Assembly (NCBI RefSeq): GCF_018531465.1
Contig: NZ_JAHDTF010000003.1
Coordinates: 1-64,000, forward strand
Reading direction: 5' to 3'
Source of the DNA: Sphaerisporangium fuscum
Lineage (GTDB): Bacteria; Actinomycetota; Actinomycetes; Streptosporangiales; Streptosporangiaceae
DNA: 64,000 bases
This document shows positions 1-64,000 of the stretch, one piece after another; positions within the stretch are counted from its first letter, which is position 1; every line of letters begins with the position of its first letter. The notes under the pieces are model-generated. The model ran no database searches, was not told the DNA's origin, and worked only from the letters and a program-made list of their open reading frames with translations. Made by a program: the position numbers and the translations under genes.

Positions 1-53
1 TGCCGGCCGTCGGCAACGCCGGCCGGAAGCCGGCCGCAACCGAGGGCGCCCCC

Positions 54-404
54 ATGACGGTCAACGACAAGCCCGCAGCCGACGCCGGTCTCATCGAGGC
101 GGTGCTCCATCTCGATCGCACGCTCCGTGTCACCTACAGCCCGCTTCCTCGGGGAGGCGTGGTCCGGCTGGTCGGCGAGCTCGACGCCGGCAACACCCCG
201 GCTGTCGCCCCGATGCTGACGTATGTCAGGGCGGGGGAGGGGGTCCTGACCGTCGACGTCGCCCAGCTGGAGTTCGTCGACCTCGCCGGCCTGCGCATGC
301 TGATCGGCCTGTGCCGCGACGGCTCGGCCCGCCTCGCGAACGTTCCACTGTTCATGCGTCGCCTGCTCCGCCTCCTGGAGCAGGGAGGCGTCCTGGACGC
401 CTGA
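54..404 (+). CDS. STAS-domain protein (anti-sigma factor antagonist-like)
   Basis: This 116-residue protein is a single STAS domain. A hydrophobic strand and GELD turn (about residues 36-45) are followed by the LTVDVAQLEFVD strand and the AGLRMLIGL helix. STAS proteins of this size bind SpoIIAB-like serine kinases and release sigma factors when a conserved Ser in the D-S-S-G-L loop is unphosphorylated. Here that loop reads V-D-L-A-G-L, with Ala78 where the phospho-acceptor is expected, so Ser phosphorylation cannot control it in the usual way. The ATG overlaps a TGA (55-57) in another frame that is open to the left window edge, so an upstream coupled gene may end here. The reading frame just after its stop continues into an AraC fragment. 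Confidence 0.8.
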   Translation: MTVNDKPAADAGLIEAVLHLDRTLRVTYSPLPRGGVVRLVGELDAGNTPAVAPMLTYVRAGEGVLTVDVAQLEFVDLAGLRMLIGLCRDGSARLANVPLFMRRLLRLLEQGGVLDA

Positions 405-530
405 GCCTGGTCCGGGGTCGAATCCATCGCCACCCGGGTCGGCTTCACCGACCCGCGCGCCCTGCGGCGGGCCATCCGCCGCTGGTACGGCCACGGCCCG
501 GCGGCCGTCCGCGCGAGCGGCCCATCATAA
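405..530 (+). pseudogene. AraC-family C-terminal HTH remnant
   Basis: Directly after the STAS stop codon, and in the same frame, about 38 codons read like the second helix-turn-helix of an AraC/XylS regulator. The I-A-T-R-V-G-F-T-D-P sequence is followed by R-R-A-I-R-R-W-Y-G-H-G-P and then a TAA at 528-530. There is no start codon, no first HTH and no effector domain. It is a leftover of a regulator gene, perhaps joined here by the deletion that placed it next to the STAS gene. It could only be translated by read-through of the TGA at 402-404. Confidence 0.6.
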
Positions 531-880
531 GGTCCACCATCCTCAGGGTGCCTGAGTCGGGAGGTCAAACAGCCGAGCGTCGGCCGCCGCCGTGTGTGCG
601 GGGGTGCTGAACGCGTGCGGGCTGCAGGCCTTCTGTAAGGACCTGCCCGATTACGTGAAAAGTCCGGGACGCCCGGTCGGTCGCATGTGGAGGAGGGGGC
701 GAAGCTGTGATCAGGGAGGGACGACCCCATTATGGCTTGTCCCTGCAGAATTACGCTAACGCGATCGCGTGTACCTGGTGTCAGCTTCGTCAACGACAAG
801 CCGAGTGTGAGCCTTCAAGATTGTGGTTTGAGCTTATGTGAGTTGCCGCCCGCGGGTAGAGGTCTTTGACGGTGCCCGGT
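531..880. other. Non-coding gap, nothing recognised
   Basis: No reading frame here has a convincing protein. The only structure noted is a perfect 12-bp palindrome, ACGCGATCGCGT, at 759-770. The stretch lies beyond the 3' ends of the AraC remnant and of the minus-strand hypothetical gene. Confidence 0.5.
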
Positions 881-1276
881 TCAGCGGGAAGCAGTGTCTG
901 GGTTGCCGCCGATGCGCGCGAGCACCTGCCGGCTGAGCACGACGTCATGCGGCAGCCGCCTGAGCGCGGCCGCGTCGACAACGACTCCCTGCCGCTCCGC
1001 GATCTGCTGGAGGAAGGCCCAATGGTCTGCTTCCATGTCTTCCTGGGACCGGCCCCCGAACGGCTCATCGGGACCGACCACCGTCCGCGTCGTCTCTCGC
1101 ATGTCCGCTACCGACGTCTCGGCCCAGCCTTGCGATGAGCTCCAACCTCTGTCATTCAGCAGCAGCACCCGGGTTCCGTCGAGGAGCTCTGCCTCGTGAT
1201 GCGCCGACACCGAGATGGCGTCGGACGCCGGATCGTCGACCTCGACGAACGTCACTAGACGTGTGACAGCAGTCAT
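881..1276 (-). CDS. Hypothetical protein
   Basis: I do not recognise this family. The start at 1276 gives 131 residues. The frame stays open 34 codons further upstream, but that part is Arg/Thr-rich and unlike protein. The sequence has strand-like segments (RLVTFVEVDD, AELLDGTRVLLLNDRGW), a central acidic linker and a C-terminal helical part. There are no membrane segments, signal peptide or cysteine motif. It is divergent from the GNAT gene at 1420. Confidence 0.5.
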   Translation of the reverse strand: MTAVTRLVTFVEVDDPASDAISVSAHHEAELLDGTRVLLLNDRGWSSSQGWAETSVADMRETTRTVVGPDEPFGGRSQEDMEADHWAFLQQIAERQGVVVDAAALRRLPHDVVLSRQVLARIGGNPDTASR

Positions 1277-1419
1277 ACATCTCATCCTCGCGCGCCCCGT
1301 GGTCTGCCGGACCCGGGCATACGTCCTGGGGCCGGTGCGGGTCCTGGCCCTCTCAAAGCTCCTAACCGAATGATCCACGAAGGACTCTGGACGGTGGGAC
1401 GGGGTTTCCGGGACGATTC

Positions 1420-1884
1420 TTGATCGTGAATCAGAGCTTGCGTCTGCGGCCGGCTGAACCGGATGACTATGACCGCATCGTCGGTGTGGCGGATCACTGG
1501 TGGGGGCGGCCGGTCAGTTCGATTCTGCCCCGTCTGTTCTTGGATCACTTCCATCGCACCAGCCTGGTGGCTGAAGACGGCGATGGCCTGGCGGGGTTTC
1601 TCATCGGACTGCTGTCGCCTTCGATGCCCGACGCCGCCTACATCCACTTCGTCGGTGTTGCGCCGCGTCTTCGTGGCAACGGGCTGGCCCGTCGCCTCCA
1701 CCAGCGATTCTTCGATCTCGCCGCGGCCGACCAGCGCACGAAGATAAAGGCGATCACCTCGCCACAGAACCACGGTTCCATCGCCTTCCACACCGCGATG
1801 GGTTTCACGGTCATCGGTCCCGTCGCCGACTACGATGGCCCTGAGGTTGACCGCATCGTGTTCCAGCTCCAGCTGCCGCAATGA
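1420..1884 (+). CDS. GNAT-family N-acetyltransferase
   Basis: This 154-residue single-domain protein would transfer an acetyl group from acetyl-CoA to an unknown amine. The GNAT fold is visible as an N-terminal LRPAEPDDYDRI strand/helix, the central IHFVGVAPRLRGNGLARRL segment with the R-x-x-G-x-G/A acetyl-CoA pyrophosphate loop, and a C-terminal N-H-G-S-I-A-F-H-T-A-M-G-F motif. The start is a TTG at 1420 or the GTG at 1426; neither has a strong Shine-Dalgarno. It stands alone and is divergent from the hypothetical gene. Confidence 0.8.
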   Translation: MIVNQSLRLRPAEPDDYDRIVGVADHWWGRPVSSILPRLFLDHFHRTSLVAEDGDGLAGFLIGLLSPSMPDAAYIHFVGVAPRLRGNGLARRLHQRFFDLAAADQRTKIKAITSPQNHGSIAFHTAMGFTVIGPVADYDGPEVDRIVFQLQLPQ

Positions 1885-2553
1885 AGCAGGACGATGCTGT
1901 GAACACTTCGGGCGCGCCCATGCTCCGGCGGGCAGGGACGTTCAGCAGCGTGTCGCTCATCTTCCGGTTCGCGTGGAGGGGCGCACAGCCGTGCGGATCA
2001 ACCGCACTGTCGGCCCGTGCCGGCCGTGAACGCCCTTGAGCGGTGCACGGCCGAACTCCCAGGCGCCCAGCCCGCTGGCCTGGGAGGGGCGGCTGGCTCG
2101 TCAGCAGGTATGGTCCGGCGAGCACGCCGCTGACAGGGTCGGCTTCGGACAGAGCCCCAGCCAAGATGTCTGACCTGGAGGGGCGGCGGCGCGGAAACGA
2201 GTCGACACCGGCCGACAGAATCGGTTTCGACGACGGCGCTGACGGCTGTCAGTTGGAAGAAGGTCACTGGGGTGTGGGCCCATCCGCCGCGTCATGACCC
2301 GTGCCAGTGGCTACCTCACCGTCACGCCGTACCCGCTTCTGTCCGGCATCGCGCGATAGTCCGGCGCGATGACACGACATTCGGCGTTTCCGCAGGTCGC
2401 CGTGGCCGTCCACCGCGTGGTCACCTCACCCGCCAATGGCCGTCCCGTTGTCACTCGACCCTGAGGAACAGCGGGACAGCCATAAGCGATTGTGAACGGC
2501 CCCGCGATCCCTGGGCCCGCGCTAGCCGCCGACCCGCTGGTGCCGGCGTGGTG
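1885..2553. other. Long gap without a supported gene
   Basis: About 670 bases hold only Arg/Pro-rich frames on both strands, none with a recognisable domain, hydrophobic core or credible RBS. The region looks like decayed or scrambled sequence between two small ordinary genes. Confidence 0.5.
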
Positions 2554-2886
2554 TCAGGCGCGGCGGAACCCGTAGGCGCGTTCGACCCGAGCGACCTCGA
2601 CGGTGTAGGCGCCGTACCAGCGCTCCCGCCCGAGTCGCTGCGCCTCCAGGTGCTCGGGGTGTGCCTTCCAGGCGACGATCGACTCCTCGTCTGCGTAGTA
2701 GATCACGGTGAGGTCCTGGCCGGAGGCGTCGGTGAGTGACTCGCGGCCCAGGTATCCAGGCTGTCGTACGCCTAGTTCCGCCATCCGCCCGCTCATCTCC
2801 GCATAGCCGTCGGCGTCCTCGCCGCTTGACTCGGTGGTGATGATCACGGCGTAGTACGGCGGCTCCGGCCGGGTGAACGGCTGCAT
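2554..2886 (-). CDS. Antibiotic biosynthesis monooxygenase (ABM)-domain protein
   Basis: This 110-residue protein has a dimeric alpha/beta-barrel (ABM/YgiN) fold. The first strand is YYAVIITT, followed by a helix with YAEMSGRMAEL. The P-G-Y-L-G-R-E-S strand comes next, then VIYYADEESIVAWKAHPEHLEAQ, typical of this family, in which the Trp and His face the substrate cavity. Such proteins act as cofactor-free oxygenases or heme-related enzymes; the substrate cannot be read here. The ATG at 2886 has GAGGGA just upstream. A perfect palindrome (2907-2918) sits in its promoter region. Confidence 0.75.
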   Translation of the reverse strand: MQPFTRPEPPYYAVIITTESSGEDADGYAEMSGRMAELGVRQPGYLGRESLTDASGQDLTVIYYADEESIVAWKAHPEHLEAQRLGRERWYGAYTVEVARVERAYGFRRA

Positions 2887-2906
2887 CTCGATCCCTCTGC
2901 CAGGTA

Positions 2907-2918
2907 ATGAACGTTCAT
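2907..2918. promoter_or_regulatory. Candidate TetR-type operator ATGAACGTTCAT
   Basis: A perfect 12-bp palindrome lies 21 nt upstream of the ABM-protein start codon. The TGAACGTTCA core is typical of TetR-family operators. No TetR gene is adjacent, so the regulator would be encoded elsewhere. Confidence 0.45.
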
Positions 2919-2985
2919 CAGAATGCTAATGACAGCAGAGATCGCGGGCGAGGCCGGGAGAGCCGGGAGGAGAGGGCACCCGCCC

Positions 2986-3171
2986 TCAGGCGAGGTCACC
3001 GCGATACGGATCGCGCTTGTCGCTGTAGCGCGCACGGCTCCGCTCTGACCAGCGGTTCCCCGCGGCATCTTCCGCACTGGCCGAGGTGGACAGCTGGGCG
3101 GCTCCGGGGCTCTCGATCACGGACACCCGGTCCAGCCGCAGGACGTACTGCGCGCGGTTCGTGTTCCGGGC
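2986..3171 (-). pseudogene. C-terminal remnant of an unrecognised gene
   Basis: The minus-strand frame ending at 2986 reads like genuine protein for about 55 codons (strands YVLRLDRVSVIE; tail SDKRDPYRGDLA). It has no start and runs at its 5' side into the MerR-type promoter at 3172. I cannot name the family. The simplest reading is a gene whose front was removed when the hydrolase/MerR unit arrived or moved. Confidence 0.3.
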
Positions 3172-3203
3172 TTGACCTTGCCCCAAGGGCAAGGTTCGAC
3201 GAT
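3172..3203 (+). promoter_or_regulatory. MerR-type promoter with 9-bp inverted repeat
   Basis: TTGACC (3172-3177) and GACGAT (3198-3203) are separated by 20 bp, the over-long spacing that MerR-family activators correct by twisting DNA. Centred in the spacer is a perfect inverted repeat, ACCTTGCCC (3175-3183) and GGGCAAGGT (3187-3195), with a 3-nt gap. Transcription would start about 7 nt after the -10, at or next to the ATG at 3211, so the mRNA should be leaderless. The likely regulator is the MerR protein at 4656. Confidence 0.75.
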
Positions 3204-3210
3204 GCTCTGC

Positions 3211-4632
3211 ATGAACAACAACGCACTGCACACCCTCGAAGCCCAGATCCGCGACCAGGCCGCCGCCTACTGCGAGTCCAACAACGTTCCGGGGTTCGTC
3301 GCCGGCGTCTACCACGCCGGAGAGCAGATCGTCGTCGCCCACGGCACCGCGAACCTCGCCACCGGCGCACCGATGCTCGAGGACACCGGATTCCTGTTCG
3401 GCTCCGTCACCAAGGTCCTGACCACCACGCTGGTCCTGCGGCAGGTCGACCGCGGACTGCTGGACCTCGACACTCCGGTGGTGAAGTACCTTCCCGACTT
3501 CGCGCTGGACTCGCCGGGCGCGGCGGACAAGATCCTGGTCAGGCACCTGATCTCCCACACCAACGGCATCGACGCGGACCTGTACTTCCCCGACGACAAG
3601 GGCCGCGACGCCCTGAAGACCTACGTCCACGGCCTCGCGAGCAGCTGCGGCACCCTGTTCGAGCCCGGCGAGCGGCTCAGCTACTCCAACGGCGGCATGA
3701 TCGTCGCGGGCCGGGTGCTGGAAGTGGTGACGGGCCTGCCCTTCCACGACCTGCTCGCCCGCGAGATCTACGCCCCGGTCGGCATGAAGGACTCCAGCAC
3801 CTCCGCCGAGCAGGCCATCCTGCGCAGCACGGCGGTCGGCCACTTCCTGGACCCCGAGACCATGGCAGCCAAGCCCACCAACATGTTCACGCTGCCCGAC
3901 ACCTGGGGACCGGCCGGCGGCACGCCGATCGGCACCGTCGCCGACCTGCTCGCCTTCGGACGCACCCACCTCGCGGGCGGTGTCTCCCCTTCCGGTACGC
4001 GCGTCCTGTCGGCCGAGTCGACCGCCCTGATGCAGCAGGTCTCGTACGACATGGAGAGCCCGAACACTCCTCCCATGGGCCTGGGCTGGGTGCTGTACCC
4101 CTTCGGCGACACCACCGTCCTGGCCATGTCGGGCGCGTCGCCCGGCGGTGTCTCCCTCCTGTGCGTCCTGCCCGAGCACGACCTGGTCTTCACCGCCTTC
4201 GGCAACAACCCGGGGGCGATCATGCTGCAGGACCAGATCCTGCAATGGCTGCTGAGCGAACACCTGGGTGTCCGGATCCCCACTCTGATCACCGGATCGG
4301 AGGACGTCGACCTCACCCCGTACGTGGGCACCTACCGCTCCAACCAGCTCCGCATCGACGTCAGCATCGTCGACGGCCAGCTCGAGGAGCGCACGACCTA
4401 CGAACCGGCCGACGAGTCGCAGGAGCGGATCTTCACCGAGTTCGCCGGCGGCGCGACCTCCGCCCCACCGCAGCGCTACGTGCCGATCCGGCCGGGCCTT
4501 TTCGCGCCCGCCGGATACCCACTGGAGATGTTCGACGGCTATCTGCGACTGCTGCTGGTCTCCTACCACGACGTCCGCGACGGCCAGGCGCGCTTCCGCA
4601 ACGGCGGCGGCCGCCTGACCCGCCGCGCCTGA
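3211..4632 (+). CDS. Beta-lactamase-family (class C-like) serine hydrolase
   Basis: This 473-residue protein has the penicillin-binding/beta-lactamase fold. The nucleophile motif S-x-x-K is Ser65-Val-Thr-Lys68, and the second motif Y-x-N is Tyr158-Ser-Asn160. A C-terminal lipocalin-like beta segment follows from about residue 370. No signal peptide is visible, so it is probably cytoplasmic. Family members are esterases, D-peptidases or lactamases; the substrate is not evident. I chose the ATG at 3211 rather than the in-frame TTG at 3172 or ATG at 3202, because TTG 3172 is the -35 box and 3211 fits a leaderless transcript. The MerR gene follows 23 nt downstream, giving a self-regulated two-gene unit. 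Confidence 0.85.
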   Translation: MNNNALHTLEAQIRDQAAAYCESNNVPGFVAGVYHAGEQIVVAHGTANLATGAPMLEDTGFLFGSVTKVLTTTLVLRQVDRGLLDLDTPVVKYLPDFALDSPGAADKILVRHLISHTNGIDADLYFPDDKGRDALKTYVHGLASSCGTLFEPGERLSYSNGGMIVAGRVLEVVTGLPFHDLLAREIYAPVGMKDSSTSAEQAILRSTAVGHFLDPETMAAKPTNMFTLPDTWGPAGGTPIGTVADLLAFGRTHLAGGVSPSGTRVLSAESTALMQQVSYDMESPNTPPMGLGWVLYPFGDTTVLAMSGASPGGVSLLCVLPEHDLVFTAFGNNPGAIMLQDQILQWLLSEHLGVRIPTLITGSEDVDLTPYVGTYRSNQLRIDVSIVDGQLEERTTYEPADESQERIFTEFAGGATSAPPQRYVPIRPGLFAPAGYPLEMFDGYLRLLLVSYHDVRDGQARFRNGGGRLTRRA

Positions 4633-4655
4633 CCGCTGCCCGCCGGAGTGGAAGG

Positions 4656-5384
4656 ATGTCCAGCATGTTCACGATTGGCCAGCTCGCGGACTACGCCGGA
4701 GTGACCACCAAAGCCATCCGCCACTATCACGAGCGTGGCCTGCTCCCCGAGCCCGGCCGCGACTCGTCCGGCTACCGGCGCTACACCGCCGAGCACGCCA
4801 TCAAGCTCGTCAAGATCAGGACCTTGGCGCACGCGGGCGTGCCACTGGCCCGCATCAAGGATCTCCTCGACGCCGACCCGGACACGCTGACCGAGGCCAT
4901 CACCGAGATCGATCACGACCTCGACGAGCGCATCGCGCAGCTGCGGCGAACCCGCGAGCAACTCGCCCAGCTGCGCGGCGGCGATCGGCTCTTCGTCGCT
5001 CCAGAAGTCGCCGCCTACCTCGACGACCTGCGGGAACTCGGCGTCAGCGAGCGTATGGTCCGTGTGGAACGCGACGGCTGGATCCTCATGCAGACGGCCT
5101 CACCCGAGGACGCCGCCCTGTGGATCGCCGAGAAGCGCGAGCTCATGACCGATCCCGAGTTCCGTGCCCTCTATCTCGACCATGACGCCGCCCACGGCTG
5201 GTCGCCTGACGATCCCCGTCTCCCCGCCCTCGCCGACCGTACCCGGAGCTGGTTCACCGAGCATCCCGCCCGGTGCGAGGCCCGCCCTGTCCCCAATCCG
5301 GCCGTCGCGCGACTGGCCGCGCAGTCCCAGCCCGGAGCCTCATCCCCGGCTTGGGACCGCCTCGCCCAACTCATGAACGGCTAG
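4656..5384 (+). CDS. MerR-family transcriptional regulator
   Basis: The 242-residue protein starts with a MerR winged helix-turn-helix (FTIGQLADYAGVTTKAIRHYHERGLLP, then GYRRYTAEHAIKLVKI). A dimerisation coiled coil follows at about residues 75-115 (D-L-D-E-R-I-A-Q-L-R-R-T-R-E-Q-L). The C-terminal part, of about 120 residues, is helical and of unknown ligand specificity. ATG 4665 is an alternative start, with GAAGG 9 nt upstream. Its gene follows the serine hydrolase by 23 nt, so it most likely binds the inverted repeat at 3175-3195 and controls both genes. Confidence 0.85.
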   Translation: MSSMFTIGQLADYAGVTTKAIRHYHERGLLPEPGRDSSGYRRYTAEHAIKLVKIRTLAHAGVPLARIKDLLDADPDTLTEAITEIDHDLDERIAQLRRTREQLAQLRGGDRLFVAPEVAAYLDDLRELGVSERMVRVERDGWILMQTASPEDAALWIAEKRELMTDPEFRALYLDHDAAHGWSPDDPRLPALADRTRSWFTEHPARCEARPVPNPAVARLAAQSQPGASSPAWDRLAQLMNG

Positions 5385-5394
5385 CCGGCCGGCT
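5383..5394. terminator. Palindrome AGCCGGCCGGCT between convergent genes
   Basis: A perfect 12-bp palindrome begins within the MerR stop codon and lies before the 3' end of the ECF sigma gene. It could end both transcripts. It has no T-tract, as usual in such GC-rich genomes. Confidence 0.35.
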
Positions 5395-5414
5395 CCGGCG
5401 GTGCCCGTCGGCGG

Positions 5415-6410
5415 TCAGGGCGCGAGCACGTCCGGGAAGCCGAACGTCGCCACCAGCGCGGGATCATGGAACTTGATCACGCGGGAGACGCCGGTGGCGG
5501 TGGAGGCCAGCACCACGACGCCGGCGGCTCGGAGCGCGCCGTACGCATCCCGGTGGTACACGACGGCGGCGGGTTGGCCGTTGGCCGCGGTGGCGATCAT
5601 CCGCCAGTCGCCCGGTGTGCCCAGCACGTACGCGTCGAGCATGTGGACGCACCTCGCCCGGCCCGCCTGCCATTCGCGGAACGGCGTCGCCTCCAGCGTG
5701 GCGTCCGTGCGCAGCACCTGTTCCAGCAGGCCGGCATCGGAGTGCTCGAAGGCCGCGATGTAGCCGTCGAGCAGCGCGCGTGCCCGTTGATCGGTCGGTT
5801 CGAGCAGTCGCTCGGGCTTCGGGTCCAATTCGCCCAGCCGGGCACGGGCGCGCTGCAGACCGCTCTTGACCGCCGCCGTGGTGGTCTCCAGGATCTCCGC
5901 GGTCTCGGCCGCCGAGAACGCCAGCACCTCACGCAGGATGAGGATCGCGCGTTGGCGGGCGGGCAGGTGCTGCAGGCTGGCGATGAGCGCCAGCCGCAGC
6001 GACTCCCGTTCGACCACCACCGCGGCAGGATCGCCGGCGGGTGGGGCGATCCATGCGTCCGGTAGCGGTTCCAGCCACGAGGCCTCGCCCGGTGCAAGGG
6101 GACTCGGCGGGCGATCGGGCCCGTCGTACGGGCCTGCCAGACCGGAGGGCAGCACCCGGATCGGGCGCGGCTCCAACGCCGTCAGGCAGACGTTGGTGGC
6201 GATCTTGTAGAGCCAGGACCGGATCGACGCCCGGCCCTCGAATGCCGAGTAGGACCGCCACGCCCGCAGATAAGTCTCCTGCACCAGGTCCTCGGCGTCG
6301 TGCGCCGAGCCGACCATGCGGTAGCAGTGCGCCAACAGCTCCCGGCGGAACCGCTCGGTCTCGGCGGTGAACCGGTCGTGAGTCGGTGTCGTCCGCAGAT
6401 GCGCTGTCAC
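5415..6410 (-). CDS. ECF sigma factor with SnoaL-like C-terminal domain
   Basis: The 331-residue protein has sigma region 2 (residues about 20-90: F-R-R-E-L-L-A-H-C-Y-R-M-V-G, then DAEDLVQETYLRAWR) and region 4 (about 150-205: LPARQRAILILREVLAFSAAETAEIL with TTAAVKSGLQRAR). A C-terminal domain of about 120 residues (LDGYIAAFEHSDAGLLEQVL and WRMIATAANGQPAAVVY) is NTF2/SnoaL-like. ECF factors of this architecture lack a classical anti-sigma gene, and the tail itself modulates activity. The EthD protein and quinone oxidoreductase lie just upstream on the same strand and may be its targets. The ATG at 6410 lacks a strong RBS. Confidence 0.88.
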   Translation of the reverse strand: MTAHLRTTPTHDRFTAETERFRRELLAHCYRMVGSAHDAEDLVQETYLRAWRSYSAFEGRASIRSWLYKIATNVCLTALEPRPIRVLPSGLAGPYDGPDRPPSPLAPGEASWLEPLPDAWIAPPAGDPAAVVVERESLRLALIASLQHLPARQRAILILREVLAFSAAETAEILETTTAAVKSGLQRARARLGELDPKPERLLEPTDQRARALLDGYIAAFEHSDAGLLEQVLRTDATLEATPFREWQAGRARCVHMLDAYVLGTPGDWRMIATAANGQPAAVVYHRDAYGALRAAGVVVLASTATGVSRVIKFHDPALVATFGFPDVLAP

Positions 6411-6524
6411 GCCGGGAGCCTAGTACCGCACACGTCCGGGCGTGGTCCACGTGCCGGCGACGCCAGGCCCCGCTCCGGCCACGATCGACGACGCGGCGCC
6501 CTCTCGCAGACGCGGCGTCCGCGT

Positions 6525-6866
6525 TCAGACCTCATCGAGCCGAAGGATCATGCCGCGGAAGGTCGCGTAGCGGGCCAGGTTCGCCGCGGCATCCTCGGCG
6601 GCGCGCCGGCCGATCTCGGACCCGAGCGCGGCTTCCAGCGCGGCCATGTCGTCCCAGTCCAGCATCACGACCATGTAGCACGGCTCGCCGATCACGGCCG
6701 CCGGCTCATGACTGCGCGTGTAACGGCGCAGGCCCGGATACCGTTTCGCCAGCGGGATGTGGACATCGTTGTAGTGACGTTCGAACGCGTCGACGTCGGA
6801 GGGCGTGTCGTACATCACGACGAATCGCGCCGTCTGCTCGGCGGCCGGCTCCACGGTTGCCGTCAT
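6525..6866 (-). CDS. EthD-family protein
   Basis: The 113-residue protein is a ferredoxin-like alpha/beta barrel of the EthD family. It shows A-R-F-V-V-M-Y-D-T-P, then FERHYNDVHIPLAKRYPGLRRYTRS with the conserved His, Pro and Leu of the family, and CYMVVMLDWDDMAALEAAL. EthD proteins occur beside oxidoreductases and P450s and help in polyketide or ether degradation. The ATG at 6866 has AGGAG 9 nt upstream; an upstream TTG at 6875 is less likely. It sits between the sigma factor and the quinone oxidoreductase on the same strand, likely one regulon. Confidence 0.8.
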   Translation of the reverse strand: MTATVEPAAEQTARFVVMYDTPSDVDAFERHYNDVHIPLAKRYPGLRRYTRSHEPAAVIGEPCYMVVMLDWDDMAALEAALGSEIGRRAAEDAAANLARYATFRGMILRLDEV

Positions 6867-6935
6867 CGGTTTCAACTCCTGTCATGGGAACCTCCGGTGT
6901 CTGTGGTGTCACCGGCTCGGTATCAGGGGGTTTCC

Positions 6936-7928
6936 TCAGGGCAGCAGGGCCAGCTTGCCGACGGTGGCCCTGGCTTCCAGTTCCGTCAGCGCTTTCGGCC
7001 CGTCGGCCAGTTCGTACGCGCCCGGCCGGCCGGGGGAGAGCACACCGGCCGCGATCAGCGCGGACAGCTCACCCATCAGCTCGCCGAAGATCTGGGGTGC
7101 GGCCTGGATCAGCACGCCGATATTGAGGCCGATGATGTGGACCTGGTGCTTGTACACCAGGTCCCAGTTGCTGATCGCGGCTTCGCCGCCTGCCAGGCCG
7201 TAGACGACGACACGGCCGGTGACCCGCTTGGCCGCGGCCAGGCTGGCGTCGAAGGTGGCACCGCCTGCCGACTCCAGAACCACATCGACGCCGGAGCCGC
7301 CGGTCAGCTCCGTCACCTGGGCGGCGAGGTCGCCGTCGAGGGAGTCCAGGACGTGGTCGGCTCCCAGTGCCAGCACTGTCTCGTGCTTGGCCGGCGAGGC
7401 GGTGGCGATCACCGTCGCACCGTAGTGCCTGGCCATCCTCACCGCGGCCTGGCCGGTTCCGCCCGCCGCGGCGTGGATCAGCACGGTCTGCCCTGCCGTG
7501 ATGCCGCCCAGAGGCTTGAGAGCGGCCAGCGCGGTGGGCCAGTTCACGACCAGGCCGAGCGCCTGCTGCTCCGTCCAGCCGGGGGGCACCGGCATCGCCG
7601 CGGCCGCGGGCAGCACCATGTACTCGGCGAAAGCGCCGGTTCCGACGCCGACGACGCGGGCCCCCGGTTGCGGGCCGGTCACCGCCTCGCCCACCGCGAC
7701 GACCTCGCCGGCGGCCTCGAAACCGGCCACGTACGGTGGCCGCGGGCCGCCTGCGAACGTGCCGCGGGCCTTCGAGATGTCGGCGAAGTTGACTCCGGCG
7801 GCGGTGACACGGATCAGCACCTCGCCCTGGCCGGGGCTCGGCACCGCGGCGTCGGTGATCAGGCACATGTCCTGCGGCCCGTCGAGGGACGTCTGCCGCA
7901 GCGCGCGCATGGTCGGGGGAATGCTCAT
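6936..7928 (-). CDS. NADPH:quinone oxidoreductase / zinc-free MDR alcohol dehydrogenase
   Basis: The 330-residue medium-chain reductase has an N-terminal GroES-like domain (V-L-I-R-V-T-A-A-G-V-N-F-A-D; PPYVAGFEAAGEVVAVG). The Rossmann NADPH-binding segment (TVLIHAAAGGTGQAAVRMARHYGATVIATA) has the A-x-x-G-x-G loop. The zinc-site cysteines of true alcohol dehydrogenases are absent, pointing to the quinone oxidoreductase (QOR) subgroup, which reduces quinones or enones. The ATG at 7928 is preceded by GAGGAGCTG. A long inverted repeat lies in its 5' region (7955-8001). The EthD gene follows downstream. Confidence 0.87.
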   Translation of the reverse strand: MSIPPTMRALRQTSLDGPQDMCLITDAAVPSPGQGEVLIRVTAAGVNFADISKARGTFAGGPRPPYVAGFEAAGEVVAVGEAVTGPQPGARVVGVGTGAFAEYMVLPAAAAMPVPPGWTEQQALGLVVNWPTALAALKPLGGITAGQTVLIHAAAGGTGQAAVRMARHYGATVIATASPAKHETVLALGADHVLDSLDGDLAAQVTELTGGSGVDVVLESAGGATFDASLAAAKRVTGRVVVYGLAGGEAAISNWDLVYKHQVHIIGLNIGVLIQAAPQIFGELMGELSALIAAGVLSPGRPGAYELADGPKALTELEARATVGKLALLP

Positions 7929-7954
7929 TGGCGATCAGCTCCTCTTTCTCGGCG

Positions 7955-8001
7955 TACATGAGAGAGAGCGGCCCGGCGCGCGGCCCGATCCCTCTCATGT
8001 A
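7955..8001. promoter_or_regulatory. Inverted repeat TACATGAGAG...CTCTCATGTA upstream of the quinone oxidoreductase
   Basis: Two perfect 10-bp arms (7955-7964 and 7992-8001) face each other across 27 bp. They begin 26 nt upstream of the oxidoreductase start, so they lie in its promoter or leader. They may be paired half-sites for a regulator, or a hairpin in the leader. The rest of the 392-base gap up to the Sua5 gene holds no gene I can support. Confidence 0.45.
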
Positions 8002-8320
8002 GACCCCGGCCGCCACGAAAAGGAATCGGTCCCTCCCGAACGGCACGGGCCGGCTTGCCGCTGCACGCGCCGGCACCCTCGCCGAGGAGCCGGGCGGTAG
8101 TCTTGTCGTGGTGACCGAGGGCATCGGCGGCGCCAGGCGCTCAGACCGGCCTTCCTCCCTGAGGGGCCTGCACCGATTGGGGCGTCCTGGCGGTGTTCCC
8201 CGGTGTCGTGACGGTATTCGCGCATCCGGGCTCTCGCAGTGCCCCCGGCCGTGGTTCGTCGTCATGTGCCCGCGGAGACCACGGAATGCGGAAGAGCCGA
8301 TCAGTGAGAGGGTTGTGAGG

Positions 8321-9298
8321 GTGACGACAAGGTCCAGCGACATCGAGAAGGCGGCCGGTGTGCTGCGCGCCGGAGGCCTGGTGGCCCTCCCTACCGAAAC
8401 CGTCTACGGTCTGGGCGCCAACGTCGAGGACCCCGCCGCCGTCGCGCGCGTCTTCCAGGTCAAGGGGCGCCCGCCCTCCCACCCGCTGATCGTCCATATC
8501 GGCAGCGCGGACGACCTGGGCGACTGGGTCGAGGACGTGCCCGCGACGGCCCGCGTGCTGGCCGAACGCTTCTGGCCGGGGCCACTCACGCTGGTCCTGC
8601 GGCGCGGTCCCCGGGTCCCCCTCGAAGCGACCGGCGGCCTGGAGACGGTCGCCGTGCGCGTGCCCGACCATCCCGTCGCGCTCGCGCTGCTGTCGTCCTT
8701 CGGCGGCGGTGTCGCGGCCCCGTCCGCCAACCGCTTCGGCTCGGTCAGCCCCACAACGGCGAACCACGTCCGTGCGGAGCTCGGTGACGCCGTCGATTTC
8801 GTGCTGGACGGCGGCTCGTGCGAGGTCGGCGTCGAGTCGACCATCGTCGACGCCACCGGCGAGACCCCGAGTGTCCTCCGGCCTGGCGGGGTGACGCGCG
8901 AGGAGCTCGAAGCGGTGCTGGGGCGCCCGCTCGCGGTCCACTCGACGAGCCGCGTTCGGGTGCCCGGCCAGCATCCGTCGCACTACGCGCCGCGTGCGCG
9001 GGTCGTGCTCGTCGAGCCCGAGAAGGTCGTCGCCGAAGCGGAGCTCGCGCAGGAGCTCGGACATCAGGTGGGCGTCTTTCTTCCCCCTGCCTTCGCCGGC
9101 ACCGCCGTGAAGGCGCACGCCGTGGTGGAGGTTCCCGGTTCGATGGCCGCCTACGCGCGCGGGCTGTACGGGTTCCTGCGCCGGCTCGACGAGCGGGGAT
9201 GCGACCTCATCGTCGCGTCCTTGCCGGTGGAGCAGGGGCTGGGACTGGCGATCGCCAACCGGCTCCGCCGCGCCGCGGGACCCCGGCCGACGGAGTGA
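8321..9298 (+). CDS. L-threonylcarbamoyladenylate synthase (Sua5/YrdC family)
   Basis: The 325-residue cytoplasmic enzyme makes threonylcarbamoyl-AMP from threonine, bicarbonate and ATP for the t6A37 modification of ANN-decoding tRNAs. The YrdC domain covers residues 1-200 (L-R-A-G-G-L-V-A-L-P-T-E-T-V-Y-G-L-G; KGRPPSHPLIVHI; RFWPGPLTLVL; APSANRFGSVSPTTA). The C-terminal Sua5 domain follows the P-S-H-Y-A-P linker. I chose GTG 8321 because GAGAGG lies 9 nt upstream; the in-frame GTG at 8315 is too close to it. This long Sua5 form stands alone here. Actinomycetes normally carry a shorter housekeeping copy near prfA, so this may be a second paralogue (inference). Confidence 0.9.
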   Translation: MTTRSSDIEKAAGVLRAGGLVALPTETVYGLGANVEDPAAVARVFQVKGRPPSHPLIVHIGSADDLGDWVEDVPATARVLAERFWPGPLTLVLRRGPRVPLEATGGLETVAVRVPDHPVALALLSSFGGGVAAPSANRFGSVSPTTANHVRAELGDAVDFVLDGGSCEVGVESTIVDATGETPSVLRPGGVTREELEAVLGRPLAVHSTSRVRVPGQHPSHYAPRARVVLVEPEKVVAEAELAQELGHQVGVFLPPAFAGTAVKAHAVVEVPGSMAAYARGLYGFLRRLDERGCDLIVASLPVEQGLGLAIANRLRRAAGPRPTE

Positions 9299-9355
9299 CC
9301 GGCACCGACGCCGTCCGACGTGCCTGCCGCGGCGCCCACCGGACGCACGCCCGAC

Positions 9356-9384
9356 CCTGACCGCGGTCCGCGGAAAGGGTCAGG
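9356..9384. terminator. Hairpin between Sua5 and carbonic anhydrase genes
   Basis: CCTGACC (9356-9362) pairs with GGTCAGG (9378-9384) around a CCGCGG-rich loop. It lies between convergent genes and could stop both transcripts. Confidence 0.4.
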
Positions 9385-9456
9385 CCGGCGCCGGCACCAC
9401 GTGCGCGCAGAGCGTGACCGGCTCCGTGCGCCGTGAAGTGGCTGGGGGAGATCCGG

Positions 9457-10092
9457 TCACGATGCGGCGGTGACTTCGAGCCCGCGGGCCGCCACCACCT
9501 GGGCGCTGCCGTCGGCCAGACGGTAGCACAGGCCCACGACGGCGGCCTGGCCGGCGGCGACCCGTTCGGTGAGCACCCGAGAGCGGTCCAAGAGCAGGTC
9601 GACGGTGTGCCTGATGTGCTCGGCCAGGATCTCGTCGGGCTTCACACGACCTGCGGCCCGCGCCGCGAGCACGCTGGGCGTCACCCGCTCGACGACGTCC
9701 CGGACGTACCCGGCCGGCGCCATCCCCTCCTCCAGCGCGGCGCACGCGGCGGCGACCGCGCCGCACGAGTCATGGCCGAGGACCACCACCAGCGGGCAGT
9801 CCAGCACGTCCACCCCGTACTCGACGCTGCCCAGCACCTCCGCGCCCATCACGTGGCCCGCGGTGCGCACCACGAACAGGTCACCCAGACCACGATCGAA
9901 GATGATCTCTGCGGCCAACCGGGAGTCGGAGCACCCGAACAGGACGGCGAACGGCCGCTGGCCTGGTGCGATCTCGGCGCGGCGGGTCGAATCCTGGTTC
10001 GGGTGCTCCGGGGCGCCCGCAACGAAGCGCTGGTTACCGGCGAGCAGCAGTTCGAATGCTGCCTTGGGAGTCGGGGGCTTGATCTCGGCCAT
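9457..10092 (-). CDS. Beta-class carbonic anhydrase
   Basis: The 211-residue zinc enzyme interconverts CO2 and bicarbonate. The Cys54-x-Asp56-x-Arg motif (CSDSR) and His107-x-x-Cys110 (HDSC) give the Cys2His zinc site and the Asp/Arg dyad. The strand pattern FAVLFGCSDSRLAAEIIFDRGLGDLFVVRTAGH is typical. No signal peptide is visible, so it is cytoplasmic. It lies 72 nt downstream of the MFS gene on the same strand and may be the last gene of an Ohr-MFS-carbonic anhydrase transcript. Confidence 0.92.
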   Translation of the reverse strand: MAEIKPPTPKAAFELLLAGNQRFVAGAPEHPNQDSTRRAEIAPGQRPFAVLFGCSDSRLAAEIIFDRGLGDLFVVRTAGHVMGAEVLGSVEYGVDVLDCPLVVVLGHDSCGAVAAACAALEEGMAPAGYVRDVVERVTPSVLAARAAGRVKPDEILAEHIRHTVDLLLDRSRVLTERVAAGQAAVVGLCYRLADGSAQVVAARGLEVTAAS

Positions 10093-10164
10093 GACCGCAG
10101 CCTAGCCAAGCCTCCGCGGGCGACGACGAAGCCCCCCAGCGGGCGAGCCACAAGATCGGTCTGG

Positions 10165-11604
10165 TCAAGGTCGGGCGGGGCGGCCCACGGCCTTCGCCCC
10201 TGCCGCCACCGTGATCGCCATCGAGACCGCGCCGATCGTCCACAGCCCCGCCCGGTAGCCGCCGAGTCCCTGGCCCGCGTGGACGGTGACCATCGTGGCG
10301 GTCGCGGCGAGCACGACGCCGGCTCCGATCTGCGCGGAGGCGTTGAAAAGGCCCGACACCAGGCCTTGCTCACCGTCGCGGGCATGCCCGACGGCCGCGA
10401 TGTTGAGTGCCGTGTAGGCGGCGGCGAAGCCGATGCCGCCGAGCACCTGCTGGGCGAAGAGAAGAGGCAGCGGGCCGGCGTGCCCGATGAGGAGAGCCCA
10501 GACGAGGTAGCCGGCGGCGAGCATGAGAAGACCCGTGGTCGCCACCGGCCACGCCCCGTACCTGGTGACGGCGGCCGCGCAGTGCCGCGCCGTGACCCCG
10601 GTGAGCGCCGCGCCGAGGAGGAACGCCAGTCCCGCCTCCAGGGGGGACCAGCCCAGCTCGTTCTGGTAGTAGAGCGTGAGCACGAACTGGAAGGCGACGT
10701 AGGCCCCGAACATCAGGATGCAGGCGTTGGCGCGCACGAGGTGCGGGCGGGTGAACACGGCGAACGGGATCAAGGGGCTCGGGTGGGCCCGTTCCACGAC
10801 GACGAACACGGCCAGCACCGCGGCCGCGCCCACGAGCGAGCCGATGACCCCCGTGTCGCCCCAGCCGGCGGCCGGAGCGCGGGTGACCCCGTGGACGAGC
10901 ATGATCGAAGCGCTCGTCACAAGGACCGCGCCCAGCACGTCGATCCGTCCTCGCCTCCGCTCCCGGGACCGGTGGTCGCGGGGCACCGCCACGTGGGCCA
11001 GGCCCGCGACGACCGCGGCCACCACGGCGGGGAGGAACAGTACGAGCCGCCAGGTGAGGCCCGTGAGAAGGCCGCCGAGCACCAGTCCGGCCGAGTAGCC
11101 GACCGTGGTGATCGCGAGGAAGGCGCCGAGGGCCCGGTTCCGTGCCTTCTCCTCACGGAACGCGTCGAGCAGGACGGCCATCGCCACCGGGGCGGTGAAG
11201 CCCGCGCTGATGCCCTTGAACAGCCGCGCGGCCACGAGAAGGACGCTCCCGTGGGTCAGTCCGCCCACCGAGCTCGCCACCGTGAACACGAGCAGCCAGC
11301 CGATCAGAAGCTTCTTGCGGCCGAGGAGGTCGGCCAGACGGCCGCCCAGCAGCAGGACGCTTCCGAACCCCAGCGTGTAGCCGCTGATCACCCACTGTAA
11401 TTCGTCGGGTGACATGTTCAGCTCTCGCTGGATCTGCGGTAAGGCCGGCCCCATGCTCGCGATGTCCATCGCATCGAGGAACTGCACCGCGCACACGACG
11501 AAGAGCAGCAGCGCGGCGTTCCTGCCCGGTAGGGCCGCGGCGGGGCCGGGGCCGGAACCGGTGGGGGCCGGACCGGATGCGGGGGGAGGGGATGTCTCTT
11601 TCAT
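10165..11604 (-). CDS. MFS transporter, DHA2 (14-TM drug:H+ antiporter) type
   Basis: The protein has 479 residues from ATG 11604; the in-frame ATG at 11628 is an alternative. About 14 hydrophobic helices follow a Pro/Gly-rich cytoplasmic N-terminus. The motif-A region between TM2 and TM3 reads G-G-R-L-A-D-L-L-G-R-K-K, and a motif-C-like G-Y-S-A-G-L-V-L-G-G-L-L is present. Family members export drugs or toxic metabolites across the cytoplasmic membrane using the proton gradient. The gene lies 70 nt downstream of ohr, so it is probably de-repressed with it by the divergent TetR at 12173. Confidence 0.87.
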   Translation of the reverse strand: MKETSPPPASGPAPTGSGPGPAAALPGRNAALLLFVVCAVQFLDAMDIASMGPALPQIQRELNMSPDELQWVISGYTLGFGSVLLLGGRLADLLGRKKLLIGWLLVFTVASSVGGLTHGSVLLVAARLFKGISAGFTAPVAMAVLLDAFREEKARNRALGAFLAITTVGYSAGLVLGGLLTGLTWRLVLFLPAVVAAVVAGLAHVAVPRDHRSRERRRGRIDVLGAVLVTSASIMLVHGVTRAPAAGWGDTGVIGSLVGAAAVLAVFVVVERAHPSPLIPFAVFTRPHLVRANACILMFGAYVAFQFVLTLYYQNELGWSPLEAGLAFLLGAALTGVTARHCAAAVTRYGAWPVATTGLLMLAAGYLVWALLIGHAGPLPLLFAQQVLGGIGFAAAYTALNIAAVGHARDGEQGLVSGLFNASAQIGAGVVLAATATMVTVHAGQGLGGYRAGLWTIGAVSMAITVAAGAKAVGRPARP

Positions 11605-11673
11605 GATCACGTCCCGGCTTCGGGTCATCGATCGGCGGCCGGCGTCTGCACCGCCGGCCGTCCGGTGGGGTGC

Positions 11674-12084
11674 CTAGTCGGTCAGCAGGGTGACCGGGAT
11701 GTTGCCGCGGGTGGCGTTGGAGTAGGGGCACACCTGGTGGGTGGCCTCGACGAGCTCGCGGCCGCGCTCGGGGGAGAGGGCGCCGGGCAGCTTCGTCCGC
11801 AGGGTGACCTCGAGCTGGTAGCCGCCCGCGCCGTTGGGGCTGAGGCCCACCTCGGCGGTGACGGACATGCCGGTGACGTCGATCTTCTTCTTGTCCGCCA
11901 CGAGCCTCATCGAAGTGGCGAAACAGGCGGCGTACCCGGCCGCGAACAGCTGCTCGGGGTTGGTGCCGTCGCCGTCGCCGCCCAGTTCCTTCTGCAGGGC
12001 CAGCTTGACGTCCAGCCTGCCGTCCGAGCTGACCGCACGGCCGTCACGCCCCTCAGAGGTGGCGATCGCGGTGTATCGACTCAT
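11674..12084 (-). CDS. Organic hydroperoxide resistance protein (Ohr/OsmC family)
   Basis: The 136-residue thiol peroxidase reduces organic hydroperoxides. The two redox cysteines are visible in AGYAACFATSM and HQVCPYSNATRG, as expected for Ohr rather than OsmC. I chose ATG 12084 because GAAAGGG lies just upstream; an in-frame ATG at 12099 is too early. Ohr is more often controlled by the MarR protein OhrR. Here the divergent neighbour is TetR-type, and two matching operators lie between the genes. Confidence 0.9.
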   Translation of the reverse strand: MSRYTAIATSEGRDGRAVSSDGRLDVKLALQKELGGDGDGTNPEQLFAAGYAACFATSMRLVADKKKIDVTGMSVTAEVGLSPNGAGGYQLEVTLRTKLPGALSPERGRELVEATHQVCPYSNATRGNIPVTLLTD

Positions 12085-12106
12085 GACCCGCCCTTTCATA
12101 GGTAGA

Positions 12107-12122
12107 CAGACAGATCTGTCTG
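12107..12122. promoter_or_regulatory. TetR operator O1 (perfect 16-bp palindrome)
   Basis: CAGACAGATCTGTCTG is perfectly symmetric. Its core AGACAG-AT-CTGTCT matches the core of the second site 37 bp away. It is nearest the ohr start codon (12084) and so likely blocks the ohr promoter. Confidence 0.75.
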
Positions 12123-12144
12123 GTTGCTGACGACGGCCGATACT

Positions 12145-12166
12145 AGACAGACCTGTCTGGTAGGGT
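12145..12166. promoter_or_regulatory. TetR operator O2 and leaderless tetR promoter
   Basis: AGACAG-AC-CTGTCT (12145-12158) repeats the O1 core. It directly abuts a TAGGGT box (12161-12166) that ends 6 nt before the GTG start at 12173. This arrangement predicts a leaderless, self-repressed tetR transcript. Confidence 0.7.
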
Positions 12167-12172
12167 CAAGGG

Positions 12173-12769
12173 GTGAACAGCGAAGCGCCGGCGACTCCCC
12201 GCAAGAGCGCGGCCTGGAGTCGGATCCTCGAGACCGCCACGCGCCTGTTCTACGCCGAGGGCGTGCACACGGTGGGCATCGACCGGATCATCGCCGAGGC
12301 GGGCGTGGCCAAGGCGACCTTCTACCACCATTTCCCCAGCAAGGACGATCTCGTCAGGGCCTACATCGTCGAGCAGAGCCGGCGGCAGCGCGAGATCGCC
12401 GAGCGCACTCCGGCCGCCGGACCTCGCGAGACGCTCCTGGCGGCGTTCGACCGCCTGTGCCGGTTCGGCGCCGAGCCCACCTACCGCGGCTGCCCGTTCA
12501 TCAACGCGGCGGCCGAGTACCCCGACCCGGTCCATCCCGTGCGCCAGGCCATCGGCGACCATCGGAACTGGTGCCGGGAACTGTTCCACGACCTGCTGGT
12601 GGCCGACGGTCACCCCGACCCCGGCCGCACCGCCGAGATACTCGTGCTGCTCAAGGACGGGCTCGCCGTCGGCCTCGACCTCGACGACCCCGAGAGCCTC
12701 CGCTACGCGGTCGTCGAGGCCGCCACCAGGGTCCTGGACGCCGCCGGCCCCGGCACGGCTGATCGCTGA
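12173..12769 (+). CDS. TetR-family repressor
   Basis: The 198-residue protein has an N-terminal TetR HTH at about residues 16-62 (ILETATRLFYAEGVHTVGIDRIIAEAGVAKATFYHHFPSKDDLV pattern). The ligand domain has the R-G-C-P-F-I-N-A-A-A-E-Y signature of the TetR_C_33-like subgroup often linked to MFS pumps or oxidative stress. Start GTG 12173 follows a TAGGGT -10 at leaderless distance. It is divergent from ohr and its two operators are in the gap, so it should repress ohr, the MFS gene and itself. Confidence 0.88.
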   Translation: MNSEAPATPRKSAAWSRILETATRLFYAEGVHTVGIDRIIAEAGVAKATFYHHFPSKDDLVRAYIVEQSRRQREIAERTPAAGPRETLLAAFDRLCRFGAEPTYRGCPFINAAAEYPDPVHPVRQAIGDHRNWCRELFHDLLVADGHPDPGRTAEILVLLKDGLAVGLDLDDPESLRYAVVEAATRVLDAAGPGTADR

Positions 12770-12865
12770 CGACGGAAACGCGCGGAGGCGGCCTTCCCGC
12801 CGCCGGACGCATTGATCGCAGCATGCGCGGGCATGAGCATGACAACCGCGAATCGGAGGCGTGAC

Positions 12866-13138
12866 ATGCAGGTCACCGGCATCTTCAGCGCGATCATCGT
12901 AGGTCTGATCATCGGTGTGATCGCGCGGTTGCTCATTCCCGGGCGGCAGAACATCCCGATCTGGCTGACCGTCGTGATCGGAATCGTCGCCGCTCTCATC
13001 GGCACCGCGATCGCCGGGGCGCTCGGGGTGGCCGCCACGAGAGGCATCGACTGGATCGAACTGATCCTCCAGATCGTTCTCGCGATCATCGGGGTGCTGC
13101 TCGCCACTTCCCTGTACGGCAGGAGAAAAGTCAGCTGA
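12866..13138 (+). CDS. GlsB/YeaQ/YmgE-family stress membrane protein
   Basis: The 90-residue protein has three hydrophobic helices: GIFSAIIVGLIIGVIARLL, then WLTVVIGIVAALIGTAIAG, then LILQIVLAIIGVLL. It ends in a basic tail, and G-R-Q-N-I-P-I-W lies between the first two helices, as in the transglycosylase-associated/YeaQ family. Its precise role is unknown; homologues are stress-induced inner-membrane proteins. ATG 12866 has GGAGG 7 nt upstream, so earlier in-frame starts are not needed. Confidence 0.85.
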   Translation: MQVTGIFSAIIVGLIIGVIARLLIPGRQNIPIWLTVVIGIVAALIGTAIAGALGVAATRGIDWIELILQIVLAIIGVLLATSLYGRRKVS

Positions 13139-13151
13139 CCTAAGGCCGGCG

Positions 13152-13181
13152 TGCCGGGCGAGGTGAGAACGTCGCCCGGCA
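13152..13181 (+). terminator. Hairpin after the YeaQ-type gene
   Basis: TGCCGGGCGA (13152-13161) and TCGCCCGGCA (13172-13181) form a perfect 10-bp stem with a 10-nt loop, 13 nt past the stop codon. Confidence 0.65.
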
Positions 13182-13316
13182 TGCCACCAGAGGTCGCCCG
13201 CATGTCGACGCCCGTTCAACAACCGTGGGTAACCCGCCTGCCTGTGCGGCAGCTGTTCACGCCGCCGACATCACACCATCGCCCGCAGGTCAGGATGACC
13301 GTCTGCACTTGAGGAC

Positions 13317-14894
13317 GTGGAGCAGAACCCCTCACGCAGAGTGTTCCTTACCGCCGCCGTCGCGGGGGCCGGCGGCCTGCTCGTGCCCGCCTCCGCCGGA
13401 GCGTCCACCCCGTCCCGGCAGACCTCCTCCTCCACCTCCGCTCGCCGCCTGGCCGATCCGTTCACGCTGGGCGTCGCCTCCGGCGACCCGTCCGCCGACG
13501 GGTTCGTGCTGTGGACCCGCCTCGCGCCCGACCCGCTCGCCCCGGACGGGCACGGCGGCATGCCCGGCCGCGACGTCGAGGTGGCCTGGCAGGTCGCGGC
13601 CGACGAGGGCTTCCGCCGCGTGGTCCGGTCCGGGACGGCGACGGCCCGGCCCGCCTCCGCCCACTCGGTGCACGTCGAGCTGGACGGGCTGCGGCCGGGA
13701 GGGGAGTTCTTCTACCGCTTCCGGGCCAACGGTCACCTCTCGCCCACCGGACGCACCCGCACCGCGCCCGCCGCCTCCGCCGCGGCGTCCCTCACCTTCG
13801 CCGCCGTCTCCTGCGCGCAGTACGAGCACGGCTACTACACCGCCTACCGGCGCATGGCCGAGCAGCAGCCCGACGTGGTCGTGCACCTCGGCGACTACAT
13901 CTACGAGTACTCCGGCGGCGTCTACACCGCCGCGGAGGGCAACGTCCGGCGGCACGCGGGAGGCAAGCTGCAGACCCTCGCCGACTACCGTGTGCGGCAC
14001 GCGCAGTACAAGACCGACCCGGACCTGCAGTTCGCCCACCTCAACAGCCCGTGGCTGGTGATCTTCGACGACCACGAGGTGGAGAACAACTGGGCGGGCG
14101 ACGTCCCGGGCACCGAGGTCCCCGGGTTCGGCGCGCGCAAGGCGGCGGGGTTCCAGGCGTACTACGAGCACATGCCGCTGCGCCGGTCCGCCGTCGCCCG
14201 CGGCCCGCACATCAAGATCAACCGCAGGGTGTCGTGGGGCTCTCTGGCCACCTTCCACCTGCTCGACACCCGGCAGTTCCGCAGCGACCAGCCCTGCGGC
14301 GACGGCATGCGGTCGGGATGCGACGAGCGTCTCGGCCAGGAGCGGGCGATGCTGGGCGACGACCAGCTGAAGTGGCTCACGGCCGGGCTGCGCGACTCCA
14401 CCGGCACCTGGGACCTCGTCGCCCAGCAGATCATCCTCGGCCAGCGCGACTACCACCTCGGCCCCGGCAGGGAACTGAACGTCGACGCCTGGGACGGGTA
14501 CCCCGCCGAGCGCGACCGGCTGCTCGCCGCGCTCGCCTCCTCGCGGACCGGCAACAACGTGGTGCTCACCGGGGACGCCCACGTCGCCTCCGCCGCCGAC
14601 CTGGTGACCGACTTCGACGACCCGGACTCGCGCAAGGTCGGCGTGGAGTTGGTCGGCACGTCCATCTCCAGCGACGGCGACGGCTATCACGACCCCGCCA
14701 GGAACGCCGCCCTCCTCATGGAGAACCCGCAGCTGAGGTTCGTCAACGAGCGCCGCGGCTACATCGTGTGCAGGGCGACGCCCGAGGAGCTGAAGGCCGA
14801 CTTCCGCACCCTGGACTACATCAGCCGCAGGGGCGCCCCCGCGAAGACCGCGGCGAGCTTCACCGTCCCGTCCGGCGAGCGCGTCCTCACCTGA
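13317..14894 (+). CDS. phoD: PhoD-family alkaline phosphatase, Tat-exported
   Basis: The 525-residue secreted phosphodiesterase/phosphomonoesterase begins with a twin-arginine signal (S-R-R-V-F-L-T-A-A-V, hydrophobic stretch, then A-S-A-G-A). A PhoD_N Ig-like domain follows (F-T-L-G-V-A-S-G-D-P-S-A-D-G-F-V-L-W-T-R). The metallophosphatase core shows V-S-C-A-Q-Y, HLGDYIYEY, FDDHEVENNW and LTGDAHVASAADL, giving Fe/Ca ligands. It would release phosphate from nucleotides or teichoic acids outside the cell. The GTG start is the only option after an in-frame TGA; a GAGGA lies unusually close to it. Confidence 0.9.
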   Translation: MEQNPSRRVFLTAAVAGAGGLLVPASAGASTPSRQTSSSTSARRLADPFTLGVASGDPSADGFVLWTRLAPDPLAPDGHGGMPGRDVEVAWQVAADEGFRRVVRSGTATARPASAHSVHVELDGLRPGGEFFYRFRANGHLSPTGRTRTAPAASAAASLTFAAVSCAQYEHGYYTAYRRMAEQQPDVVVHLGDYIYEYSGGVYTAAEGNVRRHAGGKLQTLADYRVRHAQYKTDPDLQFAHLNSPWLVIFDDHEVENNWAGDVPGTEVPGFGARKAAGFQAYYEHMPLRRSAVARGPHIKINRRVSWGSLATFHLLDTRQFRSDQPCGDGMRSGCDERLGQERAMLGDDQLKWLTAGLRDSTGTWDLVAQQIILGQRDYHLGPGRELNVDAWDGYPAERDRLLAALASSRTGNNVVLTGDAHVASAADLVTDFDDPDSRKVGVELVGTSISSDGDGYHDPARNAALLMENPQLRFVNERRGYIVCRATPEELKADFRTLDYISRRGAPAKTAASFTVPSGERVLT

Positions 14895-14906
14895 CCCATC
14901 CCGTGC

Positions 14907-14950
14907 ACGAGCGGGACCGGCGCCCACAGGGGGGTGCCGGTCCCGCTCGT
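14907..14950. terminator. Strong bidirectional terminator between phoD and the FG-GAP gene
   Basis: Perfect 15-bp arms, ACGAGCGGGACCGGC (14907-14921) and its complement (14936-14950), lie exactly between the two convergent stop codons. Confidence 0.8.
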
Positions 14951-14951
14951 C

Positions 14952-16403
14952 TCAGGGGGTCATCGCGAAGCCGAACAGCCCCTTGGCCGGACCGGTCAGC
15001 GTCCGCGCGGCCGACGGGCGCAGCCCCGTGTAGGAGCCCTTCTTCACCGAGGAGGGGACCAGCGTGACCCGTCCCGCGCCGGGCGCGCCGACGACCAGGC
15101 CGGCGGGGGTGATCGCCACCGAGGACCCGTACAGGTCGCCCGGACGGCCGTGCCGCCCCTTGAGGATCATGTTGTGCCGCACGGTGAGCCCGCCGGTGCG
15201 GGTGCCCGCCAGGACGATCACCTTGCCGCCTCCGGGCAGGCCGATGGCGAGTTCGGCATCGCCGTCCCCGTTGAGGTCGCCCGCCGCCAGGGCGGCGCCG
15301 AGCCGGTCGGTGTTCAGGCTCCTGCCCCTGATCCCCTTGGTCTTGCGCGACCAGAACTCGCTGCCGATCGCGGTCAGGCCGCGGGTGGTGCCGTAGAGCA
15401 CGTGGACGCCGCCGTTGCCGTACATCGGGCCGTCCTGGAAGGCGTCCAGCCCCTCACCGGGCACGCCGATCGCCAGGTCGTCGCGTCCGTCGCGGTCGAA
15501 GTCGCCGGACGCCAGGGCCGCGCCGAAGGAGTCCCATCGTTCCGCCGCGCCCGGCACGCCGGGGCTGTTCTGCGTGTAGACGCCGGCCTGGCGGGCCCGG
15601 AGGTCGGCGATCGTCACCGAACCGCCGCCCGAGGTGGTGCCCACGTCGTCGCCCGGCGCCCCGATCGCCAGCTCGTCCCGGCCGTCGCCGTCGAAGTCGC
15701 CGGCCGCCACGGCGGCCCCGAACTGGTCGCCCTCGGCGTGGTCCTGCGCCACCCACGAGGTGGCCTGCGTGATCAGGGACCCCTTGCCGTCCACCCCGTG
15801 CCTTCTCAGGCCGAAGACGCCGGCGCCGCCCCCCTCCTCCAGGCCGGGGACGCCGACGACGAGCTCGTCGTCCCCGTCGCCGTCGAGGTCGCCCGCGGCG
15901 AGCGCCGCGCCGAAGCGGTCGGTGTCACGGGAACGGCCGAGGTGGGTGACGTCGAGCGTCCCTCCCGGCCGGAACCCGTTCGCCGTCCCGTACAGCAGCT
16001 GGACGACGCCGTTGCCGTCGGCGCCGTCCGGCACCGCCGGCCCGGCGAACTCCTCCGAGGCCCCGATCGCCAGGTCGGCGCAGCCGTCGCCGTCGAAGTC
16101 GCCGGAGACGACCGCCGAGCCGAAGGAGTCGCCGCGCTCAGGGGTGCCGGCGATGCCGGCGGTCGCCTGGGAGAGCACGGCGATCTTCTTCGTCCCGCGG
16201 AAGAGCGTCACCGTGCCGGCGCGCGACCGCCCCTCCACCGTGTCGTACGGCGCCGCCACCGCCAGGCCGGGGACGTCGCACGCGCTGATCCGGGCGGGCG
16301 GAGGCGGCGCGACGCGGGCGGAGGCCGGGGTTGCGGTCAGGACCGAGGGGACGGCGGCGAGGGTCGCCGCGGCGAGCAGGCGTGATGCGCGCGAGGCTCT
16401 CAT
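14952..16403 (-). CDS. Secreted FG-GAP (integrin-alpha-like beta-propeller) repeat protein
   Basis: The protein has 483 residues from ATG 16403. A signal peptide (S-R-L-L-A-A-A-T-L-A-A-V, cut near A-S-A-R-V) leads into about seven FG-GAP repeats. Five carry the calcium-binding D-x-D-x-D-G loop (DFDGDGCADLAIG, DLDGDGDDELVVG, DFDGDGRDELAIG, DFDRDGRDDLAIG, DLNGDGDAELAIG). Blades also show the F-G-A-A-L-A-x-G-D sequence. No catalytic domain is attached, so it is probably an extracellular calcium-stabilised propeller for adhesion or ligand binding. It converges on phoD with a shared terminator. Confidence 0.85.
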   Translation of the reverse strand: MRASRASRLLAAATLAAVPSVLTATPASARVAPPPPARISACDVPGLAVAAPYDTVEGRSRAGTVTLFRGTKKIAVLSQATAGIAGTPERGDSFGSAVVSGDFDGDGCADLAIGASEEFAGPAVPDGADGNGVVQLLYGTANGFRPGGTLDVTHLGRSRDTDRFGAALAAGDLDGDGDDELVVGVPGLEEGGGAGVFGLRRHGVDGKGSLITQATSWVAQDHAEGDQFGAAVAAGDFDGDGRDELAIGAPGDDVGTTSGGGSVTIADLRARQAGVYTQNSPGVPGAAERWDSFGAALASGDFDRDGRDDLAIGVPGEGLDAFQDGPMYGNGGVHVLYGTTRGLTAIGSEFWSRKTKGIRGRSLNTDRLGAALAAGDLNGDGDAELAIGLPGGGKVIVLAGTRTGGLTVRHNMILKGRHGRPGDLYGSSVAITPAGLVVGAPGAGRVTLVPSSVKKGSYTGLRPSAARTLTGPAKGLFGFAMTP

Positions 16404-16494
16404 ACTGCGGATCGTCCCCGTTGATCCGGACATCCGGCCCACCGCAGTATGAAGTTCCCGCGTCGAGGACCTGAACGGGCTCGACGCCGGCGGC

Positions 16495-18495
16495 TCAGCC
16501 GGTGGAGCGGCCCAGCAGCTCGAAGAACGTGTCGCCGCGGACGATCTCGAACGGGTCGCCGAGCAGCGCGCCGAGCTCGGCGACGTCGCTCGGCGTCCAG
16601 TTCCAGGCGTTGACGGCGCCGGCGATGAAGAGCGGCTTGCGGCCGTCCCAGCCTTCGATGTGCTTCAACAGCGCGTCCCGGTACTCCTGCGCCTTCCCCT
16701 GGGGGGAGAGGTTGCCGATCAGCGGGATCCCGGCCGGGCGGGCCAGCAGGTCTCCGGTCTCCCAGGACTGGATGATGCCGCGCACCGGCGTGTTCTCGCG
16801 GTAGGACCGGACGATCCGCTCGTCGAAGGGCACCCAGCCGTCGCCTTCCGGCTTGCGCTGGTTGTAGGCGTAGACGAGGTTCATGCCGGTGCGGCGCATG
16901 TAGCGGCCGCTGAGCTCGGTGTAGGCGTCCAGGGCCGCCTGCGGCCAGGAGCCCGGGTAGGTGTAACCGGCGCCGGAGGGGCCGGCGATCAGCAGGTCGT
17001 TCGCCGTGGCGGTGCGCTGGTAGTACGCGAGCAGCGCGGGGCCGATGTCGGCGAGCAGCGGGCTGACCGTCCAGTTCACCGGCACCTGACCGCGCTTGGG
17101 GTCGTCCCACAGGTCGCGCATGTGCCGCTGGCAGTACTGGATGTTGTCACCCTCGCCGAAGGTGAGGGTGAGATAGACCCGGTCGCGCAGCGTCGCCCTG
17201 GGGACGGGAGGCACCTTGGCGGACACCTTGGCCGCGACGCCGGCGTGGACGGTGGCGTTCATGTAGTAGTCGGCGGCCACCACCTCGACGCCGTGCTGCG
17301 AGGCCCGGTCGACGCCGCCCCATTCCCCGGCCACGTCGTTGGAGAACCACCCGGCGTAAGGGGTGGTGGGCTTGACCCGGCTGAAGACCTCGTCGAGCAG
17401 CTTGCCGCTCTCGCCGGCCGGAGGCAGCCACACGACCATCGCGCGCGACGCCACCACGTAGTCGCGGAAGTACGGGAAGGGCTCGACCCGGGTGGGGGCG
17501 GTGGTGGTGGCGGTGACCAGGTACTGGTTCCAGAGGTCGACCTCGACCTGGAGCTGCTTGGTCCCGGCCGGGGCGGTGAAGCGGTAGATGAAGTACCCGC
17601 CGCCGTCGGCGAAGCGGTTGGAGTCCCCGCCGATGGCGGAGTTGAGCCCGTCGAACAGGTACGGCGCCTCGGCGTCGGTGCCGGGGGTGAAGGAGGCGAT
17701 GGCCGTGCCGTCGGCCTTCACGGTGACCTTGCCGACCGAGGCGCCCCACCCGTCGTCGCCCAGGGAGTCCTGGAAGCGCAGGTACACGCCGTCCTGCCCG
17801 GACAGTTCGGGGCTCAGGTCGAAGGTGCGCACCGCGCGGTTGGAGGAGTCGCGGACGCGCTGGGTCTCCCGCGCGATCTCACGCCACCGCACGTCGGGGA
17901 CGCGTACGGTCCTGGTGGGCGGGAGCCCGGCGAGCAGGGTGTGGGCGCACCGGGGGAAGAGGTTGTCGAGCTGCCAGCGGTAGGTGGCCGTGGGGTCGCC
18001 GGCGTGGAAGCGGCCCCGCAGGTCGGCGACGATCCTCAGGCCGTGGACGCGGGCCTGCTCGGCGGTGGCGGCCACGGCGTTCTCCAGGCCGGCCAGCGTC
18101 GTGGCGACGTTCACCGAGTCGGCGACGGCCGGGTCGTGCAGGACCGCGCCCCGGATCTCGCCCCGGTAGCGGGCGACCAGGTCGAGGGCATTGTCGTGGC
18201 GGGTGACGGCGGCGCCGGTGCCGGGCAGCCAGCGCAGGTCGGCGCCGCCGCTTTCGTAGTTGAAGTAGAGGCGGGGACGGCGGCGGTTGACGACGCCCTG
18301 GAGCGTGGTCAGCAGCAGCTGGTCGTCGCCGGTGAGGGTGCTGACGTCGGCGACGTCGAGGTGGGTGGGCCGGCCGAAGGACGGCAGGAGCGGGGCGTCG
18401 GCGCGGGCTTCGGCGGTGCCGGGCAGGGAGAGGCCGAGGCCGCCGCTCGCGAGGACGACGCCGTTGGCCAGCAGGAAGGTGCGACGGGACAGCAT
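16495..18495 (-). CDS. Tat-exported GxGYxYP-domain glycoside hydrolase-like protein
   Basis: The 666-residue protein has a twin-arginine signal (L-S-R-R-T-F-L-L-A-N-G). The defining motif is present as G-A-G-Y-T-Y-P (about residue 500), set in LLIAGPSGAGYTYPGSWP. A middle segment (LSGQDGVYLRFQDSLGDDGWG) looks like an inserted beta-sandwich, typical of large members. The family is predicted to be carbohydrate-active, but its substrate is not established. The ATG 18495 has AGGAG 12 nt upstream. The neighbouring PhoD, FG-GAP and NAGPA-type proteins are also exported, suggesting a cell-surface or polymer-degrading theme. Confidence 0.8.
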   Translation of the reverse strand: MLSRRTFLLANGVVLASGGLGLSLPGTAEARADAPLLPSFGRPTHLDVADVSTLTGDDQLLLTTLQGVVNRRRPRLYFNYESGGADLRWLPGTGAAVTRHDNALDLVARYRGEIRGAVLHDPAVADSVNVATTLAGLENAVAATAEQARVHGLRIVADLRGRFHAGDPTATYRWQLDNLFPRCAHTLLAGLPPTRTVRVPDVRWREIARETQRVRDSSNRAVRTFDLSPELSGQDGVYLRFQDSLGDDGWGASVGKVTVKADGTAIASFTPGTDAEAPYLFDGLNSAIGGDSNRFADGGGYFIYRFTAPAGTKQLQVEVDLWNQYLVTATTTAPTRVEPFPYFRDYVVASRAMVVWLPPAGESGKLLDEVFSRVKPTTPYAGWFSNDVAGEWGGVDRASQHGVEVVAADYYMNATVHAGVAAKVSAKVPPVPRATLRDRVYLTLTFGEGDNIQYCQRHMRDLWDDPKRGQVPVNWTVSPLLADIGPALLAYYQRTATANDLLIAGPSGAGYTYPGSWPQAALDAYTELSGRYMRRTGMNLVYAYNQRKPEGDGWVPFDERIVRSYRENTPVRGIIQSWETGDLLARPAGIPLIGNLSPQGKAQEYRDALLKHIEGWDGRKPLFIAGAVNAWNWTPSDVAELGALLGDPFEIVRGDTFFELLGRSTG

Positions 18496-19116
18496 CAGCG
18501 ATCACTGCTCCTGGGGGGAAGGGCCGACAACGTTGTCATCTGCATGACCTGACTCCTTTTCGAGTCCTGGGCGGGCACGGCGGCGCGGCGCGGGCCCCGA
18601 GTCCCGTGCCGCCGCCCGCCCTGTTCCGGCCGTGGTACTTGGCGTCGATAGTTAAATCTTTTTGATTTACTAAGTCAACGGGTCGACGGAATTCGGAGTT
18701 AGGGCCACCGGCGCGGAACGGCACGACGTTCGGAAGACACCCAGGTGAGAGCGCTTTCTCGCACGCCGGCCCTTCTGCGACCCCGTCCGCCGCCTCCTCC
18801 GACCCCCGCCGCGCCGGAGATCCGGACGGTGTTGACGGGTGATGTGACAGCGGTTTTACTCCCAGGCAGAGATCGCTCTCTACGCCCGCGACCGTGACTC
18901 GCCGACCCGTGCGGCCTGCGATCGGCCGGCCCGCCGGACAGACCGGTGCGGCCCGCCGGCAGAGCGCCGGTGGACGCGATGGACGCCGCACCCTGAGAGG
19001 AGGCCGGCACCGATCATCGATGTTCGCCGCCTCGTCATCGGCGCGTCATCGCGCGGACCCGAGATCGGCTTCGTGCGTGCCTACCTTCAGGCCCGTTCGT
19101 ATGTGGAGGTGGAGAA
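18496..19116. promoter_or_regulatory. Divergent intergenic region with two candidate sugar-regulator sites
   Basis: The 621-bp gap between the GxGYxYP and NAGPA-fusion genes has no supported gene. An AT-rich island holds TAAATC-TTTTT-GATTTA (18653-18669, perfect 6-bp arms), of a shape seen for ROK-type repressors. A second site, GAGAGCGCTTTC (18747-18758), is one mismatch from the palindromic LacI-family box GAGAGCGCTCTC. Both fit control by carbohydrate regulators; neither regulator gene is in the window. Confidence 0.4.
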
Positions 19117-22100
19117 TTGCGTAGGTTCGCGCGCGTGATCGCGGTGGCGCTCGCCATCGCCGTCCCCGGCGTCGCCCAGGAAGCGGCCCGGGCCGGGGCC
19201 CCGCCCGGTCCCGGCACGAGGATGGACGCCGAGAGCGCCGCACAGGCCGCCGTCCCGGACGTCGCGGCACGCGCGCCCGGCGCCGGCGACGCGGACGAGG
19301 CCGAGAGCGCCGAGAGCGCCGAGAGCGCCGAGAGCGCCGAGAGCGCCGAGAGCGCCGAGAGCGCCGAGAACGCCGAGAGGGCGCCGGGCACCGGCCGTCC
19401 CGGCTATCGGACGACCGTGCCGGGCCAGTCGGTCGAGGCGGACCGCGTCGACCGTCCCGTCGCGCCCGGCATCGTGCTGACCTCCTTCGACACCTTCGGC
19501 CGCGACGGCTGGACCCGCGCGCACGTCCTCAACGCCGACCTGTCCGGCTCCCGCGTCGACGTCGGGATGGTGGGCGGCAGGCTGACCGAGACCCGGCCCC
19601 TGTCGAAGGCGGCCGACGCCCAGAATGCCGTGGCGGCGGTCAACGGCGACTACTACGACATCAACGACACCAACGCCGTCATCGGCCCCGAGGTCCGGGC
19701 CGGCGAACTGCGCAAGGCCACCACCGAGAGCCGCACGGTCGCCTCGATCGGTGAGGACCGCGTGGCCCGCCTCGCGAGCGCCCTGCTCGAGGGCACGGTC
19801 ACCGTCGCCGGCACCGCCCACCCCGTGGCGAGCCTGAACTCCGCCGCCCTGCCCGCAGGCGCCGTCTCGGTCTTCACCGACCAGTGGGGCCCCGGCCTGC
19901 GCACCCTGATCCCGCACTCCGGCGCCCTCACCGAGCTCGTCGTCTCCGGCGGCAAGGTGACCGCGGTCAACGACACGGTGACCACGACCCCGGTCCCGGA
20001 CGGCGGCATGGTGGTCGTCGGCCAGGGCGCCGCCGCGGCCCGGCTCGCCACCGCCACGCCCGGCGACGCCGTCACCCTCGACGTGCGCCTGCGCACCGAC
20101 TCGCCGGCCAAGCTGCGCACGGCCCTCGGCAGCGGCGAGGTGCTCGTCCGCGACGGCCAGGCCATCGACTTCCCGCCCTCCACCGGCAACGACGCCCTCA
20201 AGCCGCGCACCGCGATCGGCTGGACCGACGGCGGGCGGCGGCTGCTCATGGTGACCGTCGACGGCTCGGCCAACTTCTCGGCCGGACTGAGCTTCGACGA
20301 GACCGCCAAGCTGATGGTGCGGCTCGGCGCCCGCGAGGCGTTCATGCTGGACGGCGGCGGCTCCTCCGACATCGTCGCACGCACCCCCGGTGACGACGGC
20401 GTGAGCGTCGTCAACACCCCCTCCGACGGCGGCGAGCGGCTCATCCCGAGCGGTGTGGGCCTGTTCGCGGCGAAGGGCTCGGGCAGGCTGCACGGCCTTT
20501 CGGTGCGCACGGGCGCCGCCCGCGTGTTCCCCGGCCTCACCGTGGCGGTCTCGGCCGCCGGGTACGACGAGACGTACGCCCCCGTCGGGCTCGGCTCGAC
20601 CCGGGTGCGGTGGGACGCCGGCCGGCTCGGCGAGGTACGCGACGGGGTCCTGCGCGGCGGCCGCCCCGGGGAGGGCGAACTGGTCGCCCGCGCCGGACGG
20701 GCGCGCGGCGCCACCGGCCTGCGCGTGCTCGGCGCCCTCGCCGGCGCCGAGTTCGGCTCCGCGGGCCTGACCCTGGAGAGCGGCGACTCCGCCGTCGTCC
20801 GGGTCACCGGCCACGACGCCGACGGCTTCACCGCCCCCATCGCCGTCCGCGACACCGACCTCGCCTACGACTCCTCGGTGGTGAAGGCCGAGCCGCAGGC
20901 CGACGGATCACTGAAGATCACCGGGCTGGAGGCGGCGGACGGCGCCGGCACCGTCGTCACCGCGACCGTCCAGGGAAAGGTGGCGCGCCTGCCCGTGGCC
21001 GTCGGCCTCAAGCGGCGGTCCCTGGCGGAGTTCGAGGCGGGGGAGAACTGGGCCGCCTCCACGGCGAAGGCCACCGCGTCGGTGGCGTCCGTCGCCGCGG
21101 CCGACCGGCCCGGCGCCCCCGCCGGGAACCAGGCGCTCGCCCTCACCTACGACTTCACCGGCACCTCGGGCACCTCGGCGGCGTACGCGGTGGCCAAGCC
21201 GTCCCCGCTCACCCTGCCGCACGGCACCAAGCGGCTCGGCGTGTGGGCGTACGGCGACGGGAAGAAGCACTGGCTGCGCGCCACGCTGCGCTCGCAGGGG
21301 ACGACCAACGTGCCGTTCACCTTCGCCACCGCCGTCGACTGGACCGGCTGGAAGTGGGTCGAAGGGACCCTGCCCGCCGGCTTCTCCGAGCCGATCACCC
21401 TGACCAACCTCTACGTGGTCGAGACCTCCAACCTCGCCAAGGACGCCGGGCAGCTGAGGTTCGACGCGCTGACCGCGATGGTCGGCCAGGAGGTCACCGC
21501 CGAGTCCGCCCTCACCCCCGACCCCTACGTGCTGGAGCAGGAGGACCTCGGCAAGGGGCGCTGGCGCTTCGCCGTCATGTCCGACCTGCACGTCGGCGCG
21601 GCGGGCGGCCCGTCGTCGTTCGCCGCCCGGCAGGCGGCCACCGCGCTGAAGCAGGCCGTCGCCGCCAAGCCCGACTTCATCGTGATCAACGGTGACTTCG
21701 TGGACAACAACACCCCGGCAGACTTCGCGCTGGCGGAGCAGATCCTCAAGGACAACGTGCCCGCGGACCTGCCCGTCCACTGGATCCCCGGCAACCACGA
21801 GTCCGGCGCGACCGCCACCGGCACCCTGGACAACTTCCTCGCCACCGGGCGGCCGGCCCACCAGACGTTCGACCACAAGGGAACCCGCTTCGTCCTGCTC
21901 AACACCACCCTCGGCGGGCTGCGCCCGTCGGACTGGACGCAGGTCCCCGGTCTTTCGGAGGAGCTGGCGAAGGCCGCCGAGGACCGCTCGGTCGAGTCGG
22001 TGACCGTGGTGTTCCACCACCCGCTGCACGACCCCTCCGGCGCGGCCAGCTCCCAGTTCTCCGACCAGCTCGAAGCCGGGCTGGTGGAGCGGTGGCTGGC

Positions 22101-22677
22101 GGAGTTCCGGGAGAGCGCGGGCAAGCCGGTGGCGCTGTTCACCGGTCACGCCCACACCGCGGCCGTCACCCGGGCGGACGGCGTCCTGGAGGTGAACACG
22201 CCCGCGGTGGGCAAGACGCCCTACAGCTCGCCCGACAAGGGCGGTTTCTTCGGCTGGATGCTGGTCGGGGTGGACCCCCGGCCGGGCCGCGTCACGGCCG
22301 GCGAGCCGAGCCCGAAGACCCGCGACTGGCTGACGGCCCGGGTGAACCCGCTGTTCGACGAGATCTCGCTGTCCGCGCCGGGCACGCTCGCCGCCGGCGC
22401 CACCGCGAAGGTGTCCGCGACCGGCACCACGACCGGGTTCAACCTGACCTTCCCGCTGCGCTACCCGGCCAGCGTCACCTGGAGCGGCGACGGCGCCCTG
22501 GCCGTGGTGTCCTCGGCCGCCGAGGTCAGGGCCGCCTCCCGGCGGCACGGCGTGGTCGCGGTGCTCGACCTCGCGACCGGCACGCTCACCGGCGTGCGCC
22601 CGGGACAGGCGACGCTCACCGTCACCTCGGGCGACCGGTCCGCCTCGTCGGCCCTGACCGTGACGGCGGCGCCCTGA
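19117..22677 (+). CDS. Exported fusion of NAGPA-type phosphodiester glycosidase and metallophosphoesterase
   Basis: This protein is 1186 residues long. A signal peptide (residues 1-26) leads to an Ala-Glu-Ser repeat (62-88). A phosphodiester glycosidase domain (about 105-460) shows V-N-G-D-Y-Y-D, GEVLVRDGQ, PRTAIGWTDGGRRLLMVTVDG and FMLDGGGSSD. Beta-sandwich domains cover about 460-800. A calcineurin-like phosphoesterase (about 805-1070) shows VMSDLHVG, NGDFVDNN, GNHES, FHHPLH and FTGHAH, a complete metal-ligand set. A C-terminal Ig-like segment ends it. NAGPA domains cleave sugar-1-phosphodiesters, and the second domain could remove the remaining phosphate. The TTG start has GGAGG 7 nt upstream. 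No transmembrane anchor is seen. Confidence 0.85.
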   Translation: MRRFARVIAVALAIAVPGVAQEAARAGAPPGPGTRMDAESAAQAAVPDVAARAPGAGDADEAESAESAESAESAESAESAESAENAERAPGTGRPGYRTTVPGQSVEADRVDRPVAPGIVLTSFDTFGRDGWTRAHVLNADLSGSRVDVGMVGGRLTETRPLSKAADAQNAVAAVNGDYYDINDTNAVIGPEVRAGELRKATTESRTVASIGEDRVARLASALLEGTVTVAGTAHPVASLNSAALPAGAVSVFTDQWGPGLRTLIPHSGALTELVVSGGKVTAVNDTVTTTPVPDGGMVVVGQGAAAARLATATPGDAVTLDVRLRTDSPAKLRTALGSGEVLVRDGQAIDFPPSTGNDALKPRTAIGWTDGGRRLLMVTVDGSANFSAGLSFDETAKLMVRLGAREAFMLDGGGSSDIVARTPGDDGVSVVNTPSDGGERLIPSGVGLFAAKGSGRLHGLSVRTGAARVFPGLTVAVSAAGYDETYAPVGLGSTRVRWDAGRLGEVRDGVLRGGRPGEGELVARAGRARGATGLRVLGALAGAEFGSAGLTLESGDSAVVRVTGHDADGFTAPIAVRDTDLAYDSSVVKAEPQADGSLKITGLEAADGAGTVVTATVQGKVARLPVAVGLKRRSLAEFEAGENWAASTAKATASVASVAAADRPGAPAGNQALALTYDFTGTSGTSAAYAVAKPSPLTLPHGTKRLGVWAYGDGKKHWLRATLRSQGTTNVPFTFATAVDWTGWKWVEGTLPAGFSEPITLTNLYVVETSNLAKDAGQLRFDALTAMVGQEVTAESALTPDPYVLEQEDLGKGRWRFAVMSDLHVGAAGGPSSFAARQAATALKQAVAAKPDFIVINGDFVDNNTPADFALAEQILKDNVPADLPVHWIPGNHESGATATGTLDNFLATGRPAHQTFDHKGTRFVLLNTTLGGLRPSDWTQVPGLSEELAKAAEDRSVESVTVVFHHPLHDPSGAASSQFSDQLEAGLVERWLAEFRESAGKPVALFTGHAHTAAVTRADGVLEVNTPAVGKTPYSSPDKGGFFGWMLVGVDPRPGRVTAGEPSPKTRDWLTARVNPLFDEISLSAPGTLAAGATAKVSATGTTTGFNLTFPLRYPASVTWSGDGALAVVSSAAEVRAASRRHGVVAVLDLATGTLTGVRPGQATLTVTSGDRSASSALTVTAAP
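19300..19380 (+). repeat. 9-bp coding microsatellite, nine units
   Basis: The GCCGAGAGC unit is repeated in frame seven times, followed by two variant units (GCCGAGAAC, GCCGAGAGG). It codes for (Ala-Glu-Ser)7-AEN-AER directly after the signal peptide. Because each unit is three codons, copy-number slippage would change spacer length without a frameshift. Confidence 0.95.
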
Positions 22678-22699
22678 GACTCACGCGGAACAGAGGGGG

Positions 22700-22766
22700 C
22701 TGAGGGGCCGTACGGCCCTTCCCCCCTCGTGAGGGGCCGTACGCCGCCAAGGGGCCGGCCCCTCAG
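22700..22766. terminator. Nested hairpins between convergent genes
   Basis: CTGAGGGGCCG (22700-22710) pairs with CGGCCCCTCAG (22756-22766). Inside are perfect palindromes GGGCCGTACGGCCC (22705-22718) and GGGGCCGGCCCC (22751-22762). It likely ends both the fusion gene and the ATPase gene. Confidence 0.65.
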
Positions 22767-23359
22767 CCGTCCCCGCCGCACGACGGGGCGGGGAGGGAGA
22801 AGGCGACGGCCTTCCCCGGTGTGCGTCCGACGAACATCGTCGTCGGGTAGGCGTAGCAGTGGCCGCCCGACAGCCGGTGCGCCAGCAGCAGCCCGCGCCC
22901 GCTCTCGGCGAACGGCGTGAGGTCGATCTCGTCGATCTCGTCCGGCGCCCGCGGGCCGGACGGCTCGGGCTCCGCCGCGGTGTGCAGGTCGGCCAGGATC
23001 GCGTGGATCTCCGCCAGGCGGGTCCCGCCGTCCACCATCTCGCACCACATCGGGATCCCGCTGAGGAAGTGAATGCGCAGCTCGTAAGGGCCGCACGCGT
23101 GTTTTTCGGAATTGGCGGCAAGCTCCGCCACGATGATCTCGGCGTCGCCGATCCCGTCGGCGGCGACCCCCGCTTCCAGAAGGGCACGGCGGACCGCGGC
23201 ACGGGCGGCGCGCGAGGCCGAACCCCCGCGCAGCGTCGTCACCAGCACGCGGAAGGTGTCGTCGCAGGCGGCGTGGACGGCATCGCCGGACCGCCGTTCC
23301 TCCGCCAGGACCGCGGTGCGGTGGTGAGCCTCCTTCGGGACGGGCTGCTCGGCGCGCAT
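22763..23359 (-). CDS. ATP-binding protein (GHKL, SpoIIAB/RsbW-like)
   Basis: The 198-residue protein has a single histidine-kinase-type ATPase domain. The N box is EIIVAELAANSEKHA and the G-box region is ESGRGLLLAHRLSGG. It has no phospho-acceptor His and no dimerisation domain. Such proteins either phosphorylate STAS antagonists or bind sigma factors. Start ATG 23359 has AAGGAG about 11 nt upstream. It is divergent from an XRE-TPR regulator, a pairing common in Streptomyces and relatives; four iterated 9-mers lie between the two genes. Confidence 0.82.
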   Translation of the reverse strand: MRAEQPVPKEAHHRTAVLAEERRSGDAVHAACDDTFRVLVTTLRGGSASRAARAAVRRALLEAGVAADGIGDAEIIVAELAANSEKHACGPYELRIHFLSGIPMWCEMVDGGTRLAEIHAILADLHTAAEPEPSGPRAPDEIDEIDLTPFAESGRGLLLAHRLSGGHCYAYPTTMFVGRTPGKAVAFSLPAPSCGGDG

Positions 23360-23501
23360 GAGTTGATCACTCCTTGGGCTTCTCGGTCGATGAGCAAGCG
23401 GAGGAAGCGCGCGGTGATCCCCCGGGGTTCGCCTTCGATGGTGAGGGAAGCTTCCACCCGGTGGTAAGCCGTCCTACCGATAGCCATGTCCTGTCTGCCC
23501 G

Positions 23502-23553
23502 CGATCGGCCGGACCGATCGGCCCCGCCGATCCGCCTTGGCGATCGGCCCTAC
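23502..23553 (+). promoter_or_regulatory. Four 13-bp iterons (CGATCSGCC) between ATPase and XRE genes
   Basis: The 9-mer CGATCGGCC occurs at 23502, 23515 and 23541, and a one-base variant, CGATCCGCC, at 23528. All four share the same orientation at an exact 13-bp period. They lie about 75-125 bp upstream of the XRE start and about 145 bp upstream of the ATPase start. A cooperative binding array for a regulator is the natural reading, most likely the XRE protein itself. Confidence 0.65.
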
Positions 23554-23625
23554 CGTTATCCCAGACGGAAGGCCCCCCGACCTGGTTAATTGAGAGGCCA
23601 GCGCATCCATCGGCGGAAGGTCGGC

Positions 23626-24993
23626 ATGAATGTCACTCACGCGAGCGAGCAGGCGATCAGCTTCGCGGTCTGGGAACGACCCCAGATGCGCGGGGCCCTG
23701 GCGGTGCGCGACATCGCGACGGTCTACCAACTGCTGCAGCGCGTAGGGATCTCCCAGAGGCGCATCGCCGCCCTGACGGGGCAGTCCCAGTCGGAGATCT
23801 CCGAGATCCTCAACGGCCGCCAGGTGATGGCGTACGACGTGCTGGTGCGCATCGCCGACGGCCTCGGCGTGCCCCGCGGCTACATGGGGCTCGCCTACGA
23901 CGACGTCTCCCAGGCCGCCGACCCGCTGCCCGAGGTCTACCAGGACGACGTCCCGGAGGAAGAGCAGGTGCGCAGGCTGCTCGCCCACGCCGCGCAGGTC
24001 ACCATCGGAGCCCTGCCCGCGTCGGTGGACGAGTGGCGGCGACCGCTGCCGCACGTGCCCACCCCGCCGCGGGGCCGCATCGGGGAGGCCGAGGTCGTGC
24101 AGGTCGAGACGGTGACACGGTCGCTGCGAGCGCTCGACTACCAATACGGCGGCGGCGTGTGCCGCGACGCGGTGGTCGCGCAGCTCGGCTGGTCGCACAA
24201 CCTCCTGCAGGCCGACTGCACCGAGCAGGTCCAGCGCCGGCTGCACCAGGCCCTGGCCGACCAGCACAACCTCGCCGGCTGGACGTCCTTCGACATCGGC
24301 CTGTACAGCGCCGCCCGCCAGCATCTCGCCCGGGCCCTCGAACAGGCCAAGCACGCCGGGGACCCCTCGCTCGCGGCCAACGTGCTGTACCGCATGGGCC
24401 GGGTCCACCTGCACCGCGACCGGGTGGCGGACGCGCTGCGGTTCTTCCAGCTCGGCCAGATCTGCGCGCAGGACGCCAGCTGCGAGCTGACCGTCGCCAT
24501 GCTGTGCGCCAACGAGGCCTGGGCGTACGCCCTGCTCGGCGACGAGAAGCTCGCCCTGAAGTCCATCGAGCGCGCCAGAGCCGAGTTCGAGCGCGCCGAC
24601 CAGGAGGCGGCTCCGTGCTGGGTGCGGTTCTTCGGCGAGGCCGACCTGCAGGCGGCCAGCGGCGTGGCGCTGCTGAGCCTCGGACCGGGTCGCGAGAGCC
24701 GTCTCACCGAGGCCGCCGAGCTGCTGGAACGCAGCGTGAGCCACCGTGACCAGAGCATGACGCGCAGCAAGGTGTTCGAGCTCATCGGCCTGGCGACGGT
24801 GCAGCTGCTCCTCGGCGAGGTGGAGCGGGGGCTGCGCAACGGCCACGACGCGGTGACGCTGGTGGCCCACATCAGGTCGGTCCGGACGATCGACCGCCTG
24901 GCCCCGTTGCGGAAGGCCGCCGCCGGCCGCCGCAACGCCGGCGCGCAGGAGCTGTGCCGCCGCATCGCCGAGTTGCGCCCGATCGATCGCTGA
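23626..24993 (+). CDS. XRE-family HTH regulator with TPR-like C-terminus
   Basis: The 455-residue protein has an N-terminal lambda-repressor-type HTH at about residues 33-80 (VYQLLQRVGISQRRIAALTGQSQSEISEILNGRQ). The long helical C-terminus carries TPR-like pairs such as L-A-R-A-L-E-Q-A-K-H-A-G-D-P-S-L-A-A and VLYRMGRVHLHRDRVADALRFFQLGQ. Proteins of this build act as sensors for peptides or partner proteins in actinomycetes. ATG 23626 follows GGAAGG at 8 nt; an in-frame ATG at 23590 lacks an RBS. The divergent ATP-binding protein is its probable partner. Confidence 0.85.
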   Translation: MNVTHASEQAISFAVWERPQMRGALAVRDIATVYQLLQRVGISQRRIAALTGQSQSEISEILNGRQVMAYDVLVRIADGLGVPRGYMGLAYDDVSQAADPLPEVYQDDVPEEEQVRRLLAHAAQVTIGALPASVDEWRRPLPHVPTPPRGRIGEAEVVQVETVTRSLRALDYQYGGGVCRDAVVAQLGWSHNLLQADCTEQVQRRLHQALADQHNLAGWTSFDIGLYSAARQHLARALEQAKHAGDPSLAANVLYRMGRVHLHRDRVADALRFFQLGQICAQDASCELTVAMLCANEAWAYALLGDEKLALKSIERARAEFERADQEAAPCWVRFFGEADLQAASGVALLSLGPGRESRLTEAAELLERSVSHRDQSMTRSKVFELIGLATVQLLLGEVERGLRNGHDAVTLVAHIRSVRTIDRLAPLRKAAAGRRNAGAQELCRRIAELRPIDR

Positions 24994-25581
24994 GGGCCCC
25001 GCACAACGTCGCCGCTTCGCCACACCCGGACCGTGAAGGTCGCCGGGGCCACACCCGTACCTCCTGTGATTACTGTAAGTAATCAGTCAAATACTCACCG
25101 TGATGATATGGTGACCATGGAGGATGGTCCAAGCGGCGCCCGTTCGGTCCTCCGGGCCCGCGCCACCCCGCTTCCCGCCACGCCAGGCCCGCCGCCCGGT
25201 CTCCGCCGCGCGTTCCCGCTCCGTGCGGGACCGCTGCGGATCCCCGGCCCGCTGGAGGGCAGCGGGGGTGCAGAGCGATTCCCAGATCTTCGCCACCACG
25301 TCGGCGACCGGCGGCACTCTCACAACCTGAGGCGCATAGACGACTTCCAGCACCGCAGAACCGCAGGGACGAACCAGACGACCTCCAGCAGCCGTACCTC
25401 TGATCACCGACACCACCTGCGAAACCCGCCGGGACCACCTCGGCGACCGCGGACCCCCGGCCACCGCACCCACCCGGTGCCCGTGACCGCACATCCGCCC
25501 GGCGGCACCCTCCGGCGGGACGCACCACCTCGCGGCCCGCCGCAACCTCCGAGAAGAACGAGAAGGACAAGACGAACAGCT
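24994..25581 (+). promoter_or_regulatory. Long C-rich leader region upstream of the APH-family gene
   Basis: This 588-bp stretch holds no gene. A perfect inverted repeat, GATTACT-GTA-AGTAATC (25068-25084), lies in an AT-rich island with a plausible -10 (GATATG near 25104), so transcription probably starts near 25115. The following 450 nt are strikingly C-over-G biased on this strand: by my count 61 C against 27 G in 25381-25500. It ends in a purine-rich run before the start codon. This composition is typical of Rho-loading leaders. The frame upstream of the ATG is open but only Arg/Pro-rich. Confidence 0.45.
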
Positions 25582-26496
25582 ATGACCATCTCAGCAGTTC
25601 AGAACCCCTACGGGGGGCTCACCCGCGACACCCTCCACTCGCTGCTCGCGGCGGTCTGCGCCCGCACCGGCCTGGACCCGGACCACGCCGAGCTGATCAA
25701 GTTCACCAACAACGCCGTGTTCCGGCTGCGCACGGAGCCGGTGGTCGTCCGGATCGCCGGCTCCACGGCCGCCCGCGACCGCGCCGTCACCGTCGTGCGG
25801 GTGGCCCGGTGGCTGGAGAGCCACGGCTTCCCGGCGGTGCGGCTGCTACCGGGAATCGAGCAACCGATGCGGCTCGACGGCCAGGTGATCACCTTGTGGC
25901 AGCGGGTGCCCGAGACGGGGCCCCGGCCGGACGGTGCCGACCTTGCCGGCCTGCTCAGACGCCTGCACCGGCTGCCCGCTCCGCCCCTGGCGCTGCCCGA
26001 CTGGCATCCGATGGACGAGGTACGCCAGCGGCTGGCCGAGCCGGAGGAGCTGGACACCGACGACCACGAGTTCCTGCTGGAGGAGTGCGACGAGATCGAG
26101 GACCAGCTGGCGATGCTGCGCTTCGACCTGCCGCCGGGGGTCATCCACGGCGACGCGTTCATGGGCAATGTCATCGCCGGCCCTCGTGGCCCCGTGCTGT
26201 GCGACTTCGACGGCACCAGCATCGGCCCCCGCGAGTGGGACCTCGCGCCCGTCGCGGTCGGCCGCCTGAGGCTCGACTATCCGACCGACGACCACGCGTT
26301 ACTGGCGAAGGGGTACGGCTTCGACGTCACCGGCTGGCCCGGCTTCCCGGTGCTGCGCCGCCTGCGCGAGCTGAAGCTGGTCACCAGCGTGTTGCCGATC
26401 CTGCGCAGCAACCCCGGCATCCGCGAGCAGTGGGAGCACCGCATGCGGACCTACCGGGCGCGCGACCTGTCGGCCAGGTGGCAGCCGTACCGGTGA
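25582..26496 (+). CDS. Aminoglycoside phosphotransferase (APH)-family protein
   Basis: The 304-residue kinase-like protein has an N-lobe with K-F-T-N-N-A-V-F-R-L and PVVVRIAG. The catalytic loop is VIHGDAFMGNVI (Brenner motif H-G-D-x-x-x-x-N) and the metal-binding motif is LCDFDGTSIGPREWDL (D-x-D). Members phosphorylate small hydroxylated molecules; real antibiotic resistance cannot be deduced. I placed the start at ATG 25582 because the upstream in-frame codons do not resemble protein. The RBS is weak (GAAGGA about 14 nt upstream). It follows the XRE gene after a long leader. Confidence 0.82.
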   Translation: MTISAVQNPYGGLTRDTLHSLLAAVCARTGLDPDHAELIKFTNNAVFRLRTEPVVVRIAGSTAARDRAVTVVRVARWLESHGFPAVRLLPGIEQPMRLDGQVITLWQRVPETGPRPDGADLAGLLRRLHRLPAPPLALPDWHPMDEVRQRLAEPEELDTDDHEFLLEECDEIEDQLAMLRFDLPPGVIHGDAFMGNVIAGPRGPVLCDFDGTSIGPREWDLAPVAVGRLRLDYPTDDHALLAKGYGFDVTGWPGFPVLRRLRELKLVTSVLPILRSNPGIREQWEHRMRTYRARDLSARWQPYR

Positions 26497-26577
26497 CGGC
26501 CGGCGTCCGCACCGCCCGGCCCGCGGCCGGGACCGAAGGCCCGGGCCGAGCGGTGCGGAGCGTGCCAGGATAGGACC

Positions 26578-27825
26578 GTGACGACGGCTGTGGAGACGGG
26601 CATCGACCTGGCGGACCTCGGCTTCTGGCGCAGGCCGCCGCGTGAGCGCGAGCGTGATTTCGCCCGGCTCCGCCGGCTGGACCGCCCGGTGTTCTTCCCC
26701 GAGCGCCGGGTGCCGCTGCTGCGCTCCGGCAGCGGGTTCCACGCGCTGGTGCGGCATGCCGACGTGGTGGAGGCCAGCCGCAACGCCAAGGTCTTCTCCA
26801 GCGAGCCGGCCGTCACCAACCCCGAGCCGCCGGGATGGGTGAAATACGTCTTCGGCGACTCGATGGTCAACCTCGACGACCCCCGGCACGCCCGGCTGCG
26901 CCGCATCGTCTCGCGTGCCTTCTCGCCCAAGATGCTGAGCAGACTGGACGACGACATCGTCAGGGCCGCCGGGCGCATCGTCGACGACGTCGTCAAGGAA
27001 GGGCCCCGCGACTTCGTCGCGCAGGTCGCCGCGCGGCTGCCCATCCACGTCATCTGCGACATGATGGGCATCCCGGAGGACATCCGGGCCAAGGTCCACC
27101 AGCACGTCGACGTCTCCACCGCCTACACCGGCGTGCGCATGTCCCTGCCGCGCACGGTCGCGATGGCGGGCCGCAACATGGCGGCGCTGTTCGCCCTGCA
27201 GCGCCTGGTGATCGACCTCGGCCGCCGCCGCGAGAAGGACCCCGGCGACGACCTGGTGTCCGCGCTGGTCACCGCGAACGTCGACGGCGAGCGGCTGACG
27301 CCCAGGGAGCTCGGCTCGTTCTTCACGCTGCTGCTGGTCGCGGGCAACGAGACGGCCCGCAACACGATGGCCCACGGGCTCAAGCTGCTGACCGACAACC
27401 CCGGCGAGCGCGAGCGGCTCGCGGGCGACTTCGAGGGCCACATCGCCGGCGCCATCGAGGAGACCGTCCGCTACGTCTCCCCGATCATGCAGTTCCGCCG
27501 CACCGTCACCCAGGACTACGAGATACGCGGGGTACGGCTGCGCCCGGGCGACAAGGTGGTGCTGTTCTACGGCTCCGCCAACCGCGACGAGGACGTCTTC
27601 GACGACCCCGACCGCTACGACATCACCCGCAAGCCCAACCCCCACGTCGGCTTCGGCGGGCCCGGCCCCCATTTCTGTCTCGGCGCCAACCTCGCCAGGC
27701 AGGAAATCAAGATCATGTACCGTGAGCTGTTCACCCGGCTGCCCGGCATCCGTGCCGTGGGGGAGCCCGAGCTGCTGCTGTCCAACTTCGACAACAGCGT
27801 CCGCAGCCAGGCCTTCACGTTCTGA
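26578..27825 (+). CDS. Cytochrome P450
   Basis: The 415-residue bacterial class I P450 has the oxygen-binding I-helix motif A-G-N-E-T (in LLLVAGNETARNTMAHGL). The E-x-x-R motif is in IEETVRYVSP. The heme-thiolate loop is FGGPGPHFCLG with Cys367. The K-L-L-T-D-N-P and H-F-C-L-G-A-N-L-A-R sequences resemble the CYP124/125/142 group that hydroxylates steroid side chains or branched lipids. No redox partner gene is nearby. It is preceded by the APH-family gene and followed by a class V aminotransferase on the same strand. Confidence 0.93.
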   Translation: MTTAVETGIDLADLGFWRRPPRERERDFARLRRLDRPVFFPERRVPLLRSGSGFHALVRHADVVEASRNAKVFSSEPAVTNPEPPGWVKYVFGDSMVNLDDPRHARLRRIVSRAFSPKMLSRLDDDIVRAAGRIVDDVVKEGPRDFVAQVAARLPIHVICDMMGIPEDIRAKVHQHVDVSTAYTGVRMSLPRTVAMAGRNMAALFALQRLVIDLGRRREKDPGDDLVSALVTANVDGERLTPRELGSFFTLLLVAGNETARNTMAHGLKLLTDNPGERERLAGDFEGHIAGAIEETVRYVSPIMQFRRTVTQDYEIRGVRLRPGDKVVLFYGSANRDEDVFDDPDRYDITRKPNPHVGFGGPGPHFCLGANLARQEIKIMYRELFTRLPGIRAVGEPELLLSNFDNSVRSQAFTF

Positions 27826-27955
27826 CCCCCGGCTCACCGGCCCGGTGCGCCGCCCCGCGGCCGCCTGCCTGCGCGAGGCGGCCCGCGCTCTGACGCGGCC
27901 GGGCGCTGCCGGGCCCCCGTCGGCCGCCGCCCGCCGGGCGGTTAGTGTCCGTGGC

Positions 27956-29122
27956 GTGGACATCGACGACTTCAGCCGCCTTCACCTGGCGCCGTCCCGC
28001 TTCGGCCTGGACCCGTCCGTCACCCACCTGAACCACGGGTCCTTCGGCGCCACCCCCGACCTGGTGCGCGACCGCCAGGACGAGCTGCGCCGCGAGGTGG
28101 AGCGCGACCCCGGCCTGTTCTTCGCCACGCTGCTCGACCGGACCGCCAAGGCCAGGAACGAGGTAGCGGCGTTCCTCGGCGCAGAGCCGGAGGGCATGGC
28201 GTTCGTCTCCAACGTCACCGAGGGGGTGGCCGTCGCCCTGAACAGCGTGCCCCTCCAGGCCGGCGACGAGATCCTGCTGTGCGATCACGCCTATGGCGCC
28301 GTCGAGATCGCCGCCCGGCGCCGGGCGGAGCTGACCGGGGCCGGCGTCGTCAAGGTGACCCTTCCCGGCGGGACGGACGGCGACTGGTCGGGGGAGGAGG
28401 CCGCTGAGACCTTCCTCGGCGCGGTGACGTCCCGCACGAAGGTGGCGGTGTTCGACCACATCACCTCGAACACCGCGCGGCTGCTGCCGGTCGGCCGTCT
28501 GGTGGAGGCCTTCCGCGCCCGCGGGATCGTCACGATCGTCGACGCGGCCCACGCGCCGGGGATGCTGGAGGTCGAGGTGAGCGCAGTGGGCGCCGACTTC
28601 TGGACCGGCAACCTGCACAAATGGGCGTTCGCGCCCCGGCCTTCCGGTGTGCTGGCGGTGGCCCCGCGATGGCGGGAGCGGGTCGAGCCGCTCGTCCCGT
28701 CGTTCTACCAGGGCGACGGCTTCCCGAAGAACCTCGAGTTCAAGGGCACCCTCGACTACACCCCCTGGCTCGCCGCCCCCCACGGCACGCGGTTTCTGCG
28801 GGAGCTCGGCGCGGCGGCCGTCCGGGAACGCAACGCCGGCCTGGTCGCGCGCGGTCAGGCGATCCTCGCCGAGCGCGCCGGGCTCGTGCCATGGCGGTCC
28901 GACCCCGAGCTGTCCATGCGCGTCCTGCGCCTGCCCGCCGGTGTGGCGACCACCTGGGAGCAGGGCGAGGCGCTGGCGGCGGAGATCTGGACCAGGTTCG
29001 GCTGCCGGACCGGCGTCAAGGCGTGGCCGCAGGCCGGCCTGCTTCGCCTGTCCGCCCAGCTGTACAACCGCGAGGCGGACTACGAGCGGCTCGCCACCGG
29101 CTTGCGCGAGCTGCTCGGGTAG
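27956..29122 (+). CDS. Class V aminotransferase (isopenicillin N epimerase-like)
   Basis: The 388-residue PLP enzyme has the Schiff-base lysine Lys222 in TGNLHKWAFAP and PLP ligands Asp196 and His199 in IVTIVDAAHAPG. The N-terminal L-N-H-G-S-F-G motif is shared with isopenicillin N epimerase and cysteine desulfurase-like proteins. The reaction may be an epimerisation, desulfuration or hercynylcysteine-lyase-type cleavage; the context does not decide. The start is GTG 27956, in frame with upstream codons that do not look coding. Its last 42 bases are repeated twice more downstream in decayed form. Confidence 0.85.
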   Translation: MDIDDFSRLHLAPSRFGLDPSVTHLNHGSFGATPDLVRDRQDELRREVERDPGLFFATLLDRTAKARNEVAAFLGAEPEGMAFVSNVTEGVAVALNSVPLQAGDEILLCDHAYGAVEIAARRRAELTGAGVVKVTLPGGTDGDWSGEEAAETFLGAVTSRTKVAVFDHITSNTARLLPVGRLVEAFRARGIVTIVDAAHAPGMLEVEVSAVGADFWTGNLHKWAFAPRPSGVLAVAPRWRERVEPLVPSFYQGDGFPKNLEFKGTLDYTPWLAAPHGTRFLRELGAAAVRERNAGLVARGQAILAERAGLVPWRSDPELSMRVLRLPAGVATTWEQGEALAAEIWTRFGCRTGVKAWPQAGLLRLSAQLYNREADYERLATGLRELLG

Positions 29123-29233
29123 GCCGTGAGGCGGGTTACGGGCGCTTCGCCACGGCCTGTGCGAATTGCTCGGCTAGACCGTGAACCGGACCACGAGCGG
29201 CTCGCCACGGGGCTGCGCGACCTGCTCGGGTAG
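29081..29233 (+). repeat. Decayed 3x tandem copy of the aminotransferase 3' end
   Basis: The last 42 bases of the aminotransferase gene, with its TAG stop (29081-29122), recur at 29137-29177 (41 bases, one deletion) and at 29192-29233 (42 bases). Each copy ends in TAG. The 14-base spacers between copies (GCCGTGAGGCGGGT, ACCGTGAACCGGAC) are also related. The unit is about 56 bp. Downstream copies have no start, so they are relics of a tandem triplication. Confidence 0.85.
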
Positions 29234-29259
29234 CAGGACGCGCAGATCCGTGAGCGAGT

Positions 29260-29565
29260 TCAGCGGCTGCCGTGGACGCACTTGCGCTTCTTCGCGTCGT
29301 AATGCCAGCCCTTGCCGCACGTCCGCTTCTTGCTGGGGGTGTTGCGTGCGCACTTGCCCGTCCGCTTGTCGTAGTGCCAGCCCTTGCCGCACTTCTTGGG
29401 CGTGGGGGCCGCCTGCGCCTGCTGGACGGGTGCGGCGACCGCCGGCGTCACGGTGCTCGCGGCCAAGGCGCCGGCCGGGCCCGCCGTCGTCGCCGTCAGC
29501 GTCGCGGCCAGGCAACCGGCGCCCAGCACGCCCACCAGTGCCCGCCTGACAGATCTCTTCGCCAT
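29260..29565 (-). CDS. Small secreted cationic protein with two CGKGWHYD repeats
   Basis: The 101-residue protein has a signal peptide (basic start, A-L-V-G-V-L-G-A-G-C-L-A-A-T-L, cut near G-A-L-A-A). An Ala/Thr/Pro linker and two copies of a Cys module follow: C-G-K-G-W-H-Y-D-K-R-T-G-K-C, then C-G-K-G-W-H-Y-D-A-K-K-R-K-C. Each module has two cysteines, probably one disulfide, and is rich in Lys. I do not know a characterised family. A wall- or polymer-binding role is possible. It is convergent with the aminotransferase. Confidence 0.7.
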   Translation of the reverse strand: MAKRSVRRALVGVLGAGCLAATLTATTAGPAGALAASTVTPAVAAPVQQAQAAPTPKKCGKGWHYDKRTGKCARNTPSKKRTCGKGWHYDAKKRKCVHGSR

Positions 29566-29726
29566 CGCTGCCTCCTGTGTGAGTCGCCGCTGATCGCGCG
29601 TTCGGTGGCATCTCCTTCGCAGGCGATCGGCCCTTCCCCATCATCGGCGGCGGAGCGTCACCGCGGCGTGACGCCGGCGTGACCGCGGTGCCGCCCGCGC
29701 CGGGCGTCGGCAGGGCGAGTGCCGTT

Positions 29727-30767
29727 TCAGCCGCCCAGCTTGACCGCACGGCGGACGTCGCGGGCGTAAGCCTCGGGCTGTTCCCAGGCCGCGAAGTGGC
29801 CCCCGGCACGGTGTTCCACATAATCGCGAACGTTCAGGAACGCCTCGGCGTAGCTTCGCGGCTCCGGTTTGACGTCGCGCGGAAACACGGAGAGCACGGT
29901 CGGCGTGTCGATCCGGTCGGGGAGGACGACCGGTTCGACATAGGTGGCGAAAGAGGTGCCGATCGTGCCGGTGACCCAGTAGGCGGTGACCCAGGTGAGC
30001 AGCTCGTCGGTGGTGAAGGCCGACTCGTCGGACCAGGACTCCAGTTTCTCGACGATCCACGCCGCGAGGCCGGCGGGTGAGTCGCCGAGGGCGACGGCGA
30101 GCGTGTTCGGCCGCGTCGACTGCTCGGCGATGTACCCGCCCTCGGTCCGGAACCACTGCGCCGACCGTGCGAGGTAGGCCGCCGCGTCGGGCGCGAGCCT
30201 GGCCGGGTCCGCCCTGAGCGCACGCTGCGGGGCGATGTTCGTCAGGTGCAGGGCCGCCACCCGGTCCGGGTATGCGGCCGCGAGGAGTTCGGCGACGGTG
30301 CCGCCCACGTCGCCACCGGACACCGTGTATCGCGAGTAGCCGAGCGCATCCAGACCGTCCGCGATGACCCCGGCGATCCGGTCGGCCGACATGCCGGGAA
30401 CGGTGAGCGGGGCCGCGAACGGGAAGCCCGGCAGCGCGGGAACCACCACGTGCATGTCCGCGAGCAAAGGCAGGACGCGCTCGAACCGCAACACCGAGTC
30501 CGGCCAGCCGTGCAGCAGTACGACGACCGGGGCGCCGGGGTCAGCGGACCGCTGGTGGATCACACGCAGGTCGGTGTCGCCCGCCTGTACCGTCACCCAG
30601 GGCAACGCGCCGATGCGGCGTTCGTGCACGCCCCAGTCGTATCCGTCGGCCCAGCGTTCGAGCAGTTCGTCGAGGTGGGCGCCGCTGATGCCGCGCGTCC
30701 TGTCGTCACTCCACGGGGTCGTGACCCGCCGCGTCCGCTGGAGTCGTTCCCGCATCTCGTCGTTCAT
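29727..30767 (-). CDS. Epoxide-hydrolase-family alpha/beta hydrolase
   Basis: The 346-residue protein has an N-terminal EHN extension (T-T-P-W-S-D-D-R-T-R-G-I-S, LDELLERWADGYDW) typical of epoxide hydrolases. The oxyanion motif is H-G-W-P-D-S in VVVLLHGWPDSVLRF. The nucleophile-elbow position reads S-G-G-D-V-G-G, which supplies an Asp nucleophile, and a late His is in RAGGHFAAWEQP. It would open epoxides to diols in the cytosol. ATG 30767 lies 7 nt after TACGCT on this strand, which predicts a leaderless transcript. The start overlaps an operator shared with the divergent TetR gene. Confidence 0.85.
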   Translation of the reverse strand: MNDEMRERLQRTRRVTTPWSDDRTRGISGAHLDELLERWADGYDWGVHERRIGALPWVTVQAGDTDLRVIHQRSADPGAPVVVLLHGWPDSVLRFERVLPLLADMHVVVPALPGFPFAAPLTVPGMSADRIAGVIADGLDALGYSRYTVSGGDVGGTVAELLAAAYPDRVAALHLTNIAPQRALRADPARLAPDAAAYLARSAQWFRTEGGYIAEQSTRPNTLAVALGDSPAGLAAWIVEKLESWSDESAFTTDELLTWVTAYWVTGTIGTSFATYVEPVVLPDRIDTPTVLSVFPRDVKPEPRSYAEAFLNVRDYVEHRAGGHFAAWEQPEAYARDVRRAVKLGG

Positions 30768-30805
30768 GTGTATCAGCGTACACATTTTGTGTATGCTCGT
30801 ACACA
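30767..30805. promoter_or_regulatory. Twin TetR operators TGTGTA-N6-TACACA with two leaderless promoters
   Basis: Two sites with identical 6-bp arms lie at 30767-30784 and 30788-30805, 21 bp apart, which is two helical turns. Each overlaps a -10 box: TACGCT on the minus strand (30780-30775) and TATGCT on the plus strand (30792-30797). Each -10 ends exactly 7 nt before an ATG, so both divergent genes should be leaderless, and both start codons touch the operators. Confidence 0.8.
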
Positions 30806-31365
30806 TGACTTCGCGCAACGCGGCCGCCACCAGGCGGCGGATACTGGAGCACGCGCAACGCCAGTTCGCCCAGCACGGGTACGCGGCGACCACGGTCAAA
30901 GGGGTGGCCGACGCGGCGGGCGTGTCGCCCAACCTCATCACGCGCTATTTCGGCGGCAAGGACGGCCTTTTCCTGGCGGCGACCCGGGTGGAGATCCCGG
31001 TCTCCGACTCCTTCGACGGCGAGCGTTCCGCGCTGGGTCCGCGCCTCGCGGCGAGCATCGTCCAGCGCTGGTTCGGTGCACCCGGCGAGGATCCGCTGCT
31101 CGTGCTGCAACGCGCCTCCGGCGAACGCCCGGAGGCGGCGGAGGCGCTGGCCGCCTTCCTCGACGCGAACTCGCTGGAGCCGCTGTACCGCTACCTGCGC
31201 GACAGCGGCCTGGACGATGCGGAGGCCCGCAGCCGAGCCGCGGCGATCGACGCCTTCGTGCTCGGCGTCTCGACCCGCCGCCGGGTCCTGCGTTCCGAAG
31301 TCGGCGACCCCGCCGATCTCCAGGCCTGGCTGAGCACCACCATCCAACGCCTCGCCGACGGGTGA
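30805..31365 (+). CDS. TetR-family repressor
   Basis: The 186-residue protein has an N-terminal HTH at about residues 8-52 (RRRILEHAQRQFAQHGYAATTVKGVADAAGVSPNLITRYFGGKDGLF pattern). A C-terminal TetR ligand domain includes the L-G-V-S-T-R-R-R-V-L-R segment. ATG 30805 is leaderless relative to TATGCT. It faces the epoxide hydrolase and should repress both genes through the twin operators; the inducer is probably a hydrolase substrate or product. Confidence 0.87.
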   Translation: MTSRNAAATRRRILEHAQRQFAQHGYAATTVKGVADAAGVSPNLITRYFGGKDGLFLAATRVEIPVSDSFDGERSALGPRLAASIVQRWFGAPGEDPLLVLQRASGERPEAAEALAAFLDANSLEPLYRYLRDSGLDDAEARSRAAAIDAFVLGVSTRRRVLRSEVGDPADLQAWLSTTIQRLADG

Positions 31366-31377
31366 CGCGGTGACGTA

Positions 31378-31540
31378 TCCCGATACGGGCGAGTTCGGCG
31401 TCCCGGACGCGGTCGGTGAACTGTCTCCAGGGTTTGGTCCGCCGGAAGGTGGTGCCGTGCCGGTGCGGGACCTGCCGCAGCCGTTCCCGTCCTATCTCGA
31501 TGAGGTGGCCGGCGAGCTTGCGGACGGGCGATCCGGCCAC
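31378..31540 (-). pseudogene. IS630-family transposase fragment
   Basis: About 53 codons on the minus strand match the region linking the HTH and catalytic domains of IS630-type transposases: V-R-K-L-A-G-H-L, then R-L-R-Q-V-P-H-R-H-G-T-T-F-R-R-T-K-P-W, then D-A-E-L-A-R-I. Neither the start, the DDE catalytic core nor terminal repeats remain. It is a dead scrap downstream of tetR, evidence of an old insertion here. Confidence 0.6.
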
Positions 31541-31564
31541 TGATCCTGGAGCCGGCCGGGCCGG

Positions 31565-32479
31565 TCACTCGCCATGCGCTTGGCGTGCGGCCTGCGCGGT
31601 GACGCGTTCGATGGCCTGGACGGCGAGATCGGGCTGGTCGAGGTAGATGTAGTGGCCGCTCTTCGTGGCCGTGCTCAGCTTGCCGCTGGTGGACAGCGCG
31701 AGCCATTTGCGCTGGCCGGCGGCCCACGCCTGCTCCAGGCGCGGCCCGTACTTGGGGACGGCCGCGAGGTACGGCTTCCCGTGCTGGATCACCTCCACTG
31801 GGATGTTCCCGGCGGAACGGACCTCGCCGTCGGTGATGACGAGCTTCTCCGGGTTCTCTCCTCGGAATATCGCGAGGTTCTGTGCGCGCAACTCGGCCGC
31901 CGGGCCGGTGGCGGACTCGGGGATCGCCTTCGTGATGTCGTGCACCATGGTGGACGGGGTGGCGTCCATCAGGACCAGCCCCTTGACCCTGTCCTGGTGG
32001 TCGGGGGCGTACCTGGCGGCGATCAGGCCGCCCAGCGAGTGCCCGGCCAGCACGACCGGGCCGTCACCGGCGACGCGGTCGAGCACCCCCGTAAGGATCT
32101 TCCCGGTGCTGGAGAAGCTCTGAGGGCCGTCCGGACGGCTGCTCGCGCCCGTGCCGAGCCGCTCGTAGGAACAGACCCGGTTCTGCTTGCTCAGCCTCTT
32201 CTGGAGGGCGGCCAGTTTGTCCAGCCCATCGCCTGCCCCGTGCATCAGGATGATGACAGGCCTGCCCTTCTCCGGGTCGCCCGAGCAGGACACGTTCACC
32301 GACCGGCCCCCGACGTCGATCTTCTTGGTCCCGGAGATCGGCGCGGCATCGGGCTTCCGCGTGCCGGAGGCGAGGGGATCCCAGTTCTCCAGCGCGTCGC
32401 CATCGCAGCCGGCGACCCCCGCGCCGAGCACGGCGCAGCACAGCGCGGCCACAACGGATGTCTTGATCTTGCGGAGCAT
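31565..32479 (-). CDS. Alpha/beta-hydrolase lipoprotein
   Basis: The 304-residue protein has a lipoprotein signal (basic start, A-L-C-C-A-V-L, lipobox A-G-V-A-G-C), so it is anchored outside the membrane. The hydrolase domain shows ILMHGAGDGLDK (oxyanion), LAGHSLGGLIAARYA (nucleophile Ser), a mid Asp in VLMDATPS and a late His in TKSGHYIYLDQP. The substrate is unknown. It is divergent from the CPBP protease gene, and a long inverted repeat places closely related promoter sequences in front of both genes. Confidence 0.85.
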   Translation of the reverse strand: MLRKIKTSVVAALCCAVLGAGVAGCDGDALENWDPLASGTRKPDAAPISGTKKIDVGGRSVNVSCSGDPEKGRPVIILMHGAGDGLDKLAALQKRLSKQNRVCSYERLGTGASSRPDGPQSFSSTGKILTGVLDRVAGDGPVVLAGHSLGGLIAARYAPDHQDRVKGLVLMDATPSTMVHDITKAIPESATGPAAELRAQNLAIFRGENPEKLVITDGEVRSAGNIPVEVIQHGKPYLAAVPKYGPRLEQAWAAGQRKWLALSTSGKLSTATKSGHYIYLDQPDLAVQAIERVTAQAARQAHGE

Positions 32480-32565
32480 TGAGGTCCTCCAGTAGGGGAG
32501 TCGACGCCGGACTGATGCGCACGGCGGTGCGGCGGAAAGCGGACGGGCCGCCGCGGCTGCGTCGT

Positions 32566-32818
32566 AACGCTAGGGATCCGGCGGTCCGGGATCGTCCCCG
32601 CACGGTGGACATTCGCCGGTAGCTCGTGCGAGGGACAGACGCGGCCTGTCGGAGAGGGGGCGCGATCGCCGTGTCCTGTCGAGCGGTGCGGACCCGGAGA
32701 TGTACGCCATCCCCGGCGGCGTCGTGCGACGGATCGCAGGTGCGCATGTCCCCCGTGCGAGCTACCCGTGAGTGTCCACCGCACGGGGACGACTCCGGGC
32801 CGCCGGATCCCTAGCGTT
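32566..32818. repeat. About 73-bp imperfect inverted repeat holding two outward promoter modules
   Basis: The left arm (32566-32638) matches the complement of the right arm (about 32746-32818) with a handful of differences. Shared blocks include CGCTAGGGATCCGGCGG, GTCCCCG, CGGTGGACA and GGTAGCTCG. Read outward, each arm ends in CCGGATCCCTAGCGTT, in which TAGCGT fits a -10, and carries GTCCACCG upstream. The arms therefore look like one promoter/operator duplicated in inverse to drive the lipoprotein gene on one side and the protease-kinase-regulator genes on the other. Confidence 0.7.
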
Positions 32819-32873
32819 TCCCGGCGTAGCGGCGGCACACCGTCGCGGAGTCCCCCCACCCAAGGGAGTCGTC

Positions 32874-33695
32874 ATGCGGTTGTTGAAACAGCTCGTGCCC
32901 GTCGCGCTGGTCGCCTTCATCGGCGGCACGATCGTGGGCGCGGTGCAGGGGAGTCCCTTCCTCACCCTGCTCATGGGCGTCGCGACGGCCGTGCTCGCCG
33001 TACTCGTGTACGCCCGCGTGGTGCGGTGGTCGGAACGCCGCGCACCGGTGGAGGTGGCCGCGCGAGGCGCCGCCCGCGCCATCGCGCGAGGGGCGCTGAT
33101 CGGTGTCGCGATGTTCGCGGCCGTCATCCTGAACATCGCTCTCGTGGGCGGCTACCGAATCGACGGTCAGGGCTCGCCGGCGGGCGCGCTCGGGGTCCTC
33201 GGCTTCATGGCCGCTGCCGCGGTGACGGAGGAGCTGCTGTTTCGCGGCATCCTGTTCAGGATCGTCGAGGAACGCACGGGGACGTGGGTGGCGCTGGCGC
33301 TGACCGGCCTGCTGTTCGGCCTGTCGCACCTGTTCAACCCGCACGCCGACCTGTGGGGCGCGATCGCCATCGCCATCGAGGCGGGCGGCATGCTCGCCGC
33401 CGCCTACGCCGCCACCCGCACCCTGTGGGTGCCGATCGGCGTGCACTTCGGCTGGAACTTCGCGGCGGCCGGAATCTTCGGCACCGAGGTCTCGGGCAAC
33501 GGCGCGACGCAGGGGCTGCTGCACGGTGTCACGTCGGGCCCGGCCCTGCTCACAGGCGGCCAATTCGGGCCGGAGGCGAGCCCGTACGCGGTGGTGTTCG
33601 GCCTGCTGCTGACGGCCGTGTTCATGTGGCTGGCCCGCCGGCGCGGCAACGTGGTCCCGCTCCGGCGCCGCGCGACCGCTACGCTCGCCCAGTGA
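32874..33695 (+). CDS. CPBP-family intramembrane metalloprotease
   Basis: The 273-residue membrane protein has about eight hydrophobic helices. Family motifs are present: the glutamate pair with Arg (E-E-L-L-F-R-G), F-x-x-x-H in FGLSHLFN, and H-x-x-x-N in HFGWNFA. These are the Abi/CAAX-type catalytic residues facing the membrane. CPBP proteins cleave prenylated proteins or bacteriocin-related peptides. ATG 32874 has AAGGGAG upstream. The stop overlaps the kinase start by 4 nt, so protease, kinase and response regulator form one coupled operon. Confidence 0.87.
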   Translation: MRLLKQLVPVALVAFIGGTIVGAVQGSPFLTLLMGVATAVLAVLVYARVVRWSERRAPVEVAARGAARAIARGALIGVAMFAAVILNIALVGGYRIDGQGSPAGALGVLGFMAAAAVTEELLFRGILFRIVEERTGTWVALALTGLLFGLSHLFNPHADLWGAIAIAIEAGGMLAAAYAATRTLWVPIGVHFGWNFAAAGIFGTEVSGNGATQGLLHGVTSGPALLTGGQFGPEASPYAVVFGLLLTAVFMWLARRRGNVVPLRRRATATLAQ

Positions 33696-34846
33696 TCGAT
33701 CTACGGCGGGTCATGGACCTGTCGCGGCGGCGCGACGTCGTGGTCCGCGATTTACCGTTCGGGCTGCTGCTGGCCGTCGCATCGCTGCTGCCGGCGCTGC
33801 ACGGCAAGGGGACACAGGTCGGCGACCTGCCGGCCCGGCCCTACGACGCGCTGGCGTACGTGGTGATCGCCCTGGAGTCCCTTCCGCTCGCCCTGCGCCG
33901 GCGGTGGCCGGCCGCGTGCCTGGCCCTGGTGTCGCTCGGCTTCGCCATCGACCAGCTCCACGGCTATCACGTGCTGGCGAGCAACGCCATGCCCATCGCG
34001 CTCATCAGCGCGGGCGCCCACCTGGAGCGTCACCGGCGGGTCGCCGTGGTCCTCCTCTCCATGGCGTACGTGCCGCTGGCGCTCGCGCTCGGCCGGCTCG
34101 GCGCGAGCGAGCGGGTGGAGGGTTACGTGGTGTTCTACCTGGCCCTGGCCCTCGCGTGGGGGATCGGGGTCTGGCTGCGCTCCACCCGGGCCGCCGAGGC
34201 GGAACGCCGCCGCCACGTCGCCGAGGCCACCCGCGCCGCCGAACGCACCCGGATCGCCCGGGAGCTCCACGACGTCGTGACGCACCACGTGACGGCGATG
34301 GTCGTGCAGGCGGAGGCGGCCCGCTATCTGACGGCCGCGCCCGATCGCCTCGACGCGACGCTGAGCGCCGTCACCGACACCGGTCGGCGGGCCATCACCG
34401 ACCTGCGGTACATGCTCGACCTGCTCAAAGCCGATCACGACACCGACGTCAGCATGCCGTCCGCCGGCGAGCTCCACATGCTCGTGGAGCGGACCCGCCA
34501 GGCCGGGCAGCCGGTGGAGTTCGCCGAGGAGGGCAGCCCGGCGGAGTCGGCGGGCAGCGCCGAGTTCGTGACCTACAGGGTCGTCCAGGAGGCCCTGACG
34601 AACGCCCTCAAACACGCGCACGGCAGCCCGACCGCGGTCCGGGTGCGCTACGGCGAGAAGGAGATCAGCGTGGTGGTCAGCACCGACGGTCCCGGCTCCG
34701 GGGCCGGCTCTCCCGGCGGGAGCGGGCGGGGGCTGGCCGGGCTCCGCGAGCGGGTGGACGCCCTGGGCGGCGAGTTCAGCGCCGACCGGCAGGCGGGCGG
34801 CGGCTTCGTGGTACGGGCCCGCATCCCCGCGGGGAGCCGGTCGTGA
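33692..34846 (+). CDS. NarL-type sensor histidine kinase
   Basis: The protein has 384 residues from GTG 33692, which overlaps the protease stop (GTGA). Four to five N-terminal membrane helices (residues about 20-162) have no large extracellular loop, suggesting sensing within the membrane. The HisKA_3 dimerisation domain carries phospho-acceptor His193 in RIARELHDVVTHHV. A HATPase domain follows with VVQEALTNALKHA and GRGLAGLRERV. A later ATG at 33713 is possible. The stop overlaps the response regulator start. The protease fusion to the operon suggests membrane or envelope stress as input. Confidence 0.9.
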   Translation: MIDLRRVMDLSRRRDVVVRDLPFGLLLAVASLLPALHGKGTQVGDLPARPYDALAYVVIALESLPLALRRRWPAACLALVSLGFAIDQLHGYHVLASNAMPIALISAGAHLERHRRVAVVLLSMAYVPLALALGRLGASERVEGYVVFYLALALAWGIGVWLRSTRAAEAERRRHVAEATRAAERTRIARELHDVVTHHVTAMVVQAEAARYLTAAPDRLDATLSAVTDTGRRAITDLRYMLDLLKADHDTDVSMPSAGELHMLVERTRQAGQPVEFAEEGSPAESAGSAEFVTYRVVQEALTNALKHAHGSPTAVRVRYGEKEISVVVSTDGPGSGAGSPGGSGRGLAGLRERVDALGGEFSADRQAGGGFVVRARIPAGSRS

Positions 34847-35502
34847 GCGCGCCGGTCCGGGTCCTGGTCTGCGACGACCAGGCGCTGATCCGCACCGGCT
34901 TCGCGACGATCATCGACGCCCAGCCCGACCTGGAGGTGGTGGGCGAGTGCGGCGACGGCCGGGCCGCGGTCGACCTCGCCCGCCGGCTGAGCCCCGACAT
35001 CGTGGTGATGGACGTCCGGATGCCGGTGCTCGACGGCATCGAGGCCACCCGCCTGCTGGCCGGCGCCGGGGTCGAGAATCCGGTCAAGGTGCTCGTGGTG
35101 ACGACGTTCAACCTGGACGAGTACGTCTACGAGGCGCTGCGCGCGGGGGCGAGCGGGTTCCTGCTCAAGGACGCGCCGCCGGCGCAGCTCCTGCACGGCA
35201 TCCGCACCGTCGCGACCGGCGCCGCGCTGCTGGCGCCCGAGGTGACGCGGCAGCTCGTCGGCAGGTACGCGTCCCGGATCCGGCCGGCCCAGGACAGGCC
35301 CGACGGGACCGCGCTGACCCCGCGCGAGCTGGAGGTGCTGCGCCTCATCGCCGACGGCCTGTCCAACAGCGAGATCGCCGCCACGCTGGTGATCAGCCAG
35401 GAGACCGTCAAGACGTACGTCTCGCGCATCCTGACCAAGCTTGACCTGCGTGACCGCGTGCAGGCGGTGGTCTACGCCTACCGCAGGGGCCTGGTGACCT
35501 GA
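34843..35502 (+). CDS. NarL/FixJ-family response regulator
   Basis: The 219-residue protein has a receiver domain with the acidic pair D11-D12, the phospho-acceptor Asp57 (VVMDVRMP) and Lys in LLKDAPP. A LuxR-type HTH sits at about residues 155-215 (LTPRELEVLRLIADGLSNSEIAATLVISQETVKTYVSRIL). GTG 34843 overlaps the kinase TGA. It probably binds the duplicated promoter modules at 32566-32818 to control its own operon and the lipoprotein hydrolase. Confidence 0.92.
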   Translation: MSAPVRVLVCDDQALIRTGFATIIDAQPDLEVVGECGDGRAAVDLARRLSPDIVVMDVRMPVLDGIEATRLLAGAGVENPVKVLVVTTFNLDEYVYEALRAGASGFLLKDAPPAQLLHGIRTVATGAALLAPEVTRQLVGRYASRIRPAQDRPDGTALTPRELEVLRLIADGLSNSEIAATLVISQETVKTYVSRILTKLDLRDRVQAVVYAYRRGLVT

Positions 35503-35575
35503 GGCGCACCGCCCGGGAGCCTCGACGGGGCGAACGCCGCGGACGTCATGAGCCGTCCTGGGCCCGGTCAGGCCC

Positions 35576-36028
35576 TCAGCTCGCGGCCGCCGGCCCCGGC
35601 ACGGCGTGTGCGCGCGGAGAGTGAGCCAAGACGACCTCGAGCAGGTCGACGAGCCGACCGAGCTGTTCCGGGTCCAGGCGGCCGGTCGCGGGCGCGAGGG
35701 CGCGCCGGATGTCGTCGTCCACGCGCCGGGCGAGTTCGAGCCCGGCCGGGGTCATGTACACCTCGACGACCCGGCCGTCGTCGGGGTTCTTGCCGCGGGT
35801 CAGCAGCCCGCGGCGCTGGGCGCGGTCGATGAGGCCGGACATCGTGGACTTGTCCAGGCCGAGGTAGGCGGCCAGTTCGGTGACGCGGGCGCGGCGGTCG
35901 CGGAGGATGCCGAGCACCCGCAGCTGGGTGAGCGACAAATCGTGCTCGCCGCCGATGCGGGTCAGTGCTCCTGCCACCTCGAAGGTAGTGCGGACGAGGG
36001 CGTCCACGACATCGTCGCTGGTGGTCAT
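35576..36028 (-). CDS. MarR-family regulator
   Basis: The 150-residue protein has a winged helix: L-S-L-T-Q-L-R-V-L-G-I-L, then V-T-E-L-A-A-Y-L-G-L-D-K-S-T-M-S-G-L-I-D-R, and the wing with K-N-P-D-D-G-R-V-V-E-V. Helices at both ends form the dimer. ATG 36028 lies 6 nt after TAGCAT (36040-36035), so its mRNA is probably leaderless. A large palindrome sits immediately upstream of that -10. It is divergent from the oxidoreductase at 36241. Confidence 0.9.
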   Translation of the reverse strand: MTTSDDVVDALVRTTFEVAGALTRIGGEHDLSLTQLRVLGILRDRRARVTELAAYLGLDKSTMSGLIDRAQRRGLLTRGKNPDDGRVVEVYMTPAGLELARRVDDDIRRALAPATGRLDPEQLGRLVDLLEVVLAHSPRAHAVPGPAAAS

Positions 36029-36041
36029 GCCGTCATGCTAG

Positions 36042-36074
36042 CCCGGCATGGTTGGCAAGGCCAACCATGCCGGG
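36042..36074. promoter_or_regulatory. MarR operator O1, perfect 15-bp arms
   Basis: CCCGGCATGGTTGGC (36042-36056) and its exact complement (36060-36074) flank AAG. The central 21 bp (36048-36068) share arms ATGGTT and AACCAT with the second site at 36175. It covers the region just upstream of the marR -10 box, consistent with autorepression. Confidence 0.8.
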
Positions 36075-36169
36075 GCGGGGAAGGCAGGCGCCGCGGCCAC
36101 CTGGAGCGCCGCTCGACCCGGTCCCGGGCCAGGTGGTCGACGGATGCGGCGTCGATCCCGCCGCATCCG

Positions 36170-36198
36170 TTGACATGGTTTGTCTTACCAACCATTAT
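36170..36198 (+). promoter_or_regulatory. Consensus promoter with MarR operator O2 in its spacer
   Basis: TTGACA (36170-36175) and CATTAT (36193-36198) have the ideal 17-bp spacing. Between them lies ATGGTTTGT-CTT-ACCAACCAT (36175-36195), an 8-of-9 inverted repeat related to O1. A further TTGGT/AAACCA pair lies at 36205-36222. RNA polymerase and the repressor would compete for the same DNA. Confidence 0.8.
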
Positions 36199-36240
36199 GG
36201 AGGTAGTTGGTAACACAAACCATCTTCTCGGAGGTCAACC

Positions 36241-37167
36241 ATGCGCGCTGCCGTCATCCCCGCATCCGATGCCCCGCCGGTCTGTCGCGAGCACCCCGAC
36301 CCCGCGCCACGCCACGGCGACGAGCTGGTCGTCGAGGTCCTCGCGGCCGGCCTGCACCATCTGACCAGGGCCAAGGCGAACGGCTCCCACTACTCCAGCG
36401 ACGGCGTGTACCCGCTGGTCCCCGGCGTCGACGGCGTGGTACGCGACGAGGAGGGCAACCTCCGCTACGTGGTCCTGGACGACACCCCGCTGGGGACGTT
36501 CGCCGAGCGCACCCTCATCGACCCGCGCCGCAGCGTGATCCTGCCCGATGGCATCGACCCCGTCAGGATCGCGGCCGCGATGAACCCGGCCATGTCGTCC
36601 TGGGTCGCGCTGCGCCGGCGCGTCGACTTCCACGCCGGCCGGCGCGTCCTCGTCCTCGGCGCCACCGGCAACGCCGGACGGATGGCGATCCAGATCGCCA
36701 AGCTGTTCGGCGCCGCCCAGGTCATCGCCGCCGGCCGCGACACCACCCGCCTGAGGACGCTGACCGCGCTCGGCGCCGACGAGACGATCACCTTCGACCA
36801 GATCGGCCGCGCCGCCGACGTCGACGTGGTCATCGACTACGTGTGGGGCGAACCCGCCGCCGGCGCCATGATCCCGATGCTCACCGCCCGCGCCGACCGC
36901 GCCGCTCCGCTGACCTGGATCCAGATCGGATCCATCGCCGGCCCGACCGCGCCGATCCCCTCCGCGGCACTGCGCTCCGCCCGCCTGCAGATCGTCGGCA
37001 GCGGCATCGGCTCCGTCCCCGCCCGCGACTTCCTCGCCGAACTGCCGGAACTGGCCTCCGCGGTGGCCGCGGGCGCGATCGACGTACGGGCCCGCGCCGT
37101 ACCCCTCGCCCGGGTCGCGGAGGCGTGGACCGCAGAGACCGACGACCGCGTCGTCCTCGTCCCCTAG
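36241..37167 (+). CDS. Zinc-free medium-chain dehydrogenase / quinone oxidoreductase
   Basis: The 308-residue protein has a GroES-like N-terminal half (LVVEVLAAGLHHLTRAKANG, PLVPGVDGVV) and a Rossmann half with VLVLGATGNAGRMAIQIAKLFGA (the A-x-x-G-x-x-G NADP loop). The zinc-binding cysteines are missing. Such MarR-linked reductases usually act on quinones or electrophiles. ATG 36241 has GGAGG 6 nt upstream. It is transcribed from the consensus promoter at 36170 under MarR control. A broken monooxygenase gene follows 23 nt later. Confidence 0.87.
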   Translation: MRAAVIPASDAPPVCREHPDPAPRHGDELVVEVLAAGLHHLTRAKANGSHYSSDGVYPLVPGVDGVVRDEEGNLRYVVLDDTPLGTFAERTLIDPRRSVILPDGIDPVRIAAAMNPAMSSWVALRRRVDFHAGRRVLVLGATGNAGRMAIQIAKLFGAAQVIAAGRDTTRLRTLTALGADETITFDQIGRAADVDVVIDYVWGEPAAGAMIPMLTARADRAAPLTWIQIGSIAGPTAPIPSAALRSARLQIVGSGIGSVPARDFLAELPELASAVAAGAIDVRARAVPLARVAEAWTAETDDRVVLVP

Positions 37168-37190
37168 CCGCCCCATCCGAGGAGTGAGCC

Positions 37191-37545
37191 ATGACTTCGT
37201 TGAGCAGCCGCGGGCAACGGGCCCTGGTCGTGGGCCTCGGCGTCAGCGGCATCGCCACGGCGATCGGCCTTCGGCGCATCGGCTGGGATCCGGTGATCGT
37301 GGAGAGAGCGCCGGGCCGGCAAACGGGGGTCACTTCGTCGCGTTGTTCGGCGCCTGCCAGGCCGCCGCGCGGCGACTCGGCATTCTCGACGCCATCCCCG
37401 ACCGGTCACCGCCCGGCGGCGCCACATACACGCTGGACCGCGCCGGCGTCCGCAGACCCGGTCTGGGGTTCGGGGACCTGCCGGTCTCGCCCCGCACGAT
37501 GCTGCGCGGCGACGTGGAACGTGTGCGGGGCCACCAGGCAGGGAT
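37191..37545 (+). pseudogene. Frameshifted, truncated FAD-dependent monooxygenase
   Basis: The start is intact (LVVGLGVSGIATAIGLRRIGWDPVIVERAPG), giving the G-x-G-x-x-G FAD-binding motif. Around 37315-37330 the protein continues in another frame (G-G-H-F-V-A-L-F-G-A; A-A-R-R-L-G-I-L-D-A-I; PPGGATYTLDRAG; GFGDLPVSPRTMLRGDVE). Beyond about 37540 the sequence is antisense to the PIG-L gene, so more than half of the monooxygenase is missing. One indel plus a 3' deletion make it inactive. It was probably co-regulated with the upstream oxidoreductase. Confidence 0.75.
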
Positions 37546-37579
37546 GTCGCTGGTGTCCCGACTTCAGTGTCTGCGGCCC

Positions 37580-38437
37580 TCAGGCGAAGATTCCGCCGGT
37601 GTCCCGGGTCGGGGAGGTGACGTCTCTGCGGATGTACCACTCAGTGGCGAGCAGCCGATCGCGGGTGGACGGGGGGAGGGCCGCGAACATCGTCATGCTG
37701 CCGCCGCGCTGCACCTCGGATTCGTGGGCCATCATGGCGGCCCACTTGCGGTCGGCCCAGGGCCGGACGTCGACCGTGGTCGTGACCTGCTCGTCCGGCA
37801 CGCCGGGCAGGGTCTGGCCCGGCTCGGGCTCCACACCGAAGACGTCCCGCCAGACCGCGCGCACCAAGGTGCGGGGCAGGGTCGCCAGGTACACCGCGCG
37901 GGGCCGCCACGGTTCCCCGCAGCCCTGGTAGAGCTGGTCGTACCCGGCGGCCTCCACGGCGGCCAGAGTCACCCGGTGGGTGTGCAGGTGATCCTCGTGC
38001 CCGTACCCGCCGTAGCCGTCGTAAGTGATCACCACGTCTGGCCGGAATTCCCTGATGTGCTCGACCACCCGCCCCACCGACTCCTCCAACGGCACATCCA
38101 GAAACCGCCTCAAGGGTGGAACGGCGATGCCGGCGGCCTCCGGAGAGGAGGGTGTGCCGGTGGAGTCGGCGGAATCCGGCGAAGAGGCGTCCGGGGTGGG
38201 AGCCGAGGTCGGTACGCGCGCCTCGGCGTATCCGAGCAGGCGTGGACGGCCCGCGCCGAGGATCTCCAGCGAACGCTCCAGCTCCGCCGCCCGCCGAGTG
38301 CCCGCCGCCCAGGTGCAGGTGACCACCGCAGTCCGTGCCCCCGCGTCCGCGTACCGGGCCAGAACCCCGCCCGTCCACAGCGCCTCATCGTCAGGATGCG
38401 CGTGCACGCACAGCAGACTCAGTTCGGCCACGGGCAC
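37580..38437 (-). CDS. PIG-L/LmbE-family zinc deacetylase
   Basis: The 285-residue protein has the two zinc motifs of the family: HAHPDDE at residues 12-18 and G-H-E-D-H near residue 150. It resembles MshB and Mca, which deacetylate N-acetylglucosaminyl-inositol or cut mycothiol conjugates, so a mycothiol-related or natural-product substrate is possible. A Ser/Pro/Thr-rich insert (about residues 75-105) is unusual for the family. Its 3' end abuts the truncated monooxygenase. A minisatellite begins 61 bp beyond its start. Confidence 0.87.
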   Translation of the reverse strand: MPVAELSLLCVHAHPDDEALWTGGVLARYADAGARTAVVTCTWAAGTRRAAELERSLEILGAGRPRLLGYAEARVPTSAPTPDASSPDSADSTGTPSSPEAAGIAVPPLRRFLDVPLEESVGRVVEHIREFRPDVVITYDGYGGYGHEDHLHTHRVTLAAVEAAGYDQLYQGCGEPWRPRAVYLATLPRTLVRAVWRDVFGVEPEPGQTLPGVPDEQVTTTVDVRPWADRKWAAMMAHESEVQRGGSMTMFAALPPSTRDRLLATEWYIRRDVTSPTRDTGGIFA

Positions 38438-38497
38438 CTCCGGGAGACAACGTCCTTGATCAAATACCGCACGATGCTACCGCCGAGCACCCACCCC

Positions 38498-38832
38498 TAC
38501 ATCCGAACCGACGTAAACCCATCCCTGCATCCGAACCGACGCGAACCGGCTTTTGCATCCGGAGCGATGCGAACCCGCTCTTGCATCCGGAGCGATGCGA
38601 ACCCATCCCTGCATCCGGAGCGACGCCAACCGGCTTTTGCACCGGAGTGACGGGAACCCATCCCTGCATCCGGAGCGACGCCAACCGGCTTTTGCATCCG
38701 GAGTGACGCGAACCCATCCCTGCATCCGACGCGACGCGAACCCGCCCCTGCATCCGAACCGACGCAAACTCACCCCTGCATCCGAACCGACGCAAACTCA
38801 CCCCTGCATCCGAACCGACGCGAACCCGCCCA
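38498..38832 (+). repeat. 28-bp minisatellite, 12 tandem units
   Basis: Twelve head-to-tail units begin with TGCATCCG (TACATCCG in the first). All are 28 bp except unit 6 (27 bp). The first 19-20 bases are well conserved; the last 8 vary and alternate between CCGGCTTT and CCCATCCC in units 4-8, giving a 56-bp higher-order period. There are no unique spacers, so it is not a CRISPR. Most frames on both strands lack stops because the unit has none. It lies between the PIG-L and alkB-type genes. Confidence 0.92.
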
Positions 38833-39018
38833 ATTGAAACGCCATGCCCTCGCTCGACCCCCGCACCGCCGCAACTGCCGCCGAATGCCAGGCTCGGGCA
38901 CTGCCTGCATCTGCCGTGCTGTTTGTGGCCGTGTGTCGCTTGCTTGTGCGGCGTTTCGTGCGGGTGCCAGTTGCGTTCGCCTGGGGTGTGGTGGCGGCTG
39001 TTTCAGTCCCCTCGATCG

Positions 39019-39672
39019 TCAGTTCATGCCGGTCACGCGCATGGTGATGTTGAGGCGGCCGGTCAGGCCGAGGGTGGGGTCGGCGGTGCCTGGGTACACC
39101 TTGGGCACTCCGTGGTAGGCGAACCGCGACGGGCCGCCGAAGACGAACAGGTCCCCTGAGGACAGCTCGACGTCGGTGTAGGGCCGGCCTCGGTCGGCCG
39201 TGTTGCCGAACCTGAACACGCAGGTGTCGCCCATGCTCAGCGACACCACCGGAGCGTCCGACTTCTCGTCCTTGTCCTGATGCATCCCGAGTCGAGCCGC
39301 CGAGTCGTAGAAGTTGATGAGCGCGGTGTCCGGGGTGTAGCCGTCACCGGCGGCGGGATCGTCGTACGCCTCCACCAGGGCGCGCCGGCCCAGCTCGATC
39401 ATCCAGCCGGGGAAGTCGGCCACCCGGCGGCCGTTCACGTCGTCCGCCCTGCGGGTGTACCTGTACGGCTGCCAGTGCCAGCCGATGCACACCGTCTGCA
39501 CGGACATGACCCCGCCGCCCGGCAGCTTGGTGTGCCGGATCGGAACCGGCCCCACCGCCCATCCCCGGCACGCCTCCACCAGTTCCTGCTGCCGTTCGGC
39601 ATCCAACCATCCCGGCACGTGCACCGCCCCCGGCGCGATCTCCGCTCGAGGCAGAGAGAACAACCCGCTCAT
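39019..39672 (-). CDS. alkB: AlkB-type 2-oxoglutarate/Fe(II) DNA dealkylase
   Basis: The 217-residue enzyme would oxidatively demethylate 1-methyladenine and 3-methylcytosine in DNA. The Fe(II) ligands are His131-x-Asp133 (G-M-H-Q-D-K-D) and His187 (F-A-Y-H-G-V). The 2OG/AlkB signature R-x-N-x-T-x-R is R-L-N-I-T-M-R (206-212). The substrate-lid Y-x-Y motif is present (P-Y-R-Y-T). ATG 39672 has AGGAG at 9 nt. It is the last gene of the alkylation-repair cluster, but separated from the Ada-type gene by a leader with a 93-bp tandem duplication, so it may have its own promoter. Confidence 0.92.
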   Translation of the reverse strand: MSGLFSLPRAEIAPGAVHVPGWLDAERQQELVEACRGWAVGPVPIRHTKLPGGGVMSVQTVCIGWHWQPYRYTRRADDVNGRRVADFPGWMIELGRRALVEAYDDPAAGDGYTPDTALINFYDSAARLGMHQDKDEKSDAPVVSLSMGDTCVFRFGNTADRGRPYTDVELSSGDLFVFGGPSRFAYHGVPKVYPGTADPTLGLTGRLNITMRVTGMN

Positions 39673-39994
39673 CGGCGACTCCTGAGGAGATGGTGGTGAG
39701 GTATTGACGCTATGGCCTCCCGCCTCGCGCGGTGTCGCGCGCCCCCCTCTCAGATGGGCGGTGCTCGGTGACTCCTGAGGAGATGGTGGTGAGGTATTGA
39801 CGCTGTGACCTCCGGCCTCGCGCGGTGTTGCGCCCCCCTCTTGGATGGGCGGTGCTGGGTGGCTAGAGCAACAAGGGTGTCGGTGTCGTGGTCGAGATCG
39901 AGCTGCTGTCGCCCTGCGGCCATGGGCTGACATGAGCCCTGGTGGAGGGCGGGCGCATCAGGAGCCTGGTGGACCTTTGCGGCAGACGGCATGG
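39673..39994 (-). repeat. alkB leader region with a 93-bp tandem duplication
   Basis: Two direct copies, 39677-39769 (93 bp) and 39770-39860 (91 bp), start with GACTCCTGAGGAGATGG and differ at a few positions. Each carries an AGGAG ribosome-binding-site sequence (minus strand); only the copy next to the ATG is used. Between 39861 and the Ada-type stop at 39995 I see no supported gene, though a weak minus-strand frame runs through the repeats. Confidence 0.85.
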
Positions 39995-41170
39995 TCAGGT
40001 CCACGTCGGCTCGCCTGGAGGATTGTAGGTGATCAGGTTGCGGCCCATGCGCCAGGTGGTGCCGTCGCGAGCTGGGCCGCGCATGCCCTCCAAGGTCCCG
40101 GGGCCGGCCTGCTCCAGGACCCGTACGTCACCCAGACCGGACAGGCCGAACGTGCGGGCGGGATCCCAGGACGTGCTGCGGCGTAGGCGCCGGCTCATCT
40201 GCAGCCAGCCGGGCGGGGCGGCGGCGACCACCCATGCGTCCGGCGTTCCGGCGGCGAAGCGCCGGGCCTGACGTAGCCACGAGGCGGCTTCCTCAGGCCA
40301 ATCGACGACCGCCAGAATGGTTCCGCCGTACTCTTCCCAGGTGCGGATGAACCGCGCCGCCGCGGCCTTTGACGTCTCGTCACGCCCATGGCCGACCGTC
40401 ACCACCTCGATCCTCGGCCGCGTGGTGAGGAGCAGCTCCACCAGGGATGCCACCTCACACTCGGCGTCCTGCCCGTGATGACGGATTCGAGGCATCTCTA
40501 GGGGCCTTCTGCTCGCATGTGCGTCTTCCTCACCTGAGGATTGCCGGAGCGTCGCTTGGGTTCGTACGTCCTCCCCGTCAGAAGTTCGTACGTCCTCCCC
40601 ATCAGAAGATGGTCGGGGCGTCGCTCGGTCCCTGCTGTTCGCAGGGGTGTCTTCTCCGTCAGGAGAATGTCGGGACGTTGCCTGGGCCCTCCAGGTGGCG
40701 TAGTCGGCGGGTAGGCAGACGGCGCACGGGCGGTATCCGGCTGCGATGGCGGTGGGCTCGTCTGCGAAGAAGACCCGGTTGGCGGAGTAACCTCCCCTTG
40801 CCAGCGCCCGCAGGGCCGACGGGCAGTCGAGCCGCCCGTACAGACGCCCCCGCCGGTTGCCGCCCAGAGTGCCGGGCGTGAGGCTGGCATGAGGGCGTCC
40901 GTCGGCGCCGACCAAGGTGTACGGACCGGCGAGCCCGCCGGCAGTTGCTCCGTCGCCTGCTGGGTGGGTTTGATGCGTTGGTTCAGGGGTGGGGGCTGTG
41001 GTGGGCAGGGATGGCATCGTCTCGGTGTCGCCGGCAGTTGCTCCGTCGCCTGCTGGGTGGGTTTGATGCGTTGGTTCACGGGTGGGGGCTGTGGTGGGCA
41101 GGGGCGGCGTTGTGTCGGTGTCGCCGGCAGCCGTCGGGAGGGGGACTCCCGATGCATCGATGGGTCCCAT
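39995..41170 (-). CDS. Ada-type zinc-binding domain protein with unknown C-terminal domain
   Basis: The 391-residue protein has a Pro/Thr-rich N-terminus made of two 31-residue repeats (about 15-77). The Ada metal-binding/methylphosphotriester-acceptor domain follows at about 82-160: YTLVGADGRP, Y-G-R-L-D-C-P-S-A-L, VFFADEPTAIAAGYRPCAVCLP. Cys116, Cys149 and Cys152 are visible, and a fourth Cys ligand is not. A repetitive acidic linker (S-D-G-E-D-V-R-T twice) leads to a C-terminal alpha/beta domain (VVTVGHGRDETSKAAAARFI; ILAVVDWPEEAASWL; DAWVVAAAPPGWLQM) that I do not recognise. There is no AraC HTH. ATG 41170 has GGGAGG upstream. Confidence 0.78.
   Translation of the reverse strand: MGPIDASGVPLPTAAGDTDTTPPLPTTAPTREPTHQTHPAGDGATAGDTETMPSLPTTAPTPEPTHQTHPAGDGATAGGLAGPYTLVGADGRPHASLTPGTLGGNRRGRLYGRLDCPSALRALARGGYSANRVFFADEPTAIAAGYRPCAVCLPADYATWRAQATSRHSPDGEDTPANSRDRATPRPSSDGEDVRTSDGEDVRTQATLRQSSGEEDAHASRRPLEMPRIRHHGQDAECEVASLVELLLTTRPRIEVVTVGHGRDETSKAAAARFIRTWEEYGGTILAVVDWPEEAASWLRQARRFAAGTPDAWVVAAAPPGWLQMSRRLRRSTSWDPARTFGLSGLGDVRVLEQAGPGTLEGMRGPARDGTTWRMGRNLITYNPPGEPTWT
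40937..41122 (-). repeat. Two in-frame 93-bp repeats in the Ada-type gene
   Basis: Units at 40937-41029 and 41030-41122 are nearly identical, and a partial third begins at 41123. Each encodes 31 residues (P-T-H-Q-T-H-P-A-G-D-G-A-T-A-G-D-T). The length equals that of the duplication upstream of alkB, but the sequences are unrelated. Confidence 0.9.
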
Positions 41171-41205
41171 TGCGCCTCCCTTGTCGCGCACCGTGCGTGT
41201 CCGGC

Positions 41206-42267
41206 TTATGCGGCGTCGTGGAAGACGAGGCCGAGGGTGTGCCGGACGCCTGAACGGATGGTGCTGACCCCGTGGCGCACCGGGGCCGCCGACCAGCCTC
41301 GTGCCGAGGGGACAGGGCGGTCGCGCGTGGTGAACACCAAGGCGTGACCCTGGGGGAGCAGGGTCGAGGTGCCGCGGGACTGCGCCCGCGGCCGCTGTTC
41401 GACCAGCAGGAACTCCCCGCCCGTGTGGTCGGCCCCCGGCTCGTTCAGCCCGATCACCACTTGCAGCGGGAACACCAGGTCGCCGTACAGGTCGCGGTGC
41501 AGGGCGTTCCAGTCGCCCGCCCGGTAGCGCAGCAGGATCGGCGTGGGCTTGGGCTGCCCCGCCGCGTGGCACATGTCGAGCCAGTCGTCCAGCTCGTCAG
41601 GCCAGGGGGCCGGGCGGCCGAGTTTGGCCGCCCAGTCACGCGCGATGGGCAGCAGGTGCGGGTAGAACGCCTGCCGCAGTTGCTGCACCAGCTCGGGAAA
41701 CGGCCGGGCGAAGTAGCGGTATTGCCCAGAGCCGAACCGGTAGCGCGCCATGTCGATCGTGGAACGGAAGCGCCCCACCTCGTCGTACAGCTCCGCGATG
41801 CCCAGGCATTCCTCCGGAGTGAGGATGCGGGGCGTCAGCCCGCAGCCGTAGGCGTCCACCTCTCGCCTGACCGCTCCCCAGTCGACGTGGCCCACCCGGG
41901 CGGCGGGATCGACCGTCAGATCGAGCTCCGACCCCGCCGTCGCCGTCGCATCCGCCGACTCCAGGGGCAGCGCCTCCGCCACGGCTACCTGGCTGGAAGC
42001 CGACGCGGGACGGCGCTCGGCTGCCGGGTAGGCGGGGGCGGGAGCGGGGGCGCGGTGTCCGCCTGCCGGGCCGGCCATGCTGCTCCCTCCAATCCCTCCA
42101 AGCCCGGCGCTGGTCTTGCTGCTCTCTTCAGGCCCGGTGTCGGTGTTGCTGTTGGTTCCAGGTTTGGTTTTGGTCTTGGTGTCCGTTCCAGGTTCGGTGT
42201 TGGTGTCGCTGCTCGTCTCAGGGCCGGTGTGGGCCTTGCTGCTCGTTTCGCGTCCAGCGTTGGTCAT
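41206..42267 (-). CDS. 2OG-Fe(II) oxygenase (Oxygenase-NA family)
   Basis: The protein has 353 residues from ATG 42267, which overlaps the methyltransferase stop (ATGA). The jelly-roll catalytic part (about 125-353) carries His257-x-Asp259 (L-H-R-D-L-Y-G-D), distal His332 and a 2OG-binding Arg (Arg342) in RHGVSTIRSGVRH. This family is found beside alkylation-repair genes, and nucleic-acid dealkylation is suspected but not proved. Residues 1-63 are a Thr/Ser-rich degenerate repeat. The internal ATG at 42078 (Met64) has a stronger RBS, GGAGGGAGCAGC, nearly copying that of the first start, so a 290-residue product is also possible. Confidence 0.85.
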   Translation of the reverse strand: MTNAGRETSSKAHTGPETSSDTNTEPGTDTKTKTKPGTNSNTDTGPEESSKTSAGLGGIGGSSMAGPAGGHRAPAPAPAYPAAERRPASASSQVAVAEALPLESADATATAGSELDLTVDPAARVGHVDWGAVRREVDAYGCGLTPRILTPEECLGIAELYDEVGRFRSTIDMARYRFGSGQYRYFARPFPELVQQLRQAFYPHLLPIARDWAAKLGRPAPWPDELDDWLDMCHAAGQPKPTPILLRYRAGDWNALHRDLYGDLVFPLQVVIGLNEPGADHTGGEFLLVEQRPRAQSRGTSTLLPQGHALVFTTRDRPVPSARGWSAAPVRHGVSTIRSGVRHTLGLVFHDAA

Positions 42268-42887
42268 GCTGCTGCCTCCAGGCCGAGCAGGGTCTTCTTG
42301 GCGTCGATGCCGCCGACGTACTGGCCGATGGTGCCGTCGCTGCGAACGACGCGGTGGCACGGCACCACGACCGGCAGCGGGTTGGTGGCGCACGCGGTGC
42401 CCACGGCCCGGACGGCCTTCGGGCTGCCCGCGGCGGCGGCCACGGTGGCGTAGCTGGCCGTGCTGCCGTACCCGATGTCGTTCAGGCAGGACAGGACGGC
42501 GCGGCGGAAGCCTCGGGCGAGACGGAGGTCGAGCGGCAGGTCGAACAGGCGCCGGCGGCCGGCGAAGTATTCGTCGATCTCACGCGCGGCGTCGTCGAGG
42601 CGGCCCGGCGCGCGCAGCACCCTCGGGCTGACGCCTTCGGCGAGCTGCTCCAAGACCTTGTCGTGGCCTTCGCGGGCGTAGGCGACGCGCACGAGCCCCT
42701 GCTCGGTGGCGGCCAGCAGCAGCGGGCCGACGGGGGTGTCGATCGTGCGGTAGGCGACGTCGAGGATGCCGGCCTTGTCGGCCGCCGCGGCGAGCCGGGC
42801 GTGCAGCCGGGCGCGGACGTGGTCCTCGATCGGTGACAGAGGGGCGAACAGGTCGCCGTCAGAAGGGTCCCGGAGTGGAGTCGTCAT
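42264..42887 (-). CDS. ogt: Methylated-DNA--[protein]-cysteine S-methyltransferase
   Basis: The 207-residue suicide enzyme transfers methyl groups from O6-methylguanine in DNA to its own cysteine. The active-site motif P-C-H-R-V contains Cys177. The HTH with its arginine finger region (IGYGSTASYATVAAAAGSPKAVRAVGTACATNP) precedes it. It is equivalent to the C-terminal half of E. coli Ada. ATG 42887 overlaps the sigma factor stop (ATGA) and its own stop overlaps the next start, so the sigma factor, Ogt and oxygenase genes are translationally coupled. Confidence 0.93.
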   Translation of the reverse strand: MTTPLRDPSDGDLFAPLSPIEDHVRARLHARLAAAADKAGILDVAYRTIDTPVGPLLLAATEQGLVRVAYAREGHDKVLEQLAEGVSPRVLRAPGRLDDAAREIDEYFAGRRRLFDLPLDLRLARGFRRAVLSCLNDIGYGSTASYATVAAAAGSPKAVRAVGTACATNPLPVVVPCHRVVRSDGTIGQYVGGIDAKKTLLGLEAAA

Positions 42888-43369
42888 CGGGGCTGTCCTT
42901 TCCGGTAGGTCTTGCGTAGTGCGGCGATGCCGTCGGAGGCCGCTTTGCGAGCCGCCTCCGGGCTGCCGCCCACCATCGCGGCCACCTCCGCATAGGGCAG
43001 GCCTGCCAGATAGTGGTAAGCGATGCTCTGCCGCTGTTTGAGCGGCAGAGCCTTGATCTCCTCCAGCAGGTCGGACTCGCCGTCACCGGGCACTCCCTCG
43101 GTGGCCGGCGCCTCCGGCAGCTCCTCGGTGGGGATCGGGCGGCGGGACTGTGCCCGCGCCTGGTCGACGGCCTTGCGATGGGCGATCGTGACCAGCCACG
43201 CCTCGACGTTGGCGTCGGGATCAAGGTCGGGGTACGCCTGCATCGCCGACAGGAAGGTCTCCGACCAGGCGTCCTCGGCGGCGGCCGCGGAACCGAGCAC
43301 CGCGCGGCACACGCGCAGGACTGTCGGCCCGTGCCTCTCCACGATCACTTCGAATGGTTGCCGTCTCAC
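42884..43369 (-). CDS. ECF-type sigma factor heading the alkylation-repair operon
   Basis: The protein has 161 residues from GTG 43369. Sigma region 2 is at residues about 3-70 (FEVIVERHGPTVLRVCRAVLGSAAAAEDAWSETFLSAM, then N-V-E-A-W-L-V-T-I-A-H-R-K-A-V-D). Region 4 is at about 105-160 (LPLKQRQSIAYHYLAGLPYAEVAAMVGGSPEAARKAASDGIAALRK). The frame is open upstream for 93 codons, but these are low-complexity, and no good RBS marks the start. No anti-sigma gene adjoins. By position it probably directs transcription of this repair operon in response to DNA alkylation. Confidence 0.82.
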   Translation of the reverse strand: MRRQPFEVIVERHGPTVLRVCRAVLGSAAAAEDAWSETFLSAMQAYPDLDPDANVEAWLVTIAHRKAVDQARAQSRRPIPTEELPEAPATEGVPGDGESDLLEEIKALPLKQRQSIAYHYLAGLPYAEVAAMVGGSPEAARKAASDGIAALRKTYRKGQPR

Positions 43370-43847
43370 ATCTGGTAAACGCCTGGGGCGGGCGGGATGT
43401 GAGGTGGGTTTCCAAGATTCTTTGCGGGCCGCTCGGCCCGTGCCGCCGAAGGGGTCACCGGGTTGCCCGGCGAAGCCGGCGCCGGCCGTACGGCGTCCCG
43501 CCGGCCCGGCGCCGATCGGGAAGCACCCACTGGGCGGGAGGGAGGCCCGGCGAGGCTCCGAAGCCGTTTCCGTATCCGAAGGCGGGTGTGGGGGGACCGG
43601 AAAGCGGCTCCTTCTGATGCTTCGCAAATCATGACGAATTAGGATCATCTGCCGCCGAGGCGGTTCCCCTGTGGCGCAAAAGAACCAGTCGTTCCGCGAT
43701 ATTCGGCGCGCCCTTCATTGGGGACGCCCGTAAGCCGGATTAGCGCGTCATATAACAAATTCAGGTGACCCCCTGGCGCGCGCGAATGAAAGTGATTTAC
43801 TGGCGCATGGCGCAGCCAGTAGGACCTCAATCCGGCATGGAGGATCG
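43370..43847. promoter_or_regulatory. Divergent promoter region of sigma operon and repeat-protein gene
   Basis: No gene is supported here. The part next to 43848 is unusually AT-rich for this DNA (43730-43805, with CATATAACAAATTCA and TGAAAGTGATTTAC), as expected for a promoter. GGAGG precedes the ATG at 43848. I could not identify a clear GGAAC/CGTC-type ECF promoter for the sigma operon. Confidence 0.4.
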
Positions 43848-44537
43848 ATGCCTTCTCTGAATCAAGGCGCGTGGGTTCCCGGAAGCGACAAATACGAGTA
43901 CGGCTACAACTCCATCTCGAATATCCCGATCACCGGCGCCCCGCCGGACACGAACCTCCGGCGCTGGTCCATGCTCCACGACGGCAGCGCCTACCGCCTG
44001 TACGCCTTCAAGGGCAGCAGCCGCGACACCCTCTACCAGTTCGCCTGGAACGGCAGCTCCTACGCCTACGGCTACAACTCCATCCCCGTGCTCACCTTGG
44101 CCAACGCCCCGGCGGACGCCGACCCGAGCAGCATCGCGATGCTCCACAGCGGCGAGGCCTACCACGCCTACCTGCGCCGGCTCGGCGACCCCACCGTGCT
44201 GTACCAGTTCGTCTACGTCCCCGGCACCACGACCTACCAGTGGTCGTACGCCAACTACATCCCGACGCTCAAGGTCACCGGATTCCCCGCCGACACCGAC
44301 TGGTCGCGGTGGACGATGCTGCACGACGGCTCGGCCTACCGCATCTACGCCTTCCACTACGGCGAGAACGACCAAATCGCCCAAGGATCGTGGAACGCCG
44401 GCGCGTCGGAGTACCAGTACTCCTACAACTCCGTCCCCGAGCTGAAACTCACCAATTTCCCCGCCGACAGCGACGTCGGCCGCGCGGCCATGCTGCACGA
44501 CGGCGGCAACTACCGGTTCTATTTCCAGACCCGCTGA
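43848..44537 (+). CDS. Cytosolic protein of four about-57-residue repeats (propeller- or lectin-like)
   Basis: The 229-residue protein has four repeats with starts near residues 19, 74, 134 and 191. Each begins with an aromatic Y-G-Y-N-S-I-P-like strand and P-A-D-x-D, then M-L-H-D-G-x-A-Y-R-x-Y-x-F at residues 42, 98, 157 and 215, and in most units an L-Y-Q-F-x-W-N-like strand. Aromatic and Gly/Asp-rich beta repeats of this kind form beta-propellers or lectin-type barrels. There is no signal peptide or membrane segment. I do not know a named family. It stands alone, divergent from the repair operon, with GGAGG before the ATG. Confidence 0.7.
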   Translation: MPSLNQGAWVPGSDKYEYGYNSISNIPITGAPPDTNLRRWSMLHDGSAYRLYAFKGSSRDTLYQFAWNGSSYAYGYNSIPVLTLANAPADADPSSIAMLHSGEAYHAYLRRLGDPTVLYQFVYVPGTTTYQWSYANYIPTLKVTGFPADTDWSRWTMLHDGSAYRIYAFHYGENDQIAQGSWNAGASEYQYSYNSVPELKLTNFPADSDVGRAAMLHDGGNYRFYFQTR

Positions 44538-44538
44538 A

Positions 44539-45110
44539 TCACCGACGCCCGGGAGGCGGCGCCGGCGAGGTCAGGCGGAGGGCGTCGGTGAGCGATGCGG
44601 CGTGCTCGACCTGATGGAGCTGGAGCGAGATCTCCGGCGCCGACACTCCTGCCAGAGCGCCGACGCGGCCGTCGACGTACTGGTACGACGCCTCCGGGGC
44701 GCGGCGCACGACGGCCGCCACGATCCCGGCGGCGTACGCCGGACGGCGGTGGACAGCACTCCTCCCGAGCACCGGCGGGCCGAGCGCGTACGCCCGTCCC
44801 GGGGCGGCCTGGGTCGCGGCGGTGTGCCGACGACCAGCCCGTTGTCGTCCTTGGGCGGCACCGTCGCCATCAGCGCGTGCACGCCGTCCGTGAAGGTGTG
44901 GGGCCGGGCCGCAGGCCTGCAGAGGAAAGGTTCGGGCCGGCGTACCCGCCCGGGCGTTCGGCCAGTTCACCTGGGCGACCGCCGCGCCCTCCCGCGGCGG
45001 TCCGTCCACGTGGGCCTCCAGCACGTCCGACTACCGAGCCGGATAGCCCTCCAAGTCGGACAGGACGGCGAAGACGGCCGCCGGCGAGTACGGGGGTCTC
45101 GCCTCACTCG
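44539..45110 (-). pseudogene. Decayed gene, possibly SRPBCC-like
   Basis: Reading leftward, a frame begins like a START/SRPBCC domain (P-Y-S-P-A-A-V-F-A-V-L-S-D-L-E-G-Y-P-A) but hits TAG, then continues S-D-V-L-E-A-H-V-D-G. Further on, other frames give protein-like pieces (VHALMATVPPKDDNGLVVG; YQYVDGRVGALAGVSAPEISLQLHQVEHAASL). No single frame is intact. It is coding debris between two healthy genes; the SRPBCC label rests on the first piece only. The rest of the gap to 45329 shows nothing recognisable. Confidence 0.35.
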
Positions 45111-45329
45111 TGCCCGGGTCACAACCATGTCGGCCGATCAACGGCAGGGCCCGCTTTCGCGGTTCCCACCTCGCCGTACATGCTGCGGGTTCTCCGGCGA
45201 CTCGAAGGGCCCACCACCTCGAGTTCCGCCCCGGACGGCCCGCGTACCGGGTCCGTCAGGCCGTCCGGGCCGTGCCTTATGCGCCAAGAGCCGCCGCGAC
45301 CGCCCTCTGCCCTTGTGACGGGCATCGGT

Positions 45330-46646
45330 TCAGGCGGCGGTCCCCTTGGCGGACTCCGCTGCGAGCAGCGCCGCGCCGAGCTGTACGGCGACCAGGGAGC
45401 GGAGCGGGATCGGCGTGCCCAGCGCTTCGGCTTCGGCCTCGGCGAACCACTCGTCGAAGCGCGCGCCGAGCCGGGCCCGTTCGGCGCGGATGGCGGGCGT
45501 CTGGTTGCCCGCGCCGAACTCGGCGTCCAGCATGCGCAGGCAGGTCCCGCAGTACCTCAGCCGCATGCTGTGCACGAGCTGCCGGTTGCCGACCACCTCG
45601 GCCACGGTTGCGGGCCGGTCGGTGCCGGGCAGGCCTTCCCACTCGCCGATGAACTCGTCGTAGGAGCGGACGAAGTCCTCAAGAGCGCGGCGGAAGGGAG
45701 ATCGGACGGTCAGGTCGGCGCTGACGGCGGCCAGGGATCGCGCCAGCTCGGCGATCAGGTCGCGTTGCGCCGCGAGGCCGGCACTGATCGATTCGCCGTA
45801 CTTCTGGCCGGTGGGAGACTGGTCGGCGACGCGGGGGTCGGCCCAGTAGGGCAGCTCGGTGACCAGGTGCAGGGCGCCGAAGCGGTCGGCGTAGTCGACG
45901 CTGCCGCCGCCGATGCCGTAGGTGGCGGCGAGCTTGGCGCCTCTCGGGGTCATGTAGGCGGCGGGACCGATCGGGACGGCGCTCGGCACCTCGGGCGGCC
46001 CCATGTGCAGGGGCAGGCCCTCGGCGGTCGCGATGGCGGCCAGGCGAGCGGCGAGCGCGGGGTCGTCCTTGCTGAGGTAGTAGAACGCGCCTTGGAGCTC
46101 GCCGTTGTGGAGGGAGTAGACGAAGGCGGGCCTGACCTCGTCCATCAGGCGCATCAGCGCCTCGGTCTCCGGCAGGGTGCGGTCAAAGAAGTAGTCCTCG
46201 CCGGTCAGCGGGAAGGTCCATTCGACCTGGTCGGCCTCGGCGGGACGGTAGAAGTGCTCTGCGTAGGCGCGGCGGTCGCTGGGCCGGGTGTACCAGCCCT
46301 CGTTGAGCCGGGCGCCGTCGGGGTCGACGCAGGGGATGAGGTGCCAGCGGTAGCCGAACCCCTCGCGCAGGCCGGCGTCCTCGACGAGCCGGCGCAGCAG
46401 CGCGCTGACGGTGAGCGCGCCGATGGGCTCGTTGGGGTGGGGGCCGCCGATGATCACGGCGTCGTGGGGGCCGGAGCCGATGGTCGCGACGCGCAGCGGC
46501 TCGCCGAGGCGCGAGGTGCCGATGCGGCGCAACCGTACGAGGTCGGGGTGGGCGGTGGCGAGGTCGTCGAGCTCGGCATGCATCTGGTCCACCGTGGGGA
46601 ACGCGGCGTAGTCGGGCACCCGGCTCATGTGGTGGGCGACGTCCAT
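45330..46646 (-). CDS. M14-family zinc carboxypeptidase
   Basis: The 438-residue metallopeptidase has zinc ligands His70 and Glu73 in GGPHPNEPIG and His180 in YSLHNGE. The catalytic Glu262 is in VTELPYW. The P-H-P-N-E and N-G-E spacing fits the M14 carboxypeptidase/AstE superfamily. No signal peptide is seen, so it would act inside the cell on imported peptides or acylated amino acids. ATG 46646 has GGAGG at 8 nt. It is divergent from a TetR gene, with an operator-like inverted repeat between them. Confidence 0.87.
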   Translation of the reverse strand: MDVAHHMSRVPDYAAFPTVDQMHAELDDLATAHPDLVRLRRIGTSRLGEPLRVATIGSGPHDAVIIGGPHPNEPIGALTVSALLRRLVEDAGLREGFGYRWHLIPCVDPDGARLNEGWYTRPSDRRAYAEHFYRPAEADQVEWTFPLTGEDYFFDRTLPETEALMRLMDEVRPAFVYSLHNGELQGAFYYLSKDDPALAARLAAIATAEGLPLHMGPPEVPSAVPIGPAAYMTPRGAKLAATYGIGGGSVDYADRFGALHLVTELPYWADPRVADQSPTGQKYGESISAGLAAQRDLIAELARSLAAVSADLTVRSPFRRALEDFVRSYDEFIGEWEGLPGTDRPATVAEVVGNRQLVHSMRLRYCGTCLRMLDAEFGAGNQTPAIRAERARLGARFDEWFAEAEAEALGTPIPLRSLVAVQLGAALLAAESAKGTAA

Positions 46647-46660
46647 CTTTCGGCCTCCTG

Positions 46661-46692
46661 ATAATCTGGATTATTCTAGTAAATCAGATTAT
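46661..46692. promoter_or_regulatory. TetR operator region ATAATCTG...CAGATTAT
   Basis: Perfect 8-bp arms (46661-46668 and 46685-46692) flank 16 bp. Within it TAATCTGGATTA (46662-46673) is itself a perfect palindrome. It lies between the M14 peptidase and tetR starts, and its AT-rich nature suggests it also contains both promoters. Confidence 0.65.
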
Positions 46693-46715
46693 TTTGACGG
46701 CATGCAGGAGATGTC

Positions 46716-47327
46716 ATGCGGCTGACCAGAGCCGAAAGCAAGGCGGCCAACAAGCGCGCGCTGATCGAGGCGGCACGCGAGGTCGTCGGCCGGGACGGGG
46801 CCAAGGCGAAGCTGGAGGACATCGCCGACCTGGCCGGTCTGACCACCGGCGCGATCTACTCGCTGTTCGGCGGCAAGAACGAGCTGATGGTCGCCATGGT
46901 CGACGACTACGTCGGGCCGCTCGACCTGCGTTCGGCCGAGGCCGCCGAGTTCGGCGTGCGGCTGGAAGAGGCCGTGGCCGAGGTCGCCCGCAGGTTCCTG
47001 CGCATCTCGGCCGACCCGCAGGCCACCGGGAAGCTGCTGTTCGAGGCCCGCGTGCTCGACCTCGTGCTCCACGACCCGGAGCTGCTCGGCAAGCTCAACG
47101 CCTCGATCAGATCGACCGAGGTCGAGCTCGCCGCGCTGTTCGCCGGCCGCGAGCACGAGGGAGCCGCTGTCACGGACAGACAGGCGCTGCGCCTGGCCCG
47201 CGCGCTGAAGGCCCTGCTGTCCGGGCTCGGACAGGGCGTCGTGCTCGGCGTGCACGACGCCTCCGAGGAGTTCTTCGTGGAGACCGCCCAGGCCCTGATC
47301 AGGCCGGCGGTGCTGGGCCCGGCCTAG
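46716..47327 (+). CDS. TetR-family repressor
   Basis: The 203-residue protein has an N-terminal HTH at about residues 14-58 (R-A-L-I-E-A-A-R-E-V-V, KLEDIADLAGLTTGAIYSLFGGKNELM) and a helical ligand domain. ATG 46716 has CAGGAG 5 nt upstream. It is the first gene of a plus-strand run (tetR, MFS, serine hydrolase) and is divergent from the M14 peptidase, both probably under its control. Confidence 0.87.
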   Translation: MRLTRAESKAANKRALIEAAREVVGRDGAKAKLEDIADLAGLTTGAIYSLFGGKNELMVAMVDDYVGPLDLRSAEAAEFGVRLEEAVAEVARRFLRISADPQATGKLLFEARVLDLVLHDPELLGKLNASIRSTEVELAALFAGREHEGAAVTDRQALRLARALKALLSGLGQGVVLGVHDASEEFFVETAQALIRPAVLGPA

Positions 47328-47393
47328 ATCACGGCCGAGGGTTCGGGGGGACCACGCGGCCACACGTCACCCCACCCCCAGAAAGGCACGACC

Positions 47394-48827
47394 ATGTCCA
47401 GATCCGGATTCGGCATCATCGGCGCGCCGGTGTTGTTCATCGGCGTACTCCAGACCATGGAGATGACACTCTCGCCGGCGCTCCCGCTCATCCAGCGGGA
47501 CCTGGCGGCCTCTCCGGGCGCGCTCGCCTGGATCTTCACCGGCTCGCTGATCAGCTCGGCGATCAGCACTCCCGTCGTCGGCCGCCTGGCCGACATGTAC
47601 GACAAACGCCGGCTGCTGCTCGCGCTGATGGCGATCGCCGGCGCCGGGGTCCTCCTCGCCGCCCTGGCGCCCAGCGTCACCCTGCTGATCGTGGGCATGG
47701 CGGTCGAAGGCGTCTGGCTGGGCATGCTGCCCCTGACCGTGGGGCTGTTCCGCGACACCCTCGAACCCGAACGGGCCGCCACCGGCAACGGCCTGGTCAT
47801 CGGCGTCGCCGCCCTGGCCAGCGCGCTCGGCCTCGTCCTCGCCGGGCCGATCAGCTCCGCGCTCGGCTACCGGTGGCTGTTCCTGCTGGCCGTGGCCGGT
47901 GCGGCGGTGGCCTGGCTGTGGGCCTGGTACGCGGTGCCGGTCACGCCTCACCAGAGCGCCGGACGCGTCGACTGGGCGGGCGGCCTGCTGCTCGGCGGCG
48001 GCCTCGCCCTGCTCATGCTGGGCCTGACCGCCGCCTCCGGCTGGGGCTGGACGGCTCCTGCCACCCTCGCCCTGTTCGCGGCCGCCGCGCTGACGCTGGG
48101 TTTGTGGACGGTCATCGAGCTGCGCGTCGACGACCCGCTGGTGGACCTGCGGCTGCTGGCCGGCCGCACCCCGGCCGGTGTGACGGCGATGGGCGTCGTG
48201 TTCGGCTTCGCCTCCTTCGGGCTCGTGGTCGCTCTGCCGATGATGCTGGCAGCGCCCGTCGAGACCGGGTACGGCCTGGGGGCGGACACCCTGTGGATCG
48301 GCATCTACATGTTCCCGATGGGCGTCGCGGGCACCGTGGTCGCGCCGCTGGTCGGACCGATGACCAGGCTGCTCGGGCGGCGTGCCGTGCTGGTGCTCGG
48401 CAGCGCGCTCGTCTGCGCCGGCACCGCCGAGCTCGCCCTGTGGCACTCCTCGCCGTGGCAGATCGTGGCCGGGGTGACGATCATGGGGCTGGGCGGCTCC
48501 ATCGGCCTCACCGCCGGGCTCAACGCCGTGGCCGGCGACGTGCCCGCGGGCCGGGCGGCCGGGGTCAGCGGCGTGGTCTTCGTCGCCAAGAGCATCGGCG
48601 GCACCTTCGGGGCGCAGCTCGGCGCCATGGTGCTGGCCTCCGGCGCGGTGGCCGGAGTGCCAACCGAGGGCGGCTTCGTGGACACCTACCTGCTGTCGGC
48701 GGCGCTCGGCCTGCTCGCCGTCGGCGCCGCCTTCGTGATCCCCTCCGCTGTGCGCGAGGCCCGAGGCGGAAGCGAAGCTTCGGTCCTGAGGACGAAGCCC
48801 GCCGTACAGTCCGGTGAAAGCCTGTGA
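47394..48827 (+). CDS. MFS transporter, DHA2 type
   Basis: The 477-residue protein has about 14 hydrophobic helices. The motif-A region (G-R-L-A-D-M-Y-D-K-R-R) lies between TM2 and TM3, and the TM5 region is rich in Gly/Ala (GNGLVIGVAALASALGLVLAGP). It would be a proton-driven exporter, or here perhaps a peptide/amino-acid carrier given its neighbours. The ATG follows a short gap after tetR (GAAAGG upstream). The stop overlaps an upstream GTG of the next frame. Confidence 0.87.
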   Translation: MSRSGFGIIGAPVLFIGVLQTMEMTLSPALPLIQRDLAASPGALAWIFTGSLISSAISTPVVGRLADMYDKRRLLLALMAIAGAGVLLAALAPSVTLLIVGMAVEGVWLGMLPLTVGLFRDTLEPERAATGNGLVIGVAALASALGLVLAGPISSALGYRWLFLLAVAGAAVAWLWAWYAVPVTPHQSAGRVDWAGGLLLGGGLALLMLGLTAASGWGWTAPATLALFAAAALTLGLWTVIELRVDDPLVDLRLLAGRTPAGVTAMGVVFGFASFGLVVALPMMLAAPVETGYGLGADTLWIGIYMFPMGVAGTVVAPLVGPMTRLLGRRAVLVLGSALVCAGTAELALWHSSPWQIVAGVTIMGLGGSIGLTAGLNAVAGDVPAGRAAGVSGVVFVAKSIGGTFGAQLGAMVLASGAVAGVPTEGGFVDTYLLSAALGLLAVGAAFVIPSAVREARGGSEASVLRTKPAVQSGESL

Positions 48828-48946
48828 CGGGTCGCCCCGGCGTGCCCGGCAGGCCTGCCTCCGGCCCGTACGCCAACCGGAGCGGGCGCAGGTTCGCCGC
48901 TGAGGCCGAACAGTTCGCGCACGAGGATCCCGATATTGGAGGACAC

Positions 48947-50506
48947 ATGGATCTTGAGCAGGTGGAACGCGTCCTCGGCGCCCTCACCGAGGTCCGCGAG
49001 GACACAGCGGGCCTGGCGGCCGGCGTCTACGCCGACGGTCAGGCGCTGCGCACCTCGGCCAGGGGCGTGGCCACGGTCGAGTTCGGCGTCCCTATCGACG
49101 CCCGCACCCGATTCGACATCGCCTCCATCAGCAAGCAGTTCACCGCCGCATGCCTGTCGCTGCTGGACCGGGACGGCAGGCTGAGCCTGTCGGACGACGT
49201 CCGGACCCACATCCCCGAGCTGCGACTCGAGGTGCCCGTCACGATCGACCAGTGCCTCCGGCACACCGGAGGCCTGCCGGAGTGGTACGGCCTCCAGGCC
49301 ATCACGGGCGTCCCCTTCCAGATGCTGGACGAGGAGCAGCTGATGAAGATCCTGACGGGCATCCGCAGGACCACGTTCGAGCCGGGCACCGAGTTCTCCT
49401 ACTCCAACACCGGCTACGTCCTGGCCGCCGTCGTGGTCAGGCGGGTCACCGGGCGGTCACTGGCCGAGTTCGCCCGCGACCGGATCTTCCACCCGCTCGG
49501 CATGCACGACACCGAGTTCCGCGACGACGCCTCCGTCCCGCTGCCCCGCATGGCCTACGGCTACACCGGCGCCGGCACCAGGGCCGACACCCAGGAGAGC
49601 GCGGTCGGCGACGGCGGCGTGGTGACCAGCGTCGCCGATCTCGCCCCCTGGTTCGGCTTCCTGGCCGACGGCCGTGTGCTTGGCGCCGACCTGCGCGAGA
49701 CACTGCTGGAGCGGACGGTGCTCGCCGACGGCTCCGTGCTGCCGTACGCGCGCGGGATCTGCCACATCGCGGTCGGAGAGCTGAGCGCCTACGGCCACGC
49801 GGGAGGCATGCACGGCTACGTCGGCAACCTGCTGTACCTGCCGGAGCCCGGCCTCGGCGTGGCCGTGCTGACCAACCAGAGCGCCCTGGACCCGGTCGGC
49901 ATCAGCCTGCGCCTGGCCCGCGCCCTCACCGGCCAGGCCCCGGAGACCCGGTCCGCCCTCGCCGGCGCGGCCGCGGGCGAATCGGCGAGGACCGCGCTGC
50001 TCGGGCACTGGCGTGATCCGGCGAGCGAGGCCACCTTCACCCTCGAACCCGGCGAGGACGGCGGACTCTCCATGACCGGCTCCCTCCACAACGCCGTGCT
50101 CGCGCTCGGCGCCGACGGCCGCTGGCACGGGCAGGGAGGCGCGGCAGGAGTCTGGCTCGCGCTGGAGGACGGGCGGCTGCTGCTGGGCCACGAAGGGTCG
50201 ATCCGGTGGCCGTCCGCCTTCGTTTCCTGCGACCCGCCAGGCGGGGACCCCATGCCGGAGGGCGTCTGGCTGAACGACGAGCTGGGCGTGCTCGCCGTCG
50301 TCCGGAAAGAGGTGCTGCGCGTCGGACTTACCCTCCAATGCCCCGTCGTGCCCGCGCCCGCGGGAACGTGGCGAGCGGGGCACTTCACCTTCCGCATCGA
50401 CGAGAACGGCGACCTGCTGCTCAGCGGCTTCGGCCTGCGCGGCATGCGCTTCGCCACCCAGCCCGAGGGCACCAAGGCCGTCGGCATCCCTCCTGGCCTG
50501 GTCTAG
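48947..50506 (+). CDS. Beta-lactamase/D-aminopeptidase-like serine hydrolase
   Basis: The 519-residue protein has the penicillin-binding fold with Ser60-Ile-Ser-Lys63 (F-D-I-A-S-I-S-K-Q-F), F-S-Y-S-N-T-G-Y for the Y-x-N motif, and H-A-G-G-M-H-G-Y for the third motif. Two C-terminal beta-barrel-like domains (about 365-519) recall D-aminopeptidase DAP and related D-stereospecific peptidases. ATG 48947 has GGAGGA 3 nt upstream. GTG 48824, overlapping the MFS stop, would add 41 unconvincing residues. No signal peptide is visible. The neighbourhood supports a D-peptide substrate. Confidence 0.85.
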   Translation: MDLEQVERVLGALTEVREDTAGLAAGVYADGQALRTSARGVATVEFGVPIDARTRFDIASISKQFTAACLSLLDRDGRLSLSDDVRTHIPELRLEVPVTIDQCLRHTGGLPEWYGLQAITGVPFQMLDEEQLMKILTGIRRTTFEPGTEFSYSNTGYVLAAVVVRRVTGRSLAEFARDRIFHPLGMHDTEFRDDASVPLPRMAYGYTGAGTRADTQESAVGDGGVVTSVADLAPWFGFLADGRVLGADLRETLLERTVLADGSVLPYARGICHIAVGELSAYGHAGGMHGYVGNLLYLPEPGLGVAVLTNQSALDPVGISLRLARALTGQAPETRSALAGAAAGESARTALLGHWRDPASEATFTLEPGEDGGLSMTGSLHNAVLALGADGRWHGQGGAAGVWLALEDGRLLLGHEGSIRWPSAFVSCDPPGGDPMPEGVWLNDELGVLAVVRKEVLRVGLTLQCPVVPAPAGTWRAGHFTFRIDENGDLLLSGFGLRGMRFATQPEGTKAVGIPPGLV

Positions 50507-50569
50507 AACGTCAGTGAACCCGGCTTCCAGCGTCCGGCCATCCCCCCGACCGTTCTTCGAGGTGGTTCC

Positions 50570-50686
50570 ATGAAATCGGCGACCGTGCCCGCCGAGCCCG
50601 CGACGAGCGCGCTGCTCCTCGACGGCGGCGGGCACGGAAACCTGCTACGCCGGGAAGAAGGACGCCAGCCGAGGGACGCCGCGTGA
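50570..50686 (+). CDS. Short leader ORF coupled to pucR
   Basis: The 38-codon frame starts at ATG 50570 with GAGGTGG 5 nt upstream. It encodes MKSATVPAEPATSALLLDGG and then a basic tail. Its TGA overlaps the pucR GTG (GTGA), so its translation would feed into pucR. It resembles no known domain. It may be a leader peptide or simply a translational coupling device. The frame has no rare-codon run that I can see. Confidence 0.45.
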   Translation: MKSATVPAEPATSALLLDGGGHGNLLRREEGRQPRDAA

Positions 50687-52272
50687 GCGCACGGGGCCGG
50701 GTGGCGCTCGGCGTGCTGCTCGACAGCCTCGGCGAGAAGACGGTGTCCGCGCTGTGCCTGCCCTCCGGCCGCCAGGCCATGGTGGGCGCGCCCGTCATCT
50801 ACGGCTCGGACGAGCCCATGAGCGATTTCGACGGAGCGCTGCTGCTGGCCACCGGCACGCCGGAGGCGTCCCTGCTGGAACGCATGGCCGAGGCGGGCGC
50901 CACCGCGGTCGTGGTGCGAGCCGGCCTCGGCGACGCCGCCGAGCTGACCGCGGCGGCGAAGGGCGCGGGTGTGGCCCTGCTGGCCGCCGCGCCCGGGCTG
51001 TCGTGGGGGCAGCTGTACGCGCTGGTCGACGCCCTGCTCGCGCTCGTCGCCCCGGCGGCCGACCTGGGCGGCGGCGTCCAGGCGGGCGACCTGTTCGCGC
51101 TGGCCAACCAGGTCGCCGCCCGCGTCGGCGGCGCCGTGGCCATCGAGGACCTCGCCATGCGCGTGCTGGCCTACTCCACCATCGGCGGCCAGCGCATCGA
51201 CGAACTGCGCAGGGAGGGCATTCTCGGCAGGCGCGTCCCCGAGCACCCGACGCACGCCGAGGAGTACTCGGCCGTCCTGCGCTCGGACGAGGCGGTCTGG
51301 AGCTTCGAGCCCCGCGAGTACCTGCCGAGACTCGCCATCGCGGTACGCGCCGGCGGGGAGGCGCTCGGCACGATCTGGGCCATCCAGGCCGACGAGCCGC
51401 TCGCCTCGGACGCCGCCACCGTGCTCGCCGAGGCGGCCATCACCGCCGCCCCGCACCTGGCACGCATCAGCCTGGCCGCCGACGAGGCCCGCAGGACCAG
51501 GAACGAGTGGCTGGGCCGGCTCCTGCGAGGCGCCGGCCCCGTCGACGAGCCGGCCGCCTTCTTCGGCCTGCATCCGAAGGAGGCGGTCGCGGTCGTGGCG
51601 GTCGGCACCAGGGAAGCCAGGACACGCGGCGACGTCTTCGCCGCCACCCACGCCGGAGACCTCCTGCGCACCGCCTACGCCGCCTACCGGGTCAGGGCCG
51701 CCGTCGGCGCGGTGGACGGCAGGACCTACGCCGTCGTGGCCACCGGCACCGGGACACCGCTACTGCGACGCATCACCGCCGACACCCTCGGCCAGATCAC
51801 CCACCGCCTCGGCGGCCAATGGCGGGCCGGCATCGGCCGGACCGCGGCCTCGATCGCGCAGGTCCCGGTCAGCGCCAGGCAGGCCGACGAGGCCCTGCGG
51901 GCGATGTGCGGGCCGTTCGCGGGCGGCGGGGTGGGCCTGCACGAGGAGCTGGCGGCGGCGCTGTTCCTGATGGACGCGGCGGCCTCGATGCGGTCCGGCG
52001 GGACGCTGACGGGCGAGCCGCTGTCCCTGGTGGCCGAGCACGACGCCAGGCACGGCACCGACTACGTGCACAGCCTGCGCGTCTGGCTGGCCGCCCACTA
52101 CGACGTGCCGCGGGCGGCCGAGACGCTGTCGCTGCACCCCAACACGCTCCGGTACCGGCTGCGTCGCATCGGTGAGCTGATCCCGCTCGACGACCCCGAC
52201 GTCCGGCTCGTCCTCGGTCTCCAGCTCCGGCTGGGCGAGATCCGGGCGTCCGGCACAAACAACGGCGAGTGA
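50683..52272 (+). CDS. PucR-family transcriptional regulator
   Basis: The 529-residue protein has an N-terminal PucR sensor domain (about 1-130: GALLLATGTPEASLLERMAEAGATAVVVR). A middle GGDEF-like/GAF-type region follows at about 140-330 (AIEDLAMRVLAYSTIGGQRIDELRREGILGR). The C-terminal PucR HTH is at about 455-520 (L-R-V-W-L-A-A-H-Y-D-V-P-R-A-A-E-T-L-S-L-H-P-N-T-L-R-Y-R-L-R-R-I). PucR proteins control purine, amino-acid or D-amino-acid catabolism. GTG 50683 overlaps the leader ORF stop. It precedes the GNAT and racemase genes by 42 bp, so it probably activates them. Confidence 0.9.
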   Translation: MSARGRVALGVLLDSLGEKTVSALCLPSGRQAMVGAPVIYGSDEPMSDFDGALLLATGTPEASLLERMAEAGATAVVVRAGLGDAAELTAAAKGAGVALLAAAPGLSWGQLYALVDALLALVAPAADLGGGVQAGDLFALANQVAARVGGAVAIEDLAMRVLAYSTIGGQRIDELRREGILGRRVPEHPTHAEEYSAVLRSDEAVWSFEPREYLPRLAIAVRAGGEALGTIWAIQADEPLASDAATVLAEAAITAAPHLARISLAADEARRTRNEWLGRLLRGAGPVDEPAAFFGLHPKEAVAVVAVGTREARTRGDVFAATHAGDLLRTAYAAYRVRAAVGAVDGRTYAVVATGTGTPLLRRITADTLGQITHRLGGQWRAGIGRTAASIAQVPVSARQADEALRAMCGPFAGGGVGLHEELAAALFLMDAAASMRSGGTLTGEPLSLVAEHDARHGTDYVHSLRVWLAAHYDVPRAAETLSLHPNTLRYRLRRIGELIPLDDPDVRLVLGLQLRLGEIRASGTNNGE

Positions 52273-52314
52273 AGTTCGGCTTGCACGCCAACGCCCCGGC
52301 GACGGTCCGGCGGA

Positions 52315-53079
52315 ATGCTGGTGCGCATGGTCGAACTTCGCATCCTCCACGGCACCTCCCAGTTCCAGGCCGCCGACCGGCTGCTGCGCCGCATCTGGAA
52401 CACCAGGGCGGGCGACGATCCGCCGGTGCCCGTGGACCTCATGTGCGCCCTTGACCACGCCGGCGGCTACGTCGGCGGCGCCTTCATCGACGGCGAGCTC
52501 GTCGCCGCCGCCTCCGGGTTCCTCGCGGAGGGAGGCAGCCTGCACTCCCACATCGTGGGCGTGGCCGCCGAGGCGCGGGGCAAGGGGATCGGCCAGGCGA
52601 TAAAGGCCCACCAGCGCCAGTGGGCCGCCGAGCGCGGCCTGAACTTCATCTCCTGGACCTTCGACCCCCTGGTGCGCCGCAACGCCTTCTTCAACCTGGC
52701 CAGGCTCGGCGCCCGCGCCGAGCGGTACGTGCCCGACTTCTACGGCCCGATGAACGACGGCATCAACGGCGGGGACGCCACCGACCGGCTGCTCGCGTAC
52801 TGGCCCGTGCACCCGGCCCCGGAGGCGTTCGCTCCGGACCGGAGCGCGGAGGCGGAGGTGATCCTCGACGAGAGCGGGACGCCGCGCGAGCCGGGCGGCG
52901 CGGCCGTGCTGCGCTGCGCCACGCCCGCCGACGCCGAGCGGCTGCGGCGCGAACACCCCGAGGAGGCCGCGCGGTGGCGGGCCGCCCAGCGGGCCGCCCT
53001 GGGGGGCGCGCTGGCCCGCGGTTACCGGATCGCCGCCTTCACCAGGGACGGCTGGTACGTGCTGGAGCGCGCGGCATGA
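52315..53079 (+). CDS. GNAT acyltransferase linked to OSBS/NAAAR (COG3375-like)
   Basis: The 254-residue protein (ATG 52315, or 52327 as Met5) has a GNAT core: YVGGAFIDGELVAAASGFL, then HSHIVGVAAEARGKGIGQAIKAHQRQWA with the R-x-x-G-x-G CoA loop, and WTFDPLVRRNAFFNLARLGA. A C-terminal extension follows. This subgroup is repeatedly found beside menC-type enolase-superfamily genes. In Geobacillus the partner was shown to succinylate D-amino acids for an N-succinylamino-acid racemase. The stop overlaps the racemase start by 4 nt (ATGA), so the two are made together. Confidence 0.82.
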   Translation: MLVRMVELRILHGTSQFQAADRLLRRIWNTRAGDDPPVPVDLMCALDHAGGYVGGAFIDGELVAAASGFLAEGGSLHSHIVGVAAEARGKGIGQAIKAHQRQWAAERGLNFISWTFDPLVRRNAFFNLARLGARAERYVPDFYGPMNDGINGGDATDRLLAYWPVHPAPEAFAPDRSAEAEVILDESGTPREPGGAAVLRCATPADAERLRREHPEEAARWRAAQRAALGGALARGYRIAAFTRDGWYVLERAA

Positions 53080-54197
53080 GAATCGTCGAAGCCGAACTGC
53101 GCACGGTCGCGCTGCCGCTGCTCACGCCGTTCCGTACCTCGCTCGGCACGCAGACCGAGCGCAGGGCGCTGCTGGTGCGCGTACGCGGCGCCGAGGGCGA
53201 GGAGGGCTGGGGCGAGTGCGTCGCCGAGGACGAGCCCACCTACAGCCCGGAGTACCTGGAAGGGGCGGCCGACGTCATCCGGCGCTTCCTGCTGCCGCGC
53301 CTGTTCGCCGTGCCCGACCTCGATCCGGCCGGGGTGGCGCCCGCGCTCGCGCACCTGCGCGGTCATCCGATGGCCAAGGCCGCCGTAGAGATGGCCGTCC
53401 TGGACGCCGTGCTCACCGCGCGCGGCCTCCCGCTGGCCGCCTACCTGGGCGGGACACGCCGCAGCGTCCGCGTGGGTGTGTCGGTGGGCATCGCCACGGG
53501 CCTCGACGCCCTGCTCGACACCGTCGACCGGCACGTCAGCGCCGGCTACGCCCGGATCAAGCTCAAGATCGAGCCCGGCTGGGACCTGGAACCGGTCAGG
53601 CTGGTGCGCGAGACGTTCGGCGCCGGCCTCATGCTGACCGCCGACGCCAACACCGCCTACGCCCCCGCCGACGCCCGCCACCTGGCCCGCCTCGACGCCT
53701 ACGGCCTGACCCTGCTCGAACAGCCCTTCGCCCCGGACGACCTGCACGGTCACGCCGAGCTCGCCGCCCGGATGGACACGCCGATCTGCCTGGACGAGTC
53801 GATCATCTCGGCCCGCGCCGCCACCGCCGCGATCAGGGCGCGGGCCTGCTCGGTCATCAACATCAAGCCCGGCAGGGTCGGCGGCTACCTGGAGGCCCGC
53901 CGCATCCACGACCTGGCCCGGGCCGCCGACGTGCCGGTGTGGTGCGGCGGCATGCTGGAGATCGGGCTCGGCCGGGCGGCGAACCTGGCGCTGGCCGCCC
54001 TGCCCGGCTTCACCCTGCCCGGCGACATCTCGGCGACCGCCCGCTACTACGAGCGCGACATCACCGCACCCGTCGAACTCGAGGGCGACTCCATCGCGGT
54101 GCCCGAGGGGCCGGGAATCGGCGTCGTGCCGGAGCCGGACGCCCTGGAGACCTTCACCGCCGGCCCGCCCGTGCGCGTCACGAACGATTGCCGCTGA
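53076..54197 (+). CDS. menC: o-Succinylbenzoate synthase / N-succinylamino acid racemase (enolase superfamily)
   Basis: The 373-residue protein has the enolase-superfamily capping domain (LLTPFRTSLG; WGECVAEDEPTYSPEY) and barrel. Catalytic Lys162 and Lys164 are in R-I-K-L-K-I-E, and the general base Lys264 is in INIKPGRVGG. Metal ligands are Asp190, Glu215 and Asp240 (T-A-D-A-N, L-L-E-Q-P, C-L-D-E-S). The MenC-II/NAAAR group catalyses OSB formation for menaquinone, N-acylamino-acid racemisation, or both. The coupled GNAT gene favours the racemase role, but an MenJ-like gene at 55191 keeps menaquinone open. Confidence 0.87.
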   Translation: MRIVEAELRTVALPLLTPFRTSLGTQTERRALLVRVRGAEGEEGWGECVAEDEPTYSPEYLEGAADVIRRFLLPRLFAVPDLDPAGVAPALAHLRGHPMAKAAVEMAVLDAVLTARGLPLAAYLGGTRRSVRVGVSVGIATGLDALLDTVDRHVSAGYARIKLKIEPGWDLEPVRLVRETFGAGLMLTADANTAYAPADARHLARLDAYGLTLLEQPFAPDDLHGHAELAARMDTPICLDESIISARAATAAIRARACSVINIKPGRVGGYLEARRIHDLARAADVPVWCGGMLEIGLGRAANLALAALPGFTLPGDISATARYYERDITAPVELEGDSIAVPEGPGIGVVPEPDALETFTAGPPVRVTNDCR

Positions 54198-54334
54198 CCA
54201 CCGCGCTCAGCTGCACATGCGGATGGCCATGGCCGTGGGCTGCCGGCCGACGGTGCACAAGTGGGGGTCCCCGGCGAACGCGTATGCGATAAACCTGGTG
54301 ACGTCGACGATCATCCCCGGGATACTGGTCGCAC
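54198..54334. other. Short gap with a possible transposase scrap
   Basis: A plus-strand frame near 54212-54270 reads M-R-M-A-M-A-V-G-C-R-P-T-V-H-K-W-G, reminiscent of an IS630-type HTH. It is far too short to be sure. No hairpin or clear promoter was seen. Confidence 0.2.
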
Positions 54335-55081
54335 ATGGATGAGGTCGAAATGGTCGTCGCCCATTCCGAGCGCGCGACCCTGCGCGTCGGCGACGTGTTC
54401 CTGAAGGTGGACGCCGATCAGGCGCGCATCGACGCCGAGGTCGAGGCGATGGCCCTGGCGCCGGTCCCGACCCCGAAGGTCCTGTGGCACAAGCCGCCGG
54501 TGCTCGCGATCGCCGCGGTCCCGGGGACGGCGCTCGGCCGCCTCGGCGAGCCGTCGACCGCGTCCCCGGCGGCGTGGGCCGCGGCGGGCGCCGCCGTCCG
54601 GCGGTTGCACGACGCGCCGTTGCCGCCCCGGCCCGGCCGGGCCGGGCGAGGCATCGACGAGCTGGCGGCGGAACTCGACGGCGAGTGCGAGTGGCTCGTG
54701 ACGAACGGCGTCCTGCCCGCCGACCTGGTCACCCGCAACCGCCAGGTCGCCGAGGCCGCGCTGCGGCCCTGGAGTCCGGCGTTCACGCACGGCGACCTGC
54801 AGATCGCTCACGTGTTCGTCGACGGCGACGAGATCACGGGCATCATCGACTGGTCCGAGGCGGGCCAAGGTGATGCCCTGTTCGACCTCGCCACCTTGAC
54901 GCTCGGACACGAGAGGCATCTCGACGACGTCGTCGCCGGCTATGGCACCGACGTCGACCTCGACGTGATCCGCGCGTGGTGGTCGCTGCGAAGCCTGCTG
55001 GTGGTGCGCTGGCTGGTCGAGCACGGCTTCGACCCGTTCGCGCCGGGCTGTGAGGTCGATGTGCTGAGATCCCGGATGTGA
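54335..55081 (+). CDS. Aminoglycoside phosphotransferase-family protein
   Basis: The 248-residue small APH-fold kinase has an N-lobe with TLRVGDVFLKVD. The Brenner motif is F-T-H-G-D-L-Q-I-A-H-V-F, with His in place of the usual Asn, and the metal motif is GIIDWSEAGQGDALFDLA. Substrate and resistance role are unknown. The His substitution is found in some family members. It has a clear ATG but a weak RBS. It follows the racemase gene after 137 bp. Confidence 0.82.
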   Translation: MDEVEMVVAHSERATLRVGDVFLKVDADQARIDAEVEAMALAPVPTPKVLWHKPPVLAIAAVPGTALGRLGEPSTASPAAWAAAGAAVRRLHDAPLPPRPGRAGRGIDELAAELDGECEWLVTNGVLPADLVTRNRQVAEAALRPWSPAFTHGDLQIAHVFVDGDEITGIIDWSEAGQGDALFDLATLTLGHERHLDDVVAGYGTDVDLDVIRAWWSLRSLLVVRWLVEHGFDPFAPGCEVDVLRSRM

Positions 55082-55190
55082 GACTGCGCGGCCCGGCTGC
55101 TATGAGAAGTCCTATCGGAACGATCAGTGGATGAGGCGTCGCCGGCAGATGACGGCGGCGGTGAGGGTCGGGGCCGTCGTCTGAGGAGGC

Positions 55191-56339
55191 TCAGCCGCCC
55201 CGCAGGCCGTTCGCCAGCCAGCGGCGGGCCACGGCGAGGGCGAGCGGCAGCGGCACGGTGCCCGCGCCGAGGCCCACGTCGACGATCAGGTCGAAGACCT
55301 CCTGGCGGCGGGCCGCGGTGGCGACCGCCGCGTCGATGAAACCGGGCGACTGCGCGGCGCGGGCCAGTACGTCGGTGGTGCGCAGGTGCCGTCCGAGGGC
55401 TCCGCGCAGCCGGGAGCGGTAGGCGCGCAGCGGGTCGGCGGGCGCCTCGACCGCCGCCTCGCCCGCCAGCCGGCCCGACAGCAGCGCGTAGTAGATGCCC
55501 TCGCCGGTGAGCGGGTTGATCAGGGCGGCGGCGTCCCCGGCGAGCATCACCCGTCCCGCGCCCGGCACCGGCCTGCCGGGCGACAGGGGGAGATGGTGGG
55601 CGCGCAGGTCGCGGGCCGGCAGGTGGGGCAGCAGTTCGGCGAGCCGGCCGTGGAGCACCTCGCGGCCGGGCAGGCCGGTGGCGCGCAGCCGGGGGAGCAG
55701 CATGCCGAAGCCGACGTTGGCCGTCCCGTCCCCGACCGGGAACGACCAGGCGTACGCGGGCCAGCCGTCCTTCTGCATGGCGATGTACTGCACGTCGTCG
55801 TCGGCGGGGACGTCGGCGTAGCCGCGGACGGCGATCGCCGTGTGCCGGTCCGGCGCCGGCGCGAGACCGACGAGGCGCCGCACGACCGAGTTCGCCCCGT
55901 CGGCGCCCACGACGGCGCGGGCCACGATGCCGCCGTCCAGGACGACGAGACCGTCCCGGACGGTCAGCGCGCGGACCCGGTGGCGGCGGACCTCCACCCC
56001 GCGATCCCGGGCGGCCTCGACCAGGCGGGCGTCGAACACCTTGCGCGGGACGACGTGATTGGGCCGGGCCACCCTCGCCGAGACCCGCGCGCCGCCGGGG
56101 GAGACCACCGACAGGCGCGGCGTCGGCCGGTAGTCGGAGATGAGGTCGGGCAGGCCGAGCAGCGCGAGCTCCTCACGCCCGTGGGCCGCGATGCCGTCCC
56201 CGCACGCCTTGTCACGGGGGAAGTCCGCCTTGTCCAGCAGGAGCACCCGGCCCTGTGGGCGCAGTTGCGCGGCCCGTAACGCCGCGGCCGCTCCGGCGGG
56301 CCCGCCGCCCACCACCACCAGATCCCATACCTCGTCCAC
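55191..56339 (-). CDS. Geranylgeranyl reductase-family flavoprotein (MenJ-like)
   Basis: The 382-residue FAD protein has the N-terminal dinucleotide motif V-V-V-G-G-G-P-A-G-A-A-A-A. The family motif K-A-C-G-D-G is present in FPRDKACGDGIA, and the second FAD motif is VMLAGDAAALINPLTGEGIYYAL. Homologues in actinobacteria reduce one isoprene of the menaquinone side chain (MenJ) or phytoene-type lipids. I chose GTG 56339 because GGGAGG lies 9 nt upstream; ATG 56363 has none. Confidence 0.88.
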   Translation of the reverse strand: MDEVWDLVVVGGGPAGAAAALRAAQLRPQGRVLLLDKADFPRDKACGDGIAAHGREELALLGLPDLISDYRPTPRLSVVSPGGARVSARVARPNHVVPRKVFDARLVEAARDRGVEVRRHRVRALTVRDGLVVLDGGIVARAVVGADGANSVVRRLVGLAPAPDRHTAIAVRGYADVPADDDVQYIAMQKDGWPAYAWSFPVGDGTANVGFGMLLPRLRATGLPGREVLHGRLAELLPHLPARDLRAHHLPLSPGRPVPGAGRVMLAGDAAALINPLTGEGIYYALLSGRLAGEAAVEAPADPLRAYRSRLRGALGRHLRTTDVLARAAQSPGFIDAAVATAARRQEVFDLIVDVGLGAGTVPLPLALAVARRWLANGLRGG

Positions 56340-56454
56340 GTCTGTCAGCCTCCCACCGCGCATCGTCGGTAAACGACCATGCGCGCCCCAAGTGGTGCCG
56401 GGACCGGTGCTCAGGCACCGACCAGGGAGACAGACGGAACCCGCCGAGTACGGA

Positions 56455-56826
56455 TCACCTGCCGTTGACGATCCGGAGGTGCTGGTGGATCTTGCAGATG
56501 TGCCTGCCCTTGCACAGGATGTTCACGTTGTGGTCGCGGCCGCCGATGATCGTGTTCGACACCTGTTGCACGCCGCGCTGGGTGGTGGGACCGCTCACGG
56601 TCACGTAGTTCCTGTTGTACTGACCGTTCCCGGCGCGCACTTTGGTGGTGTGGTGGCCGTGCATGACCCCGTGGTCCCTGCGGTGATCGCGGGCCGACGC
56701 CGCCTCGGCGCTCGCCTGCCATGACATCGCGACGCCGGCCAGGGTCAGGAGGAGAACGGCCGTCGCCGGCCGCCGTACCCTGCTCACGGCATTCGCCCAC
56801 GGGCTCCCCGCTCGTGTAGGAAACAT
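56455..56826 (-). CDS. Small secreted protein of unknown function
   Basis: The 123-residue protein has a signal peptide (basic stretch R-V-R-R, then ATAVLLLTLAGVAMSWQASA, cut near A-E-A-A). The His/Arg-rich mature part has 15 dispersed basic residues and one C-K-G-R-H-I-C loop near the end (two cysteines five residues apart). The segment YNRNYVTVSGPTTQRGVQQVSNTIIGG is strand-like. No family is recognised. The start is uncertain: ATG 56826 lacks a well-spaced RBS, and GTG 56787 would shorten it. Confidence 0.55.
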   Translation of the reverse strand: MFPTRAGSPWANAVSRVRRPATAVLLLTLAGVAMSWQASAEAASARDHRRDHGVMHGHHTTKVRAGNGQYNRNYVTVSGPTTQRGVQQVSNTIIGGRDHNVNILCKGRHICKIHQHLRIVNGR

Positions 56827-56987
56827 CCCTTGCCCACCTGTCCTTCATGTCCGTTCGCGGGGGAGCGTCGGTGACGTCACAGTCCATACCCGGCGATCGG
56901 TCCTCGGTCCCAGGAGGAGAGATGTGCGACATGCATGATTACTCCTCCTTTGTCCGCAGTGCGCTCGCGTCATGCTCCGGCCAGGAG

Positions 56988-57569
56988 TCAGCCGCCGGGG
57001 CCGACGCCGTTATCAGGAGCGCCGTCGCCGTTGGTGAGCAGATCGCCACGTTCCACCGGGCTGGGCGGAGGCGGCGCGGGCGTCCCCGTCCCGGTCGCGG
57101 GCCGCGCCCCCGCCACCGCGGCCTTGAGGGCGGCCCGGTCGAGGTCGGCGACACGTCCGCTCAGCTTGATGTAGTGATCGCCCTGAACCACGACGTACTC
57201 CTGCCGGCCGCCGCCCTGCCGGTACCACCCGACCTCGTCATGGTCACACCGCACCGGGGCGTCGGGTGGGTCGGCGTCGGCGATGGGCGTGGCGGCGCAT
57301 CGGGCGTCGCTGAAGGAGCCGCGGTCGACATGAAGGTACACCTGCTTGCCGCCGGATGAGACGTAGTAGGCGCCGAAGCCCTCCTCCCCGACCCCGCCGA
57401 TCGATTGTTCCGCCAGCTCGTAGCCGGGCAGGTCCACGACGTAGATCAGATCCGGGGCCACGCCCTGCCGGCGGGCCTGGTCGATGGCCGCCTGGCTGAG
57501 CGCCCCCTGCGAACCGCAGCCGGACAGAACGGCGAGCACGACGAGGATCGTCATCAGTACCCGGGTCAT
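56988..57569 (-). CDS. Lipoprotein of unknown function
   Basis: The 193-residue protein from ATG 57569 has a lipoprotein signal (M-T-R-V-L-M-T-I-L-V-V-L-A-V-L, lipobox L-S-G-C). The mature domain has two cysteines (D-A-R-C-A-A and P-V-R-C-D-H) and strand-rich segments (FGAYYVSSGGKQVYLHVDRG; RQEYVVVQGDHYIKLSGRVADLD). A Pro/Gly-rich tail ends it. The ligand and role are not evident. It is divergent from the amidohydrolase gene. Confidence 0.65.
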   Translation of the reverse strand: MTRVLMTILVVLAVLSGCGSQGALSQAAIDQARRQGVAPDLIYVVDLPGYELAEQSIGGVGEEGFGAYYVSSGGKQVYLHVDRGSFSDARCAATPIADADPPDAPVRCDHDEVGWYRQGGGRQEYVVVQGDHYIKLSGRVADLDRAALKAAVAGARPATGTGTPAPPPPSPVERGDLLTNGDGAPDNGVGPGG

Positions 57570-57724
57570 GTCTGGACAGGCTAGCCATGCCAAGCCCTGG
57601 GGAGGACCCGCGGGTCGGCGGACCAGGCACCGGAAGATCGCGGCCAGAGCCTTGACGCCGCGGGCGATCCAAAGTCCACTCTGAAGAGGTTCGCCCTATA
57701 TGGCCGAAGATTTCGGAGGCGTAG

Positions 57725-58615
57725 ATGAACCTCGACGACCTGGTCGCCATCGACGTCCACACCCACGCCGAGATCTCCGGCAGCGGCCACGGCTCCCTCA
57801 GCCCCGAACTGCTGGGCGCCTCGGCGGACTACTTCAAGGCCCACGGTCACCGGCAGCCGACCATCACCGAGATGGCCGCCTACTACCGGGAGCGCAAGAT
57901 GGCCGCGGTGGTGTTCACCGTCGACGCCGAGCACGCCACCGGCCACCCCCGCATCTCCAACGAGGAGGTGGCCGAGAGCTGCGCCGAGCACGCCGACGTG
58001 CTGATCCCCTTCGCGAGCGTCGATCCCTGGAAGGGCAGGGCGGGCGTCCGCGAGGCGCGCCGGCTGGTGGAGGAGTACGGCGTGCGCGGGTTCAAGTTCC
58101 ACCCCAGCATGCAGGGCTTCGCGCCCGACGACCGCATGGCCTACCCGCTGTACGAGGCCATCGAGGAGCTCGGCGCGATCGCGCTGTTCCACACCGGGCA
58201 GACCGGCATCGGCGCGGGCGTCCCCGGCGGGGGCGGCATCCGGCTGAAGTACTCCAACCCGATGCTGGTCGACGACGTCGCCGTCGACTTCCCCGAGCTG
58301 CGGATCATCCTGGCCCACCCGTCGTTCCCCTGGCAGGACGAGGCGCTGGCCGTCGCCACGCACAAGCCGTACGTCCACATCGACCTGTCGGGCTGGTCGC
58401 CGAAGTACTTCCCGCCGCAACTGGTCAGGTACGCCAACACCCTGCTGAAGGACAAGGTGCTGTTCGGCTCCGACTACCCGATGATCACCCCCGACCGCTG
58501 GCTGGCCGACTTCGACAAGCTCGAGATCAGGCCCGAGGTCCGCCCGAAGATCCTGAAGGACAACGCCGCGCGCCTGCTCGGGCTCGGCGGCGAGGAGAAG
58601 AAGCCCCGCCCATGA
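57725..58615 (+). CDS. Amidohydrolase-superfamily protein (ACMSD/gamma-resorcylate decarboxylase type)
   Basis: The 296-residue TIM barrel has the metal-binding H-x-H of strand 1 in AIDVHTHAE. GFKFHPSMQGFAP and ALFHTGQTG follow. The HPSFPW strand and FGSDYPMITPDRW supply the later His and Asp. This is the Amidohydro_2 family, which includes aromatic-acid decarboxylases and lactone hydrolases. ATG 57725 has GGAGG upstream. An acyl-CoA ligase gene follows, so a short aromatic- or fatty-acid catabolic unit is likely. Confidence 0.85.
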   Translation: MNLDDLVAIDVHTHAEISGSGHGSLSPELLGASADYFKAHGHRQPTITEMAAYYRERKMAAVVFTVDAEHATGHPRISNEEVAESCAEHADVLIPFASVDPWKGRAGVREARRLVEEYGVRGFKFHPSMQGFAPDDRMAYPLYEAIEELGAIALFHTGQTGIGAGVPGGGGIRLKYSNPMLVDDVAVDFPELRIILAHPSFPWQDEALAVATHKPYVHIDLSGWSPKYFPPQLVRYANTLLKDKVLFGSDYPMITPDRWLADFDKLEIRPEVRPKILKDNAARLLGLGGEEKKPRP

Positions 58616-58680
58616 CCGCAACGGCGCGCGCCCTCGAGGAGCTCGAGGGCGAGGACCCCGGCCGCACCGGCGCGCCATGA
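58612..58680 (+). CDS. Tiny overlapping ORF with an internal hairpin
   Basis: A 22-codon frame starts at ATG 58612, overlapping the amidohydrolase stop (ATGA), and ends at 58680. Within it CGCCCTCGAG (58629-58638) and CTCGAGGGCG (58642-58651) form a perfect 10-bp stem with a 3-nt loop. The peptide itself (TATARALEELEGEDPG) suggests no function. The pair may tune expression of the downstream acyl-CoA ligase. Confidence 0.35.
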   Translation: MTATARALEELEGEDPGRTGAP

Positions 58681-58711
58681 CCCGTGTCGTCCTGACAGGA
58701 GGGCTGCGACC

Positions 58712-60238
58712 ATGCTCAACGCCGGAGTGGGAGGCTGGCCGGCCCGCCGGGCGCGGATGACGCCGGGCCGCCGCGCGTTCGTCTTCCGCGGCCGCCCCCT
58801 CACCTACGCGGAGGTCCACGAGCGCACGACCAGGCTGGCCTCGCGGCTGCGCGAGGCGGGGATCCGGCCCGGTGACCGGGTCGCCTACCTCGGCCCCAAC
58901 CACACCGCCTTCGCCGAGACCATGTTCGCCACGCACGTGCTCGGCGGGATCTTCGTGCCGCTGAACTTCAGGCTGGCGGCACCCGAGATCGAGTACACGC
59001 TCCGCCACTGCGGCGCCTCGCTCCTGGTCTACGCGCCCGAGTGCGCGGGCCCCGTGCGCGGCCTCCCCGCGCTGCCGGACCTGCGCGCCGTGGTGGCGCT
59101 GGCGTCCCCCGGGCCGGGGGAGGGCCACTACGAGAGCTGGCTGTCGGAAGGCGACCCGGCGCCGATCGACGTCCCGGTACGGCTCGGCGACGTCGCCCTG
59201 ATCCTCTACACCTCGGGCACGACGGGCCGTCCCAAGGGCGCCATGCTCAGCCACGCCAACCTGGTGTGGAACACCTTCAACCTCATGGTCGGCGTCGACG
59301 TGGCGAGCGACGAGGTGACGCTGATCGGCGCGCCGCTGTTCCACGTCGCGGCCCTCGGCCAGACGCTGCTGCCGACGTTCGTCAAGGGCGGCTGCTCGGT
59401 GATCATGCCCGCCTGGGACGTGGACGACTGCTACGACCTCATCGGGAAGTACGGCGTCACCTGGATGTTCGGCGTGCCCACGATGTTCGCGGCCCTTGCC
59501 GCGTCGCCGCGCTGGGCCGGCGCCGACCTGTCCTCGCTGCGGAGCGTCATGGCCGGGGGCGCGGCGATCCCGCCCGCGCTGATCCGCGCCTACCAGGAGC
59601 GGGGGCTGGTGTTCTGCCAGGGGTACGGGCTCACCGAGACCGCGCCCGGCGCGACCTTCCTGGAGGCGAGCGAGAGCACGCGCAAGGCCGGCTCCGCCGG
59701 GGTGCCGGTGTTCTTCGCCGACGTGCGCGTCGTCCGTCCCGACCTGACCGACGTCGCCGCCGGCGAGCCGGGCGAGGTGCTGATCCAGGGGCCCAACGTG
59801 ACCCCCGGCTACTGGGCCGACCCGGGGGCGACGGCCGCGGCGTTCGCCGACGGCGACTGGTTCAGGTCCGGTGACGTGGCCACCTTCGACGAGGAGGGCC
59901 ACCTTCACATCGTCGACCGGGTGAAGGACATGTACGTCTCCGGCGGCGAGAACGTCTATCCGGCCGAGGTCGAGAGCACGATGTTCGAGCATCCGGGCGT
60001 GGCGGAGGTCGCCGTGGTCGGGGTGCCGGACCCGAAGTGGGGCGAGGTCGGCCGGGCGTTCGTCGTCCCCAGGCCGGGGGCGGACGTCACCGGCGACGAG
60101 TTGCGCGCGTTCCTGCTCGGCAGGCTGGCCAAGTACAAGATCCCGCGCTATTTCGACCTGGTGGACGGCCTGCCCAGGACCGGCTCCGGCAAGATCCGCA
60201 AGCCGGAGCTGCGCGCCCGCCCTGACAACCGGACATGA
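58712..60238 (+). CDS. Acyl-CoA synthetase (AMP-forming, FadD-like)
   Basis: The 508-residue adenylate-forming enzyme activates a carboxylic acid to its CoA thioester. The P-loop is LYTSGTTGRPKG. The A5 region is QGYGLTETAPGATFL, and A7/A8 are SGDVATFDEEGHLHIVDRVKD. The A10 lysine is in TGSGKIRKPEL. The sequence resembles medium/long-chain or aromatic acyl-CoA ligases. ATG 58712 has AGGAGGG 9 nt upstream. It lies 31 nt behind the tiny ORF in the amidohydrolase unit. Confidence 0.9.
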   Translation: MLNAGVGGWPARRARMTPGRRAFVFRGRPLTYAEVHERTTRLASRLREAGIRPGDRVAYLGPNHTAFAETMFATHVLGGIFVPLNFRLAAPEIEYTLRHCGASLLVYAPECAGPVRGLPALPDLRAVVALASPGPGEGHYESWLSEGDPAPIDVPVRLGDVALILYTSGTTGRPKGAMLSHANLVWNTFNLMVGVDVASDEVTLIGAPLFHVAALGQTLLPTFVKGGCSVIMPAWDVDDCYDLIGKYGVTWMFGVPTMFAALAASPRWAGADLSSLRSVMAGGAAIPPALIRAYQERGLVFCQGYGLTETAPGATFLEASESTRKAGSAGVPVFFADVRVVRPDLTDVAAGEPGEVLIQGPNVTPGYWADPGATAAAFADGDWFRSGDVATFDEEGHLHIVDRVKDMYVSGGENVYPAEVESTMFEHPGVAEVAVVGVPDPKWGEVGRAFVVPRPGADVTGDELRAFLLGRLAKYKIPRYFDLVDGLPRTGSGKIRKPELRARPDNRT

Positions 60239-60348
60239 CACACATCCGCCGGCGGCTCGAGGCTGATCTGGACAGGTTCCAGCGGAGCCGAGGAGCGTCG
60301 TGCGGCGCATCCTGAACGAACGCCCGCCCGTCGTCCGAACCCCGGCGG

Positions 60349-60795
60349 TCAGGTGCCGGGCCAGGCGAACCGGTGGGTGTGGATGCCGAAGTAGGTGAAC
60401 GCCTCGGCGCGGGTGACCCCCGGGACCTGCTTGATGTGGTCGTTGAGGACGGCGAGGAGCTCGGACGGCTCCTTGCACACCACCTCCACGAACATGTCGA
60501 ACGAACCGGACGTCAGCACCACGTAGATCACGCCGGACAGCTCGCCGATGCGGTCGGCGATCCCGTGGACGTCCCCGTCGACCCGGACGCCGATGAGCGC
60601 CATGACCGGCAGGCCCAGCGCCATCGGGTCGGTGACCCCGACGATCTGGACGACCCCTTCGTCCCGTAGCCGCTGCACCCGCTGCCGTACGGCGGGGGCG
60701 GACAGCCCGGTCGCCTCCGCCAGCGCCGTGTAGGAGGCGCGGCCGTCCCGCTGCAGCTCGCCGAGCAGGATCCGGTCGATCTCGTCGAGGTTCAC
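60349..60795 (-). CDS. Lrp/AsnC-family regulator
   Basis: The 148-residue protein has an N-terminal HTH (LDEIDRILLGELQRDGRASYTALAEATGLSAPAVRQRVQRL) and a RAM ligand domain (GVRVDGDVHGIADRIGEL, SGSFDMFVEVVCKEPSELLAVL). GTG 60795 lies 6 nt after TACTGT (60807-60802), which predicts a leaderless transcript. Upstream in-frame codons do not look coding. Amino acids or related acids are the usual effectors. It converges on the acyl-CoA ligase unit, a possible target. Confidence 0.87.
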   Translation of the reverse strand: MNLDEIDRILLGELQRDGRASYTALAEATGLSAPAVRQRVQRLRDEGVVQIVGVTDPMALGLPVMALIGVRVDGDVHGIADRIGELSGVIYVVLTSGSFDMFVEVVCKEPSELLAVLNDHIKQVPGVTRAEAFTYFGIHTHRFAWPGT

Positions 60796-61022
60796 AGCCG
60801 CACAGTACCGCCGGTCCCCGGGGCCCGAGGTCCCACCCCGCGGGCCGAGGCCGCGCATGCCCTCGGCCCGCGCCGCCACCTCGGCGCTCAGCCGTGCCCG
60901 CACTCGGGACGCCTCCCCGACGGTCACGATGCCGGGCGTCGGCCCCCCGGGCCCTGGTGCGGCCGCCCGGCCCCGCTACCCCCGTCTCTTTTGCCGATCC
61001 GACCCCTTTGCTACGCGCCAAG

Positions 61023-61041
61023 TAGTACGTGCTGTGTACTA
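61023..61041. promoter_or_regulatory. Operator-like TAGTAC-N7-GTACTA overlapping a promoter
   Basis: Perfect 6-bp arms flank GTGCTGT, and the right arm overlaps TACTAT (61037-61042), a good -10. It lies 29 nt upstream of the membrane-hydrolase GTG. It may bind the GntR protein encoded at the right edge, but other regulators are equally possible. Confidence 0.5.
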
Positions 61042-61069
61042 TTGGCGGTGAGTGGAAGGACGGACACAA

Positions 61070-63289
61070 GTGACAGATCCACAACCGCCGGCGTTGCCGG
61101 CGGACCACTCCGCACGCCGGGCCGCCGGGCCCGCGCTGTGGGTCACGACGATGGGCGCGGCCGCGTTCACGCTGTTCGCCGTCGTCACCACGCAGGTCCA
61201 CGCGGTGCGCGCGGGCAGCCCGTGGCAGGACGACCCCTACGACGGCGTCGTGACGTTCACCCTGTTCCTGGTACCGGCGCTGGCCGGCCTGGTGGCGGCG
61301 CGGGCGACGTTGCTGCGCCGTCGCGAGCCCCAGCCGGTCTTCCGGGTCGCCCAGCTCCTGCGGGCCGCGCTCGTGTGCACCCTGATGATCGCCGCCACGG
61401 TCGCCGCCGACTGGCTGGCGGTCGCCCGCCGTGCCGACCACCCCCTCTGGAACGACCGCACGCCGTGGCTGATCGCGGCGCTGGTCCCCCTGACGGCGGT
61501 GGCCGCGACGGGACTGCTGCTGCAGTGGCGGGCCCTGCGCCGTCTGCCCTCCGGGCAGGGCCGCCGGTCCGAGGGGGACTGGGTCGGCGACCTGGCGCCG
61601 ATGGCGCGCCCCGAGGTGCTCGACTTCGCCCGCGGGCACGTCGCCGGCATCACCGCGACCGCCGCCGTGGCCGCCGGCCTGCTGCTCACCACGATGCAGG
61701 CGATCGGCGAGGGCGGGTTCGGCCCGCTGCTGTTCCTCACCGAGGCCGCCGCGTTCGCCGGGGGCTTCTTCGCCTTCTCGATGGCCGCCAACGCCGTCCT
61801 TCGGATCGCCGTCCCGCGCGGGACGGCCGCCGAGGCCCGGGGGAGGGCGCGCCGCTCGGCGCGGGCCGCCGTCACGGCGGGGGCGTTCGCCCTGCCCGCG
61901 TTCCTGGTGCTGCGGGAGGGGGTGCTGCCGCTGCTCGGAACCGGTGGTGAGATCGACCCGCCGGTGGTCCTGGCGGTGATCGCCTTCGCGGGCTCGCTGG
62001 TGACCACCGTGCTGGTGCTCGTCCTCTCACTGATCTTCCGGCGGCGGCCCGGTCGCCCCCGTTGGCGGGTGTGGGTGGGCGCCGTCCTGAAGACGGTCGT
62101 CGCGCTCGTGCTGACGCTCGTGGTCGTGACCGCCGGATACGTCGGCGCCGTGGCGGTGCTGCACGCCCAGCCGGTCACGCTTCCCGCTCCGACCGGCGCG
62201 TTCCACGTCGGCCGCACGGCGTTCGACTGGACGGACCAGGCCCGCACCGATCCGGTCGCCCCCCGGCCCGGCCTCCCGCGCCGGCTGTCGGTGTGGCTGT
62301 GGTACCCCGCCCCGCCCGACGCCGGCGGCCGCCCGGCGCCGTACGCGCCGGGCGCCTGGGAAGGGCTGCACTTCGAAGGCCCGTTCGGCCTCGGCGAGAC
62401 GCGCTTCGAGGCCGTCACCGGGCATGCCCTCCAGGACGCGCCGGTGGCCGCCGGACGGTTCCCGGTGGTCGCCCTGGAACCCGGCATGGGCCTCGCCGCG
62501 CCGCAGTACACCGCGCTGGCCGAGAACCTCGCGAGCCGTGGGTACCTCGTCGTGGGCGTCACCCCCACCTACAGCGCCAACCTCGCCGTCCTGGACGGAA
62601 AGCCGCTGCACTCCACGGACGCGGGCAACCCACCCGAGCTCGAGACCGCCGACATCCACACCGGCGCCGCCGCCGGGCGCGGTGACCGCCTGGTGGGTCT
62701 GTGGGCCGCCGACGCCCGCTTCGCCCTGGGCCGGGTGGCCGCGCTGGACCACGGCGGCCGGTTCGCCGGGCACGTCGACGCCGCGCGCACCGCCTACCTC
62801 GGCCATTCGTTCGGCGGCGCGGCGTCCCTGGAGGCCTGCCGGACCGATCCTCACTGCGCCGGCGCGGTCGACCTGGACGGCACGCAGTTCGGCCCGGTCG
62901 TCAGCGCGGGGCTGAGCAGGCCGATGCTGATCATGTCCTCCGAGGACTCGTGCGTGACCGGCACCTGCCCGGCGACGACCGACGCCGCCAACCGTGACGA
63001 CCAGGGGGCCGCGCGTGCCCTGCTCGCCGCCGGCACCGGCCCGGCCTGGTGCTACCGGATCGACGGCAGCCTGCACTTCAACTTCACCGACTACGCGGCC
63101 TACTACGTCGCCGGGCCCCTGCGTGCCCTGCTGACGCTGGGCACGATCGACGGCCACCTCGGGCTCGGCATCACCAACGCCTACGTGGGCGCGTTCCTCG
63201 ACCACACCGTCAAGGGCGCGGACGAGTCGCTGCTCACCGCGAAGTCCTCGCCGTACCGCGGGGTGCGGGCCGAGTGCCTGCCCCGGTGA
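61070..63289 (+). CDS. Membrane protein with C-terminal alpha/beta hydrolase domain
   Basis: The 739-residue protein starts at GTG 61070, with GGAAGGA 9 nt upstream. The N-terminal half (about 20-370) holds eight or nine membrane helices. The C-terminal half is a hydrolase of the PAF-acetylhydrolase-like type, with RRLSVWLWYPAP, P-G-M-G-L-A-A-P-Q-Y, nucleophile Ser in YLGHSFGGAASLEACR, Asp in GAVDLDGTQFG and a late His in IDGSLHFNFTDYA. It would act as a membrane-tethered esterase, probably outside the cell. It is convergent with the GntR gene. Confidence 0.85.
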   Translation: MTDPQPPALPADHSARRAAGPALWVTTMGAAAFTLFAVVTTQVHAVRAGSPWQDDPYDGVVTFTLFLVPALAGLVAARATLLRRREPQPVFRVAQLLRAALVCTLMIAATVAADWLAVARRADHPLWNDRTPWLIAALVPLTAVAATGLLLQWRALRRLPSGQGRRSEGDWVGDLAPMARPEVLDFARGHVAGITATAAVAAGLLLTTMQAIGEGGFGPLLFLTEAAAFAGGFFAFSMAANAVLRIAVPRGTAAEARGRARRSARAAVTAGAFALPAFLVLREGVLPLLGTGGEIDPPVVLAVIAFAGSLVTTVLVLVLSLIFRRRPGRPRWRVWVGAVLKTVVALVLTLVVVTAGYVGAVAVLHAQPVTLPAPTGAFHVGRTAFDWTDQARTDPVAPRPGLPRRLSVWLWYPAPPDAGGRPAPYAPGAWEGLHFEGPFGLGETRFEAVTGHALQDAPVAAGRFPVVALEPGMGLAAPQYTALAENLASRGYLVVGVTPTYSANLAVLDGKPLHSTDAGNPPELETADIHTGAAAGRGDRLVGLWAADARFALGRVAALDHGGRFAGHVDAARTAYLGHSFGGAASLEACRTDPHCAGAVDLDGTQFGPVVSAGLSRPMLIMSSEDSCVTGTCPATTDAANRDDQGAARALLAAGTGPAWCYRIDGSLHFNFTDYAAYYVAGPLRALLTLGTIDGHLGLGITNAYVGAFLDHTVKGADESLLTAKSSPYRGVRAECLPR

Positions 63290-63299
63290 CGGACCCGGG

Positions 63300-64000
63300 T
63301 CAGCTCAGCTCCGGTGTCCGCAGGCGGGCCAGCCGCCTGCGGACACTCGCGAAGTGGGCGTGGACGGCCGCGACGGCGGCCACCTTGTCCCCCGCCACCA
63401 CCGCGGCGTAGATGTCGCGGTGGCGGCGCGCGACGTCGGCGGGCGGCTCGTCGGGGGAGCCGATCTCGTCGCGCAGCTGGTGGTAGACGTCCCAGAACGC
63501 CCCCAGTAACTGCCCCACGAGGGGGTTGCCGAGGGGCTGGTAGAGCACGTCGTGGAAGAGCCGGTCGGTCTCCGGCGGGATCTCGCCGACCAGTGCCTCG
63601 GCCTCCATGCGCTCCATCACCCGGGTCACCGGCGACAGGTCGGCCTCGTCGCGCAGGTCGATGAGCCGCTGGACCAGGCCACTCTCGAGGATCTCGCGGA
63701 TCTCGATCAGGTGGGCCAGGTCGGTGCGCCCGTCCTGGAGCGTGATGCGGCTGTGGAAGGCGAGCTCGTCGACCAGGCCGCTCAGCGACATGCGTCCGAC
63801 GAACATCCCGAAACCATGCCGGATCTCCACGATGCCGACGGCCTGGAGCGCCTTCAGTGCCTCGCGCACGGAATTACGGCTGATGCCGAGCTCGGCCATC
63901 AGCTCCGACTCGGTGGGCAGGGGATCGCCCGCCCCGAGCCTGCGCCGCAGGATGATCTCTTTCACGGCCTCCTGGACCTCGGCGGCGCGGCTGAGCCGGC
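63300..64000 (-). CDS. FadR/GntR-family regulator (5' end beyond window)
   Basis: A GntR winged helix (RRRLGAGDPLPTESELMAELGISRNSVREALKALQAVGIVEIRHGFGMFV) is followed by an all-helical FCD effector domain (LIEIREILESGLVQRLIDLRDEADL; FHDVLYQPLGNPLVGQLL; RRHRDIYAAVVAGDKVAAVAAVHAHF). FCD proteins bind small organic acids through a metal site. The frame is open to the right edge (R-L-S-R-A-A-E-V-Q-E-A-V upstream of the HTH), so the true start lies outside. Its TGA is 10 bp from the membrane-hydrolase stop. Confidence 0.88.
   Translation of the reverse strand, partial: RLSRAAEVQEAVKEIILRRRLGAGDPLPTESELMAELGISRNSVREALKALQAVGIVEIRHGFGMFVGRMSLSGLVDELAFHSRITLQDGRTDLAHLIEIREILESGLVQRLIDLRDEADLSPVTRVMERMEAEALVGEIPPETDRLFHDVLYQPLGNPLVGQLLGAFWDVYHQLRDEIGSPDEPPADVARRHRDIYAAVVAGDKVAAVAAVHAHFASVRRRLARLRTPELS

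Follow-up and report, generated by a model that had tools for sequence, protein, structure and literature searches.

Gene content of the locus

Between positions 45330 and 54197 of the window, by which we mean the whole stretch of 64,000 nucleotides analysed here, lies a cluster of seven genes. The first, on the reverse strand, encodes a 438-residue protein of the M14 zinc carboxypeptidase family (45330..46646; PF00246, 52.8 bits). The forward strand carries a divergent TetR regulator (46716..47327; PF00440), which travels with M14 and MFS genes, an MFS transporter of the DHA2/EmrB-like type (47394..48827; PF07690), an S12 serine hydrolase resembling D-aminopeptidases (48947..50506, within a frame open from 48824; PF00144, 191.8 bits), a PucR/CdaR-type regulator (50683..52272; PF13556 and PF17853), a GNAT N-acyltransferase that is a candidate D-amino-acid N-succinyltransferase (52315..53079; PF00583) and an enolase-superfamily racemase of the NSAR/OSBS subfamily, a candidate N-succinylamino-acid racemase (53076..54197; TIGR01928). 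The stop codon of the GNAT gene and the start codon of the racemase gene share the letters ATGA. All seven genes and this overlap, as listed in an earlier sequence-only reading, could be placed, with curated-family matches. The cluster is no chance neighbourhood, since PucR is kept in 14 and the racemase in 15 of 16 related loci (hereafter window-type loci). An APH-family phosphotransferase gene at 54335-55081, directly 3′ of the racemase, is not conserved in these loci and probably stands outside the module.

Both hydrolases carry motifs that are compatible with active enzymes, namely HPNE at 70, SLH at 178 and TELP at 263 in the M14 protein, and SxxK, YxN and HxG in the S12 protein. For the latter, the start at 48947 is likelier than that at 48824, as homology to its relatives begins there. 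It matches the S12 D-aminopeptidase DAP (PDB 1ei5, E 6.6e-27), which it resembles in size and in all three motifs, but its best NCBIfam match, D-aminopeptidase PRK13128, reaches 133 bits and falls short of the cut-off of 443. The M14 protein had been put forward as a possible deacylase, by way of the superfamily that includes succinylglutamate desuccinylase. It gave no match to the AstE/AspA family, PF00246 (Peptidase_M14) alone being reported and the best NCBIfam match, MpaA, lying below its cut-off; these family matches rule out a succinylglutamate desuccinylase, and the gene is moreover missing from 10 of the 16 related loci. Trimming of peptides is a likelier role for it than deacylation.

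Homologues of the M14 protein with at least 80% identity occur in seven genomes including that of the window, every one of which has a window-type racemase. They lie near this racemase in six loci of differing arrangement: M14 is 5′ of the module in the window and in Nonomuraea montanisoli (G140), 5′ in G138 as well, where it adjoins a decaying copy, 3′ of the module and convergent in G106 and N. dietziae, and next to the racemase in Streptosporangium carneum, while the G077 contig breaks off too early for linkage to be assessed. Homologues of lower identity (44-66%) sit in other contexts, where examined. Proximity to the racemase in six loci of such varied arrangement marks M14 as linked yet optional.

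The M14 and S12 hydrolases, acylation by the GNAT and efflux of the DHA2 type could also be combined into a detoxification island, by which peptide antibiotics with D-residues would be inactivated and expelled. MFS and TetR genes do look like drug-efflux pairs, and S12 is a family with the beta-lactamase fold. However, such an island would need neither a racemase nor peptide importers, and among the 16 window-type loci M14 is missing from 10 and MFS from 11 while PucR and NSAR are retained, so that we regard this explanation as quite unlikely. The suggestion that the MFS protein takes up peptides was likewise not borne out, its family matches being to DHA2 efflux proteins (TIGR00711, 125.6 bits, below the cut-off of 230.2).

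A larger island in related genomes

The N. montanisoli locus contains considerably more genes than that of the window. M14, pointing leftward, is followed rightward by TetR, MFS, M55, S12, SBP, two permeases, ATPase, D-aminoacylase, PucR and GNAT, and then by NSAR. The importer in these relatives is of the dipeptide ABC type, their M55 protein (PF04951) matches DppA (PDB 1hi9), and their D-aminoacylase homologue matches PDB 1rjp/1m7j (E 4e-79). Over the common genes the window and N. montanisoli share 83-91% DNA identity; compared with the latter, MFS leads straight to S12 in the window, and S12 straight to PucR, and neither importer, M55 nor L-deacylase was found at its locus. The core of the D-peptide salvage reading is well borne out by comparison; drawn from the window alone, it lacked the larger island with its ABC importer, M55 and D-aminoacylase, as well as an M20 deacylase-family enzyme beside a second GNAT-NSAR pair of the genome. 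A literature search, with most subscription papers outside its reach, found no report of this island.

Immediately 5′ of PucR, where the D-aminoacylase gene of the relatives ends, the window retains on the forward strand a probable remnant of the C-terminus of this enzyme (50624..50653), a ten-residue match (GGGHGNLLRR vs GGRHGRLLRR) whose local alignment was reached by 4 of 5000 shuffles and which suggests that the D-aminoacylase gene was deleted from the window copy. Between MFS and S12, a search for a remnant of M55 gave nothing in the protein frames (shuffle fractions 0.27-0.61) and only a weak match at the DNA level (0.023), too little to claim one. Judged by sequence comparison, the window retains a cut-down version of a larger D-peptide utilisation island.

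Other pieces are found elsewhere in the same genome. On contig C28 a dipeptide ABC importer and a D-aminoacylase are encoded intact (L246 7865-16050), with 95-98% protein and 96.5% DNA identity to N. montanisoli, flanked on one side by the final portion of S12 and on the other by the 54 N-terminal residues of PucR. We read this segment as another part of the island, with its order scrambled, which may owe its presence to rearrangement, to another transfer or to contamination; tetranucleotide profiles do not set C28 apart, though they are not decisive. The piece is followed by DNA of a trypsin-family gene, which in N. montanisoli flanks M14. An M55 homologue (60%) is encoded elsewhere on C23, the contig of the window.

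Acyltransferase, racemase and the menaquinone question

The predicted structure of the GNAT protein shows a confident GNAT fold (mean pLDDT 93.6); a fold search returned generic small-molecule acetyltransferases and was uninformative as to the substrate. Coupling of this gene to the racemase is seen in the overlap within the window and in the exact co-occurrence of the two families in genomes holding menC. Our survey covered 150 genomes of the order, of which 113 have a dedicated menC, 74 a member of the NSAR/OSBS family and 70 the GNAT. Among the 113, GNAT and NSAR family are both present in 38 and both missing in 75, with no discordant genome (Fisher P 6e-31, a value that ignores kinship between genomes). 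This amounts to an order-wide natural experiment: genomes that keep menC carry the NSAR/OSBS family only together with the GNAT, a pattern that separates the racemase from the menaquinone role within a promiscuous enzyme family.

The surroundings of the pair are recurrent as well. Gene calls repeatedly show GNAT-NSAR in the company of S12 hydrolases, ABC transporters of the dipeptide type, PucR regulators, enzymes of the M20 deacylase family and M19 dipeptidases. Among 67 GNAT loci with long flanks, picked by GNAT homology and including related species that are not independent, the neighbours are NSAR (54), S12 (46), peptide SBP (45), PucR (45), M20 (33), M19 (19) and D-aminoacylase (17), the background set behind these frequencies being small and non-random; at least one peptidase, deacylase or peptide SBP (peptide-binding protein) lies nearby in 62. 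These neighbours, along with the co-occurrence in menC-owning genomes, support the earlier proposal, in which GNAT and NSAR are paired in the context of D-peptides. Farther afield, Deinococcus radiodurans has a GNAT 40% identical to that of the window three genes from a menC/NSAR gene, and similar gene sets on Streptomyces and Arthrobacter plasmids have the racemase labelled menC. Racemases of the NSAR/OSBS family bear such labels in public records, and routine annotation would misread that of the window as a vitamin-K-pathway enzyme. Two further arrangements were observed. A short gene with a partial match to the AtuA family (PF07287; L117 10318-10923) often lies directly 5′ of GNAT or NSAR, and genes like it, encoding about 181-201 residues, stand beside GNAT or NSAR in Nonomuraea loci. 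In the loci L170, L176, L178, L185, L187 and L194, the GNAT is accompanied mostly by M19 dipeptidase and M20 and has no adjoining NSAR; a transporter of the Nramp family comes next.

Along its full length, the racemase aligns with the Amycolatopsis NSAR/OSBS (PDB 1SJA, 4A6G; 436 bits and 58% identity to 1SJA). In the numbering of that enzyme it conserves both catalytic lysines (K163 and K263), the metal ligands D189, E214 and D239, and R266. Close Amycolatopsis homologues are also found in GNAT-NSAR-PucR loci, most of them with M20. However, in a tree of 129 sequences built by a quick method, the window racemase belongs to a 15-member clade (support 100) that is separate both from the Amycolatopsis enzymes and from the group of a second copy on contig C26 of the same genome; within this set the clade is limited to genomes of the window's own family, its named members being Streptosporangiaceae. 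Position 23 is L in all 14 intact window-type racemases and F in nearly all others, while position 50 is E or D in the same 14 and mostly M elsewhere; we take both positions to line the side-chain pocket. The decaying copy in G138 (L100 10276-13587) has M14, TetR and racemase left, with the GNAT broken by stop codons, and its racemase has E in place of the catalytic K163.

The racemase gene might alternatively be the menC of the genome, encoding an OSB synthase for menaquinone, alone or as a bifunctional OSBS/NSAR, with the peptidase genes as incidental neighbours. TIGR01928 is indeed an OSB-synthase model, and the racemase exceeds its curated menC threshold (290 bits, cut-off 200.65). In addition, the genome has menD, with menB- and menE-like genes beside it (judged by eye), while no menC was found beside menD, no actinobacterial menC anywhere in the genome and no MqnC over the cut-off. 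The futalosine route was set aside, since no MqnC match reached the cut-off and the matching frames, about 870 codons long, resemble F420 synthase, which they presumably encode. Hence some NSAR/OSBS-family gene of this genome probably makes OSB. Of the 37 genomes that lack a dedicated menC, 36 possess the family, which indicates that some of its members probably serve as OSBS; in G127, searches turned up neither of the two.

The window racemase is, however, not the sole candidate for this task. The sequence-only reading had made itself depend on whether the genome holds another menC, and a second NSAR/OSBS-family gene was found on C26, with a higher TIGR01928 score (330 bits) and grouping with copies from menC-less genomes. 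Another candidate is present in all seven window-type genomes surveyed, as a dedicated menC in G119, G138 and G140 and as a second family gene in G000, G077, G106 and G122. The window's assembly is rated 6.95% contaminated, so that C26 and C28 could derive from a different organism; G106, assembled into two contigs with 1% contamination, answers this worry, since it independently repeats the key point in having a second family gene. The locus and menD lie on different contigs, and the racemase is coupled to the GNAT. A menaquinone role for the window racemase thus appears unlikely to us.

Deacylation, the proposed pathway and known systems

We consider it likely, from gene content and comparison with relatives, that the locus is a D-amino-acid salvage module, probably under PucR control, which has been left over from a fuller island for the utilisation of D-peptides. 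Peptides with D-residues would enter through the linked dipeptide ABC importer in relatives, and here perhaps through the copy on C28. D-amino acids would be freed from them by the S12 hydrolase, to which the M14 enzyme may contribute, the GNAT would N-acylate these, most likely from succinyl-CoA, and the racemase would interconvert the N-acyl-D and N-acyl-L forms, from which an L-specific deacylase would release the L-amino acid. If the island works in this manner, soil actinobacteria would have in it a compact means to eat peptides with D-residues, e.g., cell-wall debris. There are precedents: a GNAT forming N-succinyl-D-amino acids was described together with NSAR by Sakai et al. (2006), as reported in PMC8762209, and Geobacillus NSAR combined with an L-succinylase yields L-amino acids in vitro (PMC7431475).

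Deacylation is the weakest part of this scheme. No L-specific N-succinyl-amino-acid deacylase was found at the window locus, and M20 is encoded in 0 of 16 window-type loci vs 57 of 94 other GNAT-NSAR loci, so that the last step may differ in the former. In the window's genome an M20 gene is instead found on C26, ahead of the second GNAT-NSAR pair, and its product, which would act in trans, is the best candidate deacylase, better than the M14 enzyme. A D-aminoacylase homologue, absent from the window copy, is encoded in 11 of the 16 window-type loci. These might therefore form a module with a D-specific deacylase, in which N-acyl-amino acids are racemised and freed as D-amino acids, or in which N-acyl-D-amino acids are the food; in vitro, NSAR with a D-succinylase does yield D-amino acids (PMC7431475). 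Yet the neighbours (importer, D-aminopeptidases) are catabolic, the gene is absent from the very copy in the window, and the D-aminoacylase may instead feed free D-amino acids to the GNAT, all of which makes a D-specific release very improbable in our view. Somewhat less doubtful, if still improbable, is that the window-type loci represent a distinct branch, with a racemase acting on other side chains (F23L, M50E/D), the D-aminoacylase homologue replacing the M20 L-deacylase, and a substrate range or net direction unlike that of Geobacillus.

Returning to the salvage pathway that we favour, its parts can be set beside two known systems. In the Bacillus subtilis dpp operon the D-aminopeptidase DppA is encoded with a dipeptide ABC transporter, and M55 and dipeptide importer are likewise together in the island of the relatives; both are absent from the window copy, and the island adds the stereo-inversion by GNAT and NSAR. 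The second system is the route of Geobacillus kaustophilus, reportedly the organism of the 2006 description, whose operon is said to comprise GNAT, N-succinylamino-acid racemase and L-succinylase. The window likewise has a GNAT adjoining an NSAR/OSBS-subfamily racemase, and a deacylase-family enzyme (M20) accompanies the second copy in its genome. In contrast, the window locus is without a deacylase and has PucR, the S12 hydrolase and the M14-TetR-MFS genes in addition, to which its relatives further add the ABC importer, M55 and D-aminoacylase. With the same core but no local deacylase, the locus would thus be a variant of the GNAT-NSAR pathway.
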